Positions 1 to 64,000 of a DNA stretch of 64,000 nt are shown one piece after another. The notes beneath the pieces were generated by a model. The model had not been told where the DNA came from and searched no databases. It worked only from the letters and a program-made list of their open reading frames with translations. The position numbers were made by a program, and so were the translations under genes. The stretch lies in contig JACRLN010000002.1 of NCBI GenBank assembly GCA_016215115.1, forward strand, positions 62,001 to 126,000, read 5' to 3'. The DNA comes from Nitrospirota bacterium. Lineage in GTDB: Bacteria; Nitrospirota; Thermodesulfovibrionia; UBA6902. Within the stretch, counting starts at the first letter, position 1. Each line of letters begins with the position of its first letter.

Positions 1-827
1 TTTGAATCTTTATAGAAAATAGGATTGGGAATCGCGTCAAGCAGTATTTGCAGAAAATAGATCTGTGCCTTAATAGTTTCCTCTGTCAGTTTACGCTCAG
101 TGATATCGTGGACAAAACAGCAATGAAATTCTTTACCAAAGAAATTTAAGTAGTTGATCACGACCTCAATAGGGATCCCGCGCCCATTTTTATGCAGGAC
201 TATCGTTTCTATAGTTCGTGTTCCTCCGCTTTGTTTTATATTTTCCCAATGCTGAGGCCAGACCTCTTCCGGGAAGTTTGGATCTATGTCATGCACTGTC
301 ATGGAAAGCAGTTCTTCCCTTGTGTAGCCGAGAGTGCGGCAGGTGTGGTCATTAACGAACACAAAATGAGCTTCAGGATCTACCCACAAAATCATTTCCT
401 GAATATGATCGATCATGTATTTATTCAAGTAAAGATTTTTCTCTGTTTTTTTGCGTTCGGTTATGTCGCGTAGGATGACAAGAGTATAAATCTCACCAGC
501 CTGCTCATAGGAAGAAACATGAACATCCATGTCAAATTTAGTACCGTCTTTTCTCAATCCAAGCGTTTCATATACAGAAGGAACAATATATCCTTTTGGA
601 CGGCGTCTTACGTTTTCCATCACCTTATCACGCTCTTCCGGGGCGATAAGCTCAAGAATCGACCTGCCGGTTAATTCATCGGAGCTTTTGTAACCAAAAA
701 GTGAAAGATATGCCGGATTAACAAAAACATGAACTCCGCTTTTTGACACGCCAATAGCGTCCAGCGAATTTTCAAAGACAGCCCTAAATATTTCATCGCT
801 CTGACCTTTTTGCTTTTCGTCCTTCAT
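1..827 (-). CDS. PAS-domain sensor protein (probable histidine kinase), N-terminal part, runs off the window edge
   Basis: Reverse-strand translation from ATG at 827: MKDEKQKGQSDEIFRAVFENSLDAIGVSKSG..., with repeated PAS/PAC signatures (ILRDITERKK, FVHDITERKL). Confidence 0.8.
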   Translation of the reverse strand, partial: MKDEKQKGQSDEIFRAVFENSLDAIGVSKSGVHVFVNPAYLSLFGYKSSDELTGRSILELIAPEERDKVMENVRRRPKGYIVPSVYETLGLRKDGTKFDMDVHVSSYEQAGEIYTLVILRDITERKKTEKNLYLNKYMIDHIQEMILWVDPEAHFVFVNDHTCRTLGYTREELLSMTVHDIDPNFPEEVWPQHWENIKQSGGTRTIETIVLHKNGRGIPIEVVINYLNFFGKEFHCCFVHDITERKLTEETIKAQIYFLQILLDAIPNPIFYKDS

Positions 828-879
828 TGAGAATACCCTAACTTTAAAGCTATCCTGTTTTGATGTTTATTTCAATCGA

Positions 880-1548
880 TCAAGATGGATCTCTAAAATG
901 GAAATCACAATGTGACTGCTTCCTCATTGTAATCGCCGACAGAAACTTTTCCGTATTCCTTTTAATATCCCTTCTCAAAATAGCCGACATCACAGCAACA
1001 GAGTCCGCTCCTGCCTCTAATGCAGATGAAACATTCTCAGGATTGATACCCCCGATTGCGACGATTGGTATTTTGATATGCTTTCTTACTTCCCTCAAAG
1101 CCTTCAGTCCTTTGGGCAATCCTGAATCTTTTGTAGAGGTTGAAAACATAGGTCCAAATCCGATATAATCAGCGCCTGCATCTTCTGCGCTGATTGCCTG
1201 TTTAAGACTGTGTGTTGATATGCCGATGATTTTTTTCTTCCCCATGATTTTTCTCGCCTCTTTAATTGGCATATCATCCTGCCCGAGATGAACGCCGTCA
1301 GCGGCAGCGGCAAGAGCGATATCAATGTAGTCGTTCATGATGAATGTCGTTTTATGTCTTAAAGTGAGAGAGCGTATTGAAAGAGCCTCGCGATAAAGGT
1401 TCTTTTTTGACATCTGCTTTTCTCTTAATTGAATAGTTCTGATGCCGGCGGCAATGGCCTGTCTGACTATTTGAGAATGAGTAAGTCCTGAAAGGGTTCT
1501 GTCAGTGATGAGGTAGATGGGGCTATTTTCTATGATAAACTTAGTCAA
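880..1548 (-). CDS. thiE: thiamine-phosphate synthase
   Basis: YLITDRTLSG...IQLREK...FIMNDYIDIALAAAADGVHLGQDD...GISTHSL...ADYIGFGPMFSTSTK...IPIVAIGGI. Confidence 0.9.
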   Translation of the reverse strand: MTKFIIENSPIYLITDRTLSGLTHSQIVRQAIAAGIRTIQLREKQMSKKNLYREALSIRSLTLRHKTTFIMNDYIDIALAAAADGVHLGQDDMPIKEARKIMGKKKIIGISTHSLKQAISAEDAGADYIGFGPMFSTSTKDSGLPKGLKALREVRKHIKIPIVAIGGINPENVSSALEAGADSVAVMSAILRRDIKRNTEKFLSAITMRKQSHCDFHFRDPS

Positions 1549-1606
1549 TTCAGTTGTTAGTTATCAGTTGTTAGTCTAAAAACTAAAAACAAAAAACTAA
1601 CAACTT

Positions 1607-2953
1607 CTATTTATTATTAACCTTCTCCAAAAAATGAGTATTGAAATTACCGCTGATGAAGTCAGGATTATCAAGGATTCTCATATGAAATGGGATTGTT
1701 GTTTTAATCCCCTCAACAATAAATTCCCTTAAGGCCCTTTTCATTTTTACGATCGCATCTTCCCTGTCCTTACCGTGAACTATCAATTTTGCGATGAGAG
1801 AGTCGTAATGCGCAGGCACAACCCATCCTGAATAAGCGGCGGTATCTACTCTGACCCCTTGCCCACCGGGTGGGATGAACAATGTAATCTTTCCGGGTGA
1901 TGGAATAAATTTCTCAGGGTCTTCTGCATTTATCCTGCATTCGATGCTGTGTCCTGAGAATTTTATCTCATTCTGTTTGAACGGCAGTGTTGCACCTGCT
2001 GAGATCTTAATCTGTTCCTTTATAATATCAATCCCTGTAATCATTTCTGTTACCGGATGCTCAACCTGAATCCTGGTGTTTACCTCCATAAAGTATATCT
2101 GTTCGTCCTTATCGAGAATAAATTCAATGGTCCCTGCATTTCTGTATCTGAATGCCTTTGCCGCCTTTATAGCTGTATCACCTATCTTCTTTCTGAACTT
2201 GGCATTTGCAAGAAAATAGGGAGCCTCTTCAATAAGCTTCTGGTGTCTCCGCTGGATAGAACAATCCCTTTCTCCGAGATAAACAACGCTGCCTTTATTA
2301 TCAGCAAGAATCTGAACCTCTATATGTCTCATTTCTGAAATATATTTCTCAAGGTATAAATCGCCGTTTCCAAATGCAGCAAAAGCCTCTTTTTGTGCGG
2401 TGTGATATAACTGCGTAAGGTCTGTTTCTTCCTGCACTATCCTCATGCCCCTGCCGCCTCCTCCTGCAGAGGCCTTGAGTATTACCGGAAAGCCGATTTT
2501 CTTTGCAACCTTTAATGCTTCTTCTTCATCCCTTATGGGACTGTCGCTGCCGGGCACTACAGGCACCCCTTTCCTTTTCATTATCTGTCTGGCCCTTGAT
2601 TTATCGCCGCCTGTGCGGATGTTTTCAGCGGAAGGTCCGATAAAGGTAATTCTTGAAGCGGTACAAGCTTCAACGAAATGTGCGTTTTCAGAAAGAAATC
2701 CGTAACCCGGGTGAATCGCCTCTGAATCAGTTATTTCAGCGGCGCTGATTATTGCGGGGATGTTCAGATAGCTTTGAGCCGATGAAGCCGGACCTATGCA
2801 GATGGCTTCGTCAGCAAGCCTTACATGGAGGGCTTCCTTGTCTGCTTCGGAATAAACGACCGCGGTCTGAATGCCAAGTTCATGGCACGCCCTGATAACT
2901 CTGACTGCTATCTCGCCACGATTTGCAATAAGTACTTTTTTAAATAATTGCAT
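1607..2953 (-). CDS. accC: acetyl-CoA carboxylase biotin carboxylase subunit
   Basis: [25 protein letters not shown]...[13 protein letters not shown]...[19 protein letters not shown]. Confidence 0.96.
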
Positions 2954-3120
2954 ATATTCTTTTAATAATAAAAATTAACCACAGAGTTCACAGAGAAAAG
3001 AAGTTGAGAGGATAAGAAGATATGAAATTAAGAAAGGATATATATCATTTTTTCTCAGCTTCTCAACCTCCCATCTTCTCATCTTCTATTTTTCTCTGTG
3101 TTCTCTGTGGTTTTCTTTAT

Positions 3121-3561
3121 TTATGCCGGTTCAATAAGAAATAACGGTTCGCCGTATTCAACAGGCTGTCCGTTCTCTACAAGGATTTTTGAGACAACCC
3201 CGTCGGTATCGCACTCTATCTCGTTCATAAGCTTCATGGCTTCTACAATACAGAGAACCTGTCCCTTTTTTACTGTATTGCCGACTTCAACAAAAGGCGG
3301 TGATTCAGGAGACGGCGCCCTGTGAAATATTCCAACAATTGGCGAGGTAATGGTTACCAGTTTGCTTTCTTCGGCAACTTCCTCCTTCGATTCCTTAGGT
3401 GCAGTAACTCCAGGCTTTTTTGCAGAAGAAATTGCTTCAAAAGATGATAAATATTTTTCTCGCCTGATCTTGAGCTTTGAACCCTCTCTCTCGATCTGAA
3501 GCTCGGTAATATCGGTTCCCTTTAAAAGTTCGATAAGCTGTTTTATCTCGTCAAGTTCCAT
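3121..3561 (-). CDS. accB: acetyl-CoA carboxylase biotin carboxyl carrier protein
   Basis: C-terminal biotinyl domain [13 protein letters not shown]; adjacent to accC. Confidence 0.95.
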
Positions 3562-3648
3562 TTTCCTTCCCTCATTTCAATTTGTCATGCCGAACTTGTT
3601 TCGGCATCCCTTGTTCAGACCCTGAAACAAGTTCAGGGCGACATTATT

Positions 3649-4209
3649 CTACCTGACCCTTTCGATATACTCCGAGGTCCTTGTATCAACTTTAATGACG
3701 TCGCCTTCGTTCAGGTGAAACGGCACTTTTACGGTAACCCCGGATTCCAAAACAGCGGGCTTGCTGCCACCGCTTGCAGTATCTCCTTTAAAACCCGGGT
3801 CCGTCTTTACAATAGTCAGCTCGACAAACATGGGTATTTCTACAGAAAGCGGTGAGCCACTGTAAAACAATATCTTTACTTCCATGTTTTCTTTTATAAA
3901 TTTTTTTGTATCTCCCAGTTGTTCCGAGGTCAAAGGGATCTGCTCATAATTTTCATTATCCATGAAATAATACAACTCGTCCTCTTTGTAAAGATACTGC
4001 ATTGTTCTTTCTTCAAGTTCGGGAGTTTCAAACTTTTCTCCACCCTTAAAAGTATCCTCAAATATGCTGCCGGTTTTCAGATTCCTGAGCTTTGTTCTTA
4101 TTATTGCGCCACCCCGGCCCATTTTGTGGTGCTGAAAATCTACAATCTCGTGCGGCGCGTCTTTGTATTTTATTTTTGCGCCTTTTCTGAATTCACTTGT
4201 CGATATCAA
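3649..4209 (-). CDS. efp: elongation factor P
   Basis: STSEFRKGAKIKYKDAPHEIVDFQHHKMGRGGAIIRTKLRNL...; EF-P C-terminal YIERV. Confidence 0.96.
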   Translation of the reverse strand: MISTSEFRKGAKIKYKDAPHEIVDFQHHKMGRGGAIIRTKLRNLKTGSIFEDTFKGGEKFETPELEERTMQYLYKEDELYYFMDNENYEQIPLTSEQLGDTKKFIKENMEVKILFYSGSPLSVEIPMFVELTIVKTDPGFKGDTASGGSKPAVLESGVTVKVPFHLNEGDVIKVDTRTSEYIERVR

Positions 4210-4316
4210 TGTACAGCCTCCCAGTTAAAATTAAGTTACGAGTGACGAGTAATAAGTAACAAGTTAAGGCGTTTCTTATCATACTCGTCACTCATCACCC
4301 GTCACTTGTTACTACT

Positions 4317-5378
4317 TTATATCACCTTAAACTTCTTCGGCAGACTCGTTAAAACCTCTGCCCCGGTCTTTGTCACAACCACCATATCCTCTATTCTAAC
4401 GCCGCCGAAACCGGGCAGATAGATTCCCGGCTCGACTGTAAAAACCATATTCTCTTTAATCATGTCTTTACTGCGCCATGAAACATAAGGCTTTTCATGC
4501 ACTGCAAGCCCTACGCCATGACCTGTTCCATGACCAAAATATTCTCCGTAACCTTTCTGCTTGATATAACTTCGTGCCGCAGCGTCAACTGCCGTTGTTT
4601 TAATATTTGATTTTACTGCTTCAATCGCCCTTTTCTGCGCCTCAAGAACAATGGAATAAATCCCTCTTTGTTTCACGAAATCTTTGCCTTTCAAAACAAC
4701 TGTCCTTGTCATATCTGAGTAATATCCCTCATATTCACCTCCCCAGTCAAAGACGATTAAATCGCCTTCTTTAATTACCCTGCTGGTTGGACTGGCATGA
4801 GGAAGGGCGGACAAATAACCAGATGCTACTATAACTCCAAAAGGCAATGTTTTGCAACCTTCTTCTTTAAGGAATTCTTCCAGTTTCATTGCAAGTTTTC
4901 TCTCTGTTGAACCTGCTCTTATAGAGGGCTGAAGTTTCCTGAAAGCCGTCTCAGCCCGCTTTACAGCTTTCTTAATACACTCAATTTCAGTCGAAGATTT
5001 TATGAGTCTCATGGATTCAACTGTGTTGTTCAATGGTTTGAGCCTGATTTTCTTCTTTAACAGCTTGTTATAAAACCCAAAGGCTACATTATGCCCCTCA
5101 AATCCGAGCCTTTTTATTCCGTATTCATCAACTAAATTTTTTATTTCTTTGGACCTCTCGCCATGTTCTATCTTGATGTTAAATCCTGTTACCTCATGCT
5201 TTGCCTGTTCCTGATACCGGAAATCAGTTACAAATACAGCATTTTTTTTAGTGATAATGGCATAGCCCGAGGACCCGGTAAATCCTGTAAGGTATTTGAC
5301 ATTTATGAGGTCCGTAGTCAGGATTCCGTCAACTTTTTGCTTTTGGAGTTTTTTTCTAAGAATAGCCTTTTTGTTCAT
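4317..5378 (-). CDS. pepP: Xaa-Pro aminopeptidase (M24 family)
   Basis: VNVKYLTGFTGSSG; FDWGGEYEGYYSDMTRT; GHGTGHGVGLAVHEKP; FTVEPGIY. Confidence 0.9.
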   Translation of the reverse strand: MNKKAILRKKLQKQKVDGILTTDLINVKYLTGFTGSSGYAIITKKNAVFVTDFRYQEQAKHEVTGFNIKIEHGERSKEIKNLVDEYGIKRLGFEGHNVAFGFYNKLLKKKIRLKPLNNTVESMRLIKSSTEIECIKKAVKRAETAFRKLQPSIRAGSTERKLAMKLEEFLKEEGCKTLPFGVIVASGYLSALPHASPTSRVIKEGDLIVFDWGGEYEGYYSDMTRTVVLKGKDFVKQRGIYSIVLEAQKRAIEAVKSNIKTTAVDAAARSYIKQKGYGEYFGHGTGHGVGLAVHEKPYVSWRSKDMIKENMVFTVEPGIYLPGFGGVRIEDMVVVTKTGAEVLTSLPKKFKVI

Positions 5379-5528
5379 ATATAAATTTAATTAACCTCGG
5401 AGTATACAGATGTAATCAAAAAGAAAGATTCCGGACAAGCCGGAATGACATAATATTCTAACATCTGTTTATCCGGTCATTCCGGCTTGTCCGGAATCTA
5501 TTCTTTAATTCGTCTCCTCTGGATCTTC

Positions 5529-5966
5529 TTAGCCTCTTTTTTTTGGAATGGAAACCGCAGCCCGCAAACCAAGCAGATAGCTTTCATACCCGAAGCCGGA
5601 AATCTGTCCGTATGCAACAGGGGCGATAAGGGACTTTTGCCTGAATTCTTCCCGCTTGTGAATGTTTGATAAATGCACCTCGACAGCAGGTATTTCAACA
5701 GCGGCTATTGCATCCCTAATGGCAACACTTGTATGTGTATAAGCAGCAGGATTGATAACAAGAGCAGCGTAGTTTCTTGAATTCTGTATCATGTCCACAA
5801 TCTCGCCTTCATGGTTGGACTGCTTTATATCAAGTTCAGCATTCAGCTCTTTTGCAAGCTGTCTGAGCATGCTGTTAATCTCATCAAGCGTCTTTGTGCC
5901 GTATATGTCAGCTTCTCTTATGCCAAGCAGATTAAGATTCGGACCGTGGATGATTAATATTTTCAT
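5529..5966 (-). CDS. aroQ: type II 3-dehydroquinate dehydratase
   Basis: [64 protein letters not shown]. Confidence 0.96.
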
Positions 5967-5968
5967 AT

Positions 5969-7156
5969 TTACTCCTTTTTCCTCGAACTCATTCCCGGCA
6001 TCCTATCAAGAATAACATTCGCAACCTCAATTTTCTTCATCAGAGGATAATCCGTGATTTTGCCCTTGCGGTCTATGATTGTAACAATGTTGGTATCAAT
6101 GCCAAAGCCTGCGCCCTTCTGTGTCACGTCATTTAGCACGATGAGATCAAGATTCTTCTCTTTGAGCTTCTTTTTGGCATTTTCAATATTCTTTCCTGTT
6201 TCAGCGGCAAATCCAATCACAACACGTTTCCCTTTTTTAGCTCCAACTTTTTTTAATATATCGGAGGTCTTCTTTAAATTAATTGCAGAAATGTCTTTCT
6301 TCCTGAGTTTCAATTTATCAATTATAGCAGGGGTAAAGTCAGCTACTGCTGCAGCCATAATAACCGCTGTTGCTTTTGGGAGATGCCTTAAGACCGCGGT
6401 CTCCATTTCGGAAGCCTTCTCGACAGATACAAAAGAAACATTTTCCGGCGGCATCTGTGAAGTCGGGCCGCTGATAAGGGTAACTTTTGCGCCCCTTCTT
6501 AATGCTGCTTTTGCAATTGCATAACCCATTTTTCCTGAAGAACGGTTTGAGATAAATCTTACAGGATCGATTGATTCGATAGTCGGGCCTGCGGTAACCA
6601 GGATATTCTGACCTTTTAAATCTTTCTGCGTCAGCGCCGATATTGCAGCTTCCACAATTGTCGCAACATCCGCCATCCTGCCTTCCCCTTCTTCTCCGCA
6701 GGCGAGACTGCCGGAGACGGGTCCAATAAATTTAACTCCTGATTTTTGAAGTTCCTTTATACTCTTTTGCACTGAGGGATGGCGGTACATCCTGTGATTC
6801 ATTGCCGGTGCGATTAATGTTGGTCCCACATAAGTCAGCCAGAGATTACTCAAAAGATCATCAGCAATACCGCAGGATAATTTATTAATGGTATTTGCCG
6901 TTGCGGGAGCGATAAGTAAAAGGCGTGATTCTTTTGACAGGTTGATATGACTGTAAGGATTGCTAAACAGCCCGGCAAGAACAGATTTGCCTGTTAAGGA
7001 TTCAAATGTCAGGGGTGTTATAAAATTGCATGCGGCTTTTGTCATGACAGCCTGCACGCTGAAGCCTTCGTCAATTAACCGGCGTGCTATATCTACGGCT
7101 TTATATGCCGAAATGCTTCCAGTAACTCCAAGAAGGATGTTACGATTATCAAGCAC
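5969..7156 (-). CDS. coaBC: bifunctional phosphopantothenoylcysteine decarboxylase / phosphopantothenate-cysteine ligase
   Basis: [59 protein letters not shown]. Confidence 0.95.
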
Positions 7157-7167
7157 TGTAAGTTACC

Positions 7168-7554
7168 CTACTGACCGTCCCCAAATATATCCTCAATTGT
7201 TCTTTTTTGCTCCGATTCAGTTTTTTCACTGAGATAAACTTTGAGGTCTTTTTCAAGTTCCGTCAGGTCTTCAGGCATTGTCTCTTTCTGCTGGGCTTCA
7301 TCCATCATACGCTTATGAACAAGTTTCCTGGCTTCTTCGTTTGCCTTGACTGCAGCTTCACCTGTTAGTATATTCAAAGTACCGCTCACAACTTCCTCCA
7401 GGGAAAGCGTTGTTATCTTCTTCGCCTTGGATGTTATTGCAGGCAGCAGACCCATAGACAGATCTTTCGCCCTTTTTACAGCGGCAATTACCAGCCTGTA
7501 GTTCCCGTCAATCTTTTTTTTGTCATATTCTATAGGCAGAGAAATGATATCCAT
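7168..7554 (-). CDS. rpoZ: RNA polymerase omega subunit (rpoZ-like)
   Basis: YRLVIAAVKRAKDLSMG...; position directly after gmk. Confidence 0.75.
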   Translation of the reverse strand: MDIISLPIEYDKKKIDGNYRLVIAAVKRAKDLSMGLLPAITSKAKKITTLSLEEVVSGTLNILTGEAAVKANEEARKLVHKRMMDEAQQKETMPEDLTELEKDLKVYLSEKTESEQKRTIEDIFGDGQ

Positions 7555-7555
7555 A

Positions 7556-8191
7556 TTACCTCCACTTTTTAATAAAATCTATTATTTTTTTATGGTCAAT
7601 ATTCTTTGTTTTTAATCTTGCCGATATAATAATACTCTCAAGATCGCGATAGGCTTTCTCAAGTTTGTCGTTAATAATAACATAATCATACTCTTTATAG
7701 CTCAATATTTCATCTTTTGCCCTATCAAGACGACGTGTTATCGCTTCTTTCGAGTCCGTCTTTCGATTCATAAGCCTTTGCTTTAGAATCTCCATTGAAG
7801 GAGGAAGAATAAAGATGTAAACAGCATCCTTATAGTTGTTTTTTACCTGAAAGGCCCCCTGAACGTCAATATCAAGTATAATATCATATCCTTCTTTGTT
7901 TAATTTTTTCAGTCTTTTTATAGAAGTACCATAAAGATTGCCATGAACCATGGCCCACTCAGCAAATTCTCCACTGTTAATCATATTTTTAAATCTCTTC
8001 TGGCTTATAAATGTGTAATGTATGTTATTTGTTTCCCCTTTCCTCGGCTTGCGGGTAGTATAAGAAACAGAAAGCTTGATACCTGGAATTTTACGAAGCA
8101 GTTCCCGGCAAAGAGTTGATTTGCCGGATCCTGAAGGAGCTGATATGACGAATAACGTCCCTTCCCGCTTCTTCTTTTTTATTGCTGTCAC
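7556..8191 (-). CDS. gmk: guanylate kinase
   Basis: GTLFVISAPSGSGKSTLCRELL; SVSYTTRKPRKGE; DIDVQGAFQVK. Confidence 0.96.
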   Translation of the reverse strand: MTAIKKKKREGTLFVISAPSGSGKSTLCRELLRKIPGIKLSVSYTTRKPRKGETNNIHYTFISQKRFKNMINSGEFAEWAMVHGNLYGTSIKRLKKLNKEGYDIILDIDVQGAFQVKNNYKDAVYIFILPPSMEILKQRLMNRKTDSKEAITRRLDRAKDEILSYKEYDYVIINDKLEKAYRDLESIIISARLKTKNIDHKKIIDFIKKWR

Positions 8192-8208
8192 GTAATCCTC
8201 AATAATTT

Positions 8209-8344
8209 ACTGATCAGTTCATTAGTATGACGACACGTTTGTCATGCCCGCAGGTAGTAAGCGGGCATCCCGTGCCTTTCTGGATTCCCGCTCAACAGAC
8301 TGCGGGAATGACGCTTATGTATTCTTACTTATGAACTACTTAGT
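8209..8344. mobile_element. 136-bp MITE-like element, copy 1 (remA-gmk intergenic)
   Basis: Near-identical to 46553-46688; imperfect terminal inverted repeats ACTGATCAGTTCATTAGTATGA / (rc) ACTAAGTAGTTCATAAGTAAGA. Confidence 0.7.
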
Positions 8345-8406
8345 ATAATGAAACCTCTTTAGCTTATAGCTATTAGCTGTTAGCTTTTTAAATTTTTTTT
8401 CAAAAA

Positions 8407-8664
8407 CTACTCTTCCGAACATCTTTGAGTAAGTGTTTCGACCTGAAGCGCGGACAAAATCAAATGATCACTGTCAGTAACAATTATGGCTCGTGTTTTT
8501 CTTCCTTGCGTTGCATCCACAAGCTTCCCTCTCTCTACTGCTTCTTCGCGTAACCTTTTTATGGGTGAAGATCCAGGGGCAACTATTGCAATCACATGCG
8601 AAGCTGATACAACATTGCCAAAACCAATGTTTATAAGAGGTAAACCCTTATCGGTTCTTTTCAT
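8407..8664 (-). CDS. remA: DUF370/RemA-like regulatory protein
   Basis: [68 protein letters not shown]; between yicC and gmk. Confidence 0.9.
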
Positions 8665-8821
8665 TTTATTGTCTCCTTTGTCCTGTCATGGATCCTGAAA
8701 TGTACTTTGTTGGAAAATCTCCCCTTACCCCTCTTTGCCAAAGAGGGAGATAAATTTCCCCCTTTGAAAAAGGGGGATTAAGGGGGATTTTCAGGTCGTG
8801 ACAAGAATAATATCTGTAACC

Positions 8822-9670
8822 TTACTGCAAATTCTGTATCTGCTCCTTGATTTTTTCGATTTCATGTTTCATATCAATAACATTATTTACAATTTCAACA
8901 TCGTTTGTCTTGGAGCCAACTGTATTGACCTCTCTCCGCAGTTCCTGAACAAGAAAGTCCATTTTTCTCCCGATGGTATCGCCTGATTTTAATACCTCCC
9001 CGGCATGAGTTAGATGACTTTTTACCCTTACAATTTCCTCTGTAATATCAGCTCTCTCAATAAGAATGGCGGCTTCCTGTATCAAACGCGACTCATCTAT
9101 TGTTATATCGCCAAGGAATTCCTTTAACCTTTCATACAATCTTTGTTTTGTATCGTCTATTATTTCATTCCTTCTGTCTTCAATATCTTTTATATATTTG
9201 TTTAAAAGATGTATCCTGACAGCAATATCATCAACAAGATTCCTTCCTTCTTTAATACGCATCTTTTCAAGTTCCAGCAAAGCTGTTCCTACAGCTTCCT
9301 CAAGTTCTTCTATTCTTGCTTCTTCTTTCAGACAAAAGATATCCCTGTAGGAAGCAAGGACATTAATATCAATATCACCTTTCAGTGAAAGTTCGTCTTT
9401 AATAGAAATAAGAGCATTATAATATTCCATGGCAAGTGGTTTATTTATTTGCATTTTAACGGTATCTGCCTCAGATTTTGTAATGCTTATTTCGATATGC
9501 CCGCGTTGAAACCTCGATTTAATCAGCTTCCTTATTTCGTTTTCATAAGAGTAGAGAAATGAAGGCATCTTGATTTGAATATCAAGATTCTTGTGATTGA
9601 AAGAGCGGGCTTCAACCTTTATATTGCCTGCAACTCCTCTGCCATAACCTGTCATTGATTGGGGTATCAT
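8822..9670 (-). CDS. yicC: YicC family endoribonuclease-like protein
   Basis: IPQSMTGYGRG...SFNHKNLDI...; C-terminal GRKMDFLVQELRREVNTVGSKTND. Confidence 0.94.
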   Translation of the reverse strand: MIPQSMTGYGRGVAGNIKVEARSFNHKNLDIQIKMPSFLYSYENEIRKLIKSRFQRGHIEISITKSEADTVKMQINKPLAMEYYNALISIKDELSLKGDIDINVLASYRDIFCLKEEARIEELEEAVGTALLELEKMRIKEGRNLVDDIAVRIHLLNKYIKDIEDRRNEIIDDTKQRLYERLKEFLGDITIDESRLIQEAAILIERADITEEIVRVKSHLTHAGEVLKSGDTIGRKMDFLVQELRREVNTVGSKTNDVEIVNNVIDMKHEIEKIKEQIQNLQ

Positions 9671-9726
9671 ATTTAGAATTAAGATTATACCATAGACTAA
9701 TTGTTCTAAACTTCACACGAGCAAAT

Positions 9727-10473
9727 TCAATTCTTTAATTTTTCAAGCACCTTTTGCATATCATCCCATGTCAGCCATTTGTCCTTTTTATTTCTCAATA
9801 AATATGCGGGATGAAACGTGGGCATAAGAGGAATACCGCGGTAGTCAAAAAAATTCCCTCTGATTTTGCTTATTGGAGTCTTTACCTTCAGAAGCGCATG
9901 TGTCGCAACCTTACCAAGGCTGACAATCACCTTTGGCTTAATTATTTCTATCTGTCTCTCTACAAAAGGCCTGCACATTATAATCTCATCTTCTTCCGGT
10001 TCCCTGTTGTTAGGCGGTCTGCATTTAACAATATTTGCTATGTACACTTCCTCACGCTTTAGTCCCAATTTTATAATAAGACTCGTAAGAAGTTTGCCTG
10101 CTTCACCCACAAAAGGCCGTGCCTGAATGTCTTCATCCCGGCCTGGTCCCTCGCCGATAAACATAATTTTTGCCTCGGCCTGGCCTTCTCCGAAAACAAT
10201 GTTCTTACGGTTTTTGCAGAGTTTGCATCTCTGACAGTCTCCGATTTCATCTCTGAGCGACTTAAGAGCGGAAGTTCGGAAGTCAGGAAGTTCGGAAGTC
10301 ATCCCTCTCCCGTTCTCACTTTCACGCTTCTCAACTTCCGCGCTTCCCCGCTTCCGCGCTTCCAGAATTATGAACTTCTGCTCTATCTTCACCGGCAGGT
10401 ATTTAAATCCCAGTTCTTGGTAAAACTCCATCGCTTTTTTTAGCTCTTCGACAATTTCGGTTTTATTGTTCAT
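9727..10473 (-). CDS. uracil-DNA glycosylase (family 4/5, Fe-S type)
   Basis: DCQRCKLCKNRKNIVFGEGQAEAKIMFIGEGPGRDEDIQARPFVGEAGKLL; TFHPAYLLRN; contains a repeat-derived insert. Confidence 0.92.
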   Translation of the reverse strand: MNNKTEIVEELKKAMEFYQELGFKYLPVKIEQKFIILEARKRGSAEVEKRESENGRGMTSELPDFRTSALKSLRDEIGDCQRCKLCKNRKNIVFGEGQAEAKIMFIGEGPGRDEDIQARPFVGEAGKLLTSLIIKLGLKREEVYIANIVKCRPPNNREPEEDEIIMCRPFVERQIEIIKPKVIVSLGKVATHALLKVKTPISKIRGNFFDYRGIPLMPTFHPAYLLRNKKDKWLTWDDMQKVLEKLKN

Positions 10474-10542
10474 AGTGAAATCTGAGAAAACAAGCTATAA
10501 GCTGTAAGCTTACTGCTTAACGCTGAATGCTTATCGCTATTT

Positions 10543-11388
10543 TCATTCGCCCCATTTCAACTTGGTTCTTAATATCTGGAAATAATCCCTGTCATGCAAA
10601 ACAAGAAACTTTGTTTTATAATCAGCCTTTCTTATCTTTATCCTGTCTCTGACTTTCAGGGGAAATCCAACCTGACCATCAAGAGTAAGATAAACATCAT
10701 CTCCACTTTTAACGGTTGCTTCCAGAACAAATGTATCCGGCAGCACTATAGGCCTGCTTGTAAGGGCGTGAGGGCATATTGGAGTCATTAAAAATGATTC
10801 AAGTGTCGGATATAAAATCGGCCCTCCTGCTGAAAGTGAATGGGCTGTAGACCCGGTAGGAGTAGACACTATCAGGCCGTCGGCTCTGAAGGTACTTACA
10901 TATTGATCGTTAATAGAAATATCAAACTCAAACATCCTTGAAAGTGCACTCTTGTTTAATACTACATCATTGAGGGCATTCTGCTTGACTATCTTCCTGC
11001 CTTTACGGTACACATCGGCTAAAAGCATTATCCTTTCCTCGAAACTGCAATTACCCGAGAAAACCTTATTGATTTCTTTGCGAATATCATCCCTGCTTAT
11101 TTCCGTAATAAATCCAAGACCTCCGAGATTCACGCCGAGTATTGGAACTCCCAGTTTGCCTACAAGCCTTGCAACACTCAAAAGCGTACCGTCCCCTCCA
11201 AAAACAATAATAATGTCAGACAGTGATGGAATTTCTTTTCTTGAATAGCCTTTTATCTTAAGAGCTTTTGCAACTTCGCTTTCAATGATAAATTTGAAGT
11301 TTTTGCCTTTCATCCACCTTAAGAGGTCTTTAACAGCCTTAATAGCTTCCGGCTCACCCCTTTTCGCAATTATGCCTATTTTTTTCAT
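10543..11388 (-). CDS. nadK: NAD kinase
   Basis: IIVFGGDGTLLSVARL; GVNLGGLGFITEI; LIVSTPTGSTAHSLSAGGPIL. Confidence 0.95.
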   Translation of the reverse strand: MKKIGIIAKRGEPEAIKAVKDLLRWMKGKNFKFIIESEVAKALKIKGYSRKEIPSLSDIIIVFGGDGTLLSVARLVGKLGVPILGVNLGGLGFITEISRDDIRKEINKVFSGNCSFEERIMLLADVYRKGRKIVKQNALNDVVLNKSALSRMFEFDISINDQYVSTFRADGLIVSTPTGSTAHSLSAGGPILYPTLESFLMTPICPHALTSRPIVLPDTFVLEATVKSGDDVYLTLDGQVGFPLKVRDRIKIRKADYKTKFLVLHDRDYFQILRTKLKWGE

Positions 11389-11804
11389 AATTCAATCCCT
11401 GTTATCTCAATCTCTCTAATGTTATCGTCTGTATAATTTAAGCTGACTTTAATGCTCGTTTCAGGTATTTCCCCTTCAGCCCTCTCTGCCCATTCAATTA
11501 CAGAAATACCCCCGCCACCGAAATATTCCTGCAATCCGAGTTCTGGTACATCCTCAGAGGTTACCCTGTAAAGGTCAATGTGATAAAAAGGGACATCTTC
11601 ATCATATTCTGCAATAATTGTAAAACTTGCACTGGTTATATCACGTTCATCGATTCCAAAAACTGAAGCAAGGCCCTTTACCATAGTCGTTTTACCTGAA
11701 CCAAGTTCGCCGTACAGACAAACGACATCTCCACGTTTTAGTTTCTCTCCAAGTTTGCGGCCAATGTCTTTTGTCTCATCCTCATTTTTACTTAGAAGCT
11801 TCAT
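11385..11804 (-). CDS. tsaE: tRNA t6A biosynthesis ATPase TsaE
   Basis: LYGELGSGKTTMVKGLASVFGI; ITSASFTIIAEY; FYHIDLYR; VIEWAERA. Confidence 0.93.
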   Translation of the reverse strand: MKLLSKNEDETKDIGRKLGEKLKRGDVVCLYGELGSGKTTMVKGLASVFGIDERDITSASFTIIAEYDEDVPFYHIDLYRVTSEDVPELGLQEYFGGGGISVIEWAERAEGEIPETSIKVSLNYTDDNIREIEITGIEL

Positions 11805-12246
11805 GCGTCATAGCTCTGACCATATCTGCCTTGCCGACTATGCCCACCACCGTATTCTCTCTTAGAACAGGAAGCAGGTGAATATGCTGTTCAGCCATTA
11901 TTGTTGCAATTTCATCCAGTGTGGTTTCCTCTGTTATTGATACAACTTTTTTAGTGCAAATTTCATCTACCGTGGCAGCAGCCATTTTTTTAATCTCTTC
12001 TTCCATCCTGCCTGAACCCACAAGGATAAAGGCATCAAAAAGTCTGATCACTGTCGGAATATGCAGACGTTTATTCTTTCTGATAAGATCGTTTTCTGTA
12101 ACAATACCGATAAGTCTCTTTTTATCATCTGTCACGGGAACCCCGCTGATTTTGTTATTCATCAATAATCTTGCAAGTTCCTCTACAGTTGCCCCTGGTT
12201 TTGCAGTAATAACATCTTTTGTCATTATATCTTTTGCCTTGAGCAT
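11788..12246 (-). CDS. CBS-domain pair protein
   Basis: Two CBS repeats: AKDIMTKDVITAKPGATVEELARLL..., GVPVTDDKKRLIGIVTENDLI, LLPVLRENTVVGIVGKADMVRAM. Confidence 0.93.
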   Translation of the reverse strand: MLKAKDIMTKDVITAKPGATVEELARLLMNNKISGVPVTDDKKRLIGIVTENDLIRKNKRLHIPTVIRLFDAFILVGSGRMEEEIKKMAAATVDEICTKKVVSITEETTLDEIATIMAEQHIHLLPVLRENTVVGIVGKADMVRAMTHEASK

Positions 12247-12301
12247 TATCCCTCCTTAAGAAACAGTTGAAACAGTTTGAACGGTTTAAACGGTTATTAT
12301 T

Positions 12302-13012
12302 TTACCATATTCCGATGAAACCGCCCTGTCTTCCTGATGAACCTCCTGAATATCTGTAGGAATAATATTTGTCAGGTTTACAAAATGTACATTCATCAGA
12401 CTGCCAGATGTTCTGTGACGGAATCCCCATATCCAATGCCTGAATTCTGTTTGCAGATGAAAGATCGATAAAGTATTTATTGCCTTGTCTGAGATAATAA
12501 TTCCCTGCACCCGTTGCCTTCTGTACAGCGGTATTAACATCTTCATCAACTTCATAGCTGCATTGCCTGATGCTGGGACCTATAGCAACCGAAATGTTTT
12601 CCGGAAGGCATCTGAACTTCTCCTGCATTGTCGTTATTGTCTCCTTTAAAATCTGCTTTGCAGTTCCCCTCCATCCCGCATGAACAGCCCCAATAATTCC
12701 CCTGCATTTATCATGCAGAAGTGTAGGCACACAATCAGCGACTAATACCCCGATCAACACGTTTTTTCTGTCTGTAACTACCGCATCTGCAACTACAGGC
12801 TTATGGTCAGAGTCAAGTATATGTATTTTATTAGTATGCTTCTGGATTGGCAAGTAAATATTTTCTTTTGAAATATTAAATTCTCTATTTAGGGCATCAT
12901 TTATATGATTATGGTTAGTTGTAAATATTTTTGTAGTAAAGAACGCTTTAACATTAGGTAAAGAAATATTTCGAGGTTTCACAAGTACTTCTGATCTTTT
13001 AAAATTTAACAT
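12302..13012 (-). CDS. pgeF: PgeF/YfiH (peptidoglycan editing factor, laccase-domain) family protein
   Basis: LPIQKHTNKIH...; VLVADCVPTLLHDKCRGIIGAVHAGWRGTAKQIL; IGPSIRQCSYEV. Confidence 0.92.
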   Translation of the reverse strand: MLNFKRSEVLVKPRNISLPNVKAFFTTKIFTTNHNHINDALNREFNISKENIYLPIQKHTNKIHILDSDHKPVVADAVVTDRKNVLIGVLVADCVPTLLHDKCRGIIGAVHAGWRGTAKQILKETITTMQEKFRCLPENISVAIGPSIRQCSYEVDEDVNTAVQKATGAGNYYLRQGNKYFIDLSSANRIQALDMGIPSQNIWQSDECTFCKPDKYYSYRYSGGSSGRQGGFIGIW

Positions 13013-13073
13013 ATTAAAAAAAGAAAGATTCCGGACAAGCCGGAATGACTATTTATACGAATGAACCATATAT

Positions 13074-14720
13074 TTATAAAGATGCTCTCTTGTCTCTTAT
13101 TATCTTAAAAATACCAGGTATTGCGCTGATTATATCTGATGCAGTGAGAGAATATTCCCCTCTTTTTTGTGCAACGAAATCACCTGTTAATCCATGCAAA
13201 TATACCCCGAGGATTGAGGCATCTTGAGGGCTTAATCTTTGTGCAAGAAATGAGGAAATCATACCTGTCAACACGTCACCTGTACCGGCAGTTGCCATAC
13301 CGGGATTACCCGTTGAATTTATAAAAGCATTTCCATCAGGTGCAGCAATCACCGTCGGAACACCCTTGAGGACAAGACATGTCCCGGTTTGTTTTGAAAA
13401 TGACAAAGCAGTATTAATCCTGTTCTGCTCTATAATAGTTCTGAGTTTTCTTTCTGACTTCTGACTTCTGACTTCTGACTTCTGTAAGAGTCTTGCCATT
13501 TCCCCGACATGCGGAGTAAGAATAATCGGAGCTTTGCCCTTTTTCAAAATACCGGTTTTGCCTGAAAGTGCATTTAATCCATCAGCATCAATGACAATCG
13601 GGACCTTGGAGCCAATGATTAGCCGGCTAATAAGTTCGGATATCTCAACATCTGCTGAAAGTCCAGGGCCTATAGCAAGAACATTTGCCTGTTTTTTAAT
13701 AAATCCAAGAATTGCATCGGCAGATTTAAAAGATAGTGTTCCATTGCCTTTATCAGCAAGAGGCAAAATCATTTCTTCTGTCACCCTTGACTGGAACGAA
13801 CTGACAAGGCTTTCGGGAATGCCGATTGTCACAAGACCGGCGCCTGTCCTTAAACATGCCTTCGCGGCCATAAGCGCTGCGCCTGTTTTCCCTTTCGAGC
13901 CGGCTATAAGAAGCACATGGCCGTAAGTTCCTTTATGGGAATATCTCGGCCTTTCGGGCAACAAAGAAATTATGTCTTCTTTTTGTGGCAGGTTTACCTT
14001 TATTTTCTCCGATCCAGTTAATTTTTTAGGGAAACCTATATCTTCCACATACAGCTTCCCGGTATATTCTGCTCCCGGATAAATATAATGACCTCTTTTA
14101 GGAAGTCCAAAAGTAACGGTAACCTGTGCCTTTACTGCGCAACCCATAATCTGTCCTGTGTCAGAGGAGATGCCAGAGGGAATATCAATGGAGATAACAG
14201 GCAACGACAGCTTGTTTATTTTATTAATAACATCAGACAAGGGCATCCTGACATCTTTATTTAAACCTGTGCCAAGGAGCGCATCGACTATAAGACCGGG
14301 GTAAGGGGTAAGGGGTAAGGGATTAGTTAAAAACCTTTGGACAGGAAAAATTTTTACACCAAACTTTTTTGCTGCTTTATAATTTACTTTTGCATCGCCT
14401 ATTAAATCCTCTGGTTTTGCCGCCAAATAAGCTTCTACATCCTTTCCCTGATGGTGCAGGATTCTCGCTGCGACAAGACCATCGCCTCCATTATTACCAC
14501 CGCCGCAGAGAACGATTATTTTCATATTACCCCTTTTTTGCAGGGGCAATTCATGAATTGCCCCTGCAGGATTATCCGTGCCCTGGAAAAATATTTCATT
14601 TATCTTCGATGCAACAGCAAGCCCTGCCCTTTCCATCAAAATTGTACCGGCAATACCATATCTTTCAATGGTAGTCCTGTCTATCTGCTGCATCTCTTCA
14701 GCAGTTACAACCTTTAACAT
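13074..14720 (-). CDS. nnrED: bifunctional NAD(P)H-hydrate epimerase / ADP-dependent NAD(P)H-hydrate dehydratase
   Basis: VLCGGGNNGGDGLVAARIL; SIDIPSGISSDTG; HKGTYGHVLLIAGSKGKTGAA; GNPGMATAGTGDVLTGMISS. Confidence 0.93.
   Translation of the reverse strand: MLKVVTAEEMQQIDRTTIERYGIAGTILMERAGLAVASKINEIFFQGTDNPAGAIHELPLQKRGNMKIIVLCGGGNNGGDGLVAARILHHQGKDVEAYLAAKPEDLIGDAKVNYKAAKKFGVKIFPVQRFLTNPLPLTPYPGLIVDALLGTGLNKDVRMPLSDVINKINKLSLPVISIDIPSGISSDTGQIMGCAVKAQVTVTFGLPKRGHYIYPGAEYTGKLYVEDIGFPKKLTGSEKIKVNLPQKEDIISLLPERPRYSHKGTYGHVLLIAGSKGKTGAALMAAKACLRTGAGLVTIGIPESLVSSFQSRVTEEMILPLADKGNGTLSFKSADAILGFIKKQANVLAIGPGLSADVEISELISRLIIGSKVPIVIDADGLNALSGKTGILKKGKAPIILTPHVGEMARLLQKSEVRSQKSERKLRTIIEQNRINTALSFSKQTGTCLVLKGVPTVIAAPDGNAFINSTGNPGMATAGTGDVLTGMISSFLAQRLSPQDASILGVYLHGLTGDFVAQKRGEYSLTASDIISAIPGIFKIIRDKRASL
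14539..14568. repeat. perfect 30-bp palindrome inside the nnrED reading frame
   Basis: TGCAGGGGCAATTCATGAATTGCCCCTGCA; encodes AGAIHELPLQ. Confidence 0.95.
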
Positions 14721-14883
14721 ATTACCTCTTACCTCTTATCCCTTACCCCTTAACTTTTAACTCACAACTTTATTGACCAGTATAAAATAGCGGAATTTAT
14801 TTATCAATTTCTCTCATGATTTAAATCATACAAAAATACTGTCAATTCAAATAAGATAATATTATTAATAGGAGATTTAACAA

Positions 14884-15384
14884 ATGCAGAGACCTGATCT
14901 TGAAACCGGTACAATCCTTAATACACATGGAGCATGGGCGACTGTCATAACCAATAAGAGCAAATCGTGCAAGGAATGCGGAAAGGCACAGGCAGGCATA
15001 TGTGGAAAGAGCGGCGCCGGGATGGTTATAAAAGTGAGGAATCCTGCAGGCGCTTTAAAAGGAGATACTGTTGAGCTTGGACTTGATAAAGTGACCCATA
15101 TCAAGGCTTACTTCCTTGCCTTCATCCTTCCCGTACTCATTCTATTTATATGTACTTATATAGGTTCTATTATATCGTTGTCTACCGGCATTAAAAGCCT
15201 TGACGTCATAGCCGGATTCACAGGGCTGATAATCTCCATAATTTTCTCTTTTAAGAAAATCCGAAAGCTGGATAGAACATCCCGGTTGCAAGTTGCAAAC
15301 GTTCTGTATGATCCGCCTGAATATGTTACGACCGTCAGCGCTGAAGAAATGGATTACATGGCGGCTTTTGATAAAGTCCATTAA
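14884..15384 (+). CDS. rseC: RseC/MucC-like SoxR-reducing system protein
   Basis: GAWATVITNKSKSCKECGKAQAGICGKSG Cys motif followed by two hydrophobic segments. Confidence 0.8.
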   Translation: MQRPDLETGTILNTHGAWATVITNKSKSCKECGKAQAGICGKSGAGMVIKVRNPAGALKGDTVELGLDKVTHIKAYFLAFILPVLILFICTYIGSIISLSTGIKSLDVIAGFTGLIISIIFSFKKIRKLDRTSRLQVANVLYDPPEYVTTVSAEEMDYMAAFDKVH

Positions 15385-15547
15385 ATAAATCCAGCCTCCT
15401 CTACTTTAATTATCTTATTATCTGGTAAAATGCTATGAACTGTCATTCCGGCTTGTCCGGTAACCCCCTTTCATCCCCCTTAACTTAAGGGGGAAAGAGG
15501 GGGTTAAAGATTCCCGACAAGCCGGAATGACAAATAACAGATAAATC

Positions 15548-16672
15548 ATGCCCGATAAAATTTTTATGAAAAAAGCCCTCACCCTCGCCGCGAGAGGAAA
15601 AGGACGAACAAGTCCAAATCCAATGGTAGGGGCTGTTATCGTCAAAGGAGAAAAAATCATTGCAACTGATTATCACAGAAAAGCCGGAACCCCTCACGCA
15701 GAGGTCCTTGCACTGAAAAAGGCAGGTAAAAGGGCAAAAGGTGCAACACTCTATGTCAATCTCGAGCCGTGCTGTCATACAGATAAAAAGACCCCTCCAT
15801 GCACTAAATCGATTATCCGCTCAGGCATAAAAAAAGTTGTAACAGCAATGATTGACCCCAACCCAAAAGTCTCCGGTATGGGATTAAAAGAGTTGCGGAA
15901 GGCAGGGATCGAGACTGTTTCAGGAGTTATGGAAGCGGAAGCAAAACATTTGAATGAGGCCTTCATTAAATACATTACAAAAAAAGAACCCTTTGTAATC
16001 GTAAAAATCGCACAGAGCCTTGACGGTAAGATTGCGACCGCCAAAGGTGAATCCAAATGGATTACAGGTGAAGAAGCAAGGGAATATGTACACAAACTCA
16101 GAAACGAAGTTGACGCCATACTTGTGGGAATCGGCACGGTAAAAAAAGACAACCCTTCTCTTGATTGCAGGATTAAAGGAGGCAGAAATCCTTACAGGAT
16201 AATCGTTGACAGTAATTTACAGATATCTCTTAATGCAAAGGTATTAAGACATGATGATGGCAAAACAATAATTGCTACAATTGTTAATAATTCAAAATTC
16301 AAAATTCAAAATTCAAAATTATTAAAAGATTATCAGAAAAAGTTTATATTGTTGAACAATGCGGGAATTCGTGTATTGCCTGTAAAGGGAAAAAACGGCA
16401 AAGTTGATTTAAAATCTCTTATGAAAGAACTCGGCAGGCTTGAAATAACAAGCGTAATGACTGAAGGCGGTTCAACAGTAAACGCCTCTGTCCTCTCAAG
16501 TGGAATTGCAGATAAGGTAATGATCTTTGTTGCATCAAAAATAATCGGAGGCATTGATTCAATACCTTCAGTAGGCGGGAAGTCTCCTGCCTTGTTAAAA
16601 AAGGCATTCAAATTAAAACATCTTCAGATAAATAAAATTGGAGAGGATGTTCTTTTAGAAGGATATATTTAA
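15548..16672 (+). CDS. ribD: bifunctional riboflavin deaminase/reductase
   Basis: RTSPNPMVGAVIVKG; HAEVLALKKAG; NLEPCCHTDKKTPPCTKSI; reductase domain SLDGKIATAKGESKWITG. Confidence 0.96.
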   Translation: MPDKIFMKKALTLAARGKGRTSPNPMVGAVIVKGEKIIATDYHRKAGTPHAEVLALKKAGKRAKGATLYVNLEPCCHTDKKTPPCTKSIIRSGIKKVVTAMIDPNPKVSGMGLKELRKAGIETVSGVMEAEAKHLNEAFIKYITKKEPFVIVKIAQSLDGKIATAKGESKWITGEEAREYVHKLRNEVDAILVGIGTVKKDNPSLDCRIKGGRNPYRIIVDSNLQISLNAKVLRHDDGKTIIATIVNNSKFKIQNSKLLKDYQKKFILLNNAGIRVLPVKGKNGKVDLKSLMKELGRLEITSVMTEGGSTVNASVLSSGIADKVMIFVASKIIGGIDSIPSVGGKSPALLKKAFKLKHLQINKIGEDVLLEGYI

Positions 16673-16675
16673 CCT

Positions 16676-16933
16676 TTACTGCGCGTTCAAATCCTTCCTC
16701 AATCTTTTATCCACCCTGACAACATCTTCAACATCATCCCCGCTTATTTCCCATGAATAGTCATCCTTGGCATTGCGTTTGAGTTTTATCTTTGCAGGAT
16801 TATCGGGTTTTACTTCCTGAATTTCAGGAATTTGGCTGAAAACAACATCTTCTTTTTTGTTTTTCGATTCCGAACACGCCAGTAACGTAAAAATAGTAAC
16901 AAAGACAAATAAAATGATAGATAGCCTGAACAC
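16676..16933 (-). CDS. small hypothetical lipoprotein
   Basis: Signal peptide with lipobox-like LLACS. Confidence 0.55.
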   Translation of the reverse strand: MFRLSIILFVFVTIFTLLACSESKNKKEDVVFSQIPEIQEVKPDNPAKIKLKRNAKDDYSWEISGDDVEDVVRVDKRLRKDLNAQ

Positions 16934-16985
16934 TGTCCCCTCCTTGTTTATCAGGGCGAGGCATCGCCTCGCCCCTACATATCAG

Positions 16986-18716
16986 CTAATAGCTTTTGTA
17001 TCTGTTTGTTATCGGAAAACGCCTGTCCTTGCCGAAGGCTCTCGGCGTTATCTTTATGCCGGGTGGAGCCTGGCGCCTCTTATATTCAGCATGGTCAATC
17101 ATTTTAATGACCTTCTGTACACACTCCCTGTCACACTCCATCTGCAATATCTCCTCAAAACTGCGGTCTTCTTCAACATATGCCTTTAAAATCGGATCGA
17201 GAACAGGATAAGGCGGCAAAGTATCTGTATCACGCTGATCCGGTTTCAGTTCTGCAGTCGGCTCTTTCCATAATATCCTCTGCGGAATCAAATCCCTGTC
17301 TTCTTTCTTATTCCTCCATTTGCAAAGCTCATACACCATTGTCTTCGGTACATCTTTTATAACTGCAAATCCGCCTGCCATGTCGCCATATAAAGTAGCA
17401 TATCCTACGCTCATCTCAGACTTGTTGCCTGTTGTAAGCACAAGCCAGCCAAATTTGTTAGAAAAAGCCATTAATATATTGCCCCTTATCCTTGCCTGGA
17501 GATTTTCCTCTGTTATATCTGTCTTCAGCCCTTTAAAACTCTTAGAAAACATTTTTAAATATTCCTTAAATATGCTGTCAATGGGAATAGTCACAATTTT
17601 AATTCCAAGATTATTTGCGTGTCTGTAAGCGTCATTATAGCTTTCTTTTGATGTATATGCAGACGGCATGAATAACCCATGCACATTCTCTTTCCCGAGA
17701 GCGTCAGCGGCAATTGTTGTGACAAGGGCGGAATCAACCCCTCCGCTCAGCCCGATAACTACCTTTTTAAATCCGTTTTTAAATACATAATCTTTTGTGC
17801 CTAACAAAAGTGCATTATACACTTCTTCATTTTCCGACATTCTGATGAACTTCTTTTGCCTTACGGCCGGCTTCTGTCCTTTTTTCAGAGTAGAAGGTAT
17901 TTTAATGTTTTCAATATACTCATCATTTTGCAGAAGGGTTTTCAGCTCTTTTTTGTTCTTATCAGATACCTTCTGTGATGGACCCTTAATATCAATATCT
18001 GCAACGATCAATTCTTCTCTGAACTGTCGTCCCCTTCCTGTAATATTGCCATCTCTGTTAATTATAAGACTCCCGCCGTCAAAAACAAGTTCATCCTGGC
18101 CTCCAACCATATTTACATAAACAATTACTGCCCTGCATTCCAGCGCCCGTGTTGATAAAAGGGTTTCCCTGATTGACAATTTCCCTTCATGGTATGGCGA
18201 GGCATTGATATTGATTATGATTTCTGCACCTGACAAGGACTGTATTTTTGCAGGGCCTTTTTCCCGCCATATGTCTTCACAGATATTAACACCAATCCGG
18301 ATTCCGCCAAGATTGTAAACAGGGAATCTCTTTCCGGGCTTAAAGTATCGGTATTCGTCAAATACCCCATAATTGGGTAAATGTCTTTTGTGATAGACAT
18401 CAACAAGTTTGCCGTTTGATATCACTGCTGCTGCGTTGTATATCACTTGATTCCTGTCAACAAAACCAACAATGGTTGACAGGTCCTTCGCTGCAGCCCT
18501 GATCTCATGCAAAGCATCTATATTTTCTTTGATAAATTGAGGTTTTAATAAAAGGTCTTCAGGCGGGTATCCGGTTATTGCAAGTTCAGGAAAAACCACA
18601 ATATCGGCTTTTAACATCTTTGCTTTCTTAATATATGAACATATTTTTTTTGCGTTCCCGGAAAGATATCCAACAGTGGAATTTATTTGTGCAAGCGCTA
18701 TCCTGAGTTTCTTCAA
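16986..18716 (-). CDS. nadE: glutamine-dependent NAD+ synthetase
   Basis: N-terminal CN-hydrolase (ADIVVFPELAITGYPPEDLL; GVNICEDIW) and C-terminal synthetase (VIGLSGGVDSALV; TTGNKSEMSVGYATLYGDMAGGFAVIKDVPKT). Confidence 0.96.
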   Translation of the reverse strand: MKKLRIALAQINSTVGYLSGNAKKICSYIKKAKMLKADIVVFPELAITGYPPEDLLLKPQFIKENIDALHEIRAAAKDLSTIVGFVDRNQVIYNAAAVISNGKLVDVYHKRHLPNYGVFDEYRYFKPGKRFPVYNLGGIRIGVNICEDIWREKGPAKIQSLSGAEIIININASPYHEGKLSIRETLLSTRALECRAVIVYVNMVGGQDELVFDGGSLIINRDGNITGRGRQFREELIVADIDIKGPSQKVSDKNKKELKTLLQNDEYIENIKIPSTLKKGQKPAVRQKKFIRMSENEEVYNALLLGTKDYVFKNGFKKVVIGLSGGVDSALVTTIAADALGKENVHGLFMPSAYTSKESYNDAYRHANNLGIKIVTIPIDSIFKEYLKMFSKSFKGLKTDITEENLQARIRGNILMAFSNKFGWLVLTTGNKSEMSVGYATLYGDMAGGFAVIKDVPKTMVYELCKWRNKKEDRDLIPQRILWKEPTAELKPDQRDTDTLPPYPVLDPILKAYVEEDRSFEEILQMECDRECVQKVIKMIDHAEYKRRQAPPGIKITPRAFGKDRRFPITNRYKSY

Positions 18717-18932
18717 CTACGTCCTCCGTGTAAAGTCTCCCTTACCCCTTACTTCTTGCTCCTTCACTCTTTCGCTTCATCAGTTCTTCATAATTTTAAG
18801 TATGATAAATAATAAATCAAAGATTCATGTTTGTAAACTTTCTGTTAGTAAACTTTGTTTTATTGACTCTCTTTACTTTCTGGAATATAATTCTACTTAT
18901 TAAAAGCAACAGGTTCAACAAAGGAGAACAAA

Positions 18933-20375
18933 ATGTATTTTAAAAAATACCCGTTACTTATCATCTTATCATTAGTACTATTAACCTCTTTCTGTGTCCA
19001 TTCAAGTGGATATGCCCAGTCATCAAAGATTTCCAAAGAATCTGTTGATTTTCTCACAAAAACAGGCGAGGCAATGGCAGAGATAGCAGAGGCTGTAAAA
19101 CCGGCGATAGTTAATATATCTACAACAAAAACAGAGAAAATAACAGGGACACCCATAGATCCTATGTTCGATGATCCATTCTTCAGGAGATTCTTTGGGG
19201 ACAGATTCAGACGTCCTGAAACCCCACGTGAGCGTAAGTCAATGAGTCTCGGCTCGGGAGTCATTGTCTCACCTGACGGTTACATTCTGACAAATACTCA
19301 CGTGGTTAAAGACGCTGATAAGATAAAGGTTACTCTTGCCGACAAGAGAGAATTTGCAGGAAAGGTAATTGGCAACGACCCGAAGACAGAAATATCCGTT
19401 ATTAGAATAGATGCCAAAGACCTTCCCACCATACCTGTTGGAAATTCCGACAAATTAAAAGTTGGAGAAGTTGTGCTGGCGGTAGGCAACCCCTTTGGTT
19501 TAAATCAGACAATCACAATGGGGATAGTCAGCGCAGTAGGAAGAGCCAATGTAGGTATTGCGGAATATGAAGATTTTATTCAGACAGACGCCGCAATCAA
19601 TCCAGGCAATTCCGGCGGTGCGCTGGTCAATGCAAAAGGAGAACTTATTGGAATAAATACAGCCATATTCAGCACAACCGGCGGTTATCAGGGAATAGGA
19701 TTTGCGATTCCAAGCAACATGGCAAAAGTTGTCATGAACAGTCTTATTGAAAAAGGAAAAGTGATCAGGGGCTGGTTCGGCGTATCCATACAGGCAATCA
19801 CCCCTGAACTGGCCCAGCAATTTAAGTTAAAGAAAGACTACGGAACGCTCGTTGCAGATGTAGTTGAAGGCAGCCCGGCAGAAAAGGCAGGCCTCATGCG
19901 CGGCGATGTTATCATTGAATTTGACGGGAAAGAAGTAAATGAACCTTTCCAGCTGAGAAATATGGTTGCAAACACACCTCCGGGAGAGACAAAAGAAATG
20001 AAAATAATACGGGAGGGTGAAACAAAAACTTTAAAGGTTATAATCGGCGAACTGCCTATGGAAACCGAGAAGATTCCCACAGTTTATGAAAACGCACTAA
20101 AGGGAGTAGTCGTTCAGAATCTGACTCCTGAAATATACAGCAAGTTGAATCTCCCTGAAAAAATGCGCGGTGTCGTTGTTACTGATATTGAAAGCGACAC
20201 CCCTGCTGAAACAGCGTTAATACCGGGAGATGTTATTCTTGAAATAAACAGAAGATCTGTTGCAACAGTAGAAGATTACAAGGCTATTGTGTCAGAGATA
20301 AAGCCTGATAAAAATATTCTACTGGTAGTTTTCCGCAAAGGGTCCACTCTTTTTGTGACAATAGGGGTAGAGTAA
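18933..20375 (+). CDS. degP: periplasmic serine protease Do (DegP/HtrA family)
   Basis: Signal peptide; GSGVIVSPDGYILTNTHVV; DAAINPGNSGGALVN; two PDZ domains. Confidence 0.95.
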   Translation: MYFKKYPLLIILSLVLLTSFCVHSSGYAQSSKISKESVDFLTKTGEAMAEIAEAVKPAIVNISTTKTEKITGTPIDPMFDDPFFRRFFGDRFRRPETPRERKSMSLGSGVIVSPDGYILTNTHVVKDADKIKVTLADKREFAGKVIGNDPKTEISVIRIDAKDLPTIPVGNSDKLKVGEVVLAVGNPFGLNQTITMGIVSAVGRANVGIAEYEDFIQTDAAINPGNSGGALVNAKGELIGINTAIFSTTGGYQGIGFAIPSNMAKVVMNSLIEKGKVIRGWFGVSIQAITPELAQQFKLKKDYGTLVADVVEGSPAEKAGLMRGDVIIEFDGKEVNEPFQLRNMVANTPPGETKEMKIIREGETKTLKVIIGELPMETEKIPTVYENALKGVVVQNLTPEIYSKLNLPEKMRGVVVTDIESDTPAETALIPGDVILEINRRSVATVEDYKAIVSEIKPDKNILLVVFRKGSTLFVTIGVE

Positions 20376-20408
20376 ATAAAATTCGTAGGGGCGATTCATG
20401 AATCGCCC

Positions 20409-21602
20409 CTACTGTCCAAGGGCCTTCATTACTTCCAAAAGCGGCAAATTATATTTCTTCGCTATCCTTTTACAGTCTTCATATTCAACAGACTTCTTCT
20501 GCCTCTTGTCACCAAAATGTAAAATTTTGATATCCACCCTGCCGTATTTTGTTTTTACCGATTTAATCTCTCTGCGCAGAATTTTTCTCTCCGCTTTGTA
20601 GAACCTGACACCTATGCTTGTTGTCTCGTTCAATATAATATCAATTAACTCTTCCTTTTCCTTTTCATTGCAGAGTACACTTAGTTTTATTCCGGGTCTG
20701 CCCTTTTTCATGATTATCTGTGTTAAAAAAACATCGAGTGCGCCTTCTTTAAAAAGTTTTTCCATGACATATTCATAAGCCTGCGGATTCATGTCGTCGA
20801 TGTTGGTTTCGATAATCATAATCTCTTCAGCAATTGTAGGGGCGTATTGCAATACGCCCCTACCGCTGACCGCTGACTGCTCTCCAACAATCATCGTCAG
20901 CGCATTAGGCTGTCCTTTAAAATCTTTATTGCCGGCACCGGTGCCTGTCTTTAAGATTTTCATTTCCGGAATACTGCTGAACCTTTTTGCAAGTGAAGAA
21001 ATAAGCACCGCACCGGTAGGAGTTGTAAGCTCGAACAGAATATCGGCTGAATAAACAGGTACACCCTTCAGTAACTGCACAGTCGCAGGAGCAGGCACGG
21101 GAAGAAGCCCGTGTTCGGTCTTTACATTACCACTTCCGACATTTACAGGAGAAGAATAAACTGCATCAATTCCAAGAATATCCAGACCTATTAAAGTTCC
21201 GAATATATCAACAATACAGTCAACCGCCCCGAGTTCATGGAGGTGAATATCCTGTATTTCTCTTCCGTGTACTTTTGCCTCAGCCTCAAAAAGTCTTTTG
21301 AAAATTGATAAGCCTTTTTGTTTTATTTCTTTTGCGAGAGTTGAAGTTATGATTATCTTTTCTATATCCTTCCACTTTTTAGCTGACGGCTGCCGGCTGA
21401 CGGCTGACCGCTTTAGTACAACATCCACCTTTGTTGCCACTATCCCGGCCCTCTTCACCTTTGAGGCCTTTAATTCATAACCACGAACAGGCAGGCAAGA
21501 CAGCCTCCTTTTCAATTCTTCAAGAGGCACGCCCGCATCAACCAGGGCCCCAAGAAGCATGTCACCGCTTATGCCTGAAAAGCAATTGAAGTATGCAATC
21601 AT
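20409..21602 (-). CDS. larC: LarC, nickel-pincer cofactor biosynthesis
   Basis: AYFNCFSGISGDMLLGALVDAGV; DIHLHELGAVDCIVDI; ETNIDDMNPQAYEYVMEKLF. Confidence 0.93.
   Translation of the reverse strand: MIAYFNCFSGISGDMLLGALVDAGVPLEELKRRLSCLPVRGYELKASKVKRAGIVATKVDVVLKRSAVSRQPSAKKWKDIEKIIITSTLAKEIKQKGLSIFKRLFEAEAKVHGREIQDIHLHELGAVDCIVDIFGTLIGLDILGIDAVYSSPVNVGSGNVKTEHGLLPVPAPATVQLLKGVPVYSADILFELTTPTGAVLISSLAKRFSSIPEMKILKTGTGAGNKDFKGQPNALTMIVGEQSAVSGRGVLQYAPTIAEEIMIIETNIDDMNPQAYEYVMEKLFKEGALDVFLTQIIMKKGRPGIKLSVLCNEKEKEELIDIILNETTSIGVRFYKAERKILRREIKSVKTKYGRVDIKILHFGDKRQKKSVEYEDCKRIAKKYNLPLLEVMKALGQ
20836..20863. repeat. perfect 28-bp palindrome inside the larC reading frame
   Basis: GTAGGGGCGTATTGCAATACGCCCCTAC. 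Confidence 0.95.
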
Positions 21603-21607
21603 ATCTC

Positions 21608-22369
21608 TTAGCTGATAGCTGATAGCTGATTGCTATTAGCTATATTTATCTTATGAGCCAGAACACCTGCGCCAAAACCATTATCTATATTCATCACTGC
21701 AATGCCAGGGACACAGGAGTTAAGCATCGCAAAAAGAGCGGTGATGCCGCCAAAGCTTGTACCGTATCCTACAGACGTTGGAACAGCGATCACCGGTTTC
21801 TCCGTCATTCCGCCCACAACAGAAGGAAGCGCGCCTTCCATTCCAGCTACTACAATTATAACGCGGGACTCTTTTATAAGGTCATTATTGCCCATCAATC
21901 TGTGAAGTCCTGCAACTCCCACATCATATACTGTATTTACCTTACTGCCGAGAAAAGAGGCCGTGACCACAGCTTCATCAGCAACAGGAATATCAGATGT
22001 GCCTGCCGTGAGAACAAGTATATTGCCTTTTTTCTTTTTTTCCTCACCAATTGATATCATGCCTGATTCAGGATGAAACAAAGCATCTTTAATCTTCAGG
22101 GAACTGTAAATCTTTTCTGTTGCCTTTGAAATAAGAAAACTTCTGCTTTTTTTAAACATTGCTTTTGCAATCGCTATTACCTGCTCTTCTGTCTTGCCGG
22201 CAGCAAATATAACTTCAGGCACTCCCTGTCTGAGATGCCTGTGGTGGTCCACCTTTGCAAATGAAATATCTTCATAGGGCAAATGTTTCAGCTTCTTGAT
22301 TGCGTTTTCAACGGAAATCTTGTTGTTCTTAACTGAGTCAAGAATTTCTTTTATCTTGTCGTTGGTCAT
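21608..22369 (-). CDS. larB: LarB, nickel-pincer cofactor biosynthesis carboxylase
   Basis: FAKVDHHRHLRQGVPEVIFAAGKT; ILVLTAGTSDIPVADEA; VVAGMEGALPSVVGG. Confidence 0.94.
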   Translation of the reverse strand: MTNDKIKEILDSVKNNKISVENAIKKLKHLPYEDISFAKVDHHRHLRQGVPEVIFAAGKTEEQVIAIAKAMFKKSRSFLISKATEKIYSSLKIKDALFHPESGMISIGEEKKKKGNILVLTAGTSDIPVADEAVVTASFLGSKVNTVYDVGVAGLHRLMGNNDLIKESRVIIVVAGMEGALPSVVGGMTEKPVIAVPTSVGYGTSFGGITALFAMLNSCVPGIAVMNIDNGFGAGVLAHKINIANSNQLSAIS

Positions 22370-22517
22370 ATTTTAAGGCTCTTGTAAAATATTGATTTGT
22401 CATTCCCGAAGTTTTTTATCGGGAATCCAGCATTCTTGAAAACCAACTGCTTCTGGATTCCCGCTCAACAGAATGCTGGAATGACAGCGTTTGTATTATA
22501 ATCACTCTTCCCGGAAA

Positions 22518-23507
22518 TCAAAACTCCGATTTCAGCGCCCTGTTCATAAGCAATCTTACGGCCTCTGCAGGGCTCTTATCTTTGTATATGACCTGATAGA
22601 CCTGGTCCACTATCGGCATTTCCACGTTGTATTTCCGGGAAAGTTCAAAGGCAGATAACGAAGTTGCAACACCTTCCGCAACGCTTTTTGTAGATGACAG
22701 GATGTCTCTGAGCGTCATGCCTTTTCCGAGATTAATACCAACCGTATAATTTCTTGAAAGAGACCCTGTACACGTAAGTACAAGGTCCCCAAGACCACTC
22801 AAACCTCTAAATGTTCTTGGATCAGCGCCCATAGCCTCGCCCAGCCTTACTATCTCTGCAAGACCTCTTGTTATAAGGGCCGCCCGTGCATTGTGACCCA
22901 GACCCAGTCCATCAGATATTCCTGATGCAATCGCAATCACATTTTTCAAAGCCCCTCCGAGCTCAACTCCGAGGACATCGCTATGAGTATAAACCCTGAA
23001 ATAGCTGGTATTGAAAATTTCCTGAAGCTGAATACCAAGATCAGGGTTCTCTGTTGCAAGTGTTACTGCTGTTGGATATTTTTTTACTACCTCTTTTGCA
23101 AAACTCGGGCCTGAAAGTACAGCAACTTGCCGTTTTGTAATCTCTTTCAGAATTGAAGATACTGTAAACAAGGTCCCCTGTTCAATACCTTTCGATGCGC
23201 TGATTATGACGGTATCTTCTGAAATAATATTTACTACTCCTTTAAACACCGAGCGTGTAAACTGCGTCGGTACAACATTCAAAATGTAACGGGCCTTTTT
23301 AATTGCATCTTTCAGATTGTTTGTCACTTTCATTTTTTGAGAAAGAGATATCCCGGGAAGATACGTGCTGTTTATATGAGAAAGGTTTATCTCCTGAACA
23401 ACATTTTCCTCAAAAGACCATAGTGTAACATCATACTCCTTCTCTGCGAGAAGGTTTGCAAGTGTTGTCCCCCAGTTCCCTGCTCCTATCACTGAAATAT
23501 AGCTCAT
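22518..23507 (-). CDS. gpsA: glycerol-3-phosphate dehydrogenase [NAD(P)+]
   Basis: SVIGAGNWGTTLANLLAEKEYDVTLW; SGPSFAKEV; GLSGLGDLVLTCTGSLSRN. Confidence 0.96.
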   Translation of the reverse strand: MSYISVIGAGNWGTTLANLLAEKEYDVTLWSFEENVVQEINLSHINSTYLPGISLSQKMKVTNNLKDAIKKARYILNVVPTQFTRSVFKGVVNIISEDTVIISASKGIEQGTLFTVSSILKEITKRQVAVLSGPSFAKEVVKKYPTAVTLATENPDLGIQLQEIFNTSYFRVYTHSDVLGVELGGALKNVIAIASGISDGLGLGHNARAALITRGLAEIVRLGEAMGADPRTFRGLSGLGDLVLTCTGSLSRNYTVGINLGKGMTLRDILSSTKSVAEGVATSLSAFELSRKYNVEMPIVDQVYQVIYKDKSPAEAVRLLMNRALKSEF

Positions 23508-23587
23508 AATAATACCTCAAAAGTTGCCTTGAAAATGGGCCAAAAGCCTCCATGTTCCCTCCTCCGCAAGGAGGGAGAGTGTTCTCC

Positions 23588-25303
23588 TTACTCCTTACTC
23601 CTTACTCCTTCTTTCTGCCCCTTCTCAATTTTTGCCCATGTGTCGCGTAATGTTACAGTACGGTTGAAAACAGGTTTCCCCGCTGAAGAATCAGGGTCCA
23701 CGCAAAAATAACCCATCCTCTCAAACTGATATCTGCTGCCTGACCTTGCATCTGCAAGACATGGTTCAAGCCTGCAGTACGTTAATGTCTCTAATGAATT
23801 CGGATTAATATTGGACTTAAAATCTTTACCTTCCTCAACATCGTCAGGGTCTTCTTTTAACAGGAGATGATCATACAGCCGCACCTCAGCTTCAATCGCA
23901 TGTGAAGCAGAGACCCAGTGCAAGGTTGCCTTGACCTTTCGTTTGTCGGGAGCATCCCCGCCCCTTGTTGCAGGGTCATATGTGCAGTGCAATTCAACAA
24001 CTTCACAGGTCTTTTCATCTTTGATCACTTTAACACATGTAATATAGTAAGCATACCGTAAACGAACCTCACGTCCGGGCGCCAATCTGAAAAACTGCTT
24101 CGGAGGATCTTCACGAAAATCATCTCTTTCAATATACAATATTTTCGAAAAAGCAACTTTGCGCATTCCCATAGCAGGATCTTCAGGATTATTGACGGCG
24201 TCCAGTTCCTCTGTTTTGTCCTCCGGATAATTGATGATGATTACTTTAAGCGGCCGGAGCACCGCCATAACACGTGGTGCGGTTTTGTTCAAATCCTCCC
24301 TGATGCAATATTCAAGAAGCGCTATATCCACAACACTGTCTCTCTTTGCAACGCCTATACGCTCACAAAAGTTTCTGATTGATTCCGGAGTATAGCCGCG
24401 TCTTCGCAAGCCGGATATGGTAGGCATACGGGGGTCATTCCATCCATTGACAAATCCGCCTTCCACCAACCGGAGAAGCCTCCGTTTGCTCATAACTGTG
24501 TAACTGAGATTAAGACGGGCAAATTCTATCTGTTGCGGATGACATTTGACCTTCAATTCATCAAGAAACCAGTCGTACAAAGGGCGATGGTCCTCAAATT
24601 CAAGCGTGCATATCGAATGTGTAATTCCTTCAATTGAATCAGAGACGCAGTGGGCAAAATCATACATCGGATAAATGCACCACTTATTTCCCGTCCTGTG
24701 ATGTTCAGCATGGAGTATACGGTATATCACAGGGTCACGCATATTTATGTTTCCTGAAGTCATGTCAATTTTTGCCCGAAGAGTACGGGATCCATCAGGA
24801 AATTCCCCGGCCCGCATGCGCTCGAACAGATCAATATCTTCTTCAATTGAACGATTGCGGTATGGACTGTCTTTCCCCGGCGCGGTCAGAGTGCCGCGGT
24901 ACTGCCTTATTTCATCTGCGTTCAAGTCGCAAACATACGCCTTTCCAGCCTTAATGAGCTGAACAGCATACCGGTACATCTGCTCGAAGTAATCGGATGC
25001 ATAATACATCCTGTCTCCCCAGTCAAACCCAAGCCACCTGACGTCCTCTTTGATCGATTCCACGTACTCTACTTCCTCTTTAGTAGGATTGGTATCATCA
25101 AATCGCAGATTGCAAAGACCGTTGAAGTCCCTTGCAATACCGAAGTTGAGACAGATGGATTTTGCGTGACCGATATGCAGATAACCGTTCGGCTCCGGCG
25201 GAAAACGGGTATGAACACGATTATTGTTCTTGCCAGCCTTCAAATCCTCTGTGACAATGTCTCTTATGAAATCAGATGGACGATTTGAGTCCGGTATAGT
25301 CAT
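23588..25303 (-). CDS. glnS: glutaminyl-tRNA synthetase
   Basis: [52 protein letters not shown]. Confidence 0.95.
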
Positions 25304-25573
25304 ATATGCAAATCCTTAGATCCGGTTTAACTTTGAATATAAAATCATATCCTTTTTTAAGAGATTATTTTAGCACATTACAGAGATTTGGTAGGAGATT
25401 TTGTTTTTTGCAAGAGTCATCCCAAACAAATAAGAGGTAACAACTGAAACCGAAGATTAATGATTGATATATGTTATTCAATTTTTAGTCTTATCCGTTC
25501 CACATGGAAAAACGTATTAGATTTGTGAAAAAGCAACGGCAAAAGATAAACTTATCTATGCGATACGGAAAAT

Positions 25574-26323
25574 ATGCAATCGGCAGCCGGGCGACCGGGA
25601 ATGTCTGACGGAGTGCATGCCATGCGTAAAGGATTAAGCCATGGCCATAAGCACTTTCCAGAAGATTTTAAAATACTTTACGAAGACCGGGACATACTGG
25701 TCGTGGTCAAGCCGCCCGGCCTTCTGACAATGGGCACGGACAGGGACAAATCAAGAACAGCCTACTTTATGCTGACCGATTATGTCCGCAAGGGTGACCC
25801 AAGGTCCCAAAAGCGCATTTTCATCGTTCACCGGCTGGACCGCGACACATCCGGGATACTCATTTTCGCAAAGAGCATGGAGGCCAAGCTGCGCTTGCAA
25901 AGCCAATGGGAAGAAACAGAGAAGAAATATTTAGCCGTCGTTCACGGCAGGTTCAAGAAAAGGGAGGGGAAGATTACAACATACCTGACTGAGAACAAGG
26001 CTCACGTCGTATATTCCACATCCGACCCCGCAAAAGGAAAACTGTCTCATACCGCTTACAGGGTGCTTAAGGAGACGAAAGAGTTTTCCTTGCTGGAGGT
26101 TGATCTTTTAACGGGCAGAAAGCATCAGATACGCGTGCATCTCGCTGATATCGGACACCCGGTTGTGGGCGACGGGAAGTATGGAAAGGGGAAAGGTGCA
26201 TACAAACGTTTAGCGCTTCACGCCAAATCGATTTCCTTCACACACCCTATCAGCGGTAAGCGGCTTACGTTTGAAACCGGACTTCCCGAATATTTCAATA
26301 AACTGCTTTGTGTTAAAACATAA
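25574..26323 (+). CDS. RluA-family pseudouridine synthase
   Basis: ILYEDRDILVVVKPPGLLT; IVHRLDRDTSGILIFAKS; LLTGRKHQIRVHLADIGHPVVGDGKYG. Confidence 0.93.
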   Translation: MQSAAGRPGMSDGVHAMRKGLSHGHKHFPEDFKILYEDRDILVVVKPPGLLTMGTDRDKSRTAYFMLTDYVRKGDPRSQKRIFIVHRLDRDTSGILIFAKSMEAKLRLQSQWEETEKKYLAVVHGRFKKREGKITTYLTENKAHVVYSTSDPAKGKLSHTAYRVLKETKEFSLLEVDLLTGRKHQIRVHLADIGHPVVGDGKYGKGKGAYKRLALHAKSISFTHPISGKRLTFETGLPEYFNKLLCVKT

Positions 26324-26405
26324 ACACCTAACAATTGTCATTCCGGCTTGTCCGGAATGACAAAACAAAGAATCACTAAATTTACTGAATGATAAACAGA
26401 GGATG

Positions 26406-26530
26406 TAACATGTCAAAGGCCTTACGCCATGGTCGGCGACTTTGCGTTTCTGAAGGTTGTTTCGGTTAATCCTGCGGGGCCTTCCTTGACTGGGGCCTGC
26501 AAAAAGATTTGCTCGTGCCTTTCAGGGAGC
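26406..26530 (+). pseudogene. frameshifted fragment of a CvfB/YitL-type S1 RNA-binding protein gene
   Basis: TCQRPYAMVGDFAFLKVVSVNPAG in one frame continues as GAFLDWGLQKDLLVPFREQKQ in another; no intact flanking domain. Confidence 0.65.
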
Positions 26531-26579
26531 AAAAGCAAAATCTTTTGCGCTGTGGAACTTTTGGACTTTCGCGTTTCGG

Positions 26580-26681
26580 TTATTTATTTCTCTTTTTCTC
26601 TATCTTTGCCAGCTTCTTCTCTTTAGCTGTCTTCTGCGGTTTTTTCTTCACGTCTTTTTTAATGTTTTGTGATTTTGCCAT
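26580..26681 (-). CDS. 33-aa lysine-rich small protein
   Basis: MAKSQNIKKDVKKKPQKTAKEKKLAKIEKKRNK with an AAAAGGAGAGAACG ribosome-binding site; too short for the ORF track. Confidence 0.5.
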   Translation of the reverse strand: MAKSQNIKKDVKKKPQKTAKEKKLAKIEKKRNK

Positions 26682-26924
26682 TTTCGTTCTCTCCTTTTAA
26701 ATTTAAGATTTTATAATAATATCATTTTCCCGAGATAATTTGGAACACAAAGAGCCGGTCTAAGAAGTAATTAGAGTCTGTCCATAAATTATTGCGCCAA
26801 GGAACCGTGCCATTGTAGGGACAAACCTCTATGTCTGCCCTTTTAGCACGGAATTTCAAAAGCCCGCCAATATCATAAGCAACACAAACCGGGATTTTCA
26901 AGGAGAAATAACCTAAAAAAGTCC

Positions 26925-26952
26925 TTGACTAAGTACAAAATCGCGCTATAAT
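26925..26952 (+). promoter_or_regulatory. near-consensus sigma70 promoter
   Basis: TTGACT, 16-nt spacer, TATAAT. Confidence 0.65.
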
Positions 26953-26969
26953 AAAAGTAGAAGATGATG

Positions 26970-27133
26970 TTGCGATACCCTGGAACGGATTAAGCTAAGA
27001 ACCGGGCAAATCGGTCAACAAATGGGAGTTTAGGGCGGTAATAGAGCTTTCCTCTCAAGTGCAGAGGGAACAAAAAAACTACCCAATCCCCCAGAAGGAA
27101 AGATTAAGGTTTTTACCTTACAGGGTATCGCAA
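26970..27133 (+). ncRNA. candidate structured small RNA of unassigned class (6S-like architecture possible)
   Basis: Perfect 13-bp closing stem TTGCGATACCCTG...CAGGGTATCGCAA; internal hairpins TTTCCTCT-CAAGTGC-AGAGGGAA, AAGGT-TTTT-ACCTT and ACCG-GGCAAAT-CGGT; promoter just upstream; no credible ORF. Confidence 0.6.
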
Positions 27134-27186
27134 ATTATTTTTGATCATATCAGAGGGGTCATTGAATCCAACTATATAAGACCTGC

Positions 27187-28038
27187 TTATAAAGGACTTA
27201 AAAGCTGTTCGATTTCCTCGAAAACGTCTTTAAAGAACTGTCGGTTAAACTCTCTCGAATGAAGCCACTCCTTAGAACTTAACGACATAATGTTTAATCC
27301 CCAATTTTTTGCTTTTTCAATAGGAATATGTAGACTGAACATTTGCCTTCTATACGTTACTTCCATCTCGATAAGAATCATTCCGTGCTCATTGGTGTTT
27401 TGGGAATGTTGCTCCCGGTCAGGAGAATAGTCGAAATTATGATTATTCGAGGGCTTCATGACTTTTTTCAAGGTTACCGTAGCCCCCGGTGGCGGATCCC
27501 GATAAAACTTTTCCATTACTGAGTCTTTTAAATTGTAAAATTTTATTATATCTTCCTGATACCACTCCCCATGCTTAACAGCATGATTGCAGTAATCCAC
27601 AAGATTAAGCAGATGAATCCAAATGTCTTTGAGATCGTTTTTTTGAAAAGAACCACCTGCTTTCACAAGATCTTCCTTTCCGGGAAGCGGAGTGATGTTG
27701 CAAATTTCATGCTCAGGTATTACAAGTAAATCTTTTTTTCTTTCTTTAACATATCTTTGAAATAAAAAAACAGACATCCCGGAGCCATATTCCTGCTTTA
27801 ACATCCTGTAAAAATCACAACTCCCGCAATTCTTCCGGCATTCTCTGTGTGTTCCGGGAATAATCTCTAAACAATATGTTCCTGCTATAAACATACAAGC
27901 CCTTCCACCATTTTTCCCACCACAAAAGCCGTCTGATTCTTCAAATACTGCAGCGGGACATATTCCAAGCTGATGGGCGTTTTTCCCCTTTGGTTCTCTT
28001 CCACATTTATTGAATTCCCAACAATTTAAATTAGTCAT
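27187..28038 (-). CDS. Cys-rich two-CW-domain-like protein of unknown function
   Basis: NCWEFNKCGREPKGKNAHQLGICPAA...GGRACMFIAGTYC...CRKNCGSCDFYRML; C-terminal domain unrecognised. Confidence 0.65.
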   Translation of the reverse strand: MTNLNCWEFNKCGREPKGKNAHQLGICPAAVFEESDGFCGGKNGGRACMFIAGTYCLEIIPGTHRECRKNCGSCDFYRMLKQEYGSGMSVFLFQRYVKERKKDLLVIPEHEICNITPLPGKEDLVKAGGSFQKNDLKDIWIHLLNLVDYCNHAVKHGEWYQEDIIKFYNLKDSVMEKFYRDPPPGATVTLKKVMKPSNNHNFDYSPDREQHSQNTNEHGMILIEMEVTYRRQMFSLHIPIEKAKNWGLNIMSLSSKEWLHSREFNRQFFKDVFEEIEQLLSPL

Positions 28039-28119
28039 TTCTGTAACCTTTCAACTATCTGATTTTTTATCGGAAATTCCAGGAAAAAACTTTAAATGTT
28101 TTTGAGTCTCTGTTTAATG

Positions 28120-29547
28120 TCAGGGGAAATGGGGACACACAATCGTCTTTATCGCCTTCTCTAATCTTCTCAGCGTCTTCTCTTTGCCGACAATTTCAAG
28201 CACCTCAAATATCCCCGGGCTTTCTGTGCCGCCTGTGATTGCAACGCGTACAGGCTGTGCAAGGTCTTTGAGCTTGACGCCGTGCTTTTCTACGATAGAC
28301 TTAAATATAATTTCAAGTGCCTGATGTGAAAAATCAGGCACTGAAGCTATGCTATTCTTCAATTCAATCAACAACTCCCTGCTTTTTTCATTTAGAAACT
28401 TATCTTTTGCCTTTTCATTATATTCAACTTCCTCAGCAATGTAATAACGCAGAGTATTTGCAAGTTGAACAAGTGTCTTTGAACGTTCCTTCAATGTATC
28501 AATCGCCTTTGACAGCCACTTTCTGTCAATGTCCTGTCCTTCGCCGATAATTTTCTCTTTAACAAGAAACGGCATGACCAGTTCAGCAAGTCTTTCAGAC
28601 GGGGAATGAATAATATACTGGCTGTTCAGCCAGAGAAGTTTTTCAGGGTTGAAAATGGCTGCTGCCTTACCTACATTGTCAAACGAAAAGCACTTTATCA
28701 GTTCTTCACGTGAAAACACCTCCTGATCCCCGTAAGACCAGCCCAGCCTCACAAGATAATTCACGAGTGCATCAGGCAAATAACCCATTTCATAATATGC
28801 CATGACCGAAGTAGCGCCATGCCTTTTCGAGAGGCGTGTCTTATCTGAGCCGAGTATCATGGGAAGATGTGCAAACTTTGGAATGTTATAACCAAGCGCT
28901 TTATAAATGTGTATCTGTTTTGGCGTGTTGTTCAGATGGTCGTCGCCTCTGATAACATGCGTTATTTTCATGTCCACATCATCAACAACAACGGTAAAAT
29001 TATAAGTTGGCGTTCCATCAGAACGAAGGATAATCAGATCATCAAGCTGGTTGTTTTCAAAAACTACCGTACCTCTTATTAGATCATCAACTATGGTCTG
29101 ACCTTCCAACGGTATTTTGAATCTCACTGCAGGTATTTCACCGGGAACGGGTTCTTTCAGATTTCTGCATCTGCCGTCATACTTTGGCATCTTGCCGGTT
29201 GCAAGCGCAAGCCTTCGTCTTTCCTCGAGTTCCTCTGAAGAACAGTAGCAATAATATGCCTTCCCTTCTTTTACAAGCCTGTCAACATAACTCCGGTAAA
29301 CATCAAACCTGTCGGTCTGCCTGAACGGTCCCTCATCACAATCGAGTCCGAGCCATTTCATCCCTTCAATAATTGCTTCTATATATTCGTCGGTAGAACG
29401 GCTCCTGTCAGTATCTTCTATTCTTAATATGAATGCTCCATTATTGTGCCTTGCAAATAGATAGTTAAATAACGCGGTCCTCGCGCCTCCAATGTGAAGA
29501 TGCCCCGTGGGGCTCGGAGCAAAACGTACTCGCACTTTCTCAGTCAA
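28120..29547 (-). CDS. gltX: glutamyl-tRNA synthetase
   Basis: RVRFAPSPTGHLHIGGARTALFNYLFA; GSDKTRLSKRHGATSV. Confidence 0.96.
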   Translation of the reverse strand: MTEKVRVRFAPSPTGHLHIGGARTALFNYLFARHNNGAFILRIEDTDRSRSTDEYIEAIIEGMKWLGLDCDEGPFRQTDRFDVYRSYVDRLVKEGKAYYCYCSSEELEERRRLALATGKMPKYDGRCRNLKEPVPGEIPAVRFKIPLEGQTIVDDLIRGTVVFENNQLDDLIILRSDGTPTYNFTVVVDDVDMKITHVIRGDDHLNNTPKQIHIYKALGYNIPKFAHLPMILGSDKTRLSKRHGATSVMAYYEMGYLPDALVNYLVRLGWSYGDQEVFSREELIKCFSFDNVGKAAAIFNPEKLLWLNSQYIIHSPSERLAELVMPFLVKEKIIGEGQDIDRKWLSKAIDTLKERSKTLVQLANTLRYYIAEEVEYNEKAKDKFLNEKSRELLIELKNSIASVPDFSHQALEIIFKSIVEKHGVKLKDLAQPVRVAITGGTESPGIFEVLEIVGKEKTLRRLEKAIKTIVCPHFP

Positions 29548-29637
29548 TTTATCCTCCTTGAAGCTCTTAGCTGTCAGCCTTAAGCGATAAGCTATAAATT
29601 ATATGTCCTATAAAGCTAATAGCTTATTGCTTACAGC

Positions 29638-31113
29638 TTATAGCTTTGATATTATAATCCTTAAAAACTTTTCTGTCTTATTTGTTACCTTGAATCTCTC
29701 GTCAGTCCTGTAACCCGCAACCCATACAATATCATTCCCTGACACTAAAATTGGAACACTGTCTCTCTCATCCCTCGGAACCTTTTCGTCTACAAAATAA
29801 TCCTGGAGCTTTTTCTTCTTTCCGAAACCATGCGGGTAGAAAAAATCCCCTTCAGTTCTATGCCTTACTTTAAGAGGGAATATCATAGTGCCTGCATCTA
29901 ACAATACAGAATATTTATTGTCACCTGGACCGTATCCTTCTTCTTCGAACAATGCCTTTATTTTTATACCCGCTTCACGAATGACAATCTCACAAGGAGG
30001 AGTAATTTCGTGCTCCTCAATCTTTACCGGCGGCACAGATGTTATTTTTAAAACAGAATAATCCCTTATTACCCTGATATCCTTGGGCAGATAAACCCTG
30101 TCGCCGGACTTTCCGGTCTTAATAAGACCTATTATGTCTTCAATATGAGCTAAACTTATTCCCCTGAGTCCATCTGTTGCATCAATCGCTCTTCTAAGGA
30201 CACGCCTTAATATTGGTTTTTCGACGGTCTCAAGCGGCGAAAGAAAAAGCTCGATAGTGACGTCGCTTTTTCTGCTTATAAGCCTTATAAGTGTTTTAGT
30301 AACAATAATCTCAAGATAATCATCTTCCTCACGCAGGATGTCCATTGTTCTGCAGATGTTACGAATCAATGCCGGATTTTTCTTCTTGAGTTCGTGGATA
30401 ACGGACAGCCTTATCCAGTTCCTGAAATAATCATTCTTGAGATTTGATGAATCAACCATAAACGGGAGTTTAGAGTTAAGAGTTAAGAGTTCAGAGTTTG
30501 TAGTGGCGATTTGCGAATCGCCCTTCTTTTGTAACAAAAATTCCTCTATCTCTTTTCGCTCGATCTCGATCAGGGGCCTGATTATCAATTTGTCTTTTTT
30601 AACTCCTGACTCCTGACTCCTGACTCCTAACTCTAATTTTCTGACAGGAGGAATTCCTGACAGGCCCTTACGTCCGGAACCTCTCAAAAGCATCATTAAA
30701 AGAGTCTCCGCCTGGTCATCTGCATTATGACCGAGTGCGACTTTTGTTGCATTTATCCTTCCCGCAATTTCTTCATATACCTTATATCTCAAATCCCTCG
30801 CAGCCTCCTGCTTGTTCAATCCTTTTTGCCTGGCATAATTTCCAACATCAACTGATTCGCAAAAGAAAATTATTCCGAGTTTATCGCAAAACTCTCTGCA
30901 AAATTTTTTCTCATTCTCAACTTCATCCGGTCTTAACCCATGATCAACATAAACAGCGTAAAGAGAAAGATTGAAATCCTTTTTGAGTTTGTCTAAAATA
31001 ACTGCAAGGCAGACTGAGTCAGGGCCACCGGAAAACCCGATAAGAACGCGGTCACCTTCTGAGAACATGGAATATTTGTTAATTGTTTCTTTTACCTTTT
31101 TCAAAAGTTCCAT
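29638..31113 (-). CDS. tilS: tRNA(Ile)-lysidine synthetase
   Basis: VLIGFSGGPDSVCLAVIL; ALGHNADDQAETLLMMLLRGSGRKGLSGIPP. Confidence 0.94.
   Translation of the reverse strand: MELLKKVKETINKYSMFSEGDRVLIGFSGGPDSVCLAVILDKLKKDFNLSLYAVYVDHGLRPDEVENEKKFCREFCDKLGIIFFCESVDVGNYARQKGLNKQEAARDLRYKVYEEIAGRINATKVALGHNADDQAETLLMMLLRGSGRKGLSGIPPVRKLELGVRSQESGVKKDKLIIRPLIEIERKEIEEFLLQKKGDSQIATTNSELLTLNSKLPFMVDSSNLKNDYFRNWIRLSVIHELKKKNPALIRNICRTMDILREEDDYLEIIVTKTLIRLISRKSDVTIELFLSPLETVEKPILRRVLRRAIDATDGLRGISLAHIEDIIGLIKTGKSGDRVYLPKDIRVIRDYSVLKITSVPPVKIEEHEITPPCEIVIREAGIKIKALFEEEGYGPGDNKYSVLLDAGTMIFPLKVRHRTEGDFFYPHGFGKKKKLQDYFVDEKVPRDERDSVPILVSGNDIVWVAGYRTDERFKVTNKTEKFLRIIISKL
30505..30522. repeat. inverted repeat of the GTAGGGGCGA family inside tilS
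   Basis: GGCGATT-TGCG-AATCGCC in tTTGTAGTGGCGATTTGCGAATCGCCCTTC; encodes part of KKGDSQIATTNSE. Confidence 0.75.
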
Positions 31114-31181
31114 AGGTAATTGATTATAACTTAAAATAAGCCGTAGGGGCGAACGGCCGTTCGCCCCTGCTACATATAATT

Positions 31182-32438
31182 ATGCATGACTTTAATTACA
31201 AAAAATCAGAACTGTGTGCAGAGAATGTGCCTGTCAGGAAGATGGTCGAGAAATTTGGCACGCCTCTGTATATTTACAGTTACAAAACACTGGTGAGACA
31301 TTATTATGCCTTTGAAAATGCCTTTAATGGTTATCCTCATATTATCTGTTTTGCCCTGAAAGCAAACTCAAACACAGCAATTTTAAAAACCCTTGCAAAA
31401 GAAGGATGCGGAGCAGACGTGGTTTCAGGAGGAGAGCTATATCTTGCAATGAAAGCAGGTATTCCTGCAAACAAAATAGTTTACGCCGGCGTAGGAAAAA
31501 CCGGCGATGAAATCCGCTATGCATTAAAATCGGGCATCTTGATGTTTAATATTGAATCTACTGATGAACTTAAAGCCGTCAATAAGATAGCAGGTGAATC
31601 CGGTATAAAAGCGCCGATAGCCTTCAGGGTCAATCCGAATATAAATGCCTCAACACATCCGTATATTTCAACAGGCCTCAAAAAGCATAAATTCGGCATC
31701 CCGATGGAACGTGCCATTGAAAATTACAGGCTTGCACGCAAAATGTCAAATATAAATATTATCGGTATCCATTGTCACATAGGCTCACAGATTACTAAAA
31801 TATCTCCTTTCATTGATGCCTTAAAAAAAGTTCTTTTGCTTTCTAAAAAGCTCAAGCCGTACGGCATAAATATAAAATATCTTGACATAGGCGGAGGACT
31901 CGGCATAACCTACCGCAACGAGGTTTCTCCTCACCCTGCAGATATTGCAAAAGAGATTATCCCGCTTATTAGTAATAACAATTTTACCCTTATTCTCGAA
32001 CCGGGAAGATCAATTGTTGGGAACGCAGGCATATTGGTTACGAAGGTGCTCTATCTTAAGAAATCCTTCAAAAAAGAATTTGTGATTGTAGATGCAGGGA
32101 TGAACGATCTTATCAGGCCCAGTCTTTATGAGGCTTACCATCACATATTGCCGGTAAAAAAGAATAAAAGGACGGAAATGCATGCAGATATCGTAGGGCC
32201 TATATGTGAATCAGGAGATTTTTTTGCCAGAGAGAGAAAAATAAATGCTCCGGCACACGGAGATCTGCTCGCTGTCATGAGCGCCGGCGCCTATGGCTTT
32301 TCCATGAGTTCCAATTACAACGGAAGACTCAGACCTGCAGAAATACTGGTTAAAGAAAGTGAATATTCTGTTATCCGTGAGAGAGAAACTTACATGGATC
32401 TTTTTAGAGGTGAAAAGATTCCAGGGTTTTTAAGATGA
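31182..32438 (+). CDS. lysA: diaminopimelate decarboxylase
   Basis: FALKANSNTAIL; GCGADVVSGGELYLA; HCHIGSQI; EPGRSIVGNAG; CESGDFFA. Confidence 0.96.
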   Translation: MHDFNYKKSELCAENVPVRKMVEKFGTPLYIYSYKTLVRHYYAFENAFNGYPHIICFALKANSNTAILKTLAKEGCGADVVSGGELYLAMKAGIPANKIVYAGVGKTGDEIRYALKSGILMFNIESTDELKAVNKIAGESGIKAPIAFRVNPNINASTHPYISTGLKKHKFGIPMERAIENYRLARKMSNINIIGIHCHIGSQITKISPFIDALKKVLLLSKKLKPYGINIKYLDIGGGLGITYRNEVSPHPADIAKEIIPLISNNNFTLILEPGRSIVGNAGILVTKVLYLKKSFKKEFVIVDAGMNDLIRPSLYEAYHHILPVKKNKRTEMHADIVGPICESGDFFARERKINAPAHGDLLAVMSAGAYGFSMSSNYNGRLRPAEILVKESEYSVIRERETYMDLFRGEKIPGFLR

Positions 32439-33313
32439 ATCTTCCATTCACAAAGATGCATTCCCTTGGCAATGACTTCATTGTCATAGATATTAGAAAT
32501 GCAAATCTAAAAAAGCTTTCTATGCTTGCAAAAAACCTCTGTGACCGGAGATTCGGGATCGGAGCGGACCAGGTGCTCCTGCTGGGTGACTCCCATAAAG
32601 CTGACTTCAAAATGCGCATTTTCAATGCAGACGGTTCAGAAGTGGAAATGTGCGGAAATGGTGTCAGATGTCTTGGAAAATTCATATGGGACCAGAAAGT
32701 CAAAAGTCAAAAGTCAAAAGTCAGAAAGAATACAACACAACAACTTTCTATAGAAACCCTTGGCGGAATTAAGCACCTCAGAAAAATTGGAGAACTGATT
32801 GAAGTTGATATGGGAGAACCGATTTTGGATGCAGAAAAGATCCCGGTGAGGGCTGAATTAAACTCAAAACTCAAAATTCAAAACTCAAAATTAATTATTA
32901 AATACTCACTTCAAGTAAAAGATAAAACATTCAGAATAACCTGCGTATCGATGGGCAATCCGCATGCAGTAATTGTTGTTAAAAATGTCCGGTCAGTTCC
33001 ACTAAGTCACTACGGCCCTATAATTGAAAATCATAGACTATTCCCCAAAAGGACCAATGTGGAGTTTATTCAGATACAGAACAGACATAATATAAAAATG
33101 AGAGTATGGGAGAGAGGAGCCGGAGAAACAATGGCATGCGGCACAGGAGCTTCTGCTTCAGCCGTTGCATCTGCCCTTCTGGGTCTTTCTGACAGAAAAG
33201 TCACTATGCATCTTCCTGGCGGCAGACTGCTTGTAAACTGGTCTAAAAAAGACAATCATGTTTATATGACTGGTGATGCAGTGAAGGTGTTTGAAGGAGT
33301 GGTGGAAATATAG
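32435..33313 (+). CDS. dapF: diaminopimelate epimerase
   Basis: FTKMHSLGNDFIVID; FNADGSEVEMCGNGVRCLGKF; ERGAGETMACGTGASASAVA. Confidence 0.96.
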   Translation: MNLPFTKMHSLGNDFIVIDIRNANLKKLSMLAKNLCDRRFGIGADQVLLLGDSHKADFKMRIFNADGSEVEMCGNGVRCLGKFIWDQKVKSQKSKVRKNTTQQLSIETLGGIKHLRKIGELIEVDMGEPILDAEKIPVRAELNSKLKIQNSKLIIKYSLQVKDKTFRITCVSMGNPHAVIVVKNVRSVPLSHYGPIIENHRLFPKRTNVEFIQIQNRHNIKMRVWERGAGETMACGTGASASAVASALLGLSDRKVTMHLPGGRLLVNWSKKDNHVYMTGDAVKVFEGVVEI

Positions 33314-33355
33314 CTGTGAGCTGTCAGCTATAAGCTAATAGCTGATTTATATATT

Positions 33356-33545
33356 ATGAAAGTAAAGTGCTCCAACATGCAAACAGTGGACTGAATGGCC
33401 GAACAACCCTTTCAGGCCTTTTTGTTCTGAGAGGTGCAAGCTCATTGACCTAGGGGCCTGGGCCTCGGAAGAATACAGGATTGAAGGTAAACTTGATGAT
33501 GAAGGCAGGCAACTTCCTTCGGAAAAGGAGAACGAAAATGCTTAA
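33356..33545 (+). pseudogene. yacG: YacG-family zinc protein gene with a 1-nt frameshift
   Basis: MKVKCSN + (extra A at 33377) + [55 protein letters not shown]. Confidence 0.8.
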
Positions 33546-34341
33546 CATGATCGTATCAGGCGCTGCTGGAAGAATGGGAAACCGCATTATTGCACTTTCA
33601 AGGGATTTTAAAGACATAAAACTGTCCGGGGCGCTCGAAAGCAAGAATCACAAAGATGTGGGGAAAGATATTGGAGAAATTATAGGAATCGGTGCAACAG
33701 GAATTAAACTTTCTGACAATATTCTGAATATAACAGGAAAAACAGACGTGCTTATTGATTTTTCATCCACATCTGCAACAATAGAATGCTTAAAAACCCT
33801 TTCTGAAATACCAATACCTGTGGTCATTGGCACCACAGGATTCAGTAAAGACGAGATAGGGCATATCAGTTTATATGCACAAAAAGTTCCATGCGTGCTT
33901 GCTCCAAATATGAGCGTTGGCGTAAACCTTCTTTTGAAAGTTTTGGCAGATATTGCAAAGGTTACAGGCGACGACTATGACGTTGAAATAGTCGAGGCGC
34001 ACCACAGACTGAAAAAGGATGCGCCGTCCGGCACGGCAATAAAAATGGCTCAGGTTATTGCATCGTCACTCAACAGAAATCTGGAAGATACAGCCGTATA
34101 CTCAAGACATGGCTTAATAGGCGAAAGATCCCGGCAAGAGATAGGTATACAGACGGTTCGCGCAGGCGACATCGTGGGGGAACATACAGTTATCTTCGGG
34201 ACCCTTGGCGAAAGAATCGAGATTACCCACAAAGCTTCCAGCAGGGACACATTTGCACGCGGTGCATTAAAAGCCGCTCTTTGGGTATATAAACAGACGC
34301 CCGGTCTTTATGATATGCAGGATGTTTTAGGGCTGAAGTAA
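33538..34341 (+). CDS. dapB: 4-hydroxy-tetrahydrodipicolinate reductase (start reassigned from 33481 to 33538)
   Basis: [36 protein letters not shown] preceded by AAAAGGAGAACGAAA. Confidence 0.94.
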
Positions 34342-34399
34342 TTTAAAAAATTTTTGATTTCTCACCTTATCTCCGAAAAACAACGCAATATTTTCGTTT

Positions 34400-34585
34400 A
34401 ATTAGAGTTTGTTTATAAAGGGCCTCTCTGTCATTTCCGTGCAGACGGGAATCCAGTTCTTTTGTATTGTTTCCCGCTTTCTTGAAAACGGCGTCTGGAT
34501 TCTCGATGCAAGTCGAAGTTTACCAGACTTAACCGTACCTGGAAGGAATAACGAACAAACCGAATTTATGGACAGAGAATAATTA
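34400..34585. mobile_element. MITE-like element with imperfect terminal inverted repeats
   Basis: AATTAGAGTTTGTTTATAAA... and ...TTTATGGACAGAGAATAATT, flanked by TAATTAG; related end sequences at 26768 and 56211. Confidence 0.45.
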
Positions 34586-34711
34586 GCATTGCTTAAATAA
34601 TTATTTACATTTTTTATTAGACTTCAATCTATAAATGGTGTAATTAAACTTTATATCTCATGTTAAGGCGTTTGTTTACATAGATCAAAAAACTTAAGAA
34701 AGGAGACTGTA

Positions 34712-35973
34712 ATGAAGATGTTAAGATTAGTTCTGGTGTCGCTTTTTATAGCGATACCGCTTGTAACGGGCATTGCCTTTGCATCTGAAAAGGCAAAAAC
34801 CGTTGATGAACTCGCACAGATGTATGATGTAAGCTCGTGCAAGCAGTGCCACCCAAAGATTTATGAGGAATGGGAGAAATCCATTCACTCTCACTCCCTG
34901 ATAGGGACCGGCAGCACGGCTGGAGCCCTAAAAGGCTTAGTAGGCGCTCTTAAGAGCACCTTTACAAAGTCCGGAGTAAAGGAAACAAAGGATGTAAAGG
35001 TTGAACACTTTATGGAATGCTTCAAGTGCCATCTGCCTCAGATAAAAGATGCATCAGATGAGGTTGCCCAGCAGATTGCCAGGGCCCTTGAAGATGGAGA
35101 CAAGGCAACCCTTGCGAAAGTAAATATCAACTGTCTCGTTTGTCACAATGTAAAGGCGATCGTCCACAAATGGCAGGACGGCGAGCCCGAGAAAGGTGTT
35201 ATTTACGGTTCCAAGGACGGTGCGCATGCTGACAGATGTATGCAACTCTAAAAAAGAGTGTAATAATGAAAGAGGTTGTCATGTGCGGACAATGCCACGG
35301 TCTGGGTCCAAACTTTGAATTCCCGCAGCCTTCTCAATGTGCAACGCTTTATGGAAGCTACACACATGCCTATGTACCTTCCGGCGGCGCAGAAACATGT
35401 CAGGACTGCCACATGAAGAAATCCGGTAAGGGCCATACTATGCCGGCTTATCGTGACCCTGATATGCTTAAAATGGCTATGGATGTAGAAGTAACTGCTC
35501 AAGGTTACAAGGCCTTCCCGGAAAATTTAACTCCGATGGCTGTAGTTACCGTCAAGACTGCAAACAAGGCAGGGCATAGAATACCTGACGGCTGACCCTC
35601 CTCAAACAGAGTGGTCCTGGATGTGACCGCTAAAACAAAAGATGGTAAAGAAATATTTAAGAACTCGAAAATCTATATGCCTCAGGCAACAAACAGCCGC
35701 GGCGATGAGATGAAATACGGCGCGCAATTCAAAATGGGGCTTATCCGCGATACAAGCCTTCAGCCGCTTCAGACAAGGGAAGAAAAATACGAGATAACGT
35801 TCCCCTATGAAGACGTGGAGAAAGAAGCCGGCAAACCCAAAGTTAGAGAGATAATGGCAAAAGAAATGGATGTCACTGTGGAACTGCGGTATCAGCTTGA
35901 CCCGGCAGTAGGTGAGATCGACAAGAGGAGTTTCGTTATATACAGCACAACAAAAACAGTCAGCGTCAAGTAA
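34712..35973 (+). CDS. multihaem cytochrome c, ExtKL-like candidate selenoprotein; in-frame TGA at 35593-35595 and a separate frame disruption near 35237-35248
   Basis: Signal peptide; five CXXCH motifs (CKQCH, CFKCH, CLVCH, CGQCH, CQDCH); homology-like continuity AGHRIPDG-[TGA]-PSSNRVVLDVTAKTKDGKEIF across the TGA. Confidence 0.7.
35610..35631 (+). promoter_or_regulatory. candidate bacterial SECIS hairpin downstream of the in-frame TGA
   Basis: AGTGGTC-CTGGATGT-GACCGCT: 7-bp stem (one G-U), G-containing apical loop starting 21 nt after the TGA. Confidence 0.55.
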
Positions 35974-36000
35974 GAACAGAACAAGACAACTTATACTTCA

Positions 36001-36034
36001 AGCCCCGCTCATAAATGGGCGGGGCTTTTTAGTG
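36001..36034 (+). terminator. intrinsic terminator after the cytochrome gene
   Basis: AGCCCCGCtcataaatgGGCGGGGCTTTTT. Confidence 0.9.
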
Positions 36035-36085
36035 ACTAGTACAATTCAATCAACTGAACTAAAAGCCAAGAAGTTAAGTCTAACT

Positions 36086-36691
36086 CTACTCTGTTGATAA
36101 TATTTTTCTTTCCGTCAGAAGGGCCATAACCATCTGGACCGCATTTTCAATTTCAGTTCTTTCTGTATCTATAACAAGATCGGGATTCCGTGGTTCATCG
36201 TAAGGGGAGGAAATTCCTGTATAGTTCTTTATTATTCCTGCCCTTGCTTTCTGATATTGACCTTTCGGATCACGCCGTTCACATAATTCAACAGAACATT
36301 TTATATATATTTCTAAAAAATTATCACCCTCAAAACGTTCTCTTATATATTCTCTGTCCTCATTATAAGGAAAAATAAAGGCACCAAGTACAATTATCCC
36401 GGCATCTACAAAAAGTTTAGATACTTCTACGATTCTCCGGAGGTTTTCTTTTCTATCCTCCCTGCTAAAACCCAAATTGATATTTAACCCATGTCTTATA
36501 TTGTCGCCATCAAGAACATATGTAGAAATGCCGTCATCAAACAATTTTCTTTCAACATGATGCGCGATAGTAGATTTTCCGGATGCAGAAAGTCCTGTTA
36601 ATAAAACAAACCCGCTTTTATGATGATTATACCGGTTTCTTTCCTGCCTTTTTACATACCTGTCATCCCAAATTACATTATTTTTTTTCAT
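36086..36691 (-). CDS. cysC: adenylylsulfate kinase
   Basis: VLLTGLSASGKSTIAHHVERKL; YVLDGDNIRHGLNINLGFSREDRKENLRR. Confidence 0.93.
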   Translation of the reverse strand: MKKNNVIWDDRYVKRQERNRYNHHKSGFVLLTGLSASGKSTIAHHVERKLFDDGISTYVLDGDNIRHGLNINLGFSREDRKENLRRIVEVSKLFVDAGIIVLGAFIFPYNEDREYIRERFEGDNFLEIYIKCSVELCERRDPKGQYQKARAGIIKNYTGISSPYDEPRNPDLVIDTERTEIENAVQMVMALLTERKILSTE

Positions 36692-36783
36692 ACTGTAATC
36701 TTATCGAAAAACATTTTATTTTGGCAAACCATTCTTAAGCAGATAAAGTATAATGATTTAACGGAATCAAGAGATAAATCTTG

Positions 36784-37992
36784 TTACTGATTTTTTATTT
36801 TATCATTCAAGCTACTAATTGTATCTGTTAAAATTCCGATCTGTTCCGAGAGCTTGTGCAAAACTTTACTCTTTTGCTTTTCTATTTGGGGGGGTTCATT
36901 TTTCTTTTTCGGATTTCTATCGGCAGACATCAGATCCAACATGGATATTCGCTCAGAAAGTTCGTTTATCCGATTTTCATTCGGAGTAGTACTTAATTTA
37001 GACATATCTCCATCTAATTGGACAATCTTTTCATTTAAAGTAAAAATCTCCTGAATACAACTGTTAACGATTTCTTCAAGTTTAAAAAGTCTTAGTGAAA
37101 CATCCCCAACTATTTTTGATAAATCTATCCTCTCATTTTTTTTGACTTCCTGAGAAAAGGTAGTATCCCCATTCTCATTCCAGGAATCATTCGATTTCAG
37201 ATCTTTTACAACTTCCCTTACAATGTCAACTGTTACTTCATCTTTCCCGGCGACGAAGGCAGTAAGTAATACAAAATCACACAGGATATTAATAAGTCTT
37301 GGAATACCTTTACTGAATTGATAAACAAGAGGCAGCATGTCCTCCTGAAGTTTTATAGCTTCAGGATTGCCGGCAATAGTAAGGCGGTGTTTGATATACT
37401 GGGCGGTTTCATCAATTGTTAGTGGCGCAATATGGTAGTTAATGTTAATGCGCTGACGCAATTGCTTCAATTCCGGAAGCATAAGAATCTTTTTTAGCTC
37501 TGGTTGTCCAACAAGTATTATTTGAAGAAGTTTTGCACTGTCAGTCTCAAGATTGGAAAGAAGTCGTATCTCCTCCAGTAATTCGGGCGAAAGATTTTGT
37601 GCCTCATCAATTAATAATATTGGTTGATAGTTTTTTGAATACTGTTCAATAAGAAATACGTTCAAATCGCTTAATAATCTGGTTTTATTTTTCCCTTCAA
37701 TATCCAGACCAAAATCTTCATTGATCATTGCTATAAGCTGCTCAGAAGAAATTTTTGTATTATGTATTCTTGAAAGTTTGACTGAACCGTTAAGGTTTTT
37801 AATGAAATTACGGATTATTGTTGTCTTGCCCGAGCCAATTTCGCCTGTCAGGAGTATAAAACCAATTTTTTCCTTTAAGCCATAATCAAGGCAGGTAATC
37901 GCCTTCTTATGGGTGCTGCTTAGAAAGAGTAAGTCAGGATTAGGGACTAACTCAAACGGCTTATGCTTAAATGAAAAATGTTTTTCATACAT
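36784..37992 (-). CDS. ExeA-like / exosortase-associated AAA ATPase
   Basis: YEKHFSFKHKPFELVPNPDLLFLSSTHKKAITCLDYGL; LLTGEIGSGKTT; LLIDEAQNLSPELLEEIRLLSNLET. Confidence 0.88.
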   Translation of the reverse strand: MYEKHFSFKHKPFELVPNPDLLFLSSTHKKAITCLDYGLKEKIGFILLTGEIGSGKTTIIRNFIKNLNGSVKLSRIHNTKISSEQLIAMINEDFGLDIEGKNKTRLLSDLNVFLIEQYSKNYQPILLIDEAQNLSPELLEEIRLLSNLETDSAKLLQIILVGQPELKKILMLPELKQLRQRININYHIAPLTIDETAQYIKHRLTIAGNPEAIKLQEDMLPLVYQFSKGIPRLINILCDFVLLTAFVAGKDEVTVDIVREVVKDLKSNDSWNENGDTTFSQEVKKNERIDLSKIVGDVSLRLFKLEEIVNSCIQEIFTLNEKIVQLDGDMSKLSTTPNENRINELSERISMLDLMSADRNPKKKNEPPQIEKQKSKVLHKLSEQIGILTDTISSLNDKIKNQ

Positions 37993-38058
37993 CTTGATAA
38001 CCTAATATCCACTTTTGCCTGTCATGAAACAATATTATTAGCAAACCCTCTGGCATCC

Positions 38059-38799
38059 CTATTTGAATTCTTCATATAGTTCCGGGTCTCTGTTTGACAT
38101 TTCCTGTTCTATTTTACTTATTTCTCCAAAATATGGAGTTCGAATACCATGGTAATCAACAGGATCACCAATTGCATCAAACTTTAATCCAAACTTATCA
38201 AGTAAAGCTACAATTCCCTGGGTCATAACAGCGTACCAACTGCTTAACTGCCTTCGCTTGCTTTCCTGATATATTGCTTTATATAAGCTAATAAGTATCT
38301 CGTGTTTTTTCCGTCTCTCAATTTGAGATGTACCTGAGCGTGGGGTGTTATGTTTAAATCTGTATTTGTCTTCTGAGCGTCTGTTATATGAATAATTATG
38401 GGAGAAATTAAAATTTCCAATACTTCTCCTTTCTTCATCCGGCCCATATATATATTTATCTTCAGCCCTTCTCCTGAAATCTCTATGGATTGCCAACCTG
38501 GAAATCTCAGCAATTCTATCCCGTGGAATTTCATCCTTACTAATATCCAGATGGCAGTATTTCTCAATAGGAAAACCTTGCTCTGAATGAAGTATTAACC
38601 TTATTGCCCCTACGATCTTACCTGAGTAATCTCTTGCAGCAAAATGCTGTGAATAATTATCATATATATCCGTTAGAATTCCGTTTGAATGGTTCTCAGG
38701 TTTTTCAAACCCCCATTCCAGGCAATATATTTTATATCTCAGCCTGTAAATCTCCGTTAGTTCCTTTTCTCCTGACACTCTGTTAACTGTAAATGACAT
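38059..38799 (-). CDS. PEP-CTERM/exosortase system-associated acyltransferase
   Basis: RLRYKIYCLEWGFEKPENHSNGILTDIYDNYSQHFAARDYSGKIVGAIRLI; EISRLAIHRDFRRR. Confidence 0.8.
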   Translation of the reverse strand: MSFTVNRVSGEKELTEIYRLRYKIYCLEWGFEKPENHSNGILTDIYDNYSQHFAARDYSGKIVGAIRLILHSEQGFPIEKYCHLDISKDEIPRDRIAEISRLAIHRDFRRRAEDKYIYGPDEERRSIGNFNFSHNYSYNRRSEDKYRFKHNTPRSGTSQIERRKKHEILISLYKAIYQESKRRQLSSWYAVMTQGIVALLDKFGLKFDAIGDPVDYHGIRTPYFGEISKIEQEMSNRDPELYEEFK

Positions 38800-39732
38800 A
38801 ATAATTATCTCTAAAAAACGGTATTATTTCGAAAAAACTTAAGCAATAAACAAAATACCGCAATTATTCCCTTCTTATAACTTTTATAATAGCATAATAG
38901 TGTGACTTGGCAAAAGCTGCACACAAATGTTACAGTGCCAAATTGCTTATTATAATAGTTTCAAATGCAATAAATTTTACAATCGTGGAATATTTACAAT
39001 TATCTTTTCTATAAATTTTTTAATAAATTATCTTGCCCTTAACTTCTTGATTTTAACTTTTGCAGTAATTATCCAAGTATATTGATAAGTAATTTTACAG
39101 ATTGATTTTATTCAATTGAGATAATGCCGGAAATTAAATTGCTCTTTATTTCAACATATTATATAATTTTAACAAATTTTGGCATAATATATGCTATATT
39201 TTTTCTGTTTTTTATAAATTAGGGGATATGGAAATAACTCTTGGGCTTGATCATCGTTGTACTTATAAAAAGTACTAACTCGTTTATTCATCAGCAGCAT
39301 TTTTAAGTTATTCCATGCAATAAGGTTCATTGAAGAAAAATACTTCAATTATTAATGTTCTCAAAATAATAACGACATACAATGTTGTCATTCCGGCTTG
39401 TCCGGAATCTTTCTCTAAGAAGGATTCCCGACGCGCGGAGCCTGTCCCGACTTGTTCGGGGCTTGCGGGAATGACATAATGACATATTGATATGTCCATT
39501 CAATTATGAGAATGTTATTAACTATTGAAACTATCCTTGATAGTTTTTGAAATAATTCCAATGGAGGGGACATGAAAATCAGAAATAGATCTCAACCATA
39601 ATTCCCTGTTAAACATATAGTTATTTATCAACAAACATTTCAAAGGAGGGGATATTCCTTTGTGCCCCGAGGCAAAGCTTCGAGGAATTCTTTTGATTAA
39701 TAATCAGTTAAATAGAAAGGCGGGGAAACTCT

Positions 39733-40308
39733 ATGAAAAAACTTCCTATTTTGATAGCAGCAACAATATTGATATATGCGTTGGCAGTTCCTGTTCATGC
39801 AAGCCTCATAGACAGGGGAAGCGGGCTCATATATGATAATGATTTAAATATTACATGGCTTCAGGATGCAAATTATTCCGGTCCCACAATGACATGGCCT
39901 ACTGCAATGGCATGGGCAGATAACCTAACATTTCAGGGTTTTGATGACTGGAGACTTCCCGCATCTGATGCCTGTTCCGGTAATAGCTGTTCTGGAAGTG
40001 AAATGGGACATCTTTATTACAGCGAGGGAACAACCTCAGACTCAAGCGGACTCTTTCAAAACGTTAAACCTTCACTATACTGGTCAGCTTCTGAATATGA
40101 AAATGATCCCTCGCAATCATGGCGGTTTAACTTCAAATATGGCACACAGGGGGTCAGCAATAAGGATACATTGAAATATGCCTGGGCAGTTCGAAATGGT
40201 GATGTCACACCTCCGGTTGCCCCTGAACCTGTAAGTTCTGTGCTCTTCCTTGCAGGCGGAACTGTATTGGCTGCAAGAAGATACCGTGGAAAAATGAGAA
40301 AAGGTTAA
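39733..40308 (+). CDS. secreted DUF1566-like protein with C-terminal PEP-CTERM sorting signal
   Basis: Signal peptide; FDDWRLPASD...YWSASEYENDPSQSWRFNF; C-terminal APEPVSSVLFLAGGTVLAARRYRGKMRKG. Confidence 0.85.
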   Translation: MKKLPILIAATILIYALAVPVHASLIDRGSGLIYDNDLNITWLQDANYSGPTMTWPTAMAWADNLTFQGFDDWRLPASDACSGNSCSGSEMGHLYYSEGTTSDSSGLFQNVKPSLYWSASEYENDPSQSWRFNFKYGTQGVSNKDTLKYAWAVRNGDVTPPVAPEPVSSVLFLAGGTVLAARRYRGKMRKG

Positions 40309-40338
40309 TAAGGTACAACATTTCAGAATAATTAAATA

Positions 40339-40379
40339 AAACCCCGCATTATGGAGAATTTCGTAATGCGGGGTTTTTC
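40339..40379 (+). terminator. intrinsic terminator
   Basis: AAACCCCGCATTA...TAATGCGGGGTTTTT. Confidence 0.88.
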
Positions 40380-40420
40380 ATTTAAGATCATTTATGTTGT
40401 CAAAAGAAAAATTAAGTAAA

Positions 40421-41074
40421 TTAATATCCAAAGGGCAATGTCATATCATTAACTTTTCTGAAACTCTTTCTGTGGATCGGGCAAGGGCCATATGAATTTA
40501 TGCATTCAATATGTTCTTTTGTAGAATATCCCTTGTGCCCCTTAAAATTATATACAGGATATTGCTCGTGATAGTCAAGCATGATGTCGTCCCTTACAAC
40601 TTTTGCAATAATTGATGCCGCAGCTATCGACGCACTTACAGATTCTCCTCTTATTATCGATCGCTGCTTAATTATAATATCTGTAAGTTTAACTGCATCT
40701 ATCAGCAGAATATCAGGTCTTATTTTTAAGTCTTCAACGGCAAGTTTCATTGCAAATTTAGTTGATTGAAGTATGTTAATCCTGTCAATAACATCAGCCT
40801 CAACTATTCCAACACCAACTGCAACGGCGTGATGAACAATTTTCCAGAAAAGCCTTTTCTTTTCACTTTCAGCCACAATTTTTTTTGAATCCCTGATTCC
40901 CTCTATAACAAGACCGGAAGGAAATATTACAGCAGCAGCCACGACAGGGCCTGCAAGAGGCCCCCGGCCGGCTTCATCCAGGCCGGCGATTACAGGATGC
41001 TGCTGTCGGACTTGTTCATCGTATAAAAAGATAGGAGGTATGATTATTTTTCTATCAGATTTACGGGAGGACAT
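40421..41074 (-). CDS. rnhB: ribonuclease HII
   Basis: VIAGLDEAGRGPLAGPVVAAAVIF; SAAS-like SIAAASIIAKVVRD; FKGHKGYSTKEH. Confidence 0.95.
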   Translation of the reverse strand: MSSRKSDRKIIIPPIFLYDEQVRQQHPVIAGLDEAGRGPLAGPVVAAAVIFPSGLVIEGIRDSKKIVAESEKKRLFWKIVHHAVAVGVGIVEADVIDRINILQSTKFAMKLAVEDLKIRPDILLIDAVKLTDIIIKQRSIIRGESVSASIAAASIIAKVVRDDIMLDYHEQYPVYNFKGHKGYSTKEHIECINSYGPCPIHRKSFRKVNDMTLPFGY

Positions 41075-41229
41075 AAGAATTCAAGATTTAAACTGAAAAT
41101 GAATGAAGGTCATTCCCGCTTGTCGGGAATCCTTTCTAACATTAGAATATAATTTATTAAGAAACTACGAAAGATTCCGGTCAAGCCGGAATGACAACTC
41201 AAATATTATTACATATATTTCCAGCATTA

Positions 41230-41589
41230 TTACTGCTGTGTCTCGCTAAAAGCCTTTTCCTTGACCTTGGTAGCAGCCTTACCCTTTTTCCCCCTGAGAT
41301 AATAAAGCTTGGCTCTTCTTACATGTCCTTCTTTAATAACCTTAATATTCTCAATCATTGGGGAAAGCAGCGGGAAGATCTTTTCAACACCGATACCGTA
41401 TGAAATCTTCCTTACCATAAAGGTCTCGCGCGTGCCGCTCCCTTTTCTTCCTATGACGACGCCCGTAAAAGCCTGAACTCTCTCTTTATCACCCTCTTTT
41501 ACTTTCATGTTGACAGTCACTGTATCGCCAACTCTGAAATTCGGAGTCTCTCTTTTATATCCTTCTTCGACTACTTTAATCGCATTCAT
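41230..41589 (-). CDS. rplS: 50S ribosomal protein L19
   Basis: [60 protein letters not shown]. Confidence 0.97.
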
Positions 41590-41682
41590 TATTTATTCCT
41601 CCTACTATAAATAGTTGATTACACAGATTATGAAAATGATTACACAGATATAATCTGTGCACTCTAATTTTAATCTGTGTAA

Positions 41683-42420
41683 TCAGGCATCTTCTGATGC
41701 CTTGATCTCAGAAAGTATTTTCTTATCCAAATCTGTAAGCTCAACCTTTTCTATAAGATCAGGTCTCTTCTTTAATGTTTTTCTCAAGGCCTCTCTTCTC
41801 CGCCAAAGCCATATTTCTTTATGGTTTCCGGAGACAAGCGCCTCGGGAACCTGCATCCCTCTGAATTCCCTCGGTCTTGTATAATGCGGATAATCAAGCA
41901 ACCCCCATGAAAATGATTCATCCTCAACAGACTTTTCGTCACCGAGGGCCCCGGGAATAAGCCGTGTCACCGCATCAATTATAACAAGCGCCGCCAGTTC
42001 GCCGCCTGTTATTACATAATCTCCGATAGAGACTTCCTCGTCGACCAGTGTTTTTACTCTCTCATCAATGCCTTCGTAACGACCGCAGATGAATACGAAT
42101 CTCTTCTTCTCCCTTGAGTAAGCTTCAGCCATTGATTGATTATAAGGTTTTCCCTGTGGACTCAGGAGAATTACCTTCCTGAGCTCACCGTCTTCTTTAA
42201 TGAAATCAACGGCCCTGAATACAGGCTCCGGCTTAAAAACCATGCCAGAACCTCCCCCGTATGGAGAATCATCAACTGTCCTATGAGGGCCTGAAGCAAA
42301 GTCCCTTATATTGTACAACTTCACATCAAGTAAATTTTTATCACGTGCCCGTTTTAAGATACTTTCATTAAGATAGGCAGTCAGTATATCGGGGAAGAGC
42401 GTCAGGACATCACATTTCAT
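41683..42420 (-). CDS. trmD: tRNA (guanine-N1)-methyltransferase
   Basis: [82 protein letters not shown]. Confidence 0.97.
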
Positions 42421-42513
42421 CTTAACTAAGAACTAAAAAACAGGAAGTGAGAAGTATAAAATATAATGATTCATTTTTAGTTATTACTTCTTAGTTCTCA
42501 CTTCTTACTTATA

Positions 42514-42744
42514 TTATTCCAATATTTCAAGAACACAACGCTTTCCAAGCTTTGTGCCGGCAGCGCTAAGTATGGTTCTCATTGACCGGGCTGTTTTCCC
42601 CTGCTTTCCAATTACTTTTCCAAGATCAGATGTGGCAACACGAAGTTCATAAACTGTGGTTCTTTCTCCATCTACTTCTGCCACTACAACTTCCTCTGGT
42701 TTATCTACCAGAGCCTTTGCCATTTGTTCAATGAGTGATTTCAT
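42514..42744 (-). CDS. khpA: KH-domain RNA-binding protein
   Basis: [19 protein letters not shown]...[30 protein letters not shown] ribosome-binding site; start reassigned from the track's 42840. Confidence 0.92.
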
Positions 42745-42773
42745 ATCCACCTCCATAGCATTTGGGCTGTTGT

Positions 42774-43010
42774 TTAAAGGCCCGAAATTTTCAAAAGTTT
42801 TTTCACAACAGAAGTTGGTTGTGCTCCGCAGCCAAGCCAATACTTGGCCCTTTCCGTATCTATCTTAATCTCAGAAGGGTTTTTCATCGGATCATATGTT
42901 CCAATAATCTCTATAAACGGGCCGTCTCTTCTCACTCTTGATTCAGAAACAATCACTCTGTAAAAAGGCTTCTTCTTGGCGCCTTTCCTTGTCAATCTTA
43001 TCTTTACCAA
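42774..43010 (-). CDS. rpsP: 30S ribosomal protein S16
   Basis: [42 protein letters not shown]. Confidence 0.97.
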
Positions 43011-43080
43011 ACTCTTTCCTCCATGTCAAATAATTTCAATGATACAGAATACAAAAAATGATGTAAAAGATGCAAGTTAA

Positions 43081-44397
43081 TCAAAACTTGAACTGCGGCA
43101 TCCTGAATTTGCCGCTTTTAAACTTCTTCAGCATCTTTTTCATTTCCATATACTGCTTAAGCAGCCTGTTCACGTCAGCAACTGTGCTTCCACTTCCATC
43201 AGCGATCCTCTTTTTTCGGCTGCCGTTCAGTATAACATAATTTTTTCTTTCCTGCAGCGTCATTGAATTAATAATTGCCTCAACCTTGCCAAAGGCCCTG
43301 TCATCTAAATTAATGCCTTTTATTTGTTTGCCAAGTCCGGGGATCATGCCGAGAATATTTTCAAGGGGGCCCATTTTCTTTATCTGTTTAATCTGGTTTT
43401 TAAGATCTTCAAAAGTGAAACTGTCTTTCCTCAGTTTTTCTTCTAATATAAGGGCTTCCTCCATCTCAACTGCTTCCTGAGCCTTTTCTACAAGTGAAAC
43501 AACATCACCCATGCCGAGAATCCTTGATGCCATTCTTTCAGGATGAAAAATCTCGAGAAATTCAAGCTTCTCGCCTATTCCGATTAATTTAATCGGTTTA
43601 CCGGTTACGGCAATAATTGACAGCGCTGCTCCTCCGCGCGCATCTCCGTCCATCTTGGTGAGAATAACCCCGTCTATATCGAGTCTGTCATTAAAAGACC
43701 GTGCAATGTTCACTGCGTCCTGTCCGGTCATGGCATCTGCAACAAGTAAGATTTCCTTCGGCTTTGCCTCTCTCTTCAGATTTTCAAGCTCTTTCATTAA
43801 CTGTTCATCTATATGGAGTCTGCCGGCAGTGTCAAGTATCAGAACATCCCTCCCCTCCAGATTTGATTTTTGCAGGGCTTCAGGGAAAATCCTTACAGGA
43901 TCGTCTCCCGGCTTCGTTGCATAAACAGGCACATCAATCTGTAAGCCAAGTGATTTTAACTGATCGATCGCCGCAGGCCTTTCCGTGTCGAGGGCCACAA
44001 GCATCGGTCTTCTTCCGTCTTTTTTGAAATTGTTTGCAAGTTTCGCAGCGGTTGTCGTTTTACCGGAACCATGAAGACCCACAAGCATCAGAATTGTAGG
44101 GGGGTTAGGAGAAAGGTTGATTTTATGAAATCCTCCACCCATAAGTGCGCAGAGTTCATCATGAACTATTTTTACAACCTGCTGTCCGGGAGTAATGCTT
44201 TCAAGTACCCCTTTGCCTACCGACCTTTGTTTTACCTTCTCAGTGAAATCCTTCACCACTTTGAAGTTTACGTCAGCCTCGAGGAGCGCCATCCTTATCT
44301 CCTTCATGGCTTCAGCAATGTCTTCTTCTTTCAGAAGTCCCCGGCCTTTTAATTTTTTAAATATGCCTTCTAATTTCTCTGATAATGATTCAAACAT
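43081..44397 (-). CDS. ffh: signal recognition particle protein
   Basis: GLHGSGKTTTAAKLAN; LILDTAGRLHIDEQLM; TKMDGDARGGAALSI; M domain. Confidence 0.97.
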   Translation of the reverse strand: MFESLSEKLEGIFKKLKGRGLLKEEDIAEAMKEIRMALLEADVNFKVVKDFTEKVKQRSVGKGVLESITPGQQVVKIVHDELCALMGGGFHKINLSPNPPTILMLVGLHGSGKTTTAAKLANNFKKDGRRPMLVALDTERPAAIDQLKSLGLQIDVPVYATKPGDDPVRIFPEALQKSNLEGRDVLILDTAGRLHIDEQLMKELENLKREAKPKEILLVADAMTGQDAVNIARSFNDRLDIDGVILTKMDGDARGGAALSIIAVTGKPIKLIGIGEKLEFLEIFHPERMASRILGMGDVVSLVEKAQEAVEMEEALILEEKLRKDSFTFEDLKNQIKQIKKMGPLENILGMIPGLGKQIKGINLDDRAFGKVEAIINSMTLQERKNYVILNGSRKKRIADGSGSTVADVNRLLKQYMEMKKMLKKFKSGKFRMPQFKF

Positions 44398-44478
44398 ATT
44401 TAGCTATGAGCTATAAGCTATAAGCTTTCAGCTTTACTCTTGTTTTGAATTTTGTTCCTTATTGCTAAACGCTAACAA

Positions 44479-45411
44479 CTAATAGCTTTCTTGAAAATTC
44501 TCCTCTATGTATTTCTCTGCCGCCATTGCAGCAGTTGCTCCATCACCGACAGCGGTAGCAATCTGCTTTAATGGTTTATTTCTCACATCTCCTGCAGTAA
44601 ATATCCCCGGTGCAGAAGTAGCCATATTTTCGTCAGCGATAATGTAATTATTTTCATTGAGGTTTACCAGTCCCTTAAGAAACTCTGTATTTGGATTATA
44701 GCCTATATAAATGAAGACTCCATGAACATCAAGCGCGGACTTCTCGCCAGTCTTTAGATTTTTTATATGTAAGGCATTTACCCCGTTTTCGCCGGTTATT
44801 TTATCTGCAACAGAATTCCACACAAATATAATTTTAGGATTTGAAAAGGCCCTCTCCTGCAATATCTTCTCTGCCCTCAGCTCATCTCTCCTGTGGACAA
44901 CATAAACAACTTCTGCAAATTTTGTAAGAAATATTGCCTCCTGAACAGCAGAATCACCACCGCCTACAACCGCTATTTTCTTGCCTCGATAAAATGCTCC
45001 GTCGCAGGTGGCGCAATATGAAACACCTCTGCCTCTGAACTCATTTTCCCCTTCTATCTTTAAAGGACGCGGATGTGCTCCCGTGGCGAGTATAATGCTT
45101 TTAGCCTCGTAATCCTGACTGCCTTCAAGGGTGATCCTTTTTATTTTGTTATTCAAAGAAATATCAACAACAGTTCCCTGAATTATTTCCAGTCCGAATC
45201 TTGTCGCCTGCTTTTCCATTTTCTGAGCCAGTTCAACGCCCATAATGCCTTCTTCAAAGCCCGGATAATTTTCCACCCATTCTGTAGTTGTAACAAGACC
45301 CCCGGGCAGACCCTTCTCAATAAGCAGGCTCTTGAGCCTGGCCCTTGCAGCATAAAGCCCTGCCGTCAGTCCGGCAGGGCCTCCTCCGATAATTACAACA
45401 TCATAAATCAT
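44479..45411 (-). CDS. trxB: thioredoxin-disulfide reductase
   Basis: IIGGGPAGLTAGLYAARARL; YCATCDGAFYRGKKIAVVGGGDSA; FTAGDVRNKPLKQIATAVGDGATAA. Confidence 0.96.
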   Translation of the reverse strand: MIYDVVIIGGGPAGLTAGLYAARARLKSLLIEKGLPGGLVTTTEWVENYPGFEEGIMGVELAQKMEKQATRFGLEIIQGTVVDISLNNKIKRITLEGSQDYEAKSIILATGAHPRPLKIEGENEFRGRGVSYCATCDGAFYRGKKIAVVGGGDSAVQEAIFLTKFAEVVYVVHRRDELRAEKILQERAFSNPKIIFVWNSVADKITGENGVNALHIKNLKTGEKSALDVHGVFIYIGYNPNTEFLKGLVNLNENNYIIADENMATSAPGIFTAGDVRNKPLKQIATAVGDGATAAMAAEKYIEENFQESY

Positions 45412-45414
45412 TTA

Positions 45415-45738
45415 TCACATCAGGGATTCGATCTTGGACTTGAGCTGAGCCTTTGGAACAGCGCCAACTACCTGATCCAGAATCTTGCCGTCTTTAAAAA
45501 ATATAAGTGTGGGAATGCCTCTGATATTGTAGCGGCTTGCAATATCGGGATTTTCATCTGTATTTACCTTTGCAAATGTTACCTTGCCTTCATATTCCTT
45601 TGCGAGTTCTTCAACAACAGGGGCTATTATCTTGCAAGGACCACACCATGTGGCCCAGAAATCTATCATTACAAGACTTTGTGATTTTACTGTTTGGTCA
45701 AAAGAGTCAGCCGTAAGACTTTTCACTGCATCTGACAT
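45415..45738 (-). CDS. trxA: thioredoxin
   Basis: MIDFWATWCGPCKIIAPVVEELA; IRGIPTLIFFKDG. Confidence 0.97.
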   Translation of the reverse strand: MSDAVKSLTADSFDQTVKSQSLVMIDFWATWCGPCKIIAPVVEELAKEYEGKVTFAKVNTDENPDIASRYNIRGIPTLIFFKDGKILDQVVGAVPKAQLKSKIESLM

Positions 45739-45863
45739 TAAAATATCCTCCTAAAAAAAGATTTACAGTATATAATTATATTCTCCGGCAACTTCTTTGT
45801 CAATTTTCGCTAAGCACCCTGAAAAATTGAGAAATATTTTAACATCTTCAGGTTATCTATCTC

Positions 45864-46319
45864 ATGAAATATGGTATTATTTCAAGCAAACTTATGAAGA
45901 AAAAAGTTTACACCTTGGGTACAGGATTAAGAAGTCTGGAAGATTTCATCGAGATAATTAATTCTTACAATATTGATGCTATTATTGATGTAAGAAGTTA
46001 TCCGTCAAGCAAGTTTGAATATTTTAAAAAAATCAACCTTGAGCCTTTGCTCAAGAAGGAAATGCTTGAATACCATTATCTCGGTAAAGAGCTTGGGGGG
46101 TTCAGAAAAGAAGGTTATGACCATTACATAATTACAAAGGAATTTGAAGAAGGTGTAAAATTACTGGAAGGCATTGCATCCACAAAATCTTCAGTAATAA
46201 TTTGTGCAGAGCGATTCCCCTGGAAATGTCACAGGAAATACATAGCACAAGCGCTGCAGAAAAAAGGATGGATGATTGAACATATTCTTGATAAAGGCAA
46301 GGTCTGGGTGCCGAAGTAG
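45864..46319 (+). CDS. DUF488 family protein
   Basis: VYTLGTGLRSLEDFIEIINSYNIDAIIDVRSYPSSKF; CAERFPWKCHRKYIA. Confidence 0.85.
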   Translation: MKYGIISSKLMKKKVYTLGTGLRSLEDFIEIINSYNIDAIIDVRSYPSSKFEYFKKINLEPLLKKEMLEYHYLGKELGGFRKEGYDHYIITKEFEEGVKLLEGIASTKSSVIICAERFPWKCHRKYIAQALQKKGWMIEHILDKGKVWVPK

Positions 46320-46419
46320 AACAATATTTAGAAATTGAAAAAATCACACCATATATATAAAATCAATCTTCAGATAACGAAGAAGTTGCAATTCGTTAGT
46401 AGCTGTAGAACTTACTAAT

Positions 46420-46552
46420 GTGCTGTCTCATAAATAAGTTTATACGACTTTGTCATTCCCGTTTGTCGGGAATCCTTCTTTTGCAAGGGGAAAGATTCCG
46501 GTCAGGCCGGAATGACACTATAAAATATGTAAAGAACTGTTAGGGACAGCAC
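46420..46552. mobile_element. 133-bp MITE-like element
   Basis: 8-bp terminal inverted repeats GTGCTGTC...GACAGCAC, flanked by direct repeat ACTAAT (46414-46419 and 46553-46558). Confidence 0.6.
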
Positions 46553-46688
46553 ACTAATCAGTTTATTAGTATGAAGACACATTTGTCATGCCCGCAGGTA
46601 GTAAGCGGGCATCCAGTGCCTTTCTGGATTCCCGCTCAACAGACTGCGGGAATGACGCTTATGTATTCTTATTTATGAACTCCTTAGT
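46553..46688. mobile_element. 136-bp MITE-like element, copy 2
   Basis: Near-identical to 8209-8344 over the full 136 bp. Confidence 0.7.
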
Positions 46689-46712
46689 AACAACAATTTC
46701 CAGGAGGTTATA

Positions 46713-47096
46713 ATGGCAGAAATAGAAAGCCGTGAGGACAAGCCGTTACCCGGGATAGAATACTCGGAAATCCATATCCCTGACGAAGACAACCTCGGTA
46801 CAGGTATTTTCACAACAGTTCTCGAACCCAGGGCAACGGCTAAAATCAACCCGATCATCAGTGCCATAAGGAATGTTCCGGTATTTCAATTAATCGTTAA
46901 TATAAATTCAGCAGAAAATGAAGTTACTGTTCTGCTTGGCAAGGCAGACAACAGCCCTGCGAGTTCCAGAGAAGTCTTTATGATGCCCAAAATTTTTGAT
47001 GCCTCAATGACACACCGGTTGGATGCAATTTTCAAAGACTGGAAGATAACAGAATTAAAAATGAACGGAGACAATTTAGAAAAGGTAGCGAATTAA
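46713..47096 (+). CDS. hypothetical protein
   Basis: ORF with AGGAGG ribosome-binding site. Confidence 0.6.
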   Translation: MAEIESREDKPLPGIEYSEIHIPDEDNLGTGIFTTVLEPRATAKINPIISAIRNVPVFQLIVNINSAENEVTVLLGKADNSPASSREVFMMPKIFDASMTHRLDAIFKDWKITELKMNGDNLEKVAN

Positions 47097-47632
47097 TCCT
47101 TCTTGGCCCCTACAAACCAGTCTTTTTTGTCGCTGAACAGCACATTGAACGTTGTGAGTGAACCATAACAGCGGGTGATATACTGCTGGAAATTTACCTT
47201 TTCACTGTCTGTAAGTTTCTCGGAACCATTGATGTTCTGTTCAAGAACACGGAGCTGATTGCGGATCATTACTATCTTGTGGAAAAAGACATCAATGGGA
47301 ACCGCCTTTTCCTGCATTCCCGGTTTGCCGGGTTTCATGATCAACTCTCCTCCGTTCCATTTTTCTGCAAGGGGAATTATTCCGGCTAAACCTTCTTCAA
47401 TGAGAATCTCCCGAATGGTTTCTTTCAATATATTTAAATCCATAGCTTGCTCCTGTAAATTTTGTTCCTGCTGTGGCGGATCGGACAATTCGGTTTCCGC
47501 TTCTGCTTCTGTGAAATACTTAACGCCGGAAGTAATAAAGTTGACAATAAGACGTTCCCCTTCTACACGCACTACTTTCCCTGTCCCGAAAATCCTGTGA
47601 TGAACAACCCTTCCGGTATAGAATTCTTCCAT
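47093..47632 (-). CDS. hypothetical protein with UvrD/PcrA C-terminal Tudor-like N-terminus
   Basis: GRVVHHRIFGTGKVVRVEGERLIVNFITSGVKYF. Confidence 0.6.
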   Translation of the reverse strand: MEEFYTGRVVHHRIFGTGKVVRVEGERLIVNFITSGVKYFTEAEAETELSDPPQQEQNLQEQAMDLNILKETIREILIEEGLAGIIPLAEKWNGGELIMKPGKPGMQEKAVPIDVFFHKIVMIRNQLRVLEQNINGSEKLTDSEKVNFQQYITRCYGSLTTFNVLFSDKKDWFVGAKKD

Positions 47633-47634
47633 AA

Positions 47635-48957
47635 TTACCTTTTCCTCAACGCCTCTTCAACTGTCTTGATAGCACAAAACTCTCCGCACATACTGCACAC
47701 GTGCGACTCTGTCGGCGGGACCTCCGCGCGCCACTGTCTTACTTTATCCGGATTCAATGACAGTGCTATCTGCCCATTCCAGTCAAGCGCCTTTCTCCTC
47801 TTTGCCATCTCGATGTCAAGGTCAATTGCACCTTTTACGCCTTTTGCTATATCTGCGGCATGTGCTGCTATCTTTGATGCAATAACCCCTTCTTTTACGT
47901 CCTCAATACTGGGAAGTCTGATGTGCTCCGACGGCGTTACATAGCATAGGAAATCGGCACCGGCTGCGCCTGCAATAGCTCCTCCGATTGCTGCAGATAT
48001 ATGGTCATAGCCCATTGCAATATCAGTCACAAGAGGGCCGAGGACATAAAAAGGCGCTCCTTTGCAGATCTCTTTCTGCATCTTTATATTAAGCTCAACC
48101 TGATTCAGCGGTACATGGCCGGGGCCTTCAATAATAACCTGAACTCCCTCTTTAACCGCCCTGTCCCGCAATCCACCGAGGGTCAAAAGTTCATCTATCT
48201 GTGTCCTGTCCGTTGCATCCGCAAGACACCCGGGACGAGCAGCGTCGCCGAGGCTCAATGTAAGGTCATACTTTCTCGACATTTCAAGAAGCCTGTCATA
48301 ATTTTCATAAAGAGGATTTTCCCTGTCATTATAAATCATCCATTCGACGAGAAATGCTCCCCCGCGGCTTACAATATCAAGTATCCTTCCGTCTTCCCTC
48401 AGCGTCTGAATGGTCTTCCTGGTAAGACCGCAGTGGACCGTGACGAAATCAACGCCCTGTTCCGCATGTTCTTCAATGATTGCAAAGAGATCGTCAACAC
48501 TCATTTTTGAAATAGTACCTCGATCTTCAGCAGCCTTTGCAACAGCCTCATAGATAGGAACTGTTCCAACTGCAATGGGCGATTTTCTGAGCAGCAGTTT
48601 TCTTATGTCCTTTATCGGCCCGCCGGTTGAAAGATCCATCACGGCGTCCGCGCCGTATTTCACCAGTACATCAAGCTTCTCCATTTCATCATCGAGAGAG
48701 ATCTTGTCTTTCGACGTCCCGATATTGGCGTTTATCTTTGTCTTCAATCCCCTCCCGATACCAAGAGGTTTTATATCGTGGAATGCATTTCTTGAAATAA
48801 CGGAAAAACCTGATGCAATGTCCTGTGAAAGTTTCTCAGGGTCAACGCCTTCATCAAGCGCAACCTGCTTAACTTCATCAGTGATAATTCCTTTTCGTGC
48901 AAGTTCTATACGCGTATGTTGCAACTTATTGTTCATGATATTCTCCTTGTCTGTCAT
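47635..48957 (-). CDS. thiC: phosphomethylpyrimidine synthase
   Basis: VDFVTVHCGLTRKT; SRGGAFLVEWMIYNDRENPLY; VIIEGPGHVPLN; CSMCGEFCAIK. Confidence 0.97.
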   Translation of the reverse strand: MTDKENIMNNKLQHTRIELARKGIITDEVKQVALDEGVDPEKLSQDIASGFSVISRNAFHDIKPLGIGRGLKTKINANIGTSKDKISLDDEMEKLDVLVKYGADAVMDLSTGGPIKDIRKLLLRKSPIAVGTVPIYEAVAKAAEDRGTISKMSVDDLFAIIEEHAEQGVDFVTVHCGLTRKTIQTLREDGRILDIVSRGGAFLVEWMIYNDRENPLYENYDRLLEMSRKYDLTLSLGDAARPGCLADATDRTQIDELLTLGGLRDRAVKEGVQVIIEGPGHVPLNQVELNIKMQKEICKGAPFYVLGPLVTDIAMGYDHISAAIGGAIAGAAGADFLCYVTPSEHIRLPSIEDVKEGVIASKIAAHAADIAKGVKGAIDLDIEMAKRRKALDWNGQIALSLNPDKVRQWRAEVPPTESHVCSMCGEFCAIKTVEEALRKR

Positions 48958-49079
48958 TCCGCACTTGATGTTTTGTCATGCCCGAAGTTTTTAATCGGGC
49001 ATCCAGCTCAATTGTATTTGTCTCCCGCTTCAGCAAGAACAGCGTCTGGATTCCCGCCTTCGCGGGAATGACATACAGT

Positions 49080-49709
49080 TCAAATGTCATCTGACAGTTT
49101 ATATATAATTTCCTTCGCTTTCCCTCTTATATCCTCTGCCCCAAAAATTTCCGATATCATCGCAACCCCGAACGCCCCTGCCTTTTTCACTTCCTCCACT
49201 TTATCACTTTGTATCCCGCCAATCGCAAAGACCGGAATTTTTATTTTCCTGCTGACTTCTTTCAATGTATCTAATCCCAACGGTTTCCCGTATTTCAATT
49301 TCGACGGCGTCCTGTAAATCGGACCAAGAGTAATAAAATCAGCCCCTGCCCTTTCAGCCTCCTTTGCCTCTTTTAAAGAATGTGTCGAGACGCCAATTAA
49401 AAGTTTCTTCTTCACAACATGCCTCACTGCATCAGCAGGTATACTGTTTTGTGTAAGGTGAACTCCGTCAGCGCCTGCTGCAAGCGCAATATCAAACCTG
49501 TCATTGATAAAGAGTCTCGCATCGTATCTTGCAGTTAATTCTCTCATTTTATAAGTCAGTTTTAATAACTCCCGTGTGCCTAAATCTTTTTCTCTAAGCT
49601 GTATCGCTTTCACTCCGCCTTTTAATGCTTCTTTAACAGCAGCAATCAGCGAATAGCGGTCAGCGATCAGCTTTCTGTCGGTAATTAAATAAAGTTTAAA
49701 ATCAATCAT
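49080..49709 (-). CDS. thiE: thiamine-phosphate synthase, second copy
   Basis: LYLITDRKLI...AIQLREKDL...FINDRFDIALAAGADGVHLTQNSIP...IPVFAIGGI. Confidence 0.9.
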   Translation of the reverse strand: MIDFKLYLITDRKLIADRYSLIAAVKEALKGGVKAIQLREKDLGTRELLKLTYKMRELTARYDARLFINDRFDIALAAGADGVHLTQNSIPADAVRHVVKKKLLIGVSTHSLKEAKEAERAGADFITLGPIYRTPSKLKYGKPLGLDTLKEVSRKIKIPVFAIGGIQSDKVEEVKKAGAFGVAMISEIFGAEDIRGKAKEIIYKLSDDI

Positions 49710-49780
49710 TGTTTCTTTCGTAGGGGCAATTCATGAATTGCCCCTACCGGACACGAATAACGCTTAACGCCTCGTGGTCT

Positions 49781-50551
49781 TTACAGCATTCCCTCAATCG
49801 GACTGCTTGCTGTTGCATAAAGCTTTTTCGGTATCCTTCCTGCCTTATATGCGAGGCGTCCGGCCATGACAGCATATTTCATCGCCTCTGCCATAGCGAT
49901 CGGGTCTTTTGCTCCGGCTATTGCTGTATTCAGAAGTACAGCATCGCATCCAAGTTCCATTGCAACCGCAACATCAGAAGCAGTGCCTACTCCGGCATCA
50001 ACTATAATAGGCACCTTCGCCTGTTCGAGTATTATTTTAATGTTGTATGGATTTCGTATGCCCAGTCCTGAACCAATCGGCGCAGCAAGCGGCATAACGG
50101 CAGCAGCTCCTGCATCTACGAGTCTTAAAGCCATTACAGGATCATCATTTACATACGGGAGGACTATGAAACCCTCTTTTGCCAGTATCTCTGTTGCTTT
50201 CAATGTGGCACAGGTATCCGGGAACAACGTCTTTTCATCGCCAATCACCTCAAGCTTGATAAGGTCTGAAACGCCTGCCTCTCTTGCAAGCCTTGCATAT
50301 CTTAACGCATCCTCCATTGTATAGCAGCCTGCTGTATTTGGCAGGATTTTATATTTTTTAGGATCAATATAATCAAAGAGGTTCTCTGATTTTCTGTCAA
50401 ATATATTCACTCTTCTTACTGCGACAGTAACAACATCTGCGCCTGATATCTCGATTGCTTTTTTTGTTTCCTCGAAATCTCTGTATTTCCCGGTACCAAC
50501 CCACAGCCGGGATTTAAATCCAATGCCTTTTATTACTAATTTGTCGTTCAT
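49781..50551 (-). CDS. thiG: thiazole synthase
   Basis: [74 protein letters not shown]. Confidence 0.97.
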
Positions 50552-50595
50552 AGATGTTCCCTCTCAATTTTAAATTTGAGATTTGAAATTTATTG

Positions 50596-50796
50596 TTATC
50601 CTCCTCCCACAAAATTCACAACCTCAACCGAGTCACCATTTTTAAGGACATGATCCTGAAAATCGCATTTTTTTATGATTTGCATATTGACCTCAACAGC
50701 GACACTTCCCGGCTCGATCTGTAAAGTCTCAAGAAGTCCGGAAACAGTCAAACTGTCCTGAATTTCTGTTTCTGTGCCATTTATTTTAAGTTTCAT
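50596..50796 (-). CDS. thiS: sulfur carrier protein ThiS
   Basis: Ubiquitin-like 66 aa with C-terminal GG(G): VEVVNFVGGG. Confidence 0.94.
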   Translation of the reverse strand: MKLKINGTETEIQDSLTVSGLLETLQIEPGSVAVEVNMQIIKKCDFQDHVLKNGDSVEVVNFVGGG

Positions 50797-50863
50797 ATTT
50801 TCCTCATGTCATTCCGGCTTGTCCGGAATCTGTAGTGGCAATTCATGAATTGCCCCTACAAAT

Positions 50864-52171
50864 CTATATATGCACATCTCGTTTCCCTTCTTCTATCGAC
50901 TTTAATTTCTCTGCGAGGCCGTTTGTGCTTTTTGCTATTTCTCCATCAAGTATCTTCTTTAATTTTTCTTTCACTTCTCCGGAAGCACAATCCTCCATAT
51001 ATTCCTTGAGAGTAAGGATTGCATTTTCCTGACAGAAATTTTTAATGGCTTCCTTTTCAGCTAAATGCCTGAAATTTTCTCCGCTCCTGCCTTCCCTGTA
51101 ACAGGCTGTGCAAAGGCTCGGCACAAGACCAAGGCCCACGATCTTACCGATAACATCTTCGAGGCTCCTTGTATCTCCTATCTCGAACTGCTCGGTATCG
51201 CCATCCTTCATATACCCCCACGGACTGGTCTTTGATCCCGCGGATATCTGCGATGCGCCAAGCAAAAGCAATTCATCTCTCAAATGTGCCTGTTCTCTCG
51301 TACTAACCACGATTCCAACATACGGAAGCGCCAGTCTGTAAATGGCAACTATTTTTTTAAGATCCTCGTCTGAAACCTTGTTTTGAATATTATTTACCTT
51401 TGAACCCTGTGCAGGCTGAAGTCTTGGAACTGAGAGAGTATGCGGCCCGAATCCATATTTACTAATCAGTCTTCTGCAGTGTGCAATCAATGCTCCCACT
51501 TCCCACCGCCAGTCATAAAGTCCGAGGAGCACTCCCATTCCAACATCCTCAAATCCCGCTTCAATAGCCCTGTCCATAACACCAAGTCTCCACGCATAAT
51601 CAGCCTTTGCGCCTTTCGGATGCATAAATTTGTATGTCGGCATATGATATGTTTCCTGAAAGCACTGATACACCCCGATGCCGGATTCCTTCAGTCTCCT
51701 GAAATCCTCCACACTCATCGGCGCAGTGTTTGCATGAAGAATGCGGATGTCAGTCTTCTCATAAATTTCATTAACAACTTGTACAATATAGTCCAGGCCT
51801 GCAAGTTTCGTATGTTCGCTTGTAACAAGGAGCAGCCTCTTATACCCTCTCTTTGAAAGCAACGATGCCTCTTCCACTGCTTCGTTCACGCTCAGGGTTT
51901 TTCTCCTTGCATCCTTATTGCCTGTTCTGAAACCGCAATAGAGACAGTCATTAGTGCATTCATTGGAAAGATATAAAGGCGCAAAAAGTACAATCCTTTT
52001 GCCGTAAACTTTTTCCTTCACCCTGCACGCCGTATCAAAAACCTCTGCCCAAAGTTCTTCGTCATCCAATGCTAAAAGCGCTGACACCTCGGTAAGGTTC
52101 AACACCTGCATATCAAGAGACTTGGCAAGAATATCTCTGATGCGGGATGGCTCTGTGTTTGTATTTTTCAT
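50864..52171 (-). CDS. thiH: radical SAM tyrosine lyase of the ThiH/HydG family (start reassigned from 52198)
   Basis: APLYLSNECTNDCLYCGFRTGNK; C-terminal CTAC-x22-C; in thi operon behind a TPP riboswitch. Confidence 0.85.
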   Translation of the reverse strand: MKNTNTEPSRIRDILAKSLDMQVLNLTEVSALLALDDEELWAEVFDTACRVKEKVYGKRIVLFAPLYLSNECTNDCLYCGFRTGNKDARRKTLSVNEAVEEASLLSKRGYKRLLLVTSEHTKLAGLDYIVQVVNEIYEKTDIRILHANTAPMSVEDFRRLKESGIGVYQCFQETYHMPTYKFMHPKGAKADYAWRLGVMDRAIEAGFEDVGMGVLLGLYDWRWEVGALIAHCRRLISKYGFGPHTLSVPRLQPAQGSKVNNIQNKVSDEDLKKIVAIYRLALPYVGIVVSTREQAHLRDELLLLGASQISAGSKTSPWGYMKDGDTEQFEIGDTRSLEDVIGKIVGLGLVPSLCTACYREGRSGENFRHLAEKEAIKNFCQENAILTLKEYMEDCASGEVKEKLKKILDGEIAKSTNGLAEKLKSIEEGKRDVHI

Positions 52172-52202
52172 AATAAATACCTTCCAACCAAAAAACAAAA
52201 AA

Positions 52203-52240
52203 ACCGTATACCCTATGTAACATCTTTCAGGGAATACGGT
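52203..52240 (-). terminator. intrinsic terminator, expression platform of the TPP riboswitch
   Basis: Reverse strand ACCGTATTCCC-TGAAAGATGTTACATA-GGGTATACGGT followed by TTTTTTTG. Confidence 0.8.
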
Positions 52241-52249
52241 TAACGTTCT

Positions 52250-52347
52250 GATCTTCCCTTTCCTTCGCTGGTATTATCCAGTTCAGGTTCAGAGGGTCTT
52301 CCCAATGCTCCGGGAACTCTCAGGCTCTGATGCCTCCCCTAGGGTAT
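52250..52347 (-). promoter_or_regulatory. TPP (THI-box) riboswitch
   Basis: Reverse strand ACCCTAGGGGAGGCATCAGAGCCTGAGAGTTCCCGGAGCATTGGGAAGACCCTCTGAACCTGAACTGGATAATACCAGCGAAGGAAAGGGAA: canonical CTGAGA / ACCC..TGAACCTGA.CTGGATAATACCAGCG core. Confidence 0.97.
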
Positions 52348-52413
52348 TTAAAGTATACTGCTATTAAAGAAAACGTGTCAAGCTGTATGTAGGGGCGACC
52401 CGGCGGGTCGCCC

Positions 52414-54333
52414 CTACTTCCCCTTCACACAATTCAGCATTCCACCCGCAAGAACTATCTTCCTCTGTCTTTCGCTAAGCCCATGTTCTGCTTTGTACTT
52501 CTTGCCTGTTTTAATATCTATAAAGGCAACCCCTGAAGATTCTCTGACATCTTTTGCGAGATGGGGAAATTCCAGTTCAGTATCTTGAGCAATTGAATCA
52601 TATACATCTGATGGCACTGTCAGGGGGAGGATGCCAAAGTTTATCAGGTTGTCTTTATGAATGCGCGCAAAGGACTTTGCAAGCACAATTTTAATGCCGA
52701 GATACATGGGCGCAAGCGCAGCGTGCTCCCTGCTTGAGCCTTGCCCATAGTTAATCCCGCCAAGGACTATGCCACCGCCCGATGACTTTGCCCTTGATGG
52801 GAATGTCGAATCCACCTTTGAAAAGACGAACTCGGATATTGCGGGTATATTCGATCTTAAAGGTAATATCTTCGCGCCTGCCGGCATTATGTCATCGGTG
52901 GTTATATTGTCACCTGTCTTGAGAATAACCTTCGCCTTCAACGATTCCTCAAGCGCTCCCCTGACAGGCAATGGTTTTATATTCGGGCCTCTCTCAACTG
53001 TTATCTTTTCAGGCTTCTTCGCTGGAGGAATGATCATCGAATCATCAACAATGAATTTATCAGGCAGCTTGACCCTTGACCCTTGACCCTTGACCCAGTC
53101 TCTTGGGTCGGTTATCTTTCCTGTAATGGCAGATACCGCCGCCGTTAAAGGACTGCACAGGTAAACCTGGTCCCCGGCCGTACCGCTTCTTCCCGGAAAA
53201 TTCCTGTTAAATGTCCTGAGAGACACAGCGCCTGTCGCCGGGGCCTGTCCCATGCCGATACATGGGCCGCAGGCACACTCAAGCACCCTCGCACCTGCTG
53301 AGACAAGGTCTGATAATGCACCGTTTTCCGTGATCATCCGAAGCGCCTGCCGTGAGCCGGGACTTATCGCGAGGCTCACATCAGGATGGACCTTGTGTTT
53401 TTTAAGTATCTTCGCTGCAAGCATAAGATCTGCATATGACGAATTAACACAACTCCCGATGCACACCTGTCTGACAGGAGTCCCTTCAATTTCCTTTACA
53501 CGCTTTACGTTATCAGGACTTGAAGGAGTAGCAACCAGCGGTTCAAGTTTACCAAGCTCAACGATAATCTCTTCGTCATATATTGCACCGGCATCGGGTT
53601 TGATCTCTGTCCAGTCTGTCCCGCGTTTTTGTGCCTTCAGAAAGGCATTTGTCTGTTCATCCGAAGGGAATATCGATGACGTTGCGCCTAATTCCGCCCC
53701 CATGTTGGTTATAGTCGCCCTCTCCGGCACTGTCAGGTTCTTTATCCCGTCACCTGAGTATTCGATTATCTTCCCTACTCCGCCTTTTACCGTCAACCGC
53801 ATAAGGACTGCAAGAATAATGTCTTTTGCAGTCACACCTTTTCTGCATTTCCCTTTCAATGTAACACGGACTATCTTCGGCATCACCAAATAGAAAGGCT
53901 CTCCGGCCATCGCAAGGGCCACATTCAACCCTCCCGCTCCGATCGCGAGCATTCCAACCGCTCCTGCATTCGGCGTATGGCTGTCCGAACCCAAAAGCGT
54001 CTGCCCGGGTTTTGCGAACCTCTCAAGATGGACCTGATGACAGATGCCGTTGCCGGGCTTTGAAAAATAGATGCTGTATTTGGCGGCTATTGTCTGGAGA
54101 AACCTGTGGTCATCCGCGTTCTCAAATCCTGTCTGAAGTGTATTATGGTCCACATAGCTTACAGAAAGTTTTGTCTTTACTTTCGGTACACCCATAGCCT
54201 CAAACTCAAGATACGCCATAGTACCTGTCGCATCCTGAGTCAATGTCTGGTCTATAGATATCGCTATCTCCTCACCGGGTTTCATGTCACCCGATACAAG
54301 ATGCGATGAAATTAATTTCTGTGCAACGTTCAT
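52414..54333 (-). CDS. aconitate hydratase
   Basis: LLGSDSHTPNAGAVGMLAIGAGG; GSCVNSSYADL; CACGPCIGMGQAP; NYGQGSSREHAALAP. Confidence 0.94.
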   Translation of the reverse strand: MNVAQKLISSHLVSGDMKPGEEIAISIDQTLTQDATGTMAYLEFEAMGVPKVKTKLSVSYVDHNTLQTGFENADDHRFLQTIAAKYSIYFSKPGNGICHQVHLERFAKPGQTLLGSDSHTPNAGAVGMLAIGAGGLNVALAMAGEPFYLVMPKIVRVTLKGKCRKGVTAKDIILAVLMRLTVKGGVGKIIEYSGDGIKNLTVPERATITNMGAELGATSSIFPSDEQTNAFLKAQKRGTDWTEIKPDAGAIYDEEIIVELGKLEPLVATPSSPDNVKRVKEIEGTPVRQVCIGSCVNSSYADLMLAAKILKKHKVHPDVSLAISPGSRQALRMITENGALSDLVSAGARVLECACGPCIGMGQAPATGAVSLRTFNRNFPGRSGTAGDQVYLCSPLTAAVSAITGKITDPRDWVKGQGSRVKLPDKFIVDDSMIIPPAKKPEKITVERGPNIKPLPVRGALEESLKAKVILKTGDNITTDDIMPAGAKILPLRSNIPAISEFVFSKVDSTFPSRAKSSGGGIVLGGINYGQGSSREHAALAPMYLGIKIVLAKSFARIHKDNLINFGILPLTVPSDVYDSIAQDTELEFPHLAKDVRESSGVAFIDIKTGKKYKAEHGLSERQRKIVLAGGMLNCVKGK

Positions 54334-54523
54334 TGAATGGTCTCCTTTGGAATTCTTATGAATTATGAATGAAACAAGAATTAATTTACGATTGCGGCAG
54401 TAATTAAGTCAAGGAGCGGGGCCATTTTTCTCCTTGACCGTGTCATATAAAGGCATAAAAATTGACTCAAGCAACGATGTGGGTTATTATAGCTATAAAG
54501 AACCACATTATTGGGAGGATATT

Positions 54524-54754
54524 ATGAGAACAATTCAAATGACCTTGGATGATGACCTGGTAGCAGCCGTTGATATGGTTGTTAAAAAACTAAAAACATC
54601 GCGTTCTGCTTTTACACGGAAAGCATTGAAGGATGCTGTCAAGCAGGTGAATATCAACGTACTTGAAAAAAAGCATAAAAAAGGATATGAACGTTATCCA
54701 GTCGGCAAAACGGAATTTAACGTTTGGGAATCAGAGCAGGAGTGGGGAAATTAA
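54524..54754 (+). CDS. ribbon-helix-helix antitoxin (MazE/CopG-like)
   Basis: MRTIQMTLDDDLVAAVDMVVKKLKTSRSAFTRKALKDAVKQ; overlaps the toxin start; GGGAGGAT ribosome-binding site. Confidence 0.88.
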   Translation: MRTIQMTLDDDLVAAVDMVVKKLKTSRSAFTRKALKDAVKQVNINVLEKKHKKGYERYPVGKTEFNVWESEQEWGN

Positions 54755-55065
54755 TGAAGCGGGGTGAGGTGAGATGGTATAAGTTTAAAACCCCTGACAA
54801 AAAGCGGCCAGTAGTTATTTTGACAAGAAGTTCTATATTGGATTATTTGGGTGAGGTTACAGTGGCACCGATAACTTCAACAATCAGAGACATACCGAGC
54901 GAAGTGCTTTTGTCGAAACGGGACGGTATGCATAAGAATTGCGCTATTAACTGTGACCACTTACAGACAGTTTCAAAGGATAAAATTGGATCGTTGATTA
55001 CAACATTATCCAAAGAGAAGCTATTTGAAATACGAAACGCTGTCTGTTTTGCTTTAAATCTCTGA
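54754..55065 (+). CDS. MazF/PemK-family endoribonuclease toxin
   Basis: MKRGEVRWYKFKTPDKKRPVVILTRSSILDYLGEVTVAPITSTIRDIPSEV...CDHLQTVSKDKIG. Confidence 0.92.
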   Translation: MKRGEVRWYKFKTPDKKRPVVILTRSSILDYLGEVTVAPITSTIRDIPSEVLLSKRDGMHKNCAINCDHLQTVSKDKIGSLITTLSKEKLFEIRNAVCFALNL

Positions 55066-55196
55066 TTGAAGCGGGAAAGGGGGTTTATGGTTGATGACAG
55101 AATCGCAATGCTATACAGAAAATCCCCTCAAGGACCTATACGAAATATCCTATGTTAATAACGGATAATATACAAAATACCTGTTATGTTTAAGGA

Positions 55197-55607
55197 ATGA
55201 TAAAAATAATTGACGATTATATGAAGGCTTTAAACTTAGCAGATACTCAACTATCTGATTCAAATATTTATATTCAAGATTTAGGATGCCCCCATAATCC
55301 AAAAGGATTACCAAATGAGAAAATGGCCGTTTACACATTTCAATTTAATAATCGTTATTTAAAAATTGGCAAGGCTGGCCCTAATAGTGATGCAAGGTTT
55401 AGAAGTCAACCATATAGCCCCAGTAGTTCACAGAGCAACTTGGCAAAATCAATCTTGAATGACCCGGAAATGGCTCGATATAATTTAAATGAAAATAATA
55501 TTCATGAAACATATTCTCATGATAATTATTCAAGAATTCCACGTCTTAAGATTCTTGACCTCTTCTTCTGGGCAGCCGGAAAAATTAATGAAGATAAGGC
55601 CATTTAA
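55197..55607 (+). CDS. hypothetical protein with possible GIY-YIG/T5orf172-like segment
   Basis: VYTFQFNNRYLKIGKAGPNSDARFRSQPYSPSSSQSNLAKSIL. Confidence 0.5.
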   Translation: MIKIIDDYMKALNLADTQLSDSNIYIQDLGCPHNPKGLPNEKMAVYTFQFNNRYLKIGKAGPNSDARFRSQPYSPSSSQSNLAKSILNDPEMARYNLNENNIHETYSHDNYSRIPRLKILDLFFWAAGKINEDKAI

Positions 55608-55629
55608 TAAAAATATGGGCTTAAATAAA

Positions 55630-55683
55630 CGGGGTCAGGCTTAAATATTGAGATATTAAATTTCAATTTTTAAGCCTGACCCC
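55630..55683. repeat. long inverted repeat GGGGTCAGGCTT...AAGCCTGACCCC
   Basis: GGGGTCAGGCTTAAATATTGAGATATTAAATTTCAATTTTTAAGCCTGACCCC; style of REP/RAYT-associated repeats, no transposase adjacent. Confidence 0.8.
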
Positions 55684-55716
55684 ATACATACCAGGTTATT
55701 TTGATAGGCGATTAAT

Positions 55717-56169
55717 TTAACTCACTTCTCCCAGCCCCTCTATCATCCCCTTTGCCTTCTGCATGATCTGCTTTTCGCTTCTGTAAGATAACGTTTCAAT
55801 CGCTTCATCTATCTGAAACCATCTCGCCTCATCTACTTCATGATCGTGATCTTCGGTGTCCCCTTTAATATATTTCAGAAGAAAAAAATGGACCATCTTA
55901 TGTACTTTAACCCTGTCTTCATTGACAAAGTACCAATAGGAAATATGGCCTATCTTTTCAATTATTTCACCATGAAGTCCCGCTTCCTCTCTTACTTCCC
56001 TTAAAGCCGTTACCGGGGGGTCTTCATTTTTATCTATCAACCCCTTTGGAAGGCACCATGCCTTTCTGCCTCTCACTGCTATAAGTGCAACCTCAATACT
56101 GTTATCCGATTTACGGAATATTACACCGCCTGATGAAATCTGTTTTTTTATTATTGGAGGTTTTGACAT
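55717..56169 (-). CDS. NUDIX hydrolase
   Basis: WCLPKGLIDKNEDPPVTALREVREEAGLHGEII. Confidence 0.95.
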   Translation of the reverse strand: MSKPPIIKKQISSGGVIFRKSDNSIEVALIAVRGRKAWCLPKGLIDKNEDPPVTALREVREEAGLHGEIIEKIGHISYWYFVNEDRVKVHKMVHFFLLKYIKGDTEDHDHEVDEARWFQIDEAIETLSYRSEKQIMQKAKGMIEGLGEVS

Positions 56170-56540
56170 ATCAGTAAATAATGGTTCTTCCGATATTCCT
56201 GTGGGTATATAGTTAGAGTCTGTTTATTAAGACGTCTTTCCCGCAGTCCGTTGAGCGGGAATCCAGTATCTTCACAGATACTGCAATATAAATCATTCCA
56301 CTCAGGATTCCAATTCTCAATAAGTTTCAGTTTCCAGCTCCTTTCCCATTTCTTTATGTTCTTCTCTCGTTTGATAGCAGATTCAGCCGTTTCATGCGCC
56401 TCGTACCATATCAAATTGTGGACTTTATATCTCTTTGTAAAACCATCGACCAAATCGTTCTTATGTTCATAAACACGTTTGATCAAGTCTGATGTAACTC
56501 CTATGTATAATGTGCCAAATGAACAATTATGGAATTTCAT
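56151..56540 (-). pseudogene. truncated GIY-YIG (UPF0213-like) protein with repeat-derived C-terminus
   Basis: LYIGVTSDLIKRVYEHKNDLVDGFTKRYKVHNLIWYE present, but the N-terminal YVYIL strand is missing and the tail (GFPLNGLRERR...) is read from an interspersed repeat. Confidence 0.6.
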
Positions 56541-56569
56541 TTCTTAAATTATTCATTGTTCATTACTCC

Positions 56570-57676
56570 TCATTGCGACAAGCTTTTCTGTATCCATGGG
56601 ACCACTATTCTCGTAATGTCGTTGTAAAAGACAAAGGCTATTAAAAGTAACAATAAAGCCATACCTGCTTTATTTGCAATAATTATTATCTTATCATTCA
56701 AAGGTCTTCCCCTTAATGCCTCAATGGCAAAAAACAGGATATGTCCGCCGTCAAGAACCGGGATTGGCAGCAGATTCAGGACAGCAAGGTTAATGCTGAT
56801 TATGGCGATAAAATTAAAATAGGCAAACGCCCCTACAGAAGCTGCCTTGGCCGCGGCATCCACTATTAATATCGGCCCCCCGACCTGTTTCGCTGATACC
56901 GAGCCGCTTAATAACTTAATCACAACCTCTACCGTAAGTGCACTCCAGTCATAAAGTGCCTCGAATGCCTTAAAAGGCGCGCTGAATATACTTTCACTTT
57001 GAATTATCGTCGCATCTATCTTCTTGGAAATGCCTATTCTTCCTACCACAATCTCTTTGCCCTTCTCGTCTTTCGCTTTTACAGGTTCGGGGGTGATCAT
57101 TACATGAATAAAATCATTACCTCTTTTAATTTTTAGCGTTAATTCTTTCTCCGGGTTCTTTGAGAAAATTTCAGCCATCTCATTCCAGTCCATCACAGAT
57201 GTTCCGTTGATTTCGACAATGGTATCGTCTTTTTTCAACCCTGCTTTCATGGCAGGAGAATTGTCCATCACACTCTCTAATGTGGTTGTCATACTGTCTA
57301 ATTTCGGTATCGCAACAGGCAGCTTTACAGCCAGAAAGGAAAGAAAAATAATATATGCAAGCACAAGATTAAAGACAGGCCCTGCAATAACAATAGCCGC
57401 CCTTTTCCAGACAGGTTGATATTGAAAAGACCTCGGCTTGTCTTCTTCGCTGATTTCTTCTCCCGGTTCCTCGCCGAGCGGTTTTACATATCCTCCAAGC
57501 GGAATTGCCGAGATCAGGTATTCAGTCTCTCCGATTTTCGAGCCAAGTATCTTTGGACCAAACCCGAGAGAGAATTTCAGCACCTTAACACCTACAATCT
57601 TTGAAACGATAAAATGTCCAAGCTCATGAAAAAAAATCAGTAAACCGAAAAAAATTACTGCCCATAAAATTGTCAT
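56570..57676 (-). CDS. rseP: RIP metalloprotease RseP (site-2 protease)
   Basis: FGLLIFFHELGHFIVSKIVGVKVLKFSLGFGP; PDZ domain; NLLPIPVLDGGHI. Confidence 0.95.
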   Translation of the reverse strand: MTILWAVIFFGLLIFFHELGHFIVSKIVGVKVLKFSLGFGPKILGSKIGETEYLISAIPLGGYVKPLGEEPGEEISEEDKPRSFQYQPVWKRAAIVIAGPVFNLVLAYIIFLSFLAVKLPVAIPKLDSMTTTLESVMDNSPAMKAGLKKDDTIVEINGTSVMDWNEMAEIFSKNPEKELTLKIKRGNDFIHVMITPEPVKAKDEKGKEIVVGRIGISKKIDATIIQSESIFSAPFKAFEALYDWSALTVEVVIKLLSGSVSAKQVGGPILIVDAAAKAASVGAFAYFNFIAIISINLAVLNLLPIPVLDGGHILFFAIEALRGRPLNDKIIIIANKAGMALLLLLIAFVFYNDITRIVVPWIQKSLSQ

Positions 57677-57726
57677 GTCTTAATTTCCTTTATTTGTATT
57701 TTAATTAGCGAGGCAGCGCCTCGCCC

Positions 57727-58899
57727 TTACTCCTTACCCCTTACTCCTAACTCCAAACTCTCAACTATTTCTGCCGCCTTCATCTTGGCCCAATCAGATA
57801 CCTTGATTATCTCTTCGATAGTATCCGCCATTAAAACCCTGTGTTCTGTCATTGTCAGGGATACCACGAGTGGAATGGAAGTGAAAGATATTCTCCTGTC
57901 AAGGAATGCCTCCACTGCAATTTCATTTGCAGCATTCAATACACAGGGCATCGTCCCACCTGTCCTTATCGCATCATATGACAAAGACAGTGCGGGATGT
58001 TTTTTCATGTCCGGAGCTTCAAAAGTAAGCTCTCTCACATCTGACAAGTTCAGCGCCGGCAGGACCTCAGCAAATCTCTGCGGATACGAAAGTGCATAAC
58101 TTATAGGCCCCTTCATGTCAGGCACCGACATCTGGGCCATAATACTGCCGTCAATGAATTTTACCATTGAATGAATTATACTTTGCGGATGAATAACAAC
58201 TTCAACTTTTTCAGGAGGCATGTTGAAAAGCCGGCACGCCTCTATCACTTCAAGCCCTTTATTCATCAGGGTGGCCGAGTCTATTGAAATCTTTCTGCCC
58301 ATATCCCACGTTGGATGTTTCAATGCATCGTCCGGAGTTATTGTATCAAGTTCGGAAATATTTTTTCTGAGAAAAGGGCCTCCTGAAGCCGTCAATATAA
58401 TTTTCTCAACCTCACTTATGTCCCTGCCGTCCAGACACTGAAAAACAGCGCTGTGTTCGCTGTCCACCGGTATTATCCTGACACCCCTTTTCGAGGCCTC
58501 GGAGATAACAATGCTTCCAGCCATTACGAGCGCTTCTTTCGTTGCAAGAGCTATATCTTTTCTTGCCTTAACCGCTTCATATGTCGGGACCAGCCCGGCT
58601 GACCCAACGACAGCAGATACAACCATGTCCGCATTATTGAGGGTCGCCACTCTTACAAGTCCCTGCTCTCCTGCAAGTATCTCAACCGGAAGATTCATTT
58701 TTCTGAGGCTTGAGGCAGCAGATTCATCAAACACTGCAACAACTTCAGGTTTTAATAACTGTATCTGAGACTGAAGCAACTGCACATTGTTTTTTGCTGC
58801 AAGTCCGACAACCCTGAATTTGTCAGGATGGTTCTTTATTACTTCAATGGTGCTTTTACCAATGGAACCTGTTGAACCTAAAATGGAAAGCCTCTTCAA
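57727..58899 (-). CDS. dxr: 1-deoxy-D-xylulose-5-phosphate reductoisomerase
   Basis: KRLSILGSTGSIGKSTIEVI; LATKEALVMAG; PVDSEHSAVFQCL; TASGGPF; SATLMNKGLEVIEA. Confidence 0.97.
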   Translation of the reverse strand: MKRLSILGSTGSIGKSTIEVIKNHPDKFRVVGLAAKNNVQLLQSQIQLLKPEVVAVFDESAASSLRKMNLPVEILAGEQGLVRVATLNNADMVVSAVVGSAGLVPTYEAVKARKDIALATKEALVMAGSIVISEASKRGVRIIPVDSEHSAVFQCLDGRDISEVEKIILTASGGPFLRKNISELDTITPDDALKHPTWDMGRKISIDSATLMNKGLEVIEACRLFNMPPEKVEVVIHPQSIIHSMVKFIDGSIMAQMSVPDMKGPISYALSYPQRFAEVLPALNLSDVRELTFEAPDMKKHPALSLSYDAIRTGGTMPCVLNAANEIAVEAFLDRRISFTSIPLVVSLTMTEHRVLMADTIEEIIKVSDWAKMKAAEIVESLELGVRGKE

Positions 58900-59801
58900 A
58901 AATACCTCACAATGAAATAAAGCACCGGCCCGGCAACAAGGAAACCGTCAATCTTGTCGAGTATCCCGCCGTGACCGGGGATAAAATTACTCGAATCCTT
59001 GACGCCTGCGTCTCTCTTGAACATGGATTCGATTAAATCTCCTGTCAACGACGCTATTCCCAATATTGTACCAATTGCAATTGCGCCATTAGTTGAAATG
59101 TGGGGAAGATGAAAAACCGTTTTTATGACTACAGCTCCCAATGCTCCTCCGATGAGACTCCCGAAGGCGCCTTCGACTGTTTTATTAGGGCTTATAGCAG
59201 GATATAATTTATAACGCCCCATGTATGTTCCGATGTAATAAGCCATACTGTCTGCAAACCATACTGATATATAAAGAAGGAAAATGTTTTCCAAACCATG
59301 ATCCCCTGTCCTTAACAGCCACTGAAAGCTTAAAAAGAATACTATATAAAAAAAACCTGAACCAACCGGGCCGATCTCAGACATGCATCCCGAGGGCGAC
59401 GACGCAAAGAGAAGTCTCAGCAGCATTAAGAGAAACAGGCTGATAAAAATGCCTTCCATAAAAAAAACAGGATAACAGCAGAAAACAAAAAACAGTAACA
59501 CTCCAATCAGGATACCGGGTATATACAGTTTTACCGGCACCTTGTACATGACATAAAATTCCCACATTGCGATCACGGCGATTATAATGAGCAGCATTAA
59601 AAAAAATGGCGATGGTGGAAGATAATATATGTAAGCAAAAAAGAACGGCAATACTAAAGCGCCTACGACATGCCTCTTTATCAGTGAACTGCTTTTTCCC
59701 TCTTTTTGCATCTTATTTGCCTGCTTTCTCAGGCAGGGCCCCGAAGCGCCGCTCCCTCTTCTGATATTCAGTAATTGCTGATATGAATTCTTCCCTGCCA
59801 A
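58896..59801 (-). CDS. cdsA: phosphatidate cytidylyltransferase (true start probably internal, near 59712)
   Basis: SPNKTVEGAFGSLIGGALGAV; GDLIESMFKRDAGVKDSSNFIPGHGGILDKIDGFL. Confidence 0.93.
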   Translation of the reverse strand: MAGKNSYQQLLNIRRGSGASGPCLRKQANKMQKEGKSSSLIKRHVVGALVLPFFFAYIYYLPPSPFFLMLLIIIAVIAMWEFYVMYKVPVKLYIPGILIGVLLFFVFCCYPVFFMEGIFISLFLLMLLRLLFASSPSGCMSEIGPVGSGFFYIVFFLSFQWLLRTGDHGLENIFLLYISVWFADSMAYYIGTYMGRYKLYPAISPNKTVEGAFGSLIGGALGAVVIKTVFHLPHISTNGAIAIGTILGIASLTGDLIESMFKRDAGVKDSSNFIPGHGGILDKIDGFLVAGPVLYFIVRYF

Positions 59802-60414
59802 AATCAGGCCAGAGTGTATCGGTAAAGTAAAATTCAGAATATGCCGACTGCCAGAGAAGGAAATTGCTGAGCCTCATCTCACCGCTGGTACGTATTATTA
59901 AATCAGGGTCAGGTATTCCAGATGTATAAAGATAAGATTCGAAAACCTTTTCATCAACATCTTTGGCCCGCACCCCGTTCTTTATCATTTTTTTCACAGC
60001 ATTTATTATTTCTGCCCTGCCGCCATAGCTCAAAGCGCTTGAAAGCACAAGCCCTGTATTGTCTTTTGTCAGTTCCTCAAAATCCTTTAATAATTTCTGA
60101 ATGTTGTCCGGAAGCTTTTCAATTTTACCGATGGCCCTGAAAACTATGTTCATTTTATGCAGTCTTTGCATTTCGCTTCTCAAATATCTGTCCAGAAGGC
60201 GCATAAGGGCCTTTACCTCGGTGACAGGTCTATTCCAGTTTTCCATTGAAAACGTATAAAAGGTTACCGCCTGCAGGCCTATTTCCGAAGCAGTATCTAT
60301 TATCTCGTTTACTCTCTTGACGCCATTCCTGTGTCCTTCTATACGGGGAAGGCCCCGGAGCTTGGCCCAGCGGCCATTTCCGTCCATTATCAATGCTGCA
60401 TGTCTGATTTTCAT
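59713..60414 (-). CDS. uppS: undecaprenyl diphosphate synthase
   Basis: HAALIMDGNGRWAKLRGLPRIEGHRNGVKRV; FYTFSMENWNRP; PDLIIRTSGEMRLSNFLLWQSAYSEFYFTDTLWPDF. Confidence 0.96.
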   Translation of the reverse strand: MKIRHAALIMDGNGRWAKLRGLPRIEGHRNGVKRVNEIIDTASEIGLQAVTFYTFSMENWNRPVTEVKALMRLLDRYLRSEMQRLHKMNIVFRAIGKIEKLPDNIQKLLKDFEELTKDNTGLVLSSALSYGGRAEIINAVKKMIKNGVRAKDVDEKVFESYLYTSGIPDPDLIIRTSGEMRLSNFLLWQSAYSEFYFTDTLWPDFGREEFISAITEYQKRERRFGALPEKAGK

Positions 60415-60580
60415 TTTTGTTTCGAAATTACCTTCCGATATTCGTCATTGACCCGAAAATTAGCCGTCATTCCCGCGAAGGCGGGAATCCAGAGCCTTTT
60501 ACAGGGACTGGATTCCGGCTTACAGACTGCCGGAATGACAACTTGACCGATTTTATGTTGACATATCAGCCTTAACTGTT

Positions 60581-62398
60581 TCATTTATCTGTAAGATTGT
60601 AATAGTAAAGCACGCTTCCTTTTAATAATTCTCCGGTGACAGCATTCTTGATAAATGATAATAAATTGCCTTTTGCAATAAAAAACAATTTGTTGCCTTC
60701 TATCCAATAATCGGTTAAGTCCCCCGGAATCTTAGACAAAATCAACTTCTCATCCATTACCCCGCTATCCCACCATAAGGAATAAATCTCTGCACCACTT
60801 GTTCCAAGTCCCGGGACCCGTTCTGCCACAGGTATTTTGTTTACAACAATGATCTCCTCTCCCCGACCCGTTTTCACCGAAATAAGTCTGCCCCTTAAAA
60901 ACTTCTTTGCAACGGGATTGGCTACCGAATAAGTTCCTTTCTCGACTGAAAGTTTAAACTTTCCATATGTCCTGCTGCTTTTCCAAATTGCATGTACCTG
61001 GCTGTCATAGAGGATTAAATAACCATTATCATCAAACGTCACGAGATGATTCATTCCTTTATTCTGCCAATCAACAAAAGTAAAACCGTAGATGTTGACA
61101 TCAGGGGGAAGAGCAAGCTGCCTTTTTGGCTGATAATTGCCGTCCTTCCATTCTCCCTCATAAACAGCACCGGAAAATATCCTCCCTGTATCAAATTTCT
61201 GCATAAGCAGTATCTTCCCGCTGACCCTGAGAAAATATGGCATTTTATCTTTTATTTTTCTGTACCCCTCTGCAGGATCATATTCTAAAACAAATGACTT
61301 TATTGCACTATTATCATCTTTAATCCCTGCCATTCCGCTGTCACCTGTTTTAATACCGCGCTCATCTGTCATGTATGTAACAAATATCTCGGCCCTGCCG
61401 TTATTATTGACATCCAGAACATCAATGGATAAATGTCTTTCCTGAGGGCTGCCTTTTATGGACCAACTTTCCTGCAACTCCTCTTTAAAATTGTAGATGC
61501 TTATGTTGTTGCCATCACTAACTATAAGTTCATCAGCGCCATTACCGTCAACATCACCCATCGCAAAAATCTGCCCTCCTGCAAGTTTGTAACTTCCCCA
61601 GGGTTCTTTATTAGCTAAAGAAGCAGAAATAAACTCCTCCCCCGGCGCTGTCATACTCACAACATCGCTGCTTACCGCTTCTTCACTCTCGGAAAATAAT
61701 TTTGCATCTTCGGCCCAGTACAATTTAATATTCAATACCCTCTTTTCATCTTTAACAGGCGTTGAGAATAAAAGGACCACTTCAGCATTAATGTCCCTGG
61801 CAATCTGTGATAGATCTTCCGGTTTATATGCCGGCGCATATGATTCAAGAATTTCAAACCGTTCTGAATCCTTAATGGAACTGTAAAAAGCCTCAGACAA
61901 TGTCCAGTCAGACTTCCTTTCCTGGAAAAATGCAAGTTTTATCTTTGACGTAGTAATCCTTGCAATATCTCCGGCTTTCACTTCACCTTTAATTACTGTA
62001 CAAATGTACAATCCGTCAGGCTCATTTATCTCTTTGATCTCAATCCTGCCGATAAACGTCTCGGTATTTCCTATCAGTTCATTCGTGACAGGATGATAAA
62101 AAGGAGTTCCTTTTCTGTAGATAGAAAACCGCAGGCCTTTTTTAATATTAACTTTGCCTTCAAACCTGACAGATACAAGTCCATCAGTAACATTTTCCAC
62201 TGTTCCATTTATCGGAGTAAAATAAGAAAGGACCAAGTCTCTGGCCCGTATAACGGGATTGTCCGGCTCCGCGCTTTGAGAAACGTCTCCAGAGGCCCAA
62301 ATACCTGTATTGAATGATAAGAAAATCGTGAATATCGCTATGTAAATTTTTCTCATATGTTTTCCTGATATTTTTTTACAACAAATTATTATACCCAA
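60581..62398 (-). CDS. secreted FG-GAP/VCBS-repeat-like protein
   Basis: Signal peptide; FAMGDVDGNGADELIVSDGNN; IDVLDVNNNGRAEIFVTYM. Confidence 0.7.
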   Translation of the reverse strand: MGIIICCKKISGKHMRKIYIAIFTIFLSFNTGIWASGDVSQSAEPDNPVIRARDLVLSYFTPINGTVENVTDGLVSVRFEGKVNIKKGLRFSIYRKGTPFYHPVTNELIGNTETFIGRIEIKEINEPDGLYICTVIKGEVKAGDIARITTSKIKLAFFQERKSDWTLSEAFYSSIKDSERFEILESYAPAYKPEDLSQIARDINAEVVLLFSTPVKDEKRVLNIKLYWAEDAKLFSESEEAVSSDVVSMTAPGEEFISASLANKEPWGSYKLAGGQIFAMGDVDGNGADELIVSDGNNISIYNFKEELQESWSIKGSPQERHLSIDVLDVNNNGRAEIFVTYMTDERGIKTGDSGMAGIKDDNSAIKSFVLEYDPAEGYRKIKDKMPYFLRVSGKILLMQKFDTGRIFSGAVYEGEWKDGNYQPKRQLALPPDVNIYGFTFVDWQNKGMNHLVTFDDNGYLILYDSQVHAIWKSSRTYGKFKLSVEKGTYSVANPVAKKFLRGRLISVKTGRGEEIIVVNKIPVAERVPGLGTSGAEIYSLWWDSGVMDEKLILSKIPGDLTDYWIEGNKLFFIAKGNLLSFIKNAVTGELLKGSVLYYYNLTDK

Positions 62399-62450
62399 AT
62401 TGAACGATTTTAAACATTTGTTATGAGGGATGTTCTTAGAAGGGGGCTTA

Positions 62451-63926
62451 TCAAGGCAAAGACAGACCCGGCATTTTACCGATTATATATTTGAAGTCCT
62501 CGTCCTCAAATTTCAGACCTCCGCCTATATAAATACCTCTCCGGTTGGAATTTAAAAGGTTATCAATACCGCTGCTCACAAAAAGATATTTGAAAATCCT
62601 GTAATCAACCCCGATTTTTGCATGTGATCTGTCCGCCTCTGCTTCTTTGGCGCTGAAATCCCAGATATCAAATCTTACCCTGCCTTTGTCATCATTAAAA
62701 AAGTAATCCGCACCAAACCCGAAGGTATTTTCTACCAGTCCAATCCTTAGCGCCAGGTCCTCAAACCGTTTTGCAAACTGCGCTGAAAATTCAAACTTAC
62801 TCCTTGTTTCATCTTCTCTTGTTTTAACATGGTTTATAATTCTATCAGTGGTTTCAACTACGCCCCTGGGGTCAGTGACAACGCCGAGAATATAATATTT
62901 ATCCTTTCTGGGCTGTAATGTAAGATCAAAATATCCCTTCCATTCAGATTCACCTGTGTTATATTCAGTATGGAAATCCATAAAGGTCCTGAGTCCGCTG
63001 ACAACATCAAGTGATTTCCCGGCTTCTTCAGAGATCTTGGTAAGTGAATTATAGAATTTGTCTTCTTTCACGAGCTTGCCTAATGTGCCTTCTCCGCTCT
63101 CGATCTTCTGGGCGATATTACTCGCGGACTTTGAGACGGTTCTTATATTCTCAATGCTATCCTTAAATGCATACCTGTTTTCACCTATTACTTCTTTCAG
63201 GTCGCTTGCCAGTTTACCAAGGTCGTCTATCAGCTTCGGCCCTTTATCTCCTAAAGTTTTTGCTGCCCTGCTCATGTCATCCACGAGTCCGGGGCCCTTG
63301 TCAGCAAGCGCTTCAGTAAATTTTTCAATCTGGACAATTGTTTTATGTAACGGCTCCTTATTTTCCGCTGAGATATCTTTAAGACTTTGGGTAAGAGCTC
63401 TGAGATTATGGATTGCCTCTGTAAGAGACTGTCTTTCTTTTTCCCCAAAAACACCTTTAAGGCTTCCCGCCAGATCGCTTATATAAGTGGCCGCGGAAGT
63501 AAGCTCATTAGCAAGGACATCAAAATCGGCGGCATGTATAACATTTGTTATGCTATCTCCGGATTGAAGAAGCGGCTCATTTGGGCTACCCGCTGAAACT
63601 GCAAGATACCGGTCCCCCAGAAGCCCCGACATCTTTAAGGATACCTTCGCATTTTTATATATTTTAATATCGGGGGAAATCAGAAGGGTAAGTTTTGCCT
63701 TCCCGTCAACAAGGTTTATTTTTTCGACTATCCCCGCATCAACACCTGCAATTTTAACTCTGGACCTTTCATCCAGGCCGCTTACATCGTCAAACTTTAC
63801 ATAAAGCCTGTAACCTTTTTCCCACATAAAAGGCAGCCTTCCAACCTTGAAAGTCATATATGAAAGTATAATAATAACTATTATTGCAAAGATGCCGACT
63901 TTCAGTTCTGTCGATACATTTTTCAT
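62451..63926 (-). CDS. mlaD: MlaD/MCE-family lipid transport substrate-binding protein
   Basis: ELKVGIFAIIVIIILSYMTFKVG...YRLYVKFDDVSGLDERSRVKIAGVDAGIVEKI. Confidence 0.92.
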   Translation of the reverse strand: MKNVSTELKVGIFAIIVIIILSYMTFKVGRLPFMWEKGYRLYVKFDDVSGLDERSRVKIAGVDAGIVEKINLVDGKAKLTLLISPDIKIYKNAKVSLKMSGLLGDRYLAVSAGSPNEPLLQSGDSITNVIHAADFDVLANELTSAATYISDLAGSLKGVFGEKERQSLTEAIHNLRALTQSLKDISAENKEPLHKTIVQIEKFTEALADKGPGLVDDMSRAAKTLGDKGPKLIDDLGKLASDLKEVIGENRYAFKDSIENIRTVSKSASNIAQKIESGEGTLGKLVKEDKFYNSLTKISEEAGKSLDVVSGLRTFMDFHTEYNTGESEWKGYFDLTLQPRKDKYYILGVVTDPRGVVETTDRIINHVKTREDETRSKFEFSAQFAKRFEDLALRIGLVENTFGFGADYFFNDDKGRVRFDIWDFSAKEAEADRSHAKIGVDYRIFKYLFVSSGIDNLLNSNRRGIYIGGGLKFEDEDFKYIIGKMPGLSLP

Positions 63927-64000
63927 TTCTTTATGCCCTCCAAAACTATGGGGCCCTCTGCACTTCCTTCAATAAATTGTTTCACAACAGGGTCTGATGT
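63923..64000 (-). CDS. mlaF: C-terminus of an ABC transporter ATP-binding protein (MlaF-like), runs off the window edge
   Basis: ...TSDPVVKQFIEGSAEGPIVLEGIKK*, ATGA overlap with mlaD. Confidence 0.65.
   Translation of the reverse strand, partial: TSDPVVKQFIEGSAEGPIVLEGIKK

Follow-up and report, generated by a model that had tools for sequence, protein, structure and literature searches.

A frameshifted member of the ExtKL multihaem cytochrome (seleno)protein family in a Nitrospirota genome

The region at positions 34712-35973 of the analyzed 64-kb stretch of DNA (hereafter, the window) can be identified with high confidence as an extKL gene, whose UGA codon is decoded as selenocysteine (Sec) in intact copies, the window copy additionally lacking one base. 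ExtKL is already known, and the window gene is a further member of it, not a new candidate family. A cytochrome c family containing a TGA codon, GSU2937+GSU2936, was predicted to be a selenoprotein in 2007 (PMC1914089). In published accounts ExtKL is a pentahaem cytochrome in which a predicted Sec TGA stands between ExtK and ExtL (PMC6148476, PMC5877670); the two may, according to one of these, form a single Sec protein (PMC6148476), and ExtKL is listed among prokaryotic selenoprotein families in a 2026 review (PMC13188914).

Gene structure and family assignment

The following features of the gene and its flanks were identified.

34700-34705, plus strand: Shine-Dalgarno-like AAGGAG, 6 nt 5' of the ATG (read directly)
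34712-35251, plus strand: extKL part 1, haems 1-3 preceded by a signal-like N-terminus (ORF; NF040886 profile positions 11-193, 198.8 bits)
35231-35251, plus strand: frameshift zone, one base shorter than in relatives, including the first-frame TAA and without an in-frame slippery heptamer
35236-35595, plus strand: extKL part 2, haems 4-5 and the start of the C-terminal domain, up to the TGA (ORF; NF040886 profile positions 194-314)
35593-35595, plus strand: in-frame TGA that encodes Sec in the family and corresponds to U325 of MccSep (alignment with homologues and MccSep)
35596-35973, plus strand: extKL part 3, the C-terminal domain, an immunoglobulin-like beta-sandwich (NF040886 profile positions 316-423, 108.7 bits; AlphaFold2 model of the orthologue L042)
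35610-35631, plus strand: SECIS-like hairpin AGTGGTC-CTGGATGT-GACCGCT (folding, stem conservation and codon conservation)
36000-36030, plus strand: terminator-like inverted repeat AAGCCCCGC...GCGGGGCTTTTT, 3' of the gene (read directly)

The terminator-like repeat had no match in the pattern scan, and the promoter scan yielded a single weak match, on the minus strand, with a score below the shuffle mean.

The original prediction placed the gene in an ExtKL-like family, and the profile matches bear this out. NF040886 is the NCBIfam profile "multiheme c-type cytochrome (seleno)protein ExtKL", for which the curated threshold is 250 bits. Part 2, with the TGA read through, exceeds this at 312.2 bits, part 1 adds its own score over the rest of the profile, and the TGA falls on profile position 315. 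The model thus spans the entire window gene, as it does ExtKL of Geobacter (GSU2937-GSU2936), with which the five CXXCH motifs, the C-terminal domain and the Sec TGA column are shared. Among PDB entries, the gene matches the multiheme cytochrome c selenoprotein MccSep (PDB 9wt8, 9wt9, 9wta, 9wtb and 9wtc, including a U325A mutant). In phmmer comparisons MccSep aligns with part 1 (E 2.1e-45) and part 2 (E 1.7e-65), the TGA being placed on U325, but MccSep is intact and the window copy is frameshifted. A paper naming MccSep was not found in the literature search.

All five CXXCH motifs expected from the original prediction were located (34838-34852, 35018-35032, 35132-35146, 35284-35298 and 35398-35412), as was AGHRIPDG-TGA-PSSNRVVLDVTAKTKDGKEIF, the residues around the TGA reading AGHRIPDG-TGA-PSSNRVVLDVT. 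The haem motifs are, however, divided between two frames. The region had been taken for a single frame broken by the TGA alone, but the frame starting at 34712 ends at the TAA at 35249-35251, and thus there is no single translatable ORF even apart from the Sec TGA; the descent of the gene is unaffected by this, which concerns only the functionality of the copy. The splitting of the ORF track at the TGA does occur as described, but a second split lies upstream, making two places in total.

The intact orthologue L042, modelled with AlphaFold2 without haem (mean pLDDT 75), is helical in the haem region, which is followed by the beta-sandwich, and the Sec position is predicted to come after the second strand of the latter domain. 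The top solved fold found by Foldseek for this model is pentahaem cytochrome c552 from Thermochromatium tepidum (PDB 5ZE8, E 5.4e-13). Its sequence also matches both parts of the gene, though weakly (~19% identity), and it has no Sec, with Ala in the corresponding column (MPTG-A-P). Structural homology to ExtKL has also been reported for the small pentahaem cytochromes (sPHC) found in cable bacteria, one of which likewise has a two-gene structure, its gene lying apart from the ext cluster (PMC11976967).

The selenocysteine site and its decoding

Matches to the family are present in 121 of the 150 related genomes, with 97 genomes over the NF040886 cut-off, and most genes over the cut-off contain exactly one TGA. 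The TGA occurs in the GU[PL] context in 72 sequences, the window gene included, and stands at the Sec column in 65 full-length homologues. Cys occupies the same column in three homologues (L045, L048, L052) and in one of the paralogues from the window's own genome, the other paralogue having TGA. Hence, in the GHxxPDG-U/C column either Sec (TGA) or Cys is found, as the proposed comparison with homologues anticipated; an exchange of this kind is the usual comparative argument for a Sec site. The proposal of Sec at the TGA is therefore supported at the level of the family, by the homologues and by U325 of MccSep. In PDB chain 9wt8 the residue aligned to the TGA is a modified one (X).

The paralogue with TGA (HDLPHG-U-V) is located at G000:C32:62751-63956, and the one with Cys (GHVIPHG-C-I) at G000:C35:59585-60730; both are stand-alone genes. 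Together with the window gene, the three paralogues (Sec; Cys; Sec with a frameshift) form a useful small natural set for studying the contribution of Sec to a haem-fed redox site.

The 7-bp hairpin was found as originally described, with one G-U pair (35610-35616/35625-35631) and a loop beginning 21 nt past the TGA. Its reading as a SECIS element holds by codon and stem conservation, while folding energy alone lends it little weight: z-scores for the hairpin region are -1.1 and -1.5, and in several relatives, including L042 and L044, a different minimum-energy fold is predicted. Where a residue is conserved between the window gene and the 65 homologues, the codon is identical as well in 85% of cases for codons +4 to +11 past the TGA, compared with 42% gene-wide, this being the top 8-codon window of the gene. 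Across 65 distinct sequences the stem positions are paired in 83.7% of cases, sliding of the 3' arm lowers this to 17-59%, and six double changes occur; these pairing and double-change values were reached by 0 and 11 of 1000 shuffles, respectively. As the shuffle results are inflated by kinship among the sequences, the codon result was given more weight. Thus, it is conservation and not thermodynamics that sets the hairpin beyond chance, and by this comparative evidence it is clearly under selection. The Rfam scan of the region gave no SECIS match, only two sub-threshold sRNA matches.

These observations bear on the possibility of an ordinary pseudogene, in which the frameshift and the TGA are both disabling and Sec is not involved. 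The frameshift is indeed present in the assembly and unique to the window copy, but in dozens of intact homologues from several families a TGA occupies the Sec column, and the window's TGA aligns with U325 of a solved selenoprotein and is followed by the codon-conserved hairpin, all of which makes such an explanation very improbable.

The genome contains selA, selB, selC and selD, the set whose presence was to be checked according to the original prediction: a tRNA-Sec with anticodon UCA (75.2 bits), selA (627 bits), selB (342 bits) and two selD genes. The selD genes (G000:C8:8365-9291 and G000:C42:1733-2647) have one in-frame TGA each, and hence SelD itself is probably a selenoprotein here, in two copies.

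Approximately 4 kb upstream of the former selD there is a tRNA gene (G000:C8:4547-4638, also L111:4547-4638) with a long tRNA-Sec-like extra arm and a Cys anticodon (GCA), which resembles selC* tRNA-Cys. Such tRNAs have been reported from Nitrospirae too, and there are ones with UCA anticodons in Desulfobacterales (PMC7609411), so that a Sec-like tRNA-Cys could be imagined to insert Cys instead of Sec at the UGA. Still, the GCA anticodon pairs with UGC/UGU, ruling out this tRNA as the UGA decoder, and the genome also has a normal tRNA-Sec(UCA); reading as Cys is hardly to be expected, and decoding as Sec is retained.

The frameshift upstream of the selenocysteine codon

The first frame ends at the TAA because a single base is missing some 350 bp upstream of the TGA, a frameshift that was overlooked in the original prediction. 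The -1 frame, open from 35233 and with an ATG at 35236, contains haems 4-5 and the Sec domain. Compared with relatives, one base is missing between GAC (35231-35233) and TAT (35239-35241), the window reading GAC AG-ATG TAT, 1 base short. The junction is continuous in the orthologues L042, L044 and L053-L056 (70-75% identity; e.g. HADK-VYKAMKKSVI) and in eight more homologues. None of the relatives examined lacks this base, ruling out a conserved frameshift. As the profile is covered by part 1 up to position 193 and by part 2, read through the TGA, at positions 194-423, the two frames join with a loss of at most about one residue.

Due to the frameshift, the gene as assembled cannot yield the protein via Sec insertion alone, and a full-length product cannot form from it. 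Part 2 by itself lacks a signal sequence and therefore should escape export and haem attachment.

One way to obtain the intact joined protein would be double recoding, that is, a programmed -1 frameshift joining parts 1 and 2 followed by Sec insertion. Part 2, lying in the -1 frame, does have a 16-nt overlap with part 1; on the other hand, no relative needs such a mechanism, and no in-frame X_XXY_YYZ heptamer was found 5' of the stop. The only candidate, AAAAAAG at 35250, was rejected, being in the wrong phase and starting inside the TAA; since the A6 run begins within the stop codon, slippage there would come too late, after termination. We consider double recoding exceedingly improbable, and equally so its variant in which the three ORFs would give a single cytochrome through a -1 frameshift of some novel type around 35234-35248 and subsequent insertion of Sec.

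Hence the window copy may be either broken or misassembled. Its divergence from the orthologues is mostly at third positions in each of the three parts, and its identity to outgroups is not lowered, with no acceleration seen; the break is therefore recent or artefactual. All five CXXCH motifs, the SECIS and the third-position bias are retained, so that inactivation, if any, must be recent. The absence of other decay mildly favours a sequencing or assembly error in an otherwise intact Sec extKL gene, and such breaks do occur in assemblies, as exemplified by a family member with Cys (G131:C39:1551-2722, L114), frameshifted at a run of seven C elsewhere in the gene than the window copy. Against an error, the missing base is outside any homopolymer (GACAGATGTATGC), and no other split gene was seen by eye in the 64-kb window, which indicates that indel errors are uncommon here and mildly favours a real mutation. 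On this evidence we judge an error somewhat short of an even chance, and recent inactivation of the copy slightly better than even.

Among other homologues, the one at G029:C33 has a different internal break, and the one at G033:C1 ends early at a TAA.

Proposed function and gene context

The extKL (MccSep) product would be a pentahaem cytochrome of the c type that is exported and has a beta-sandwich as its C-terminal domain. Where the gene is intact, the UGA of HRIPDG-U-P is expected to be decoded by tRNA-Sec(UCA), with SelB held by the hairpin immediately 3' of it. Sec may then be the redox-active residue, supplied by the haem chain and possibly used to reduce an acceptor in the periplasm; selenite is the acceptor suggested for Geobacter, where the ext cluster has been linked to selenite and tellurite reduction, with ExtKL named as a candidate (PMC5877670). 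In the window copy as assembled, the loss of one base near 35231-35239 puts haems 1-3 in a different frame from the other two haems and the Sec domain.

Unlike Geobacter ExtKL, the window gene has the additional frameshift and is outside any extHIJKLMNOPQS cluster. The ext cluster context known from Geobacteraceae is absent around the window gene and around its orthologues in two other genomes (G003 and G018), all three genes being stand-alone. The window gene is flanked by dapB and an adenylylsulfate-kinase gene (names given by eye from translations), and the neighbours of the G003 and G018 orthologues differ. The ext cluster context is lineage-specific and does not define NF040886. In practice, gene callers based on stop codons break up ExtKL genes, and the combination of NF040886 with the SECIS signature recovers them outside Geobacter, probably in Nitrospirota.

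Downstream in the window, a gene at 39733-40308 encodes a small secreted protein with a PEP-CTERM-like tail (PVAPEPVSSVLFLAGGTVLAARRYRGKMRKG), and near it, at 36784-37992, lies an AAA ATPase gene of the type met near exosortase loci.
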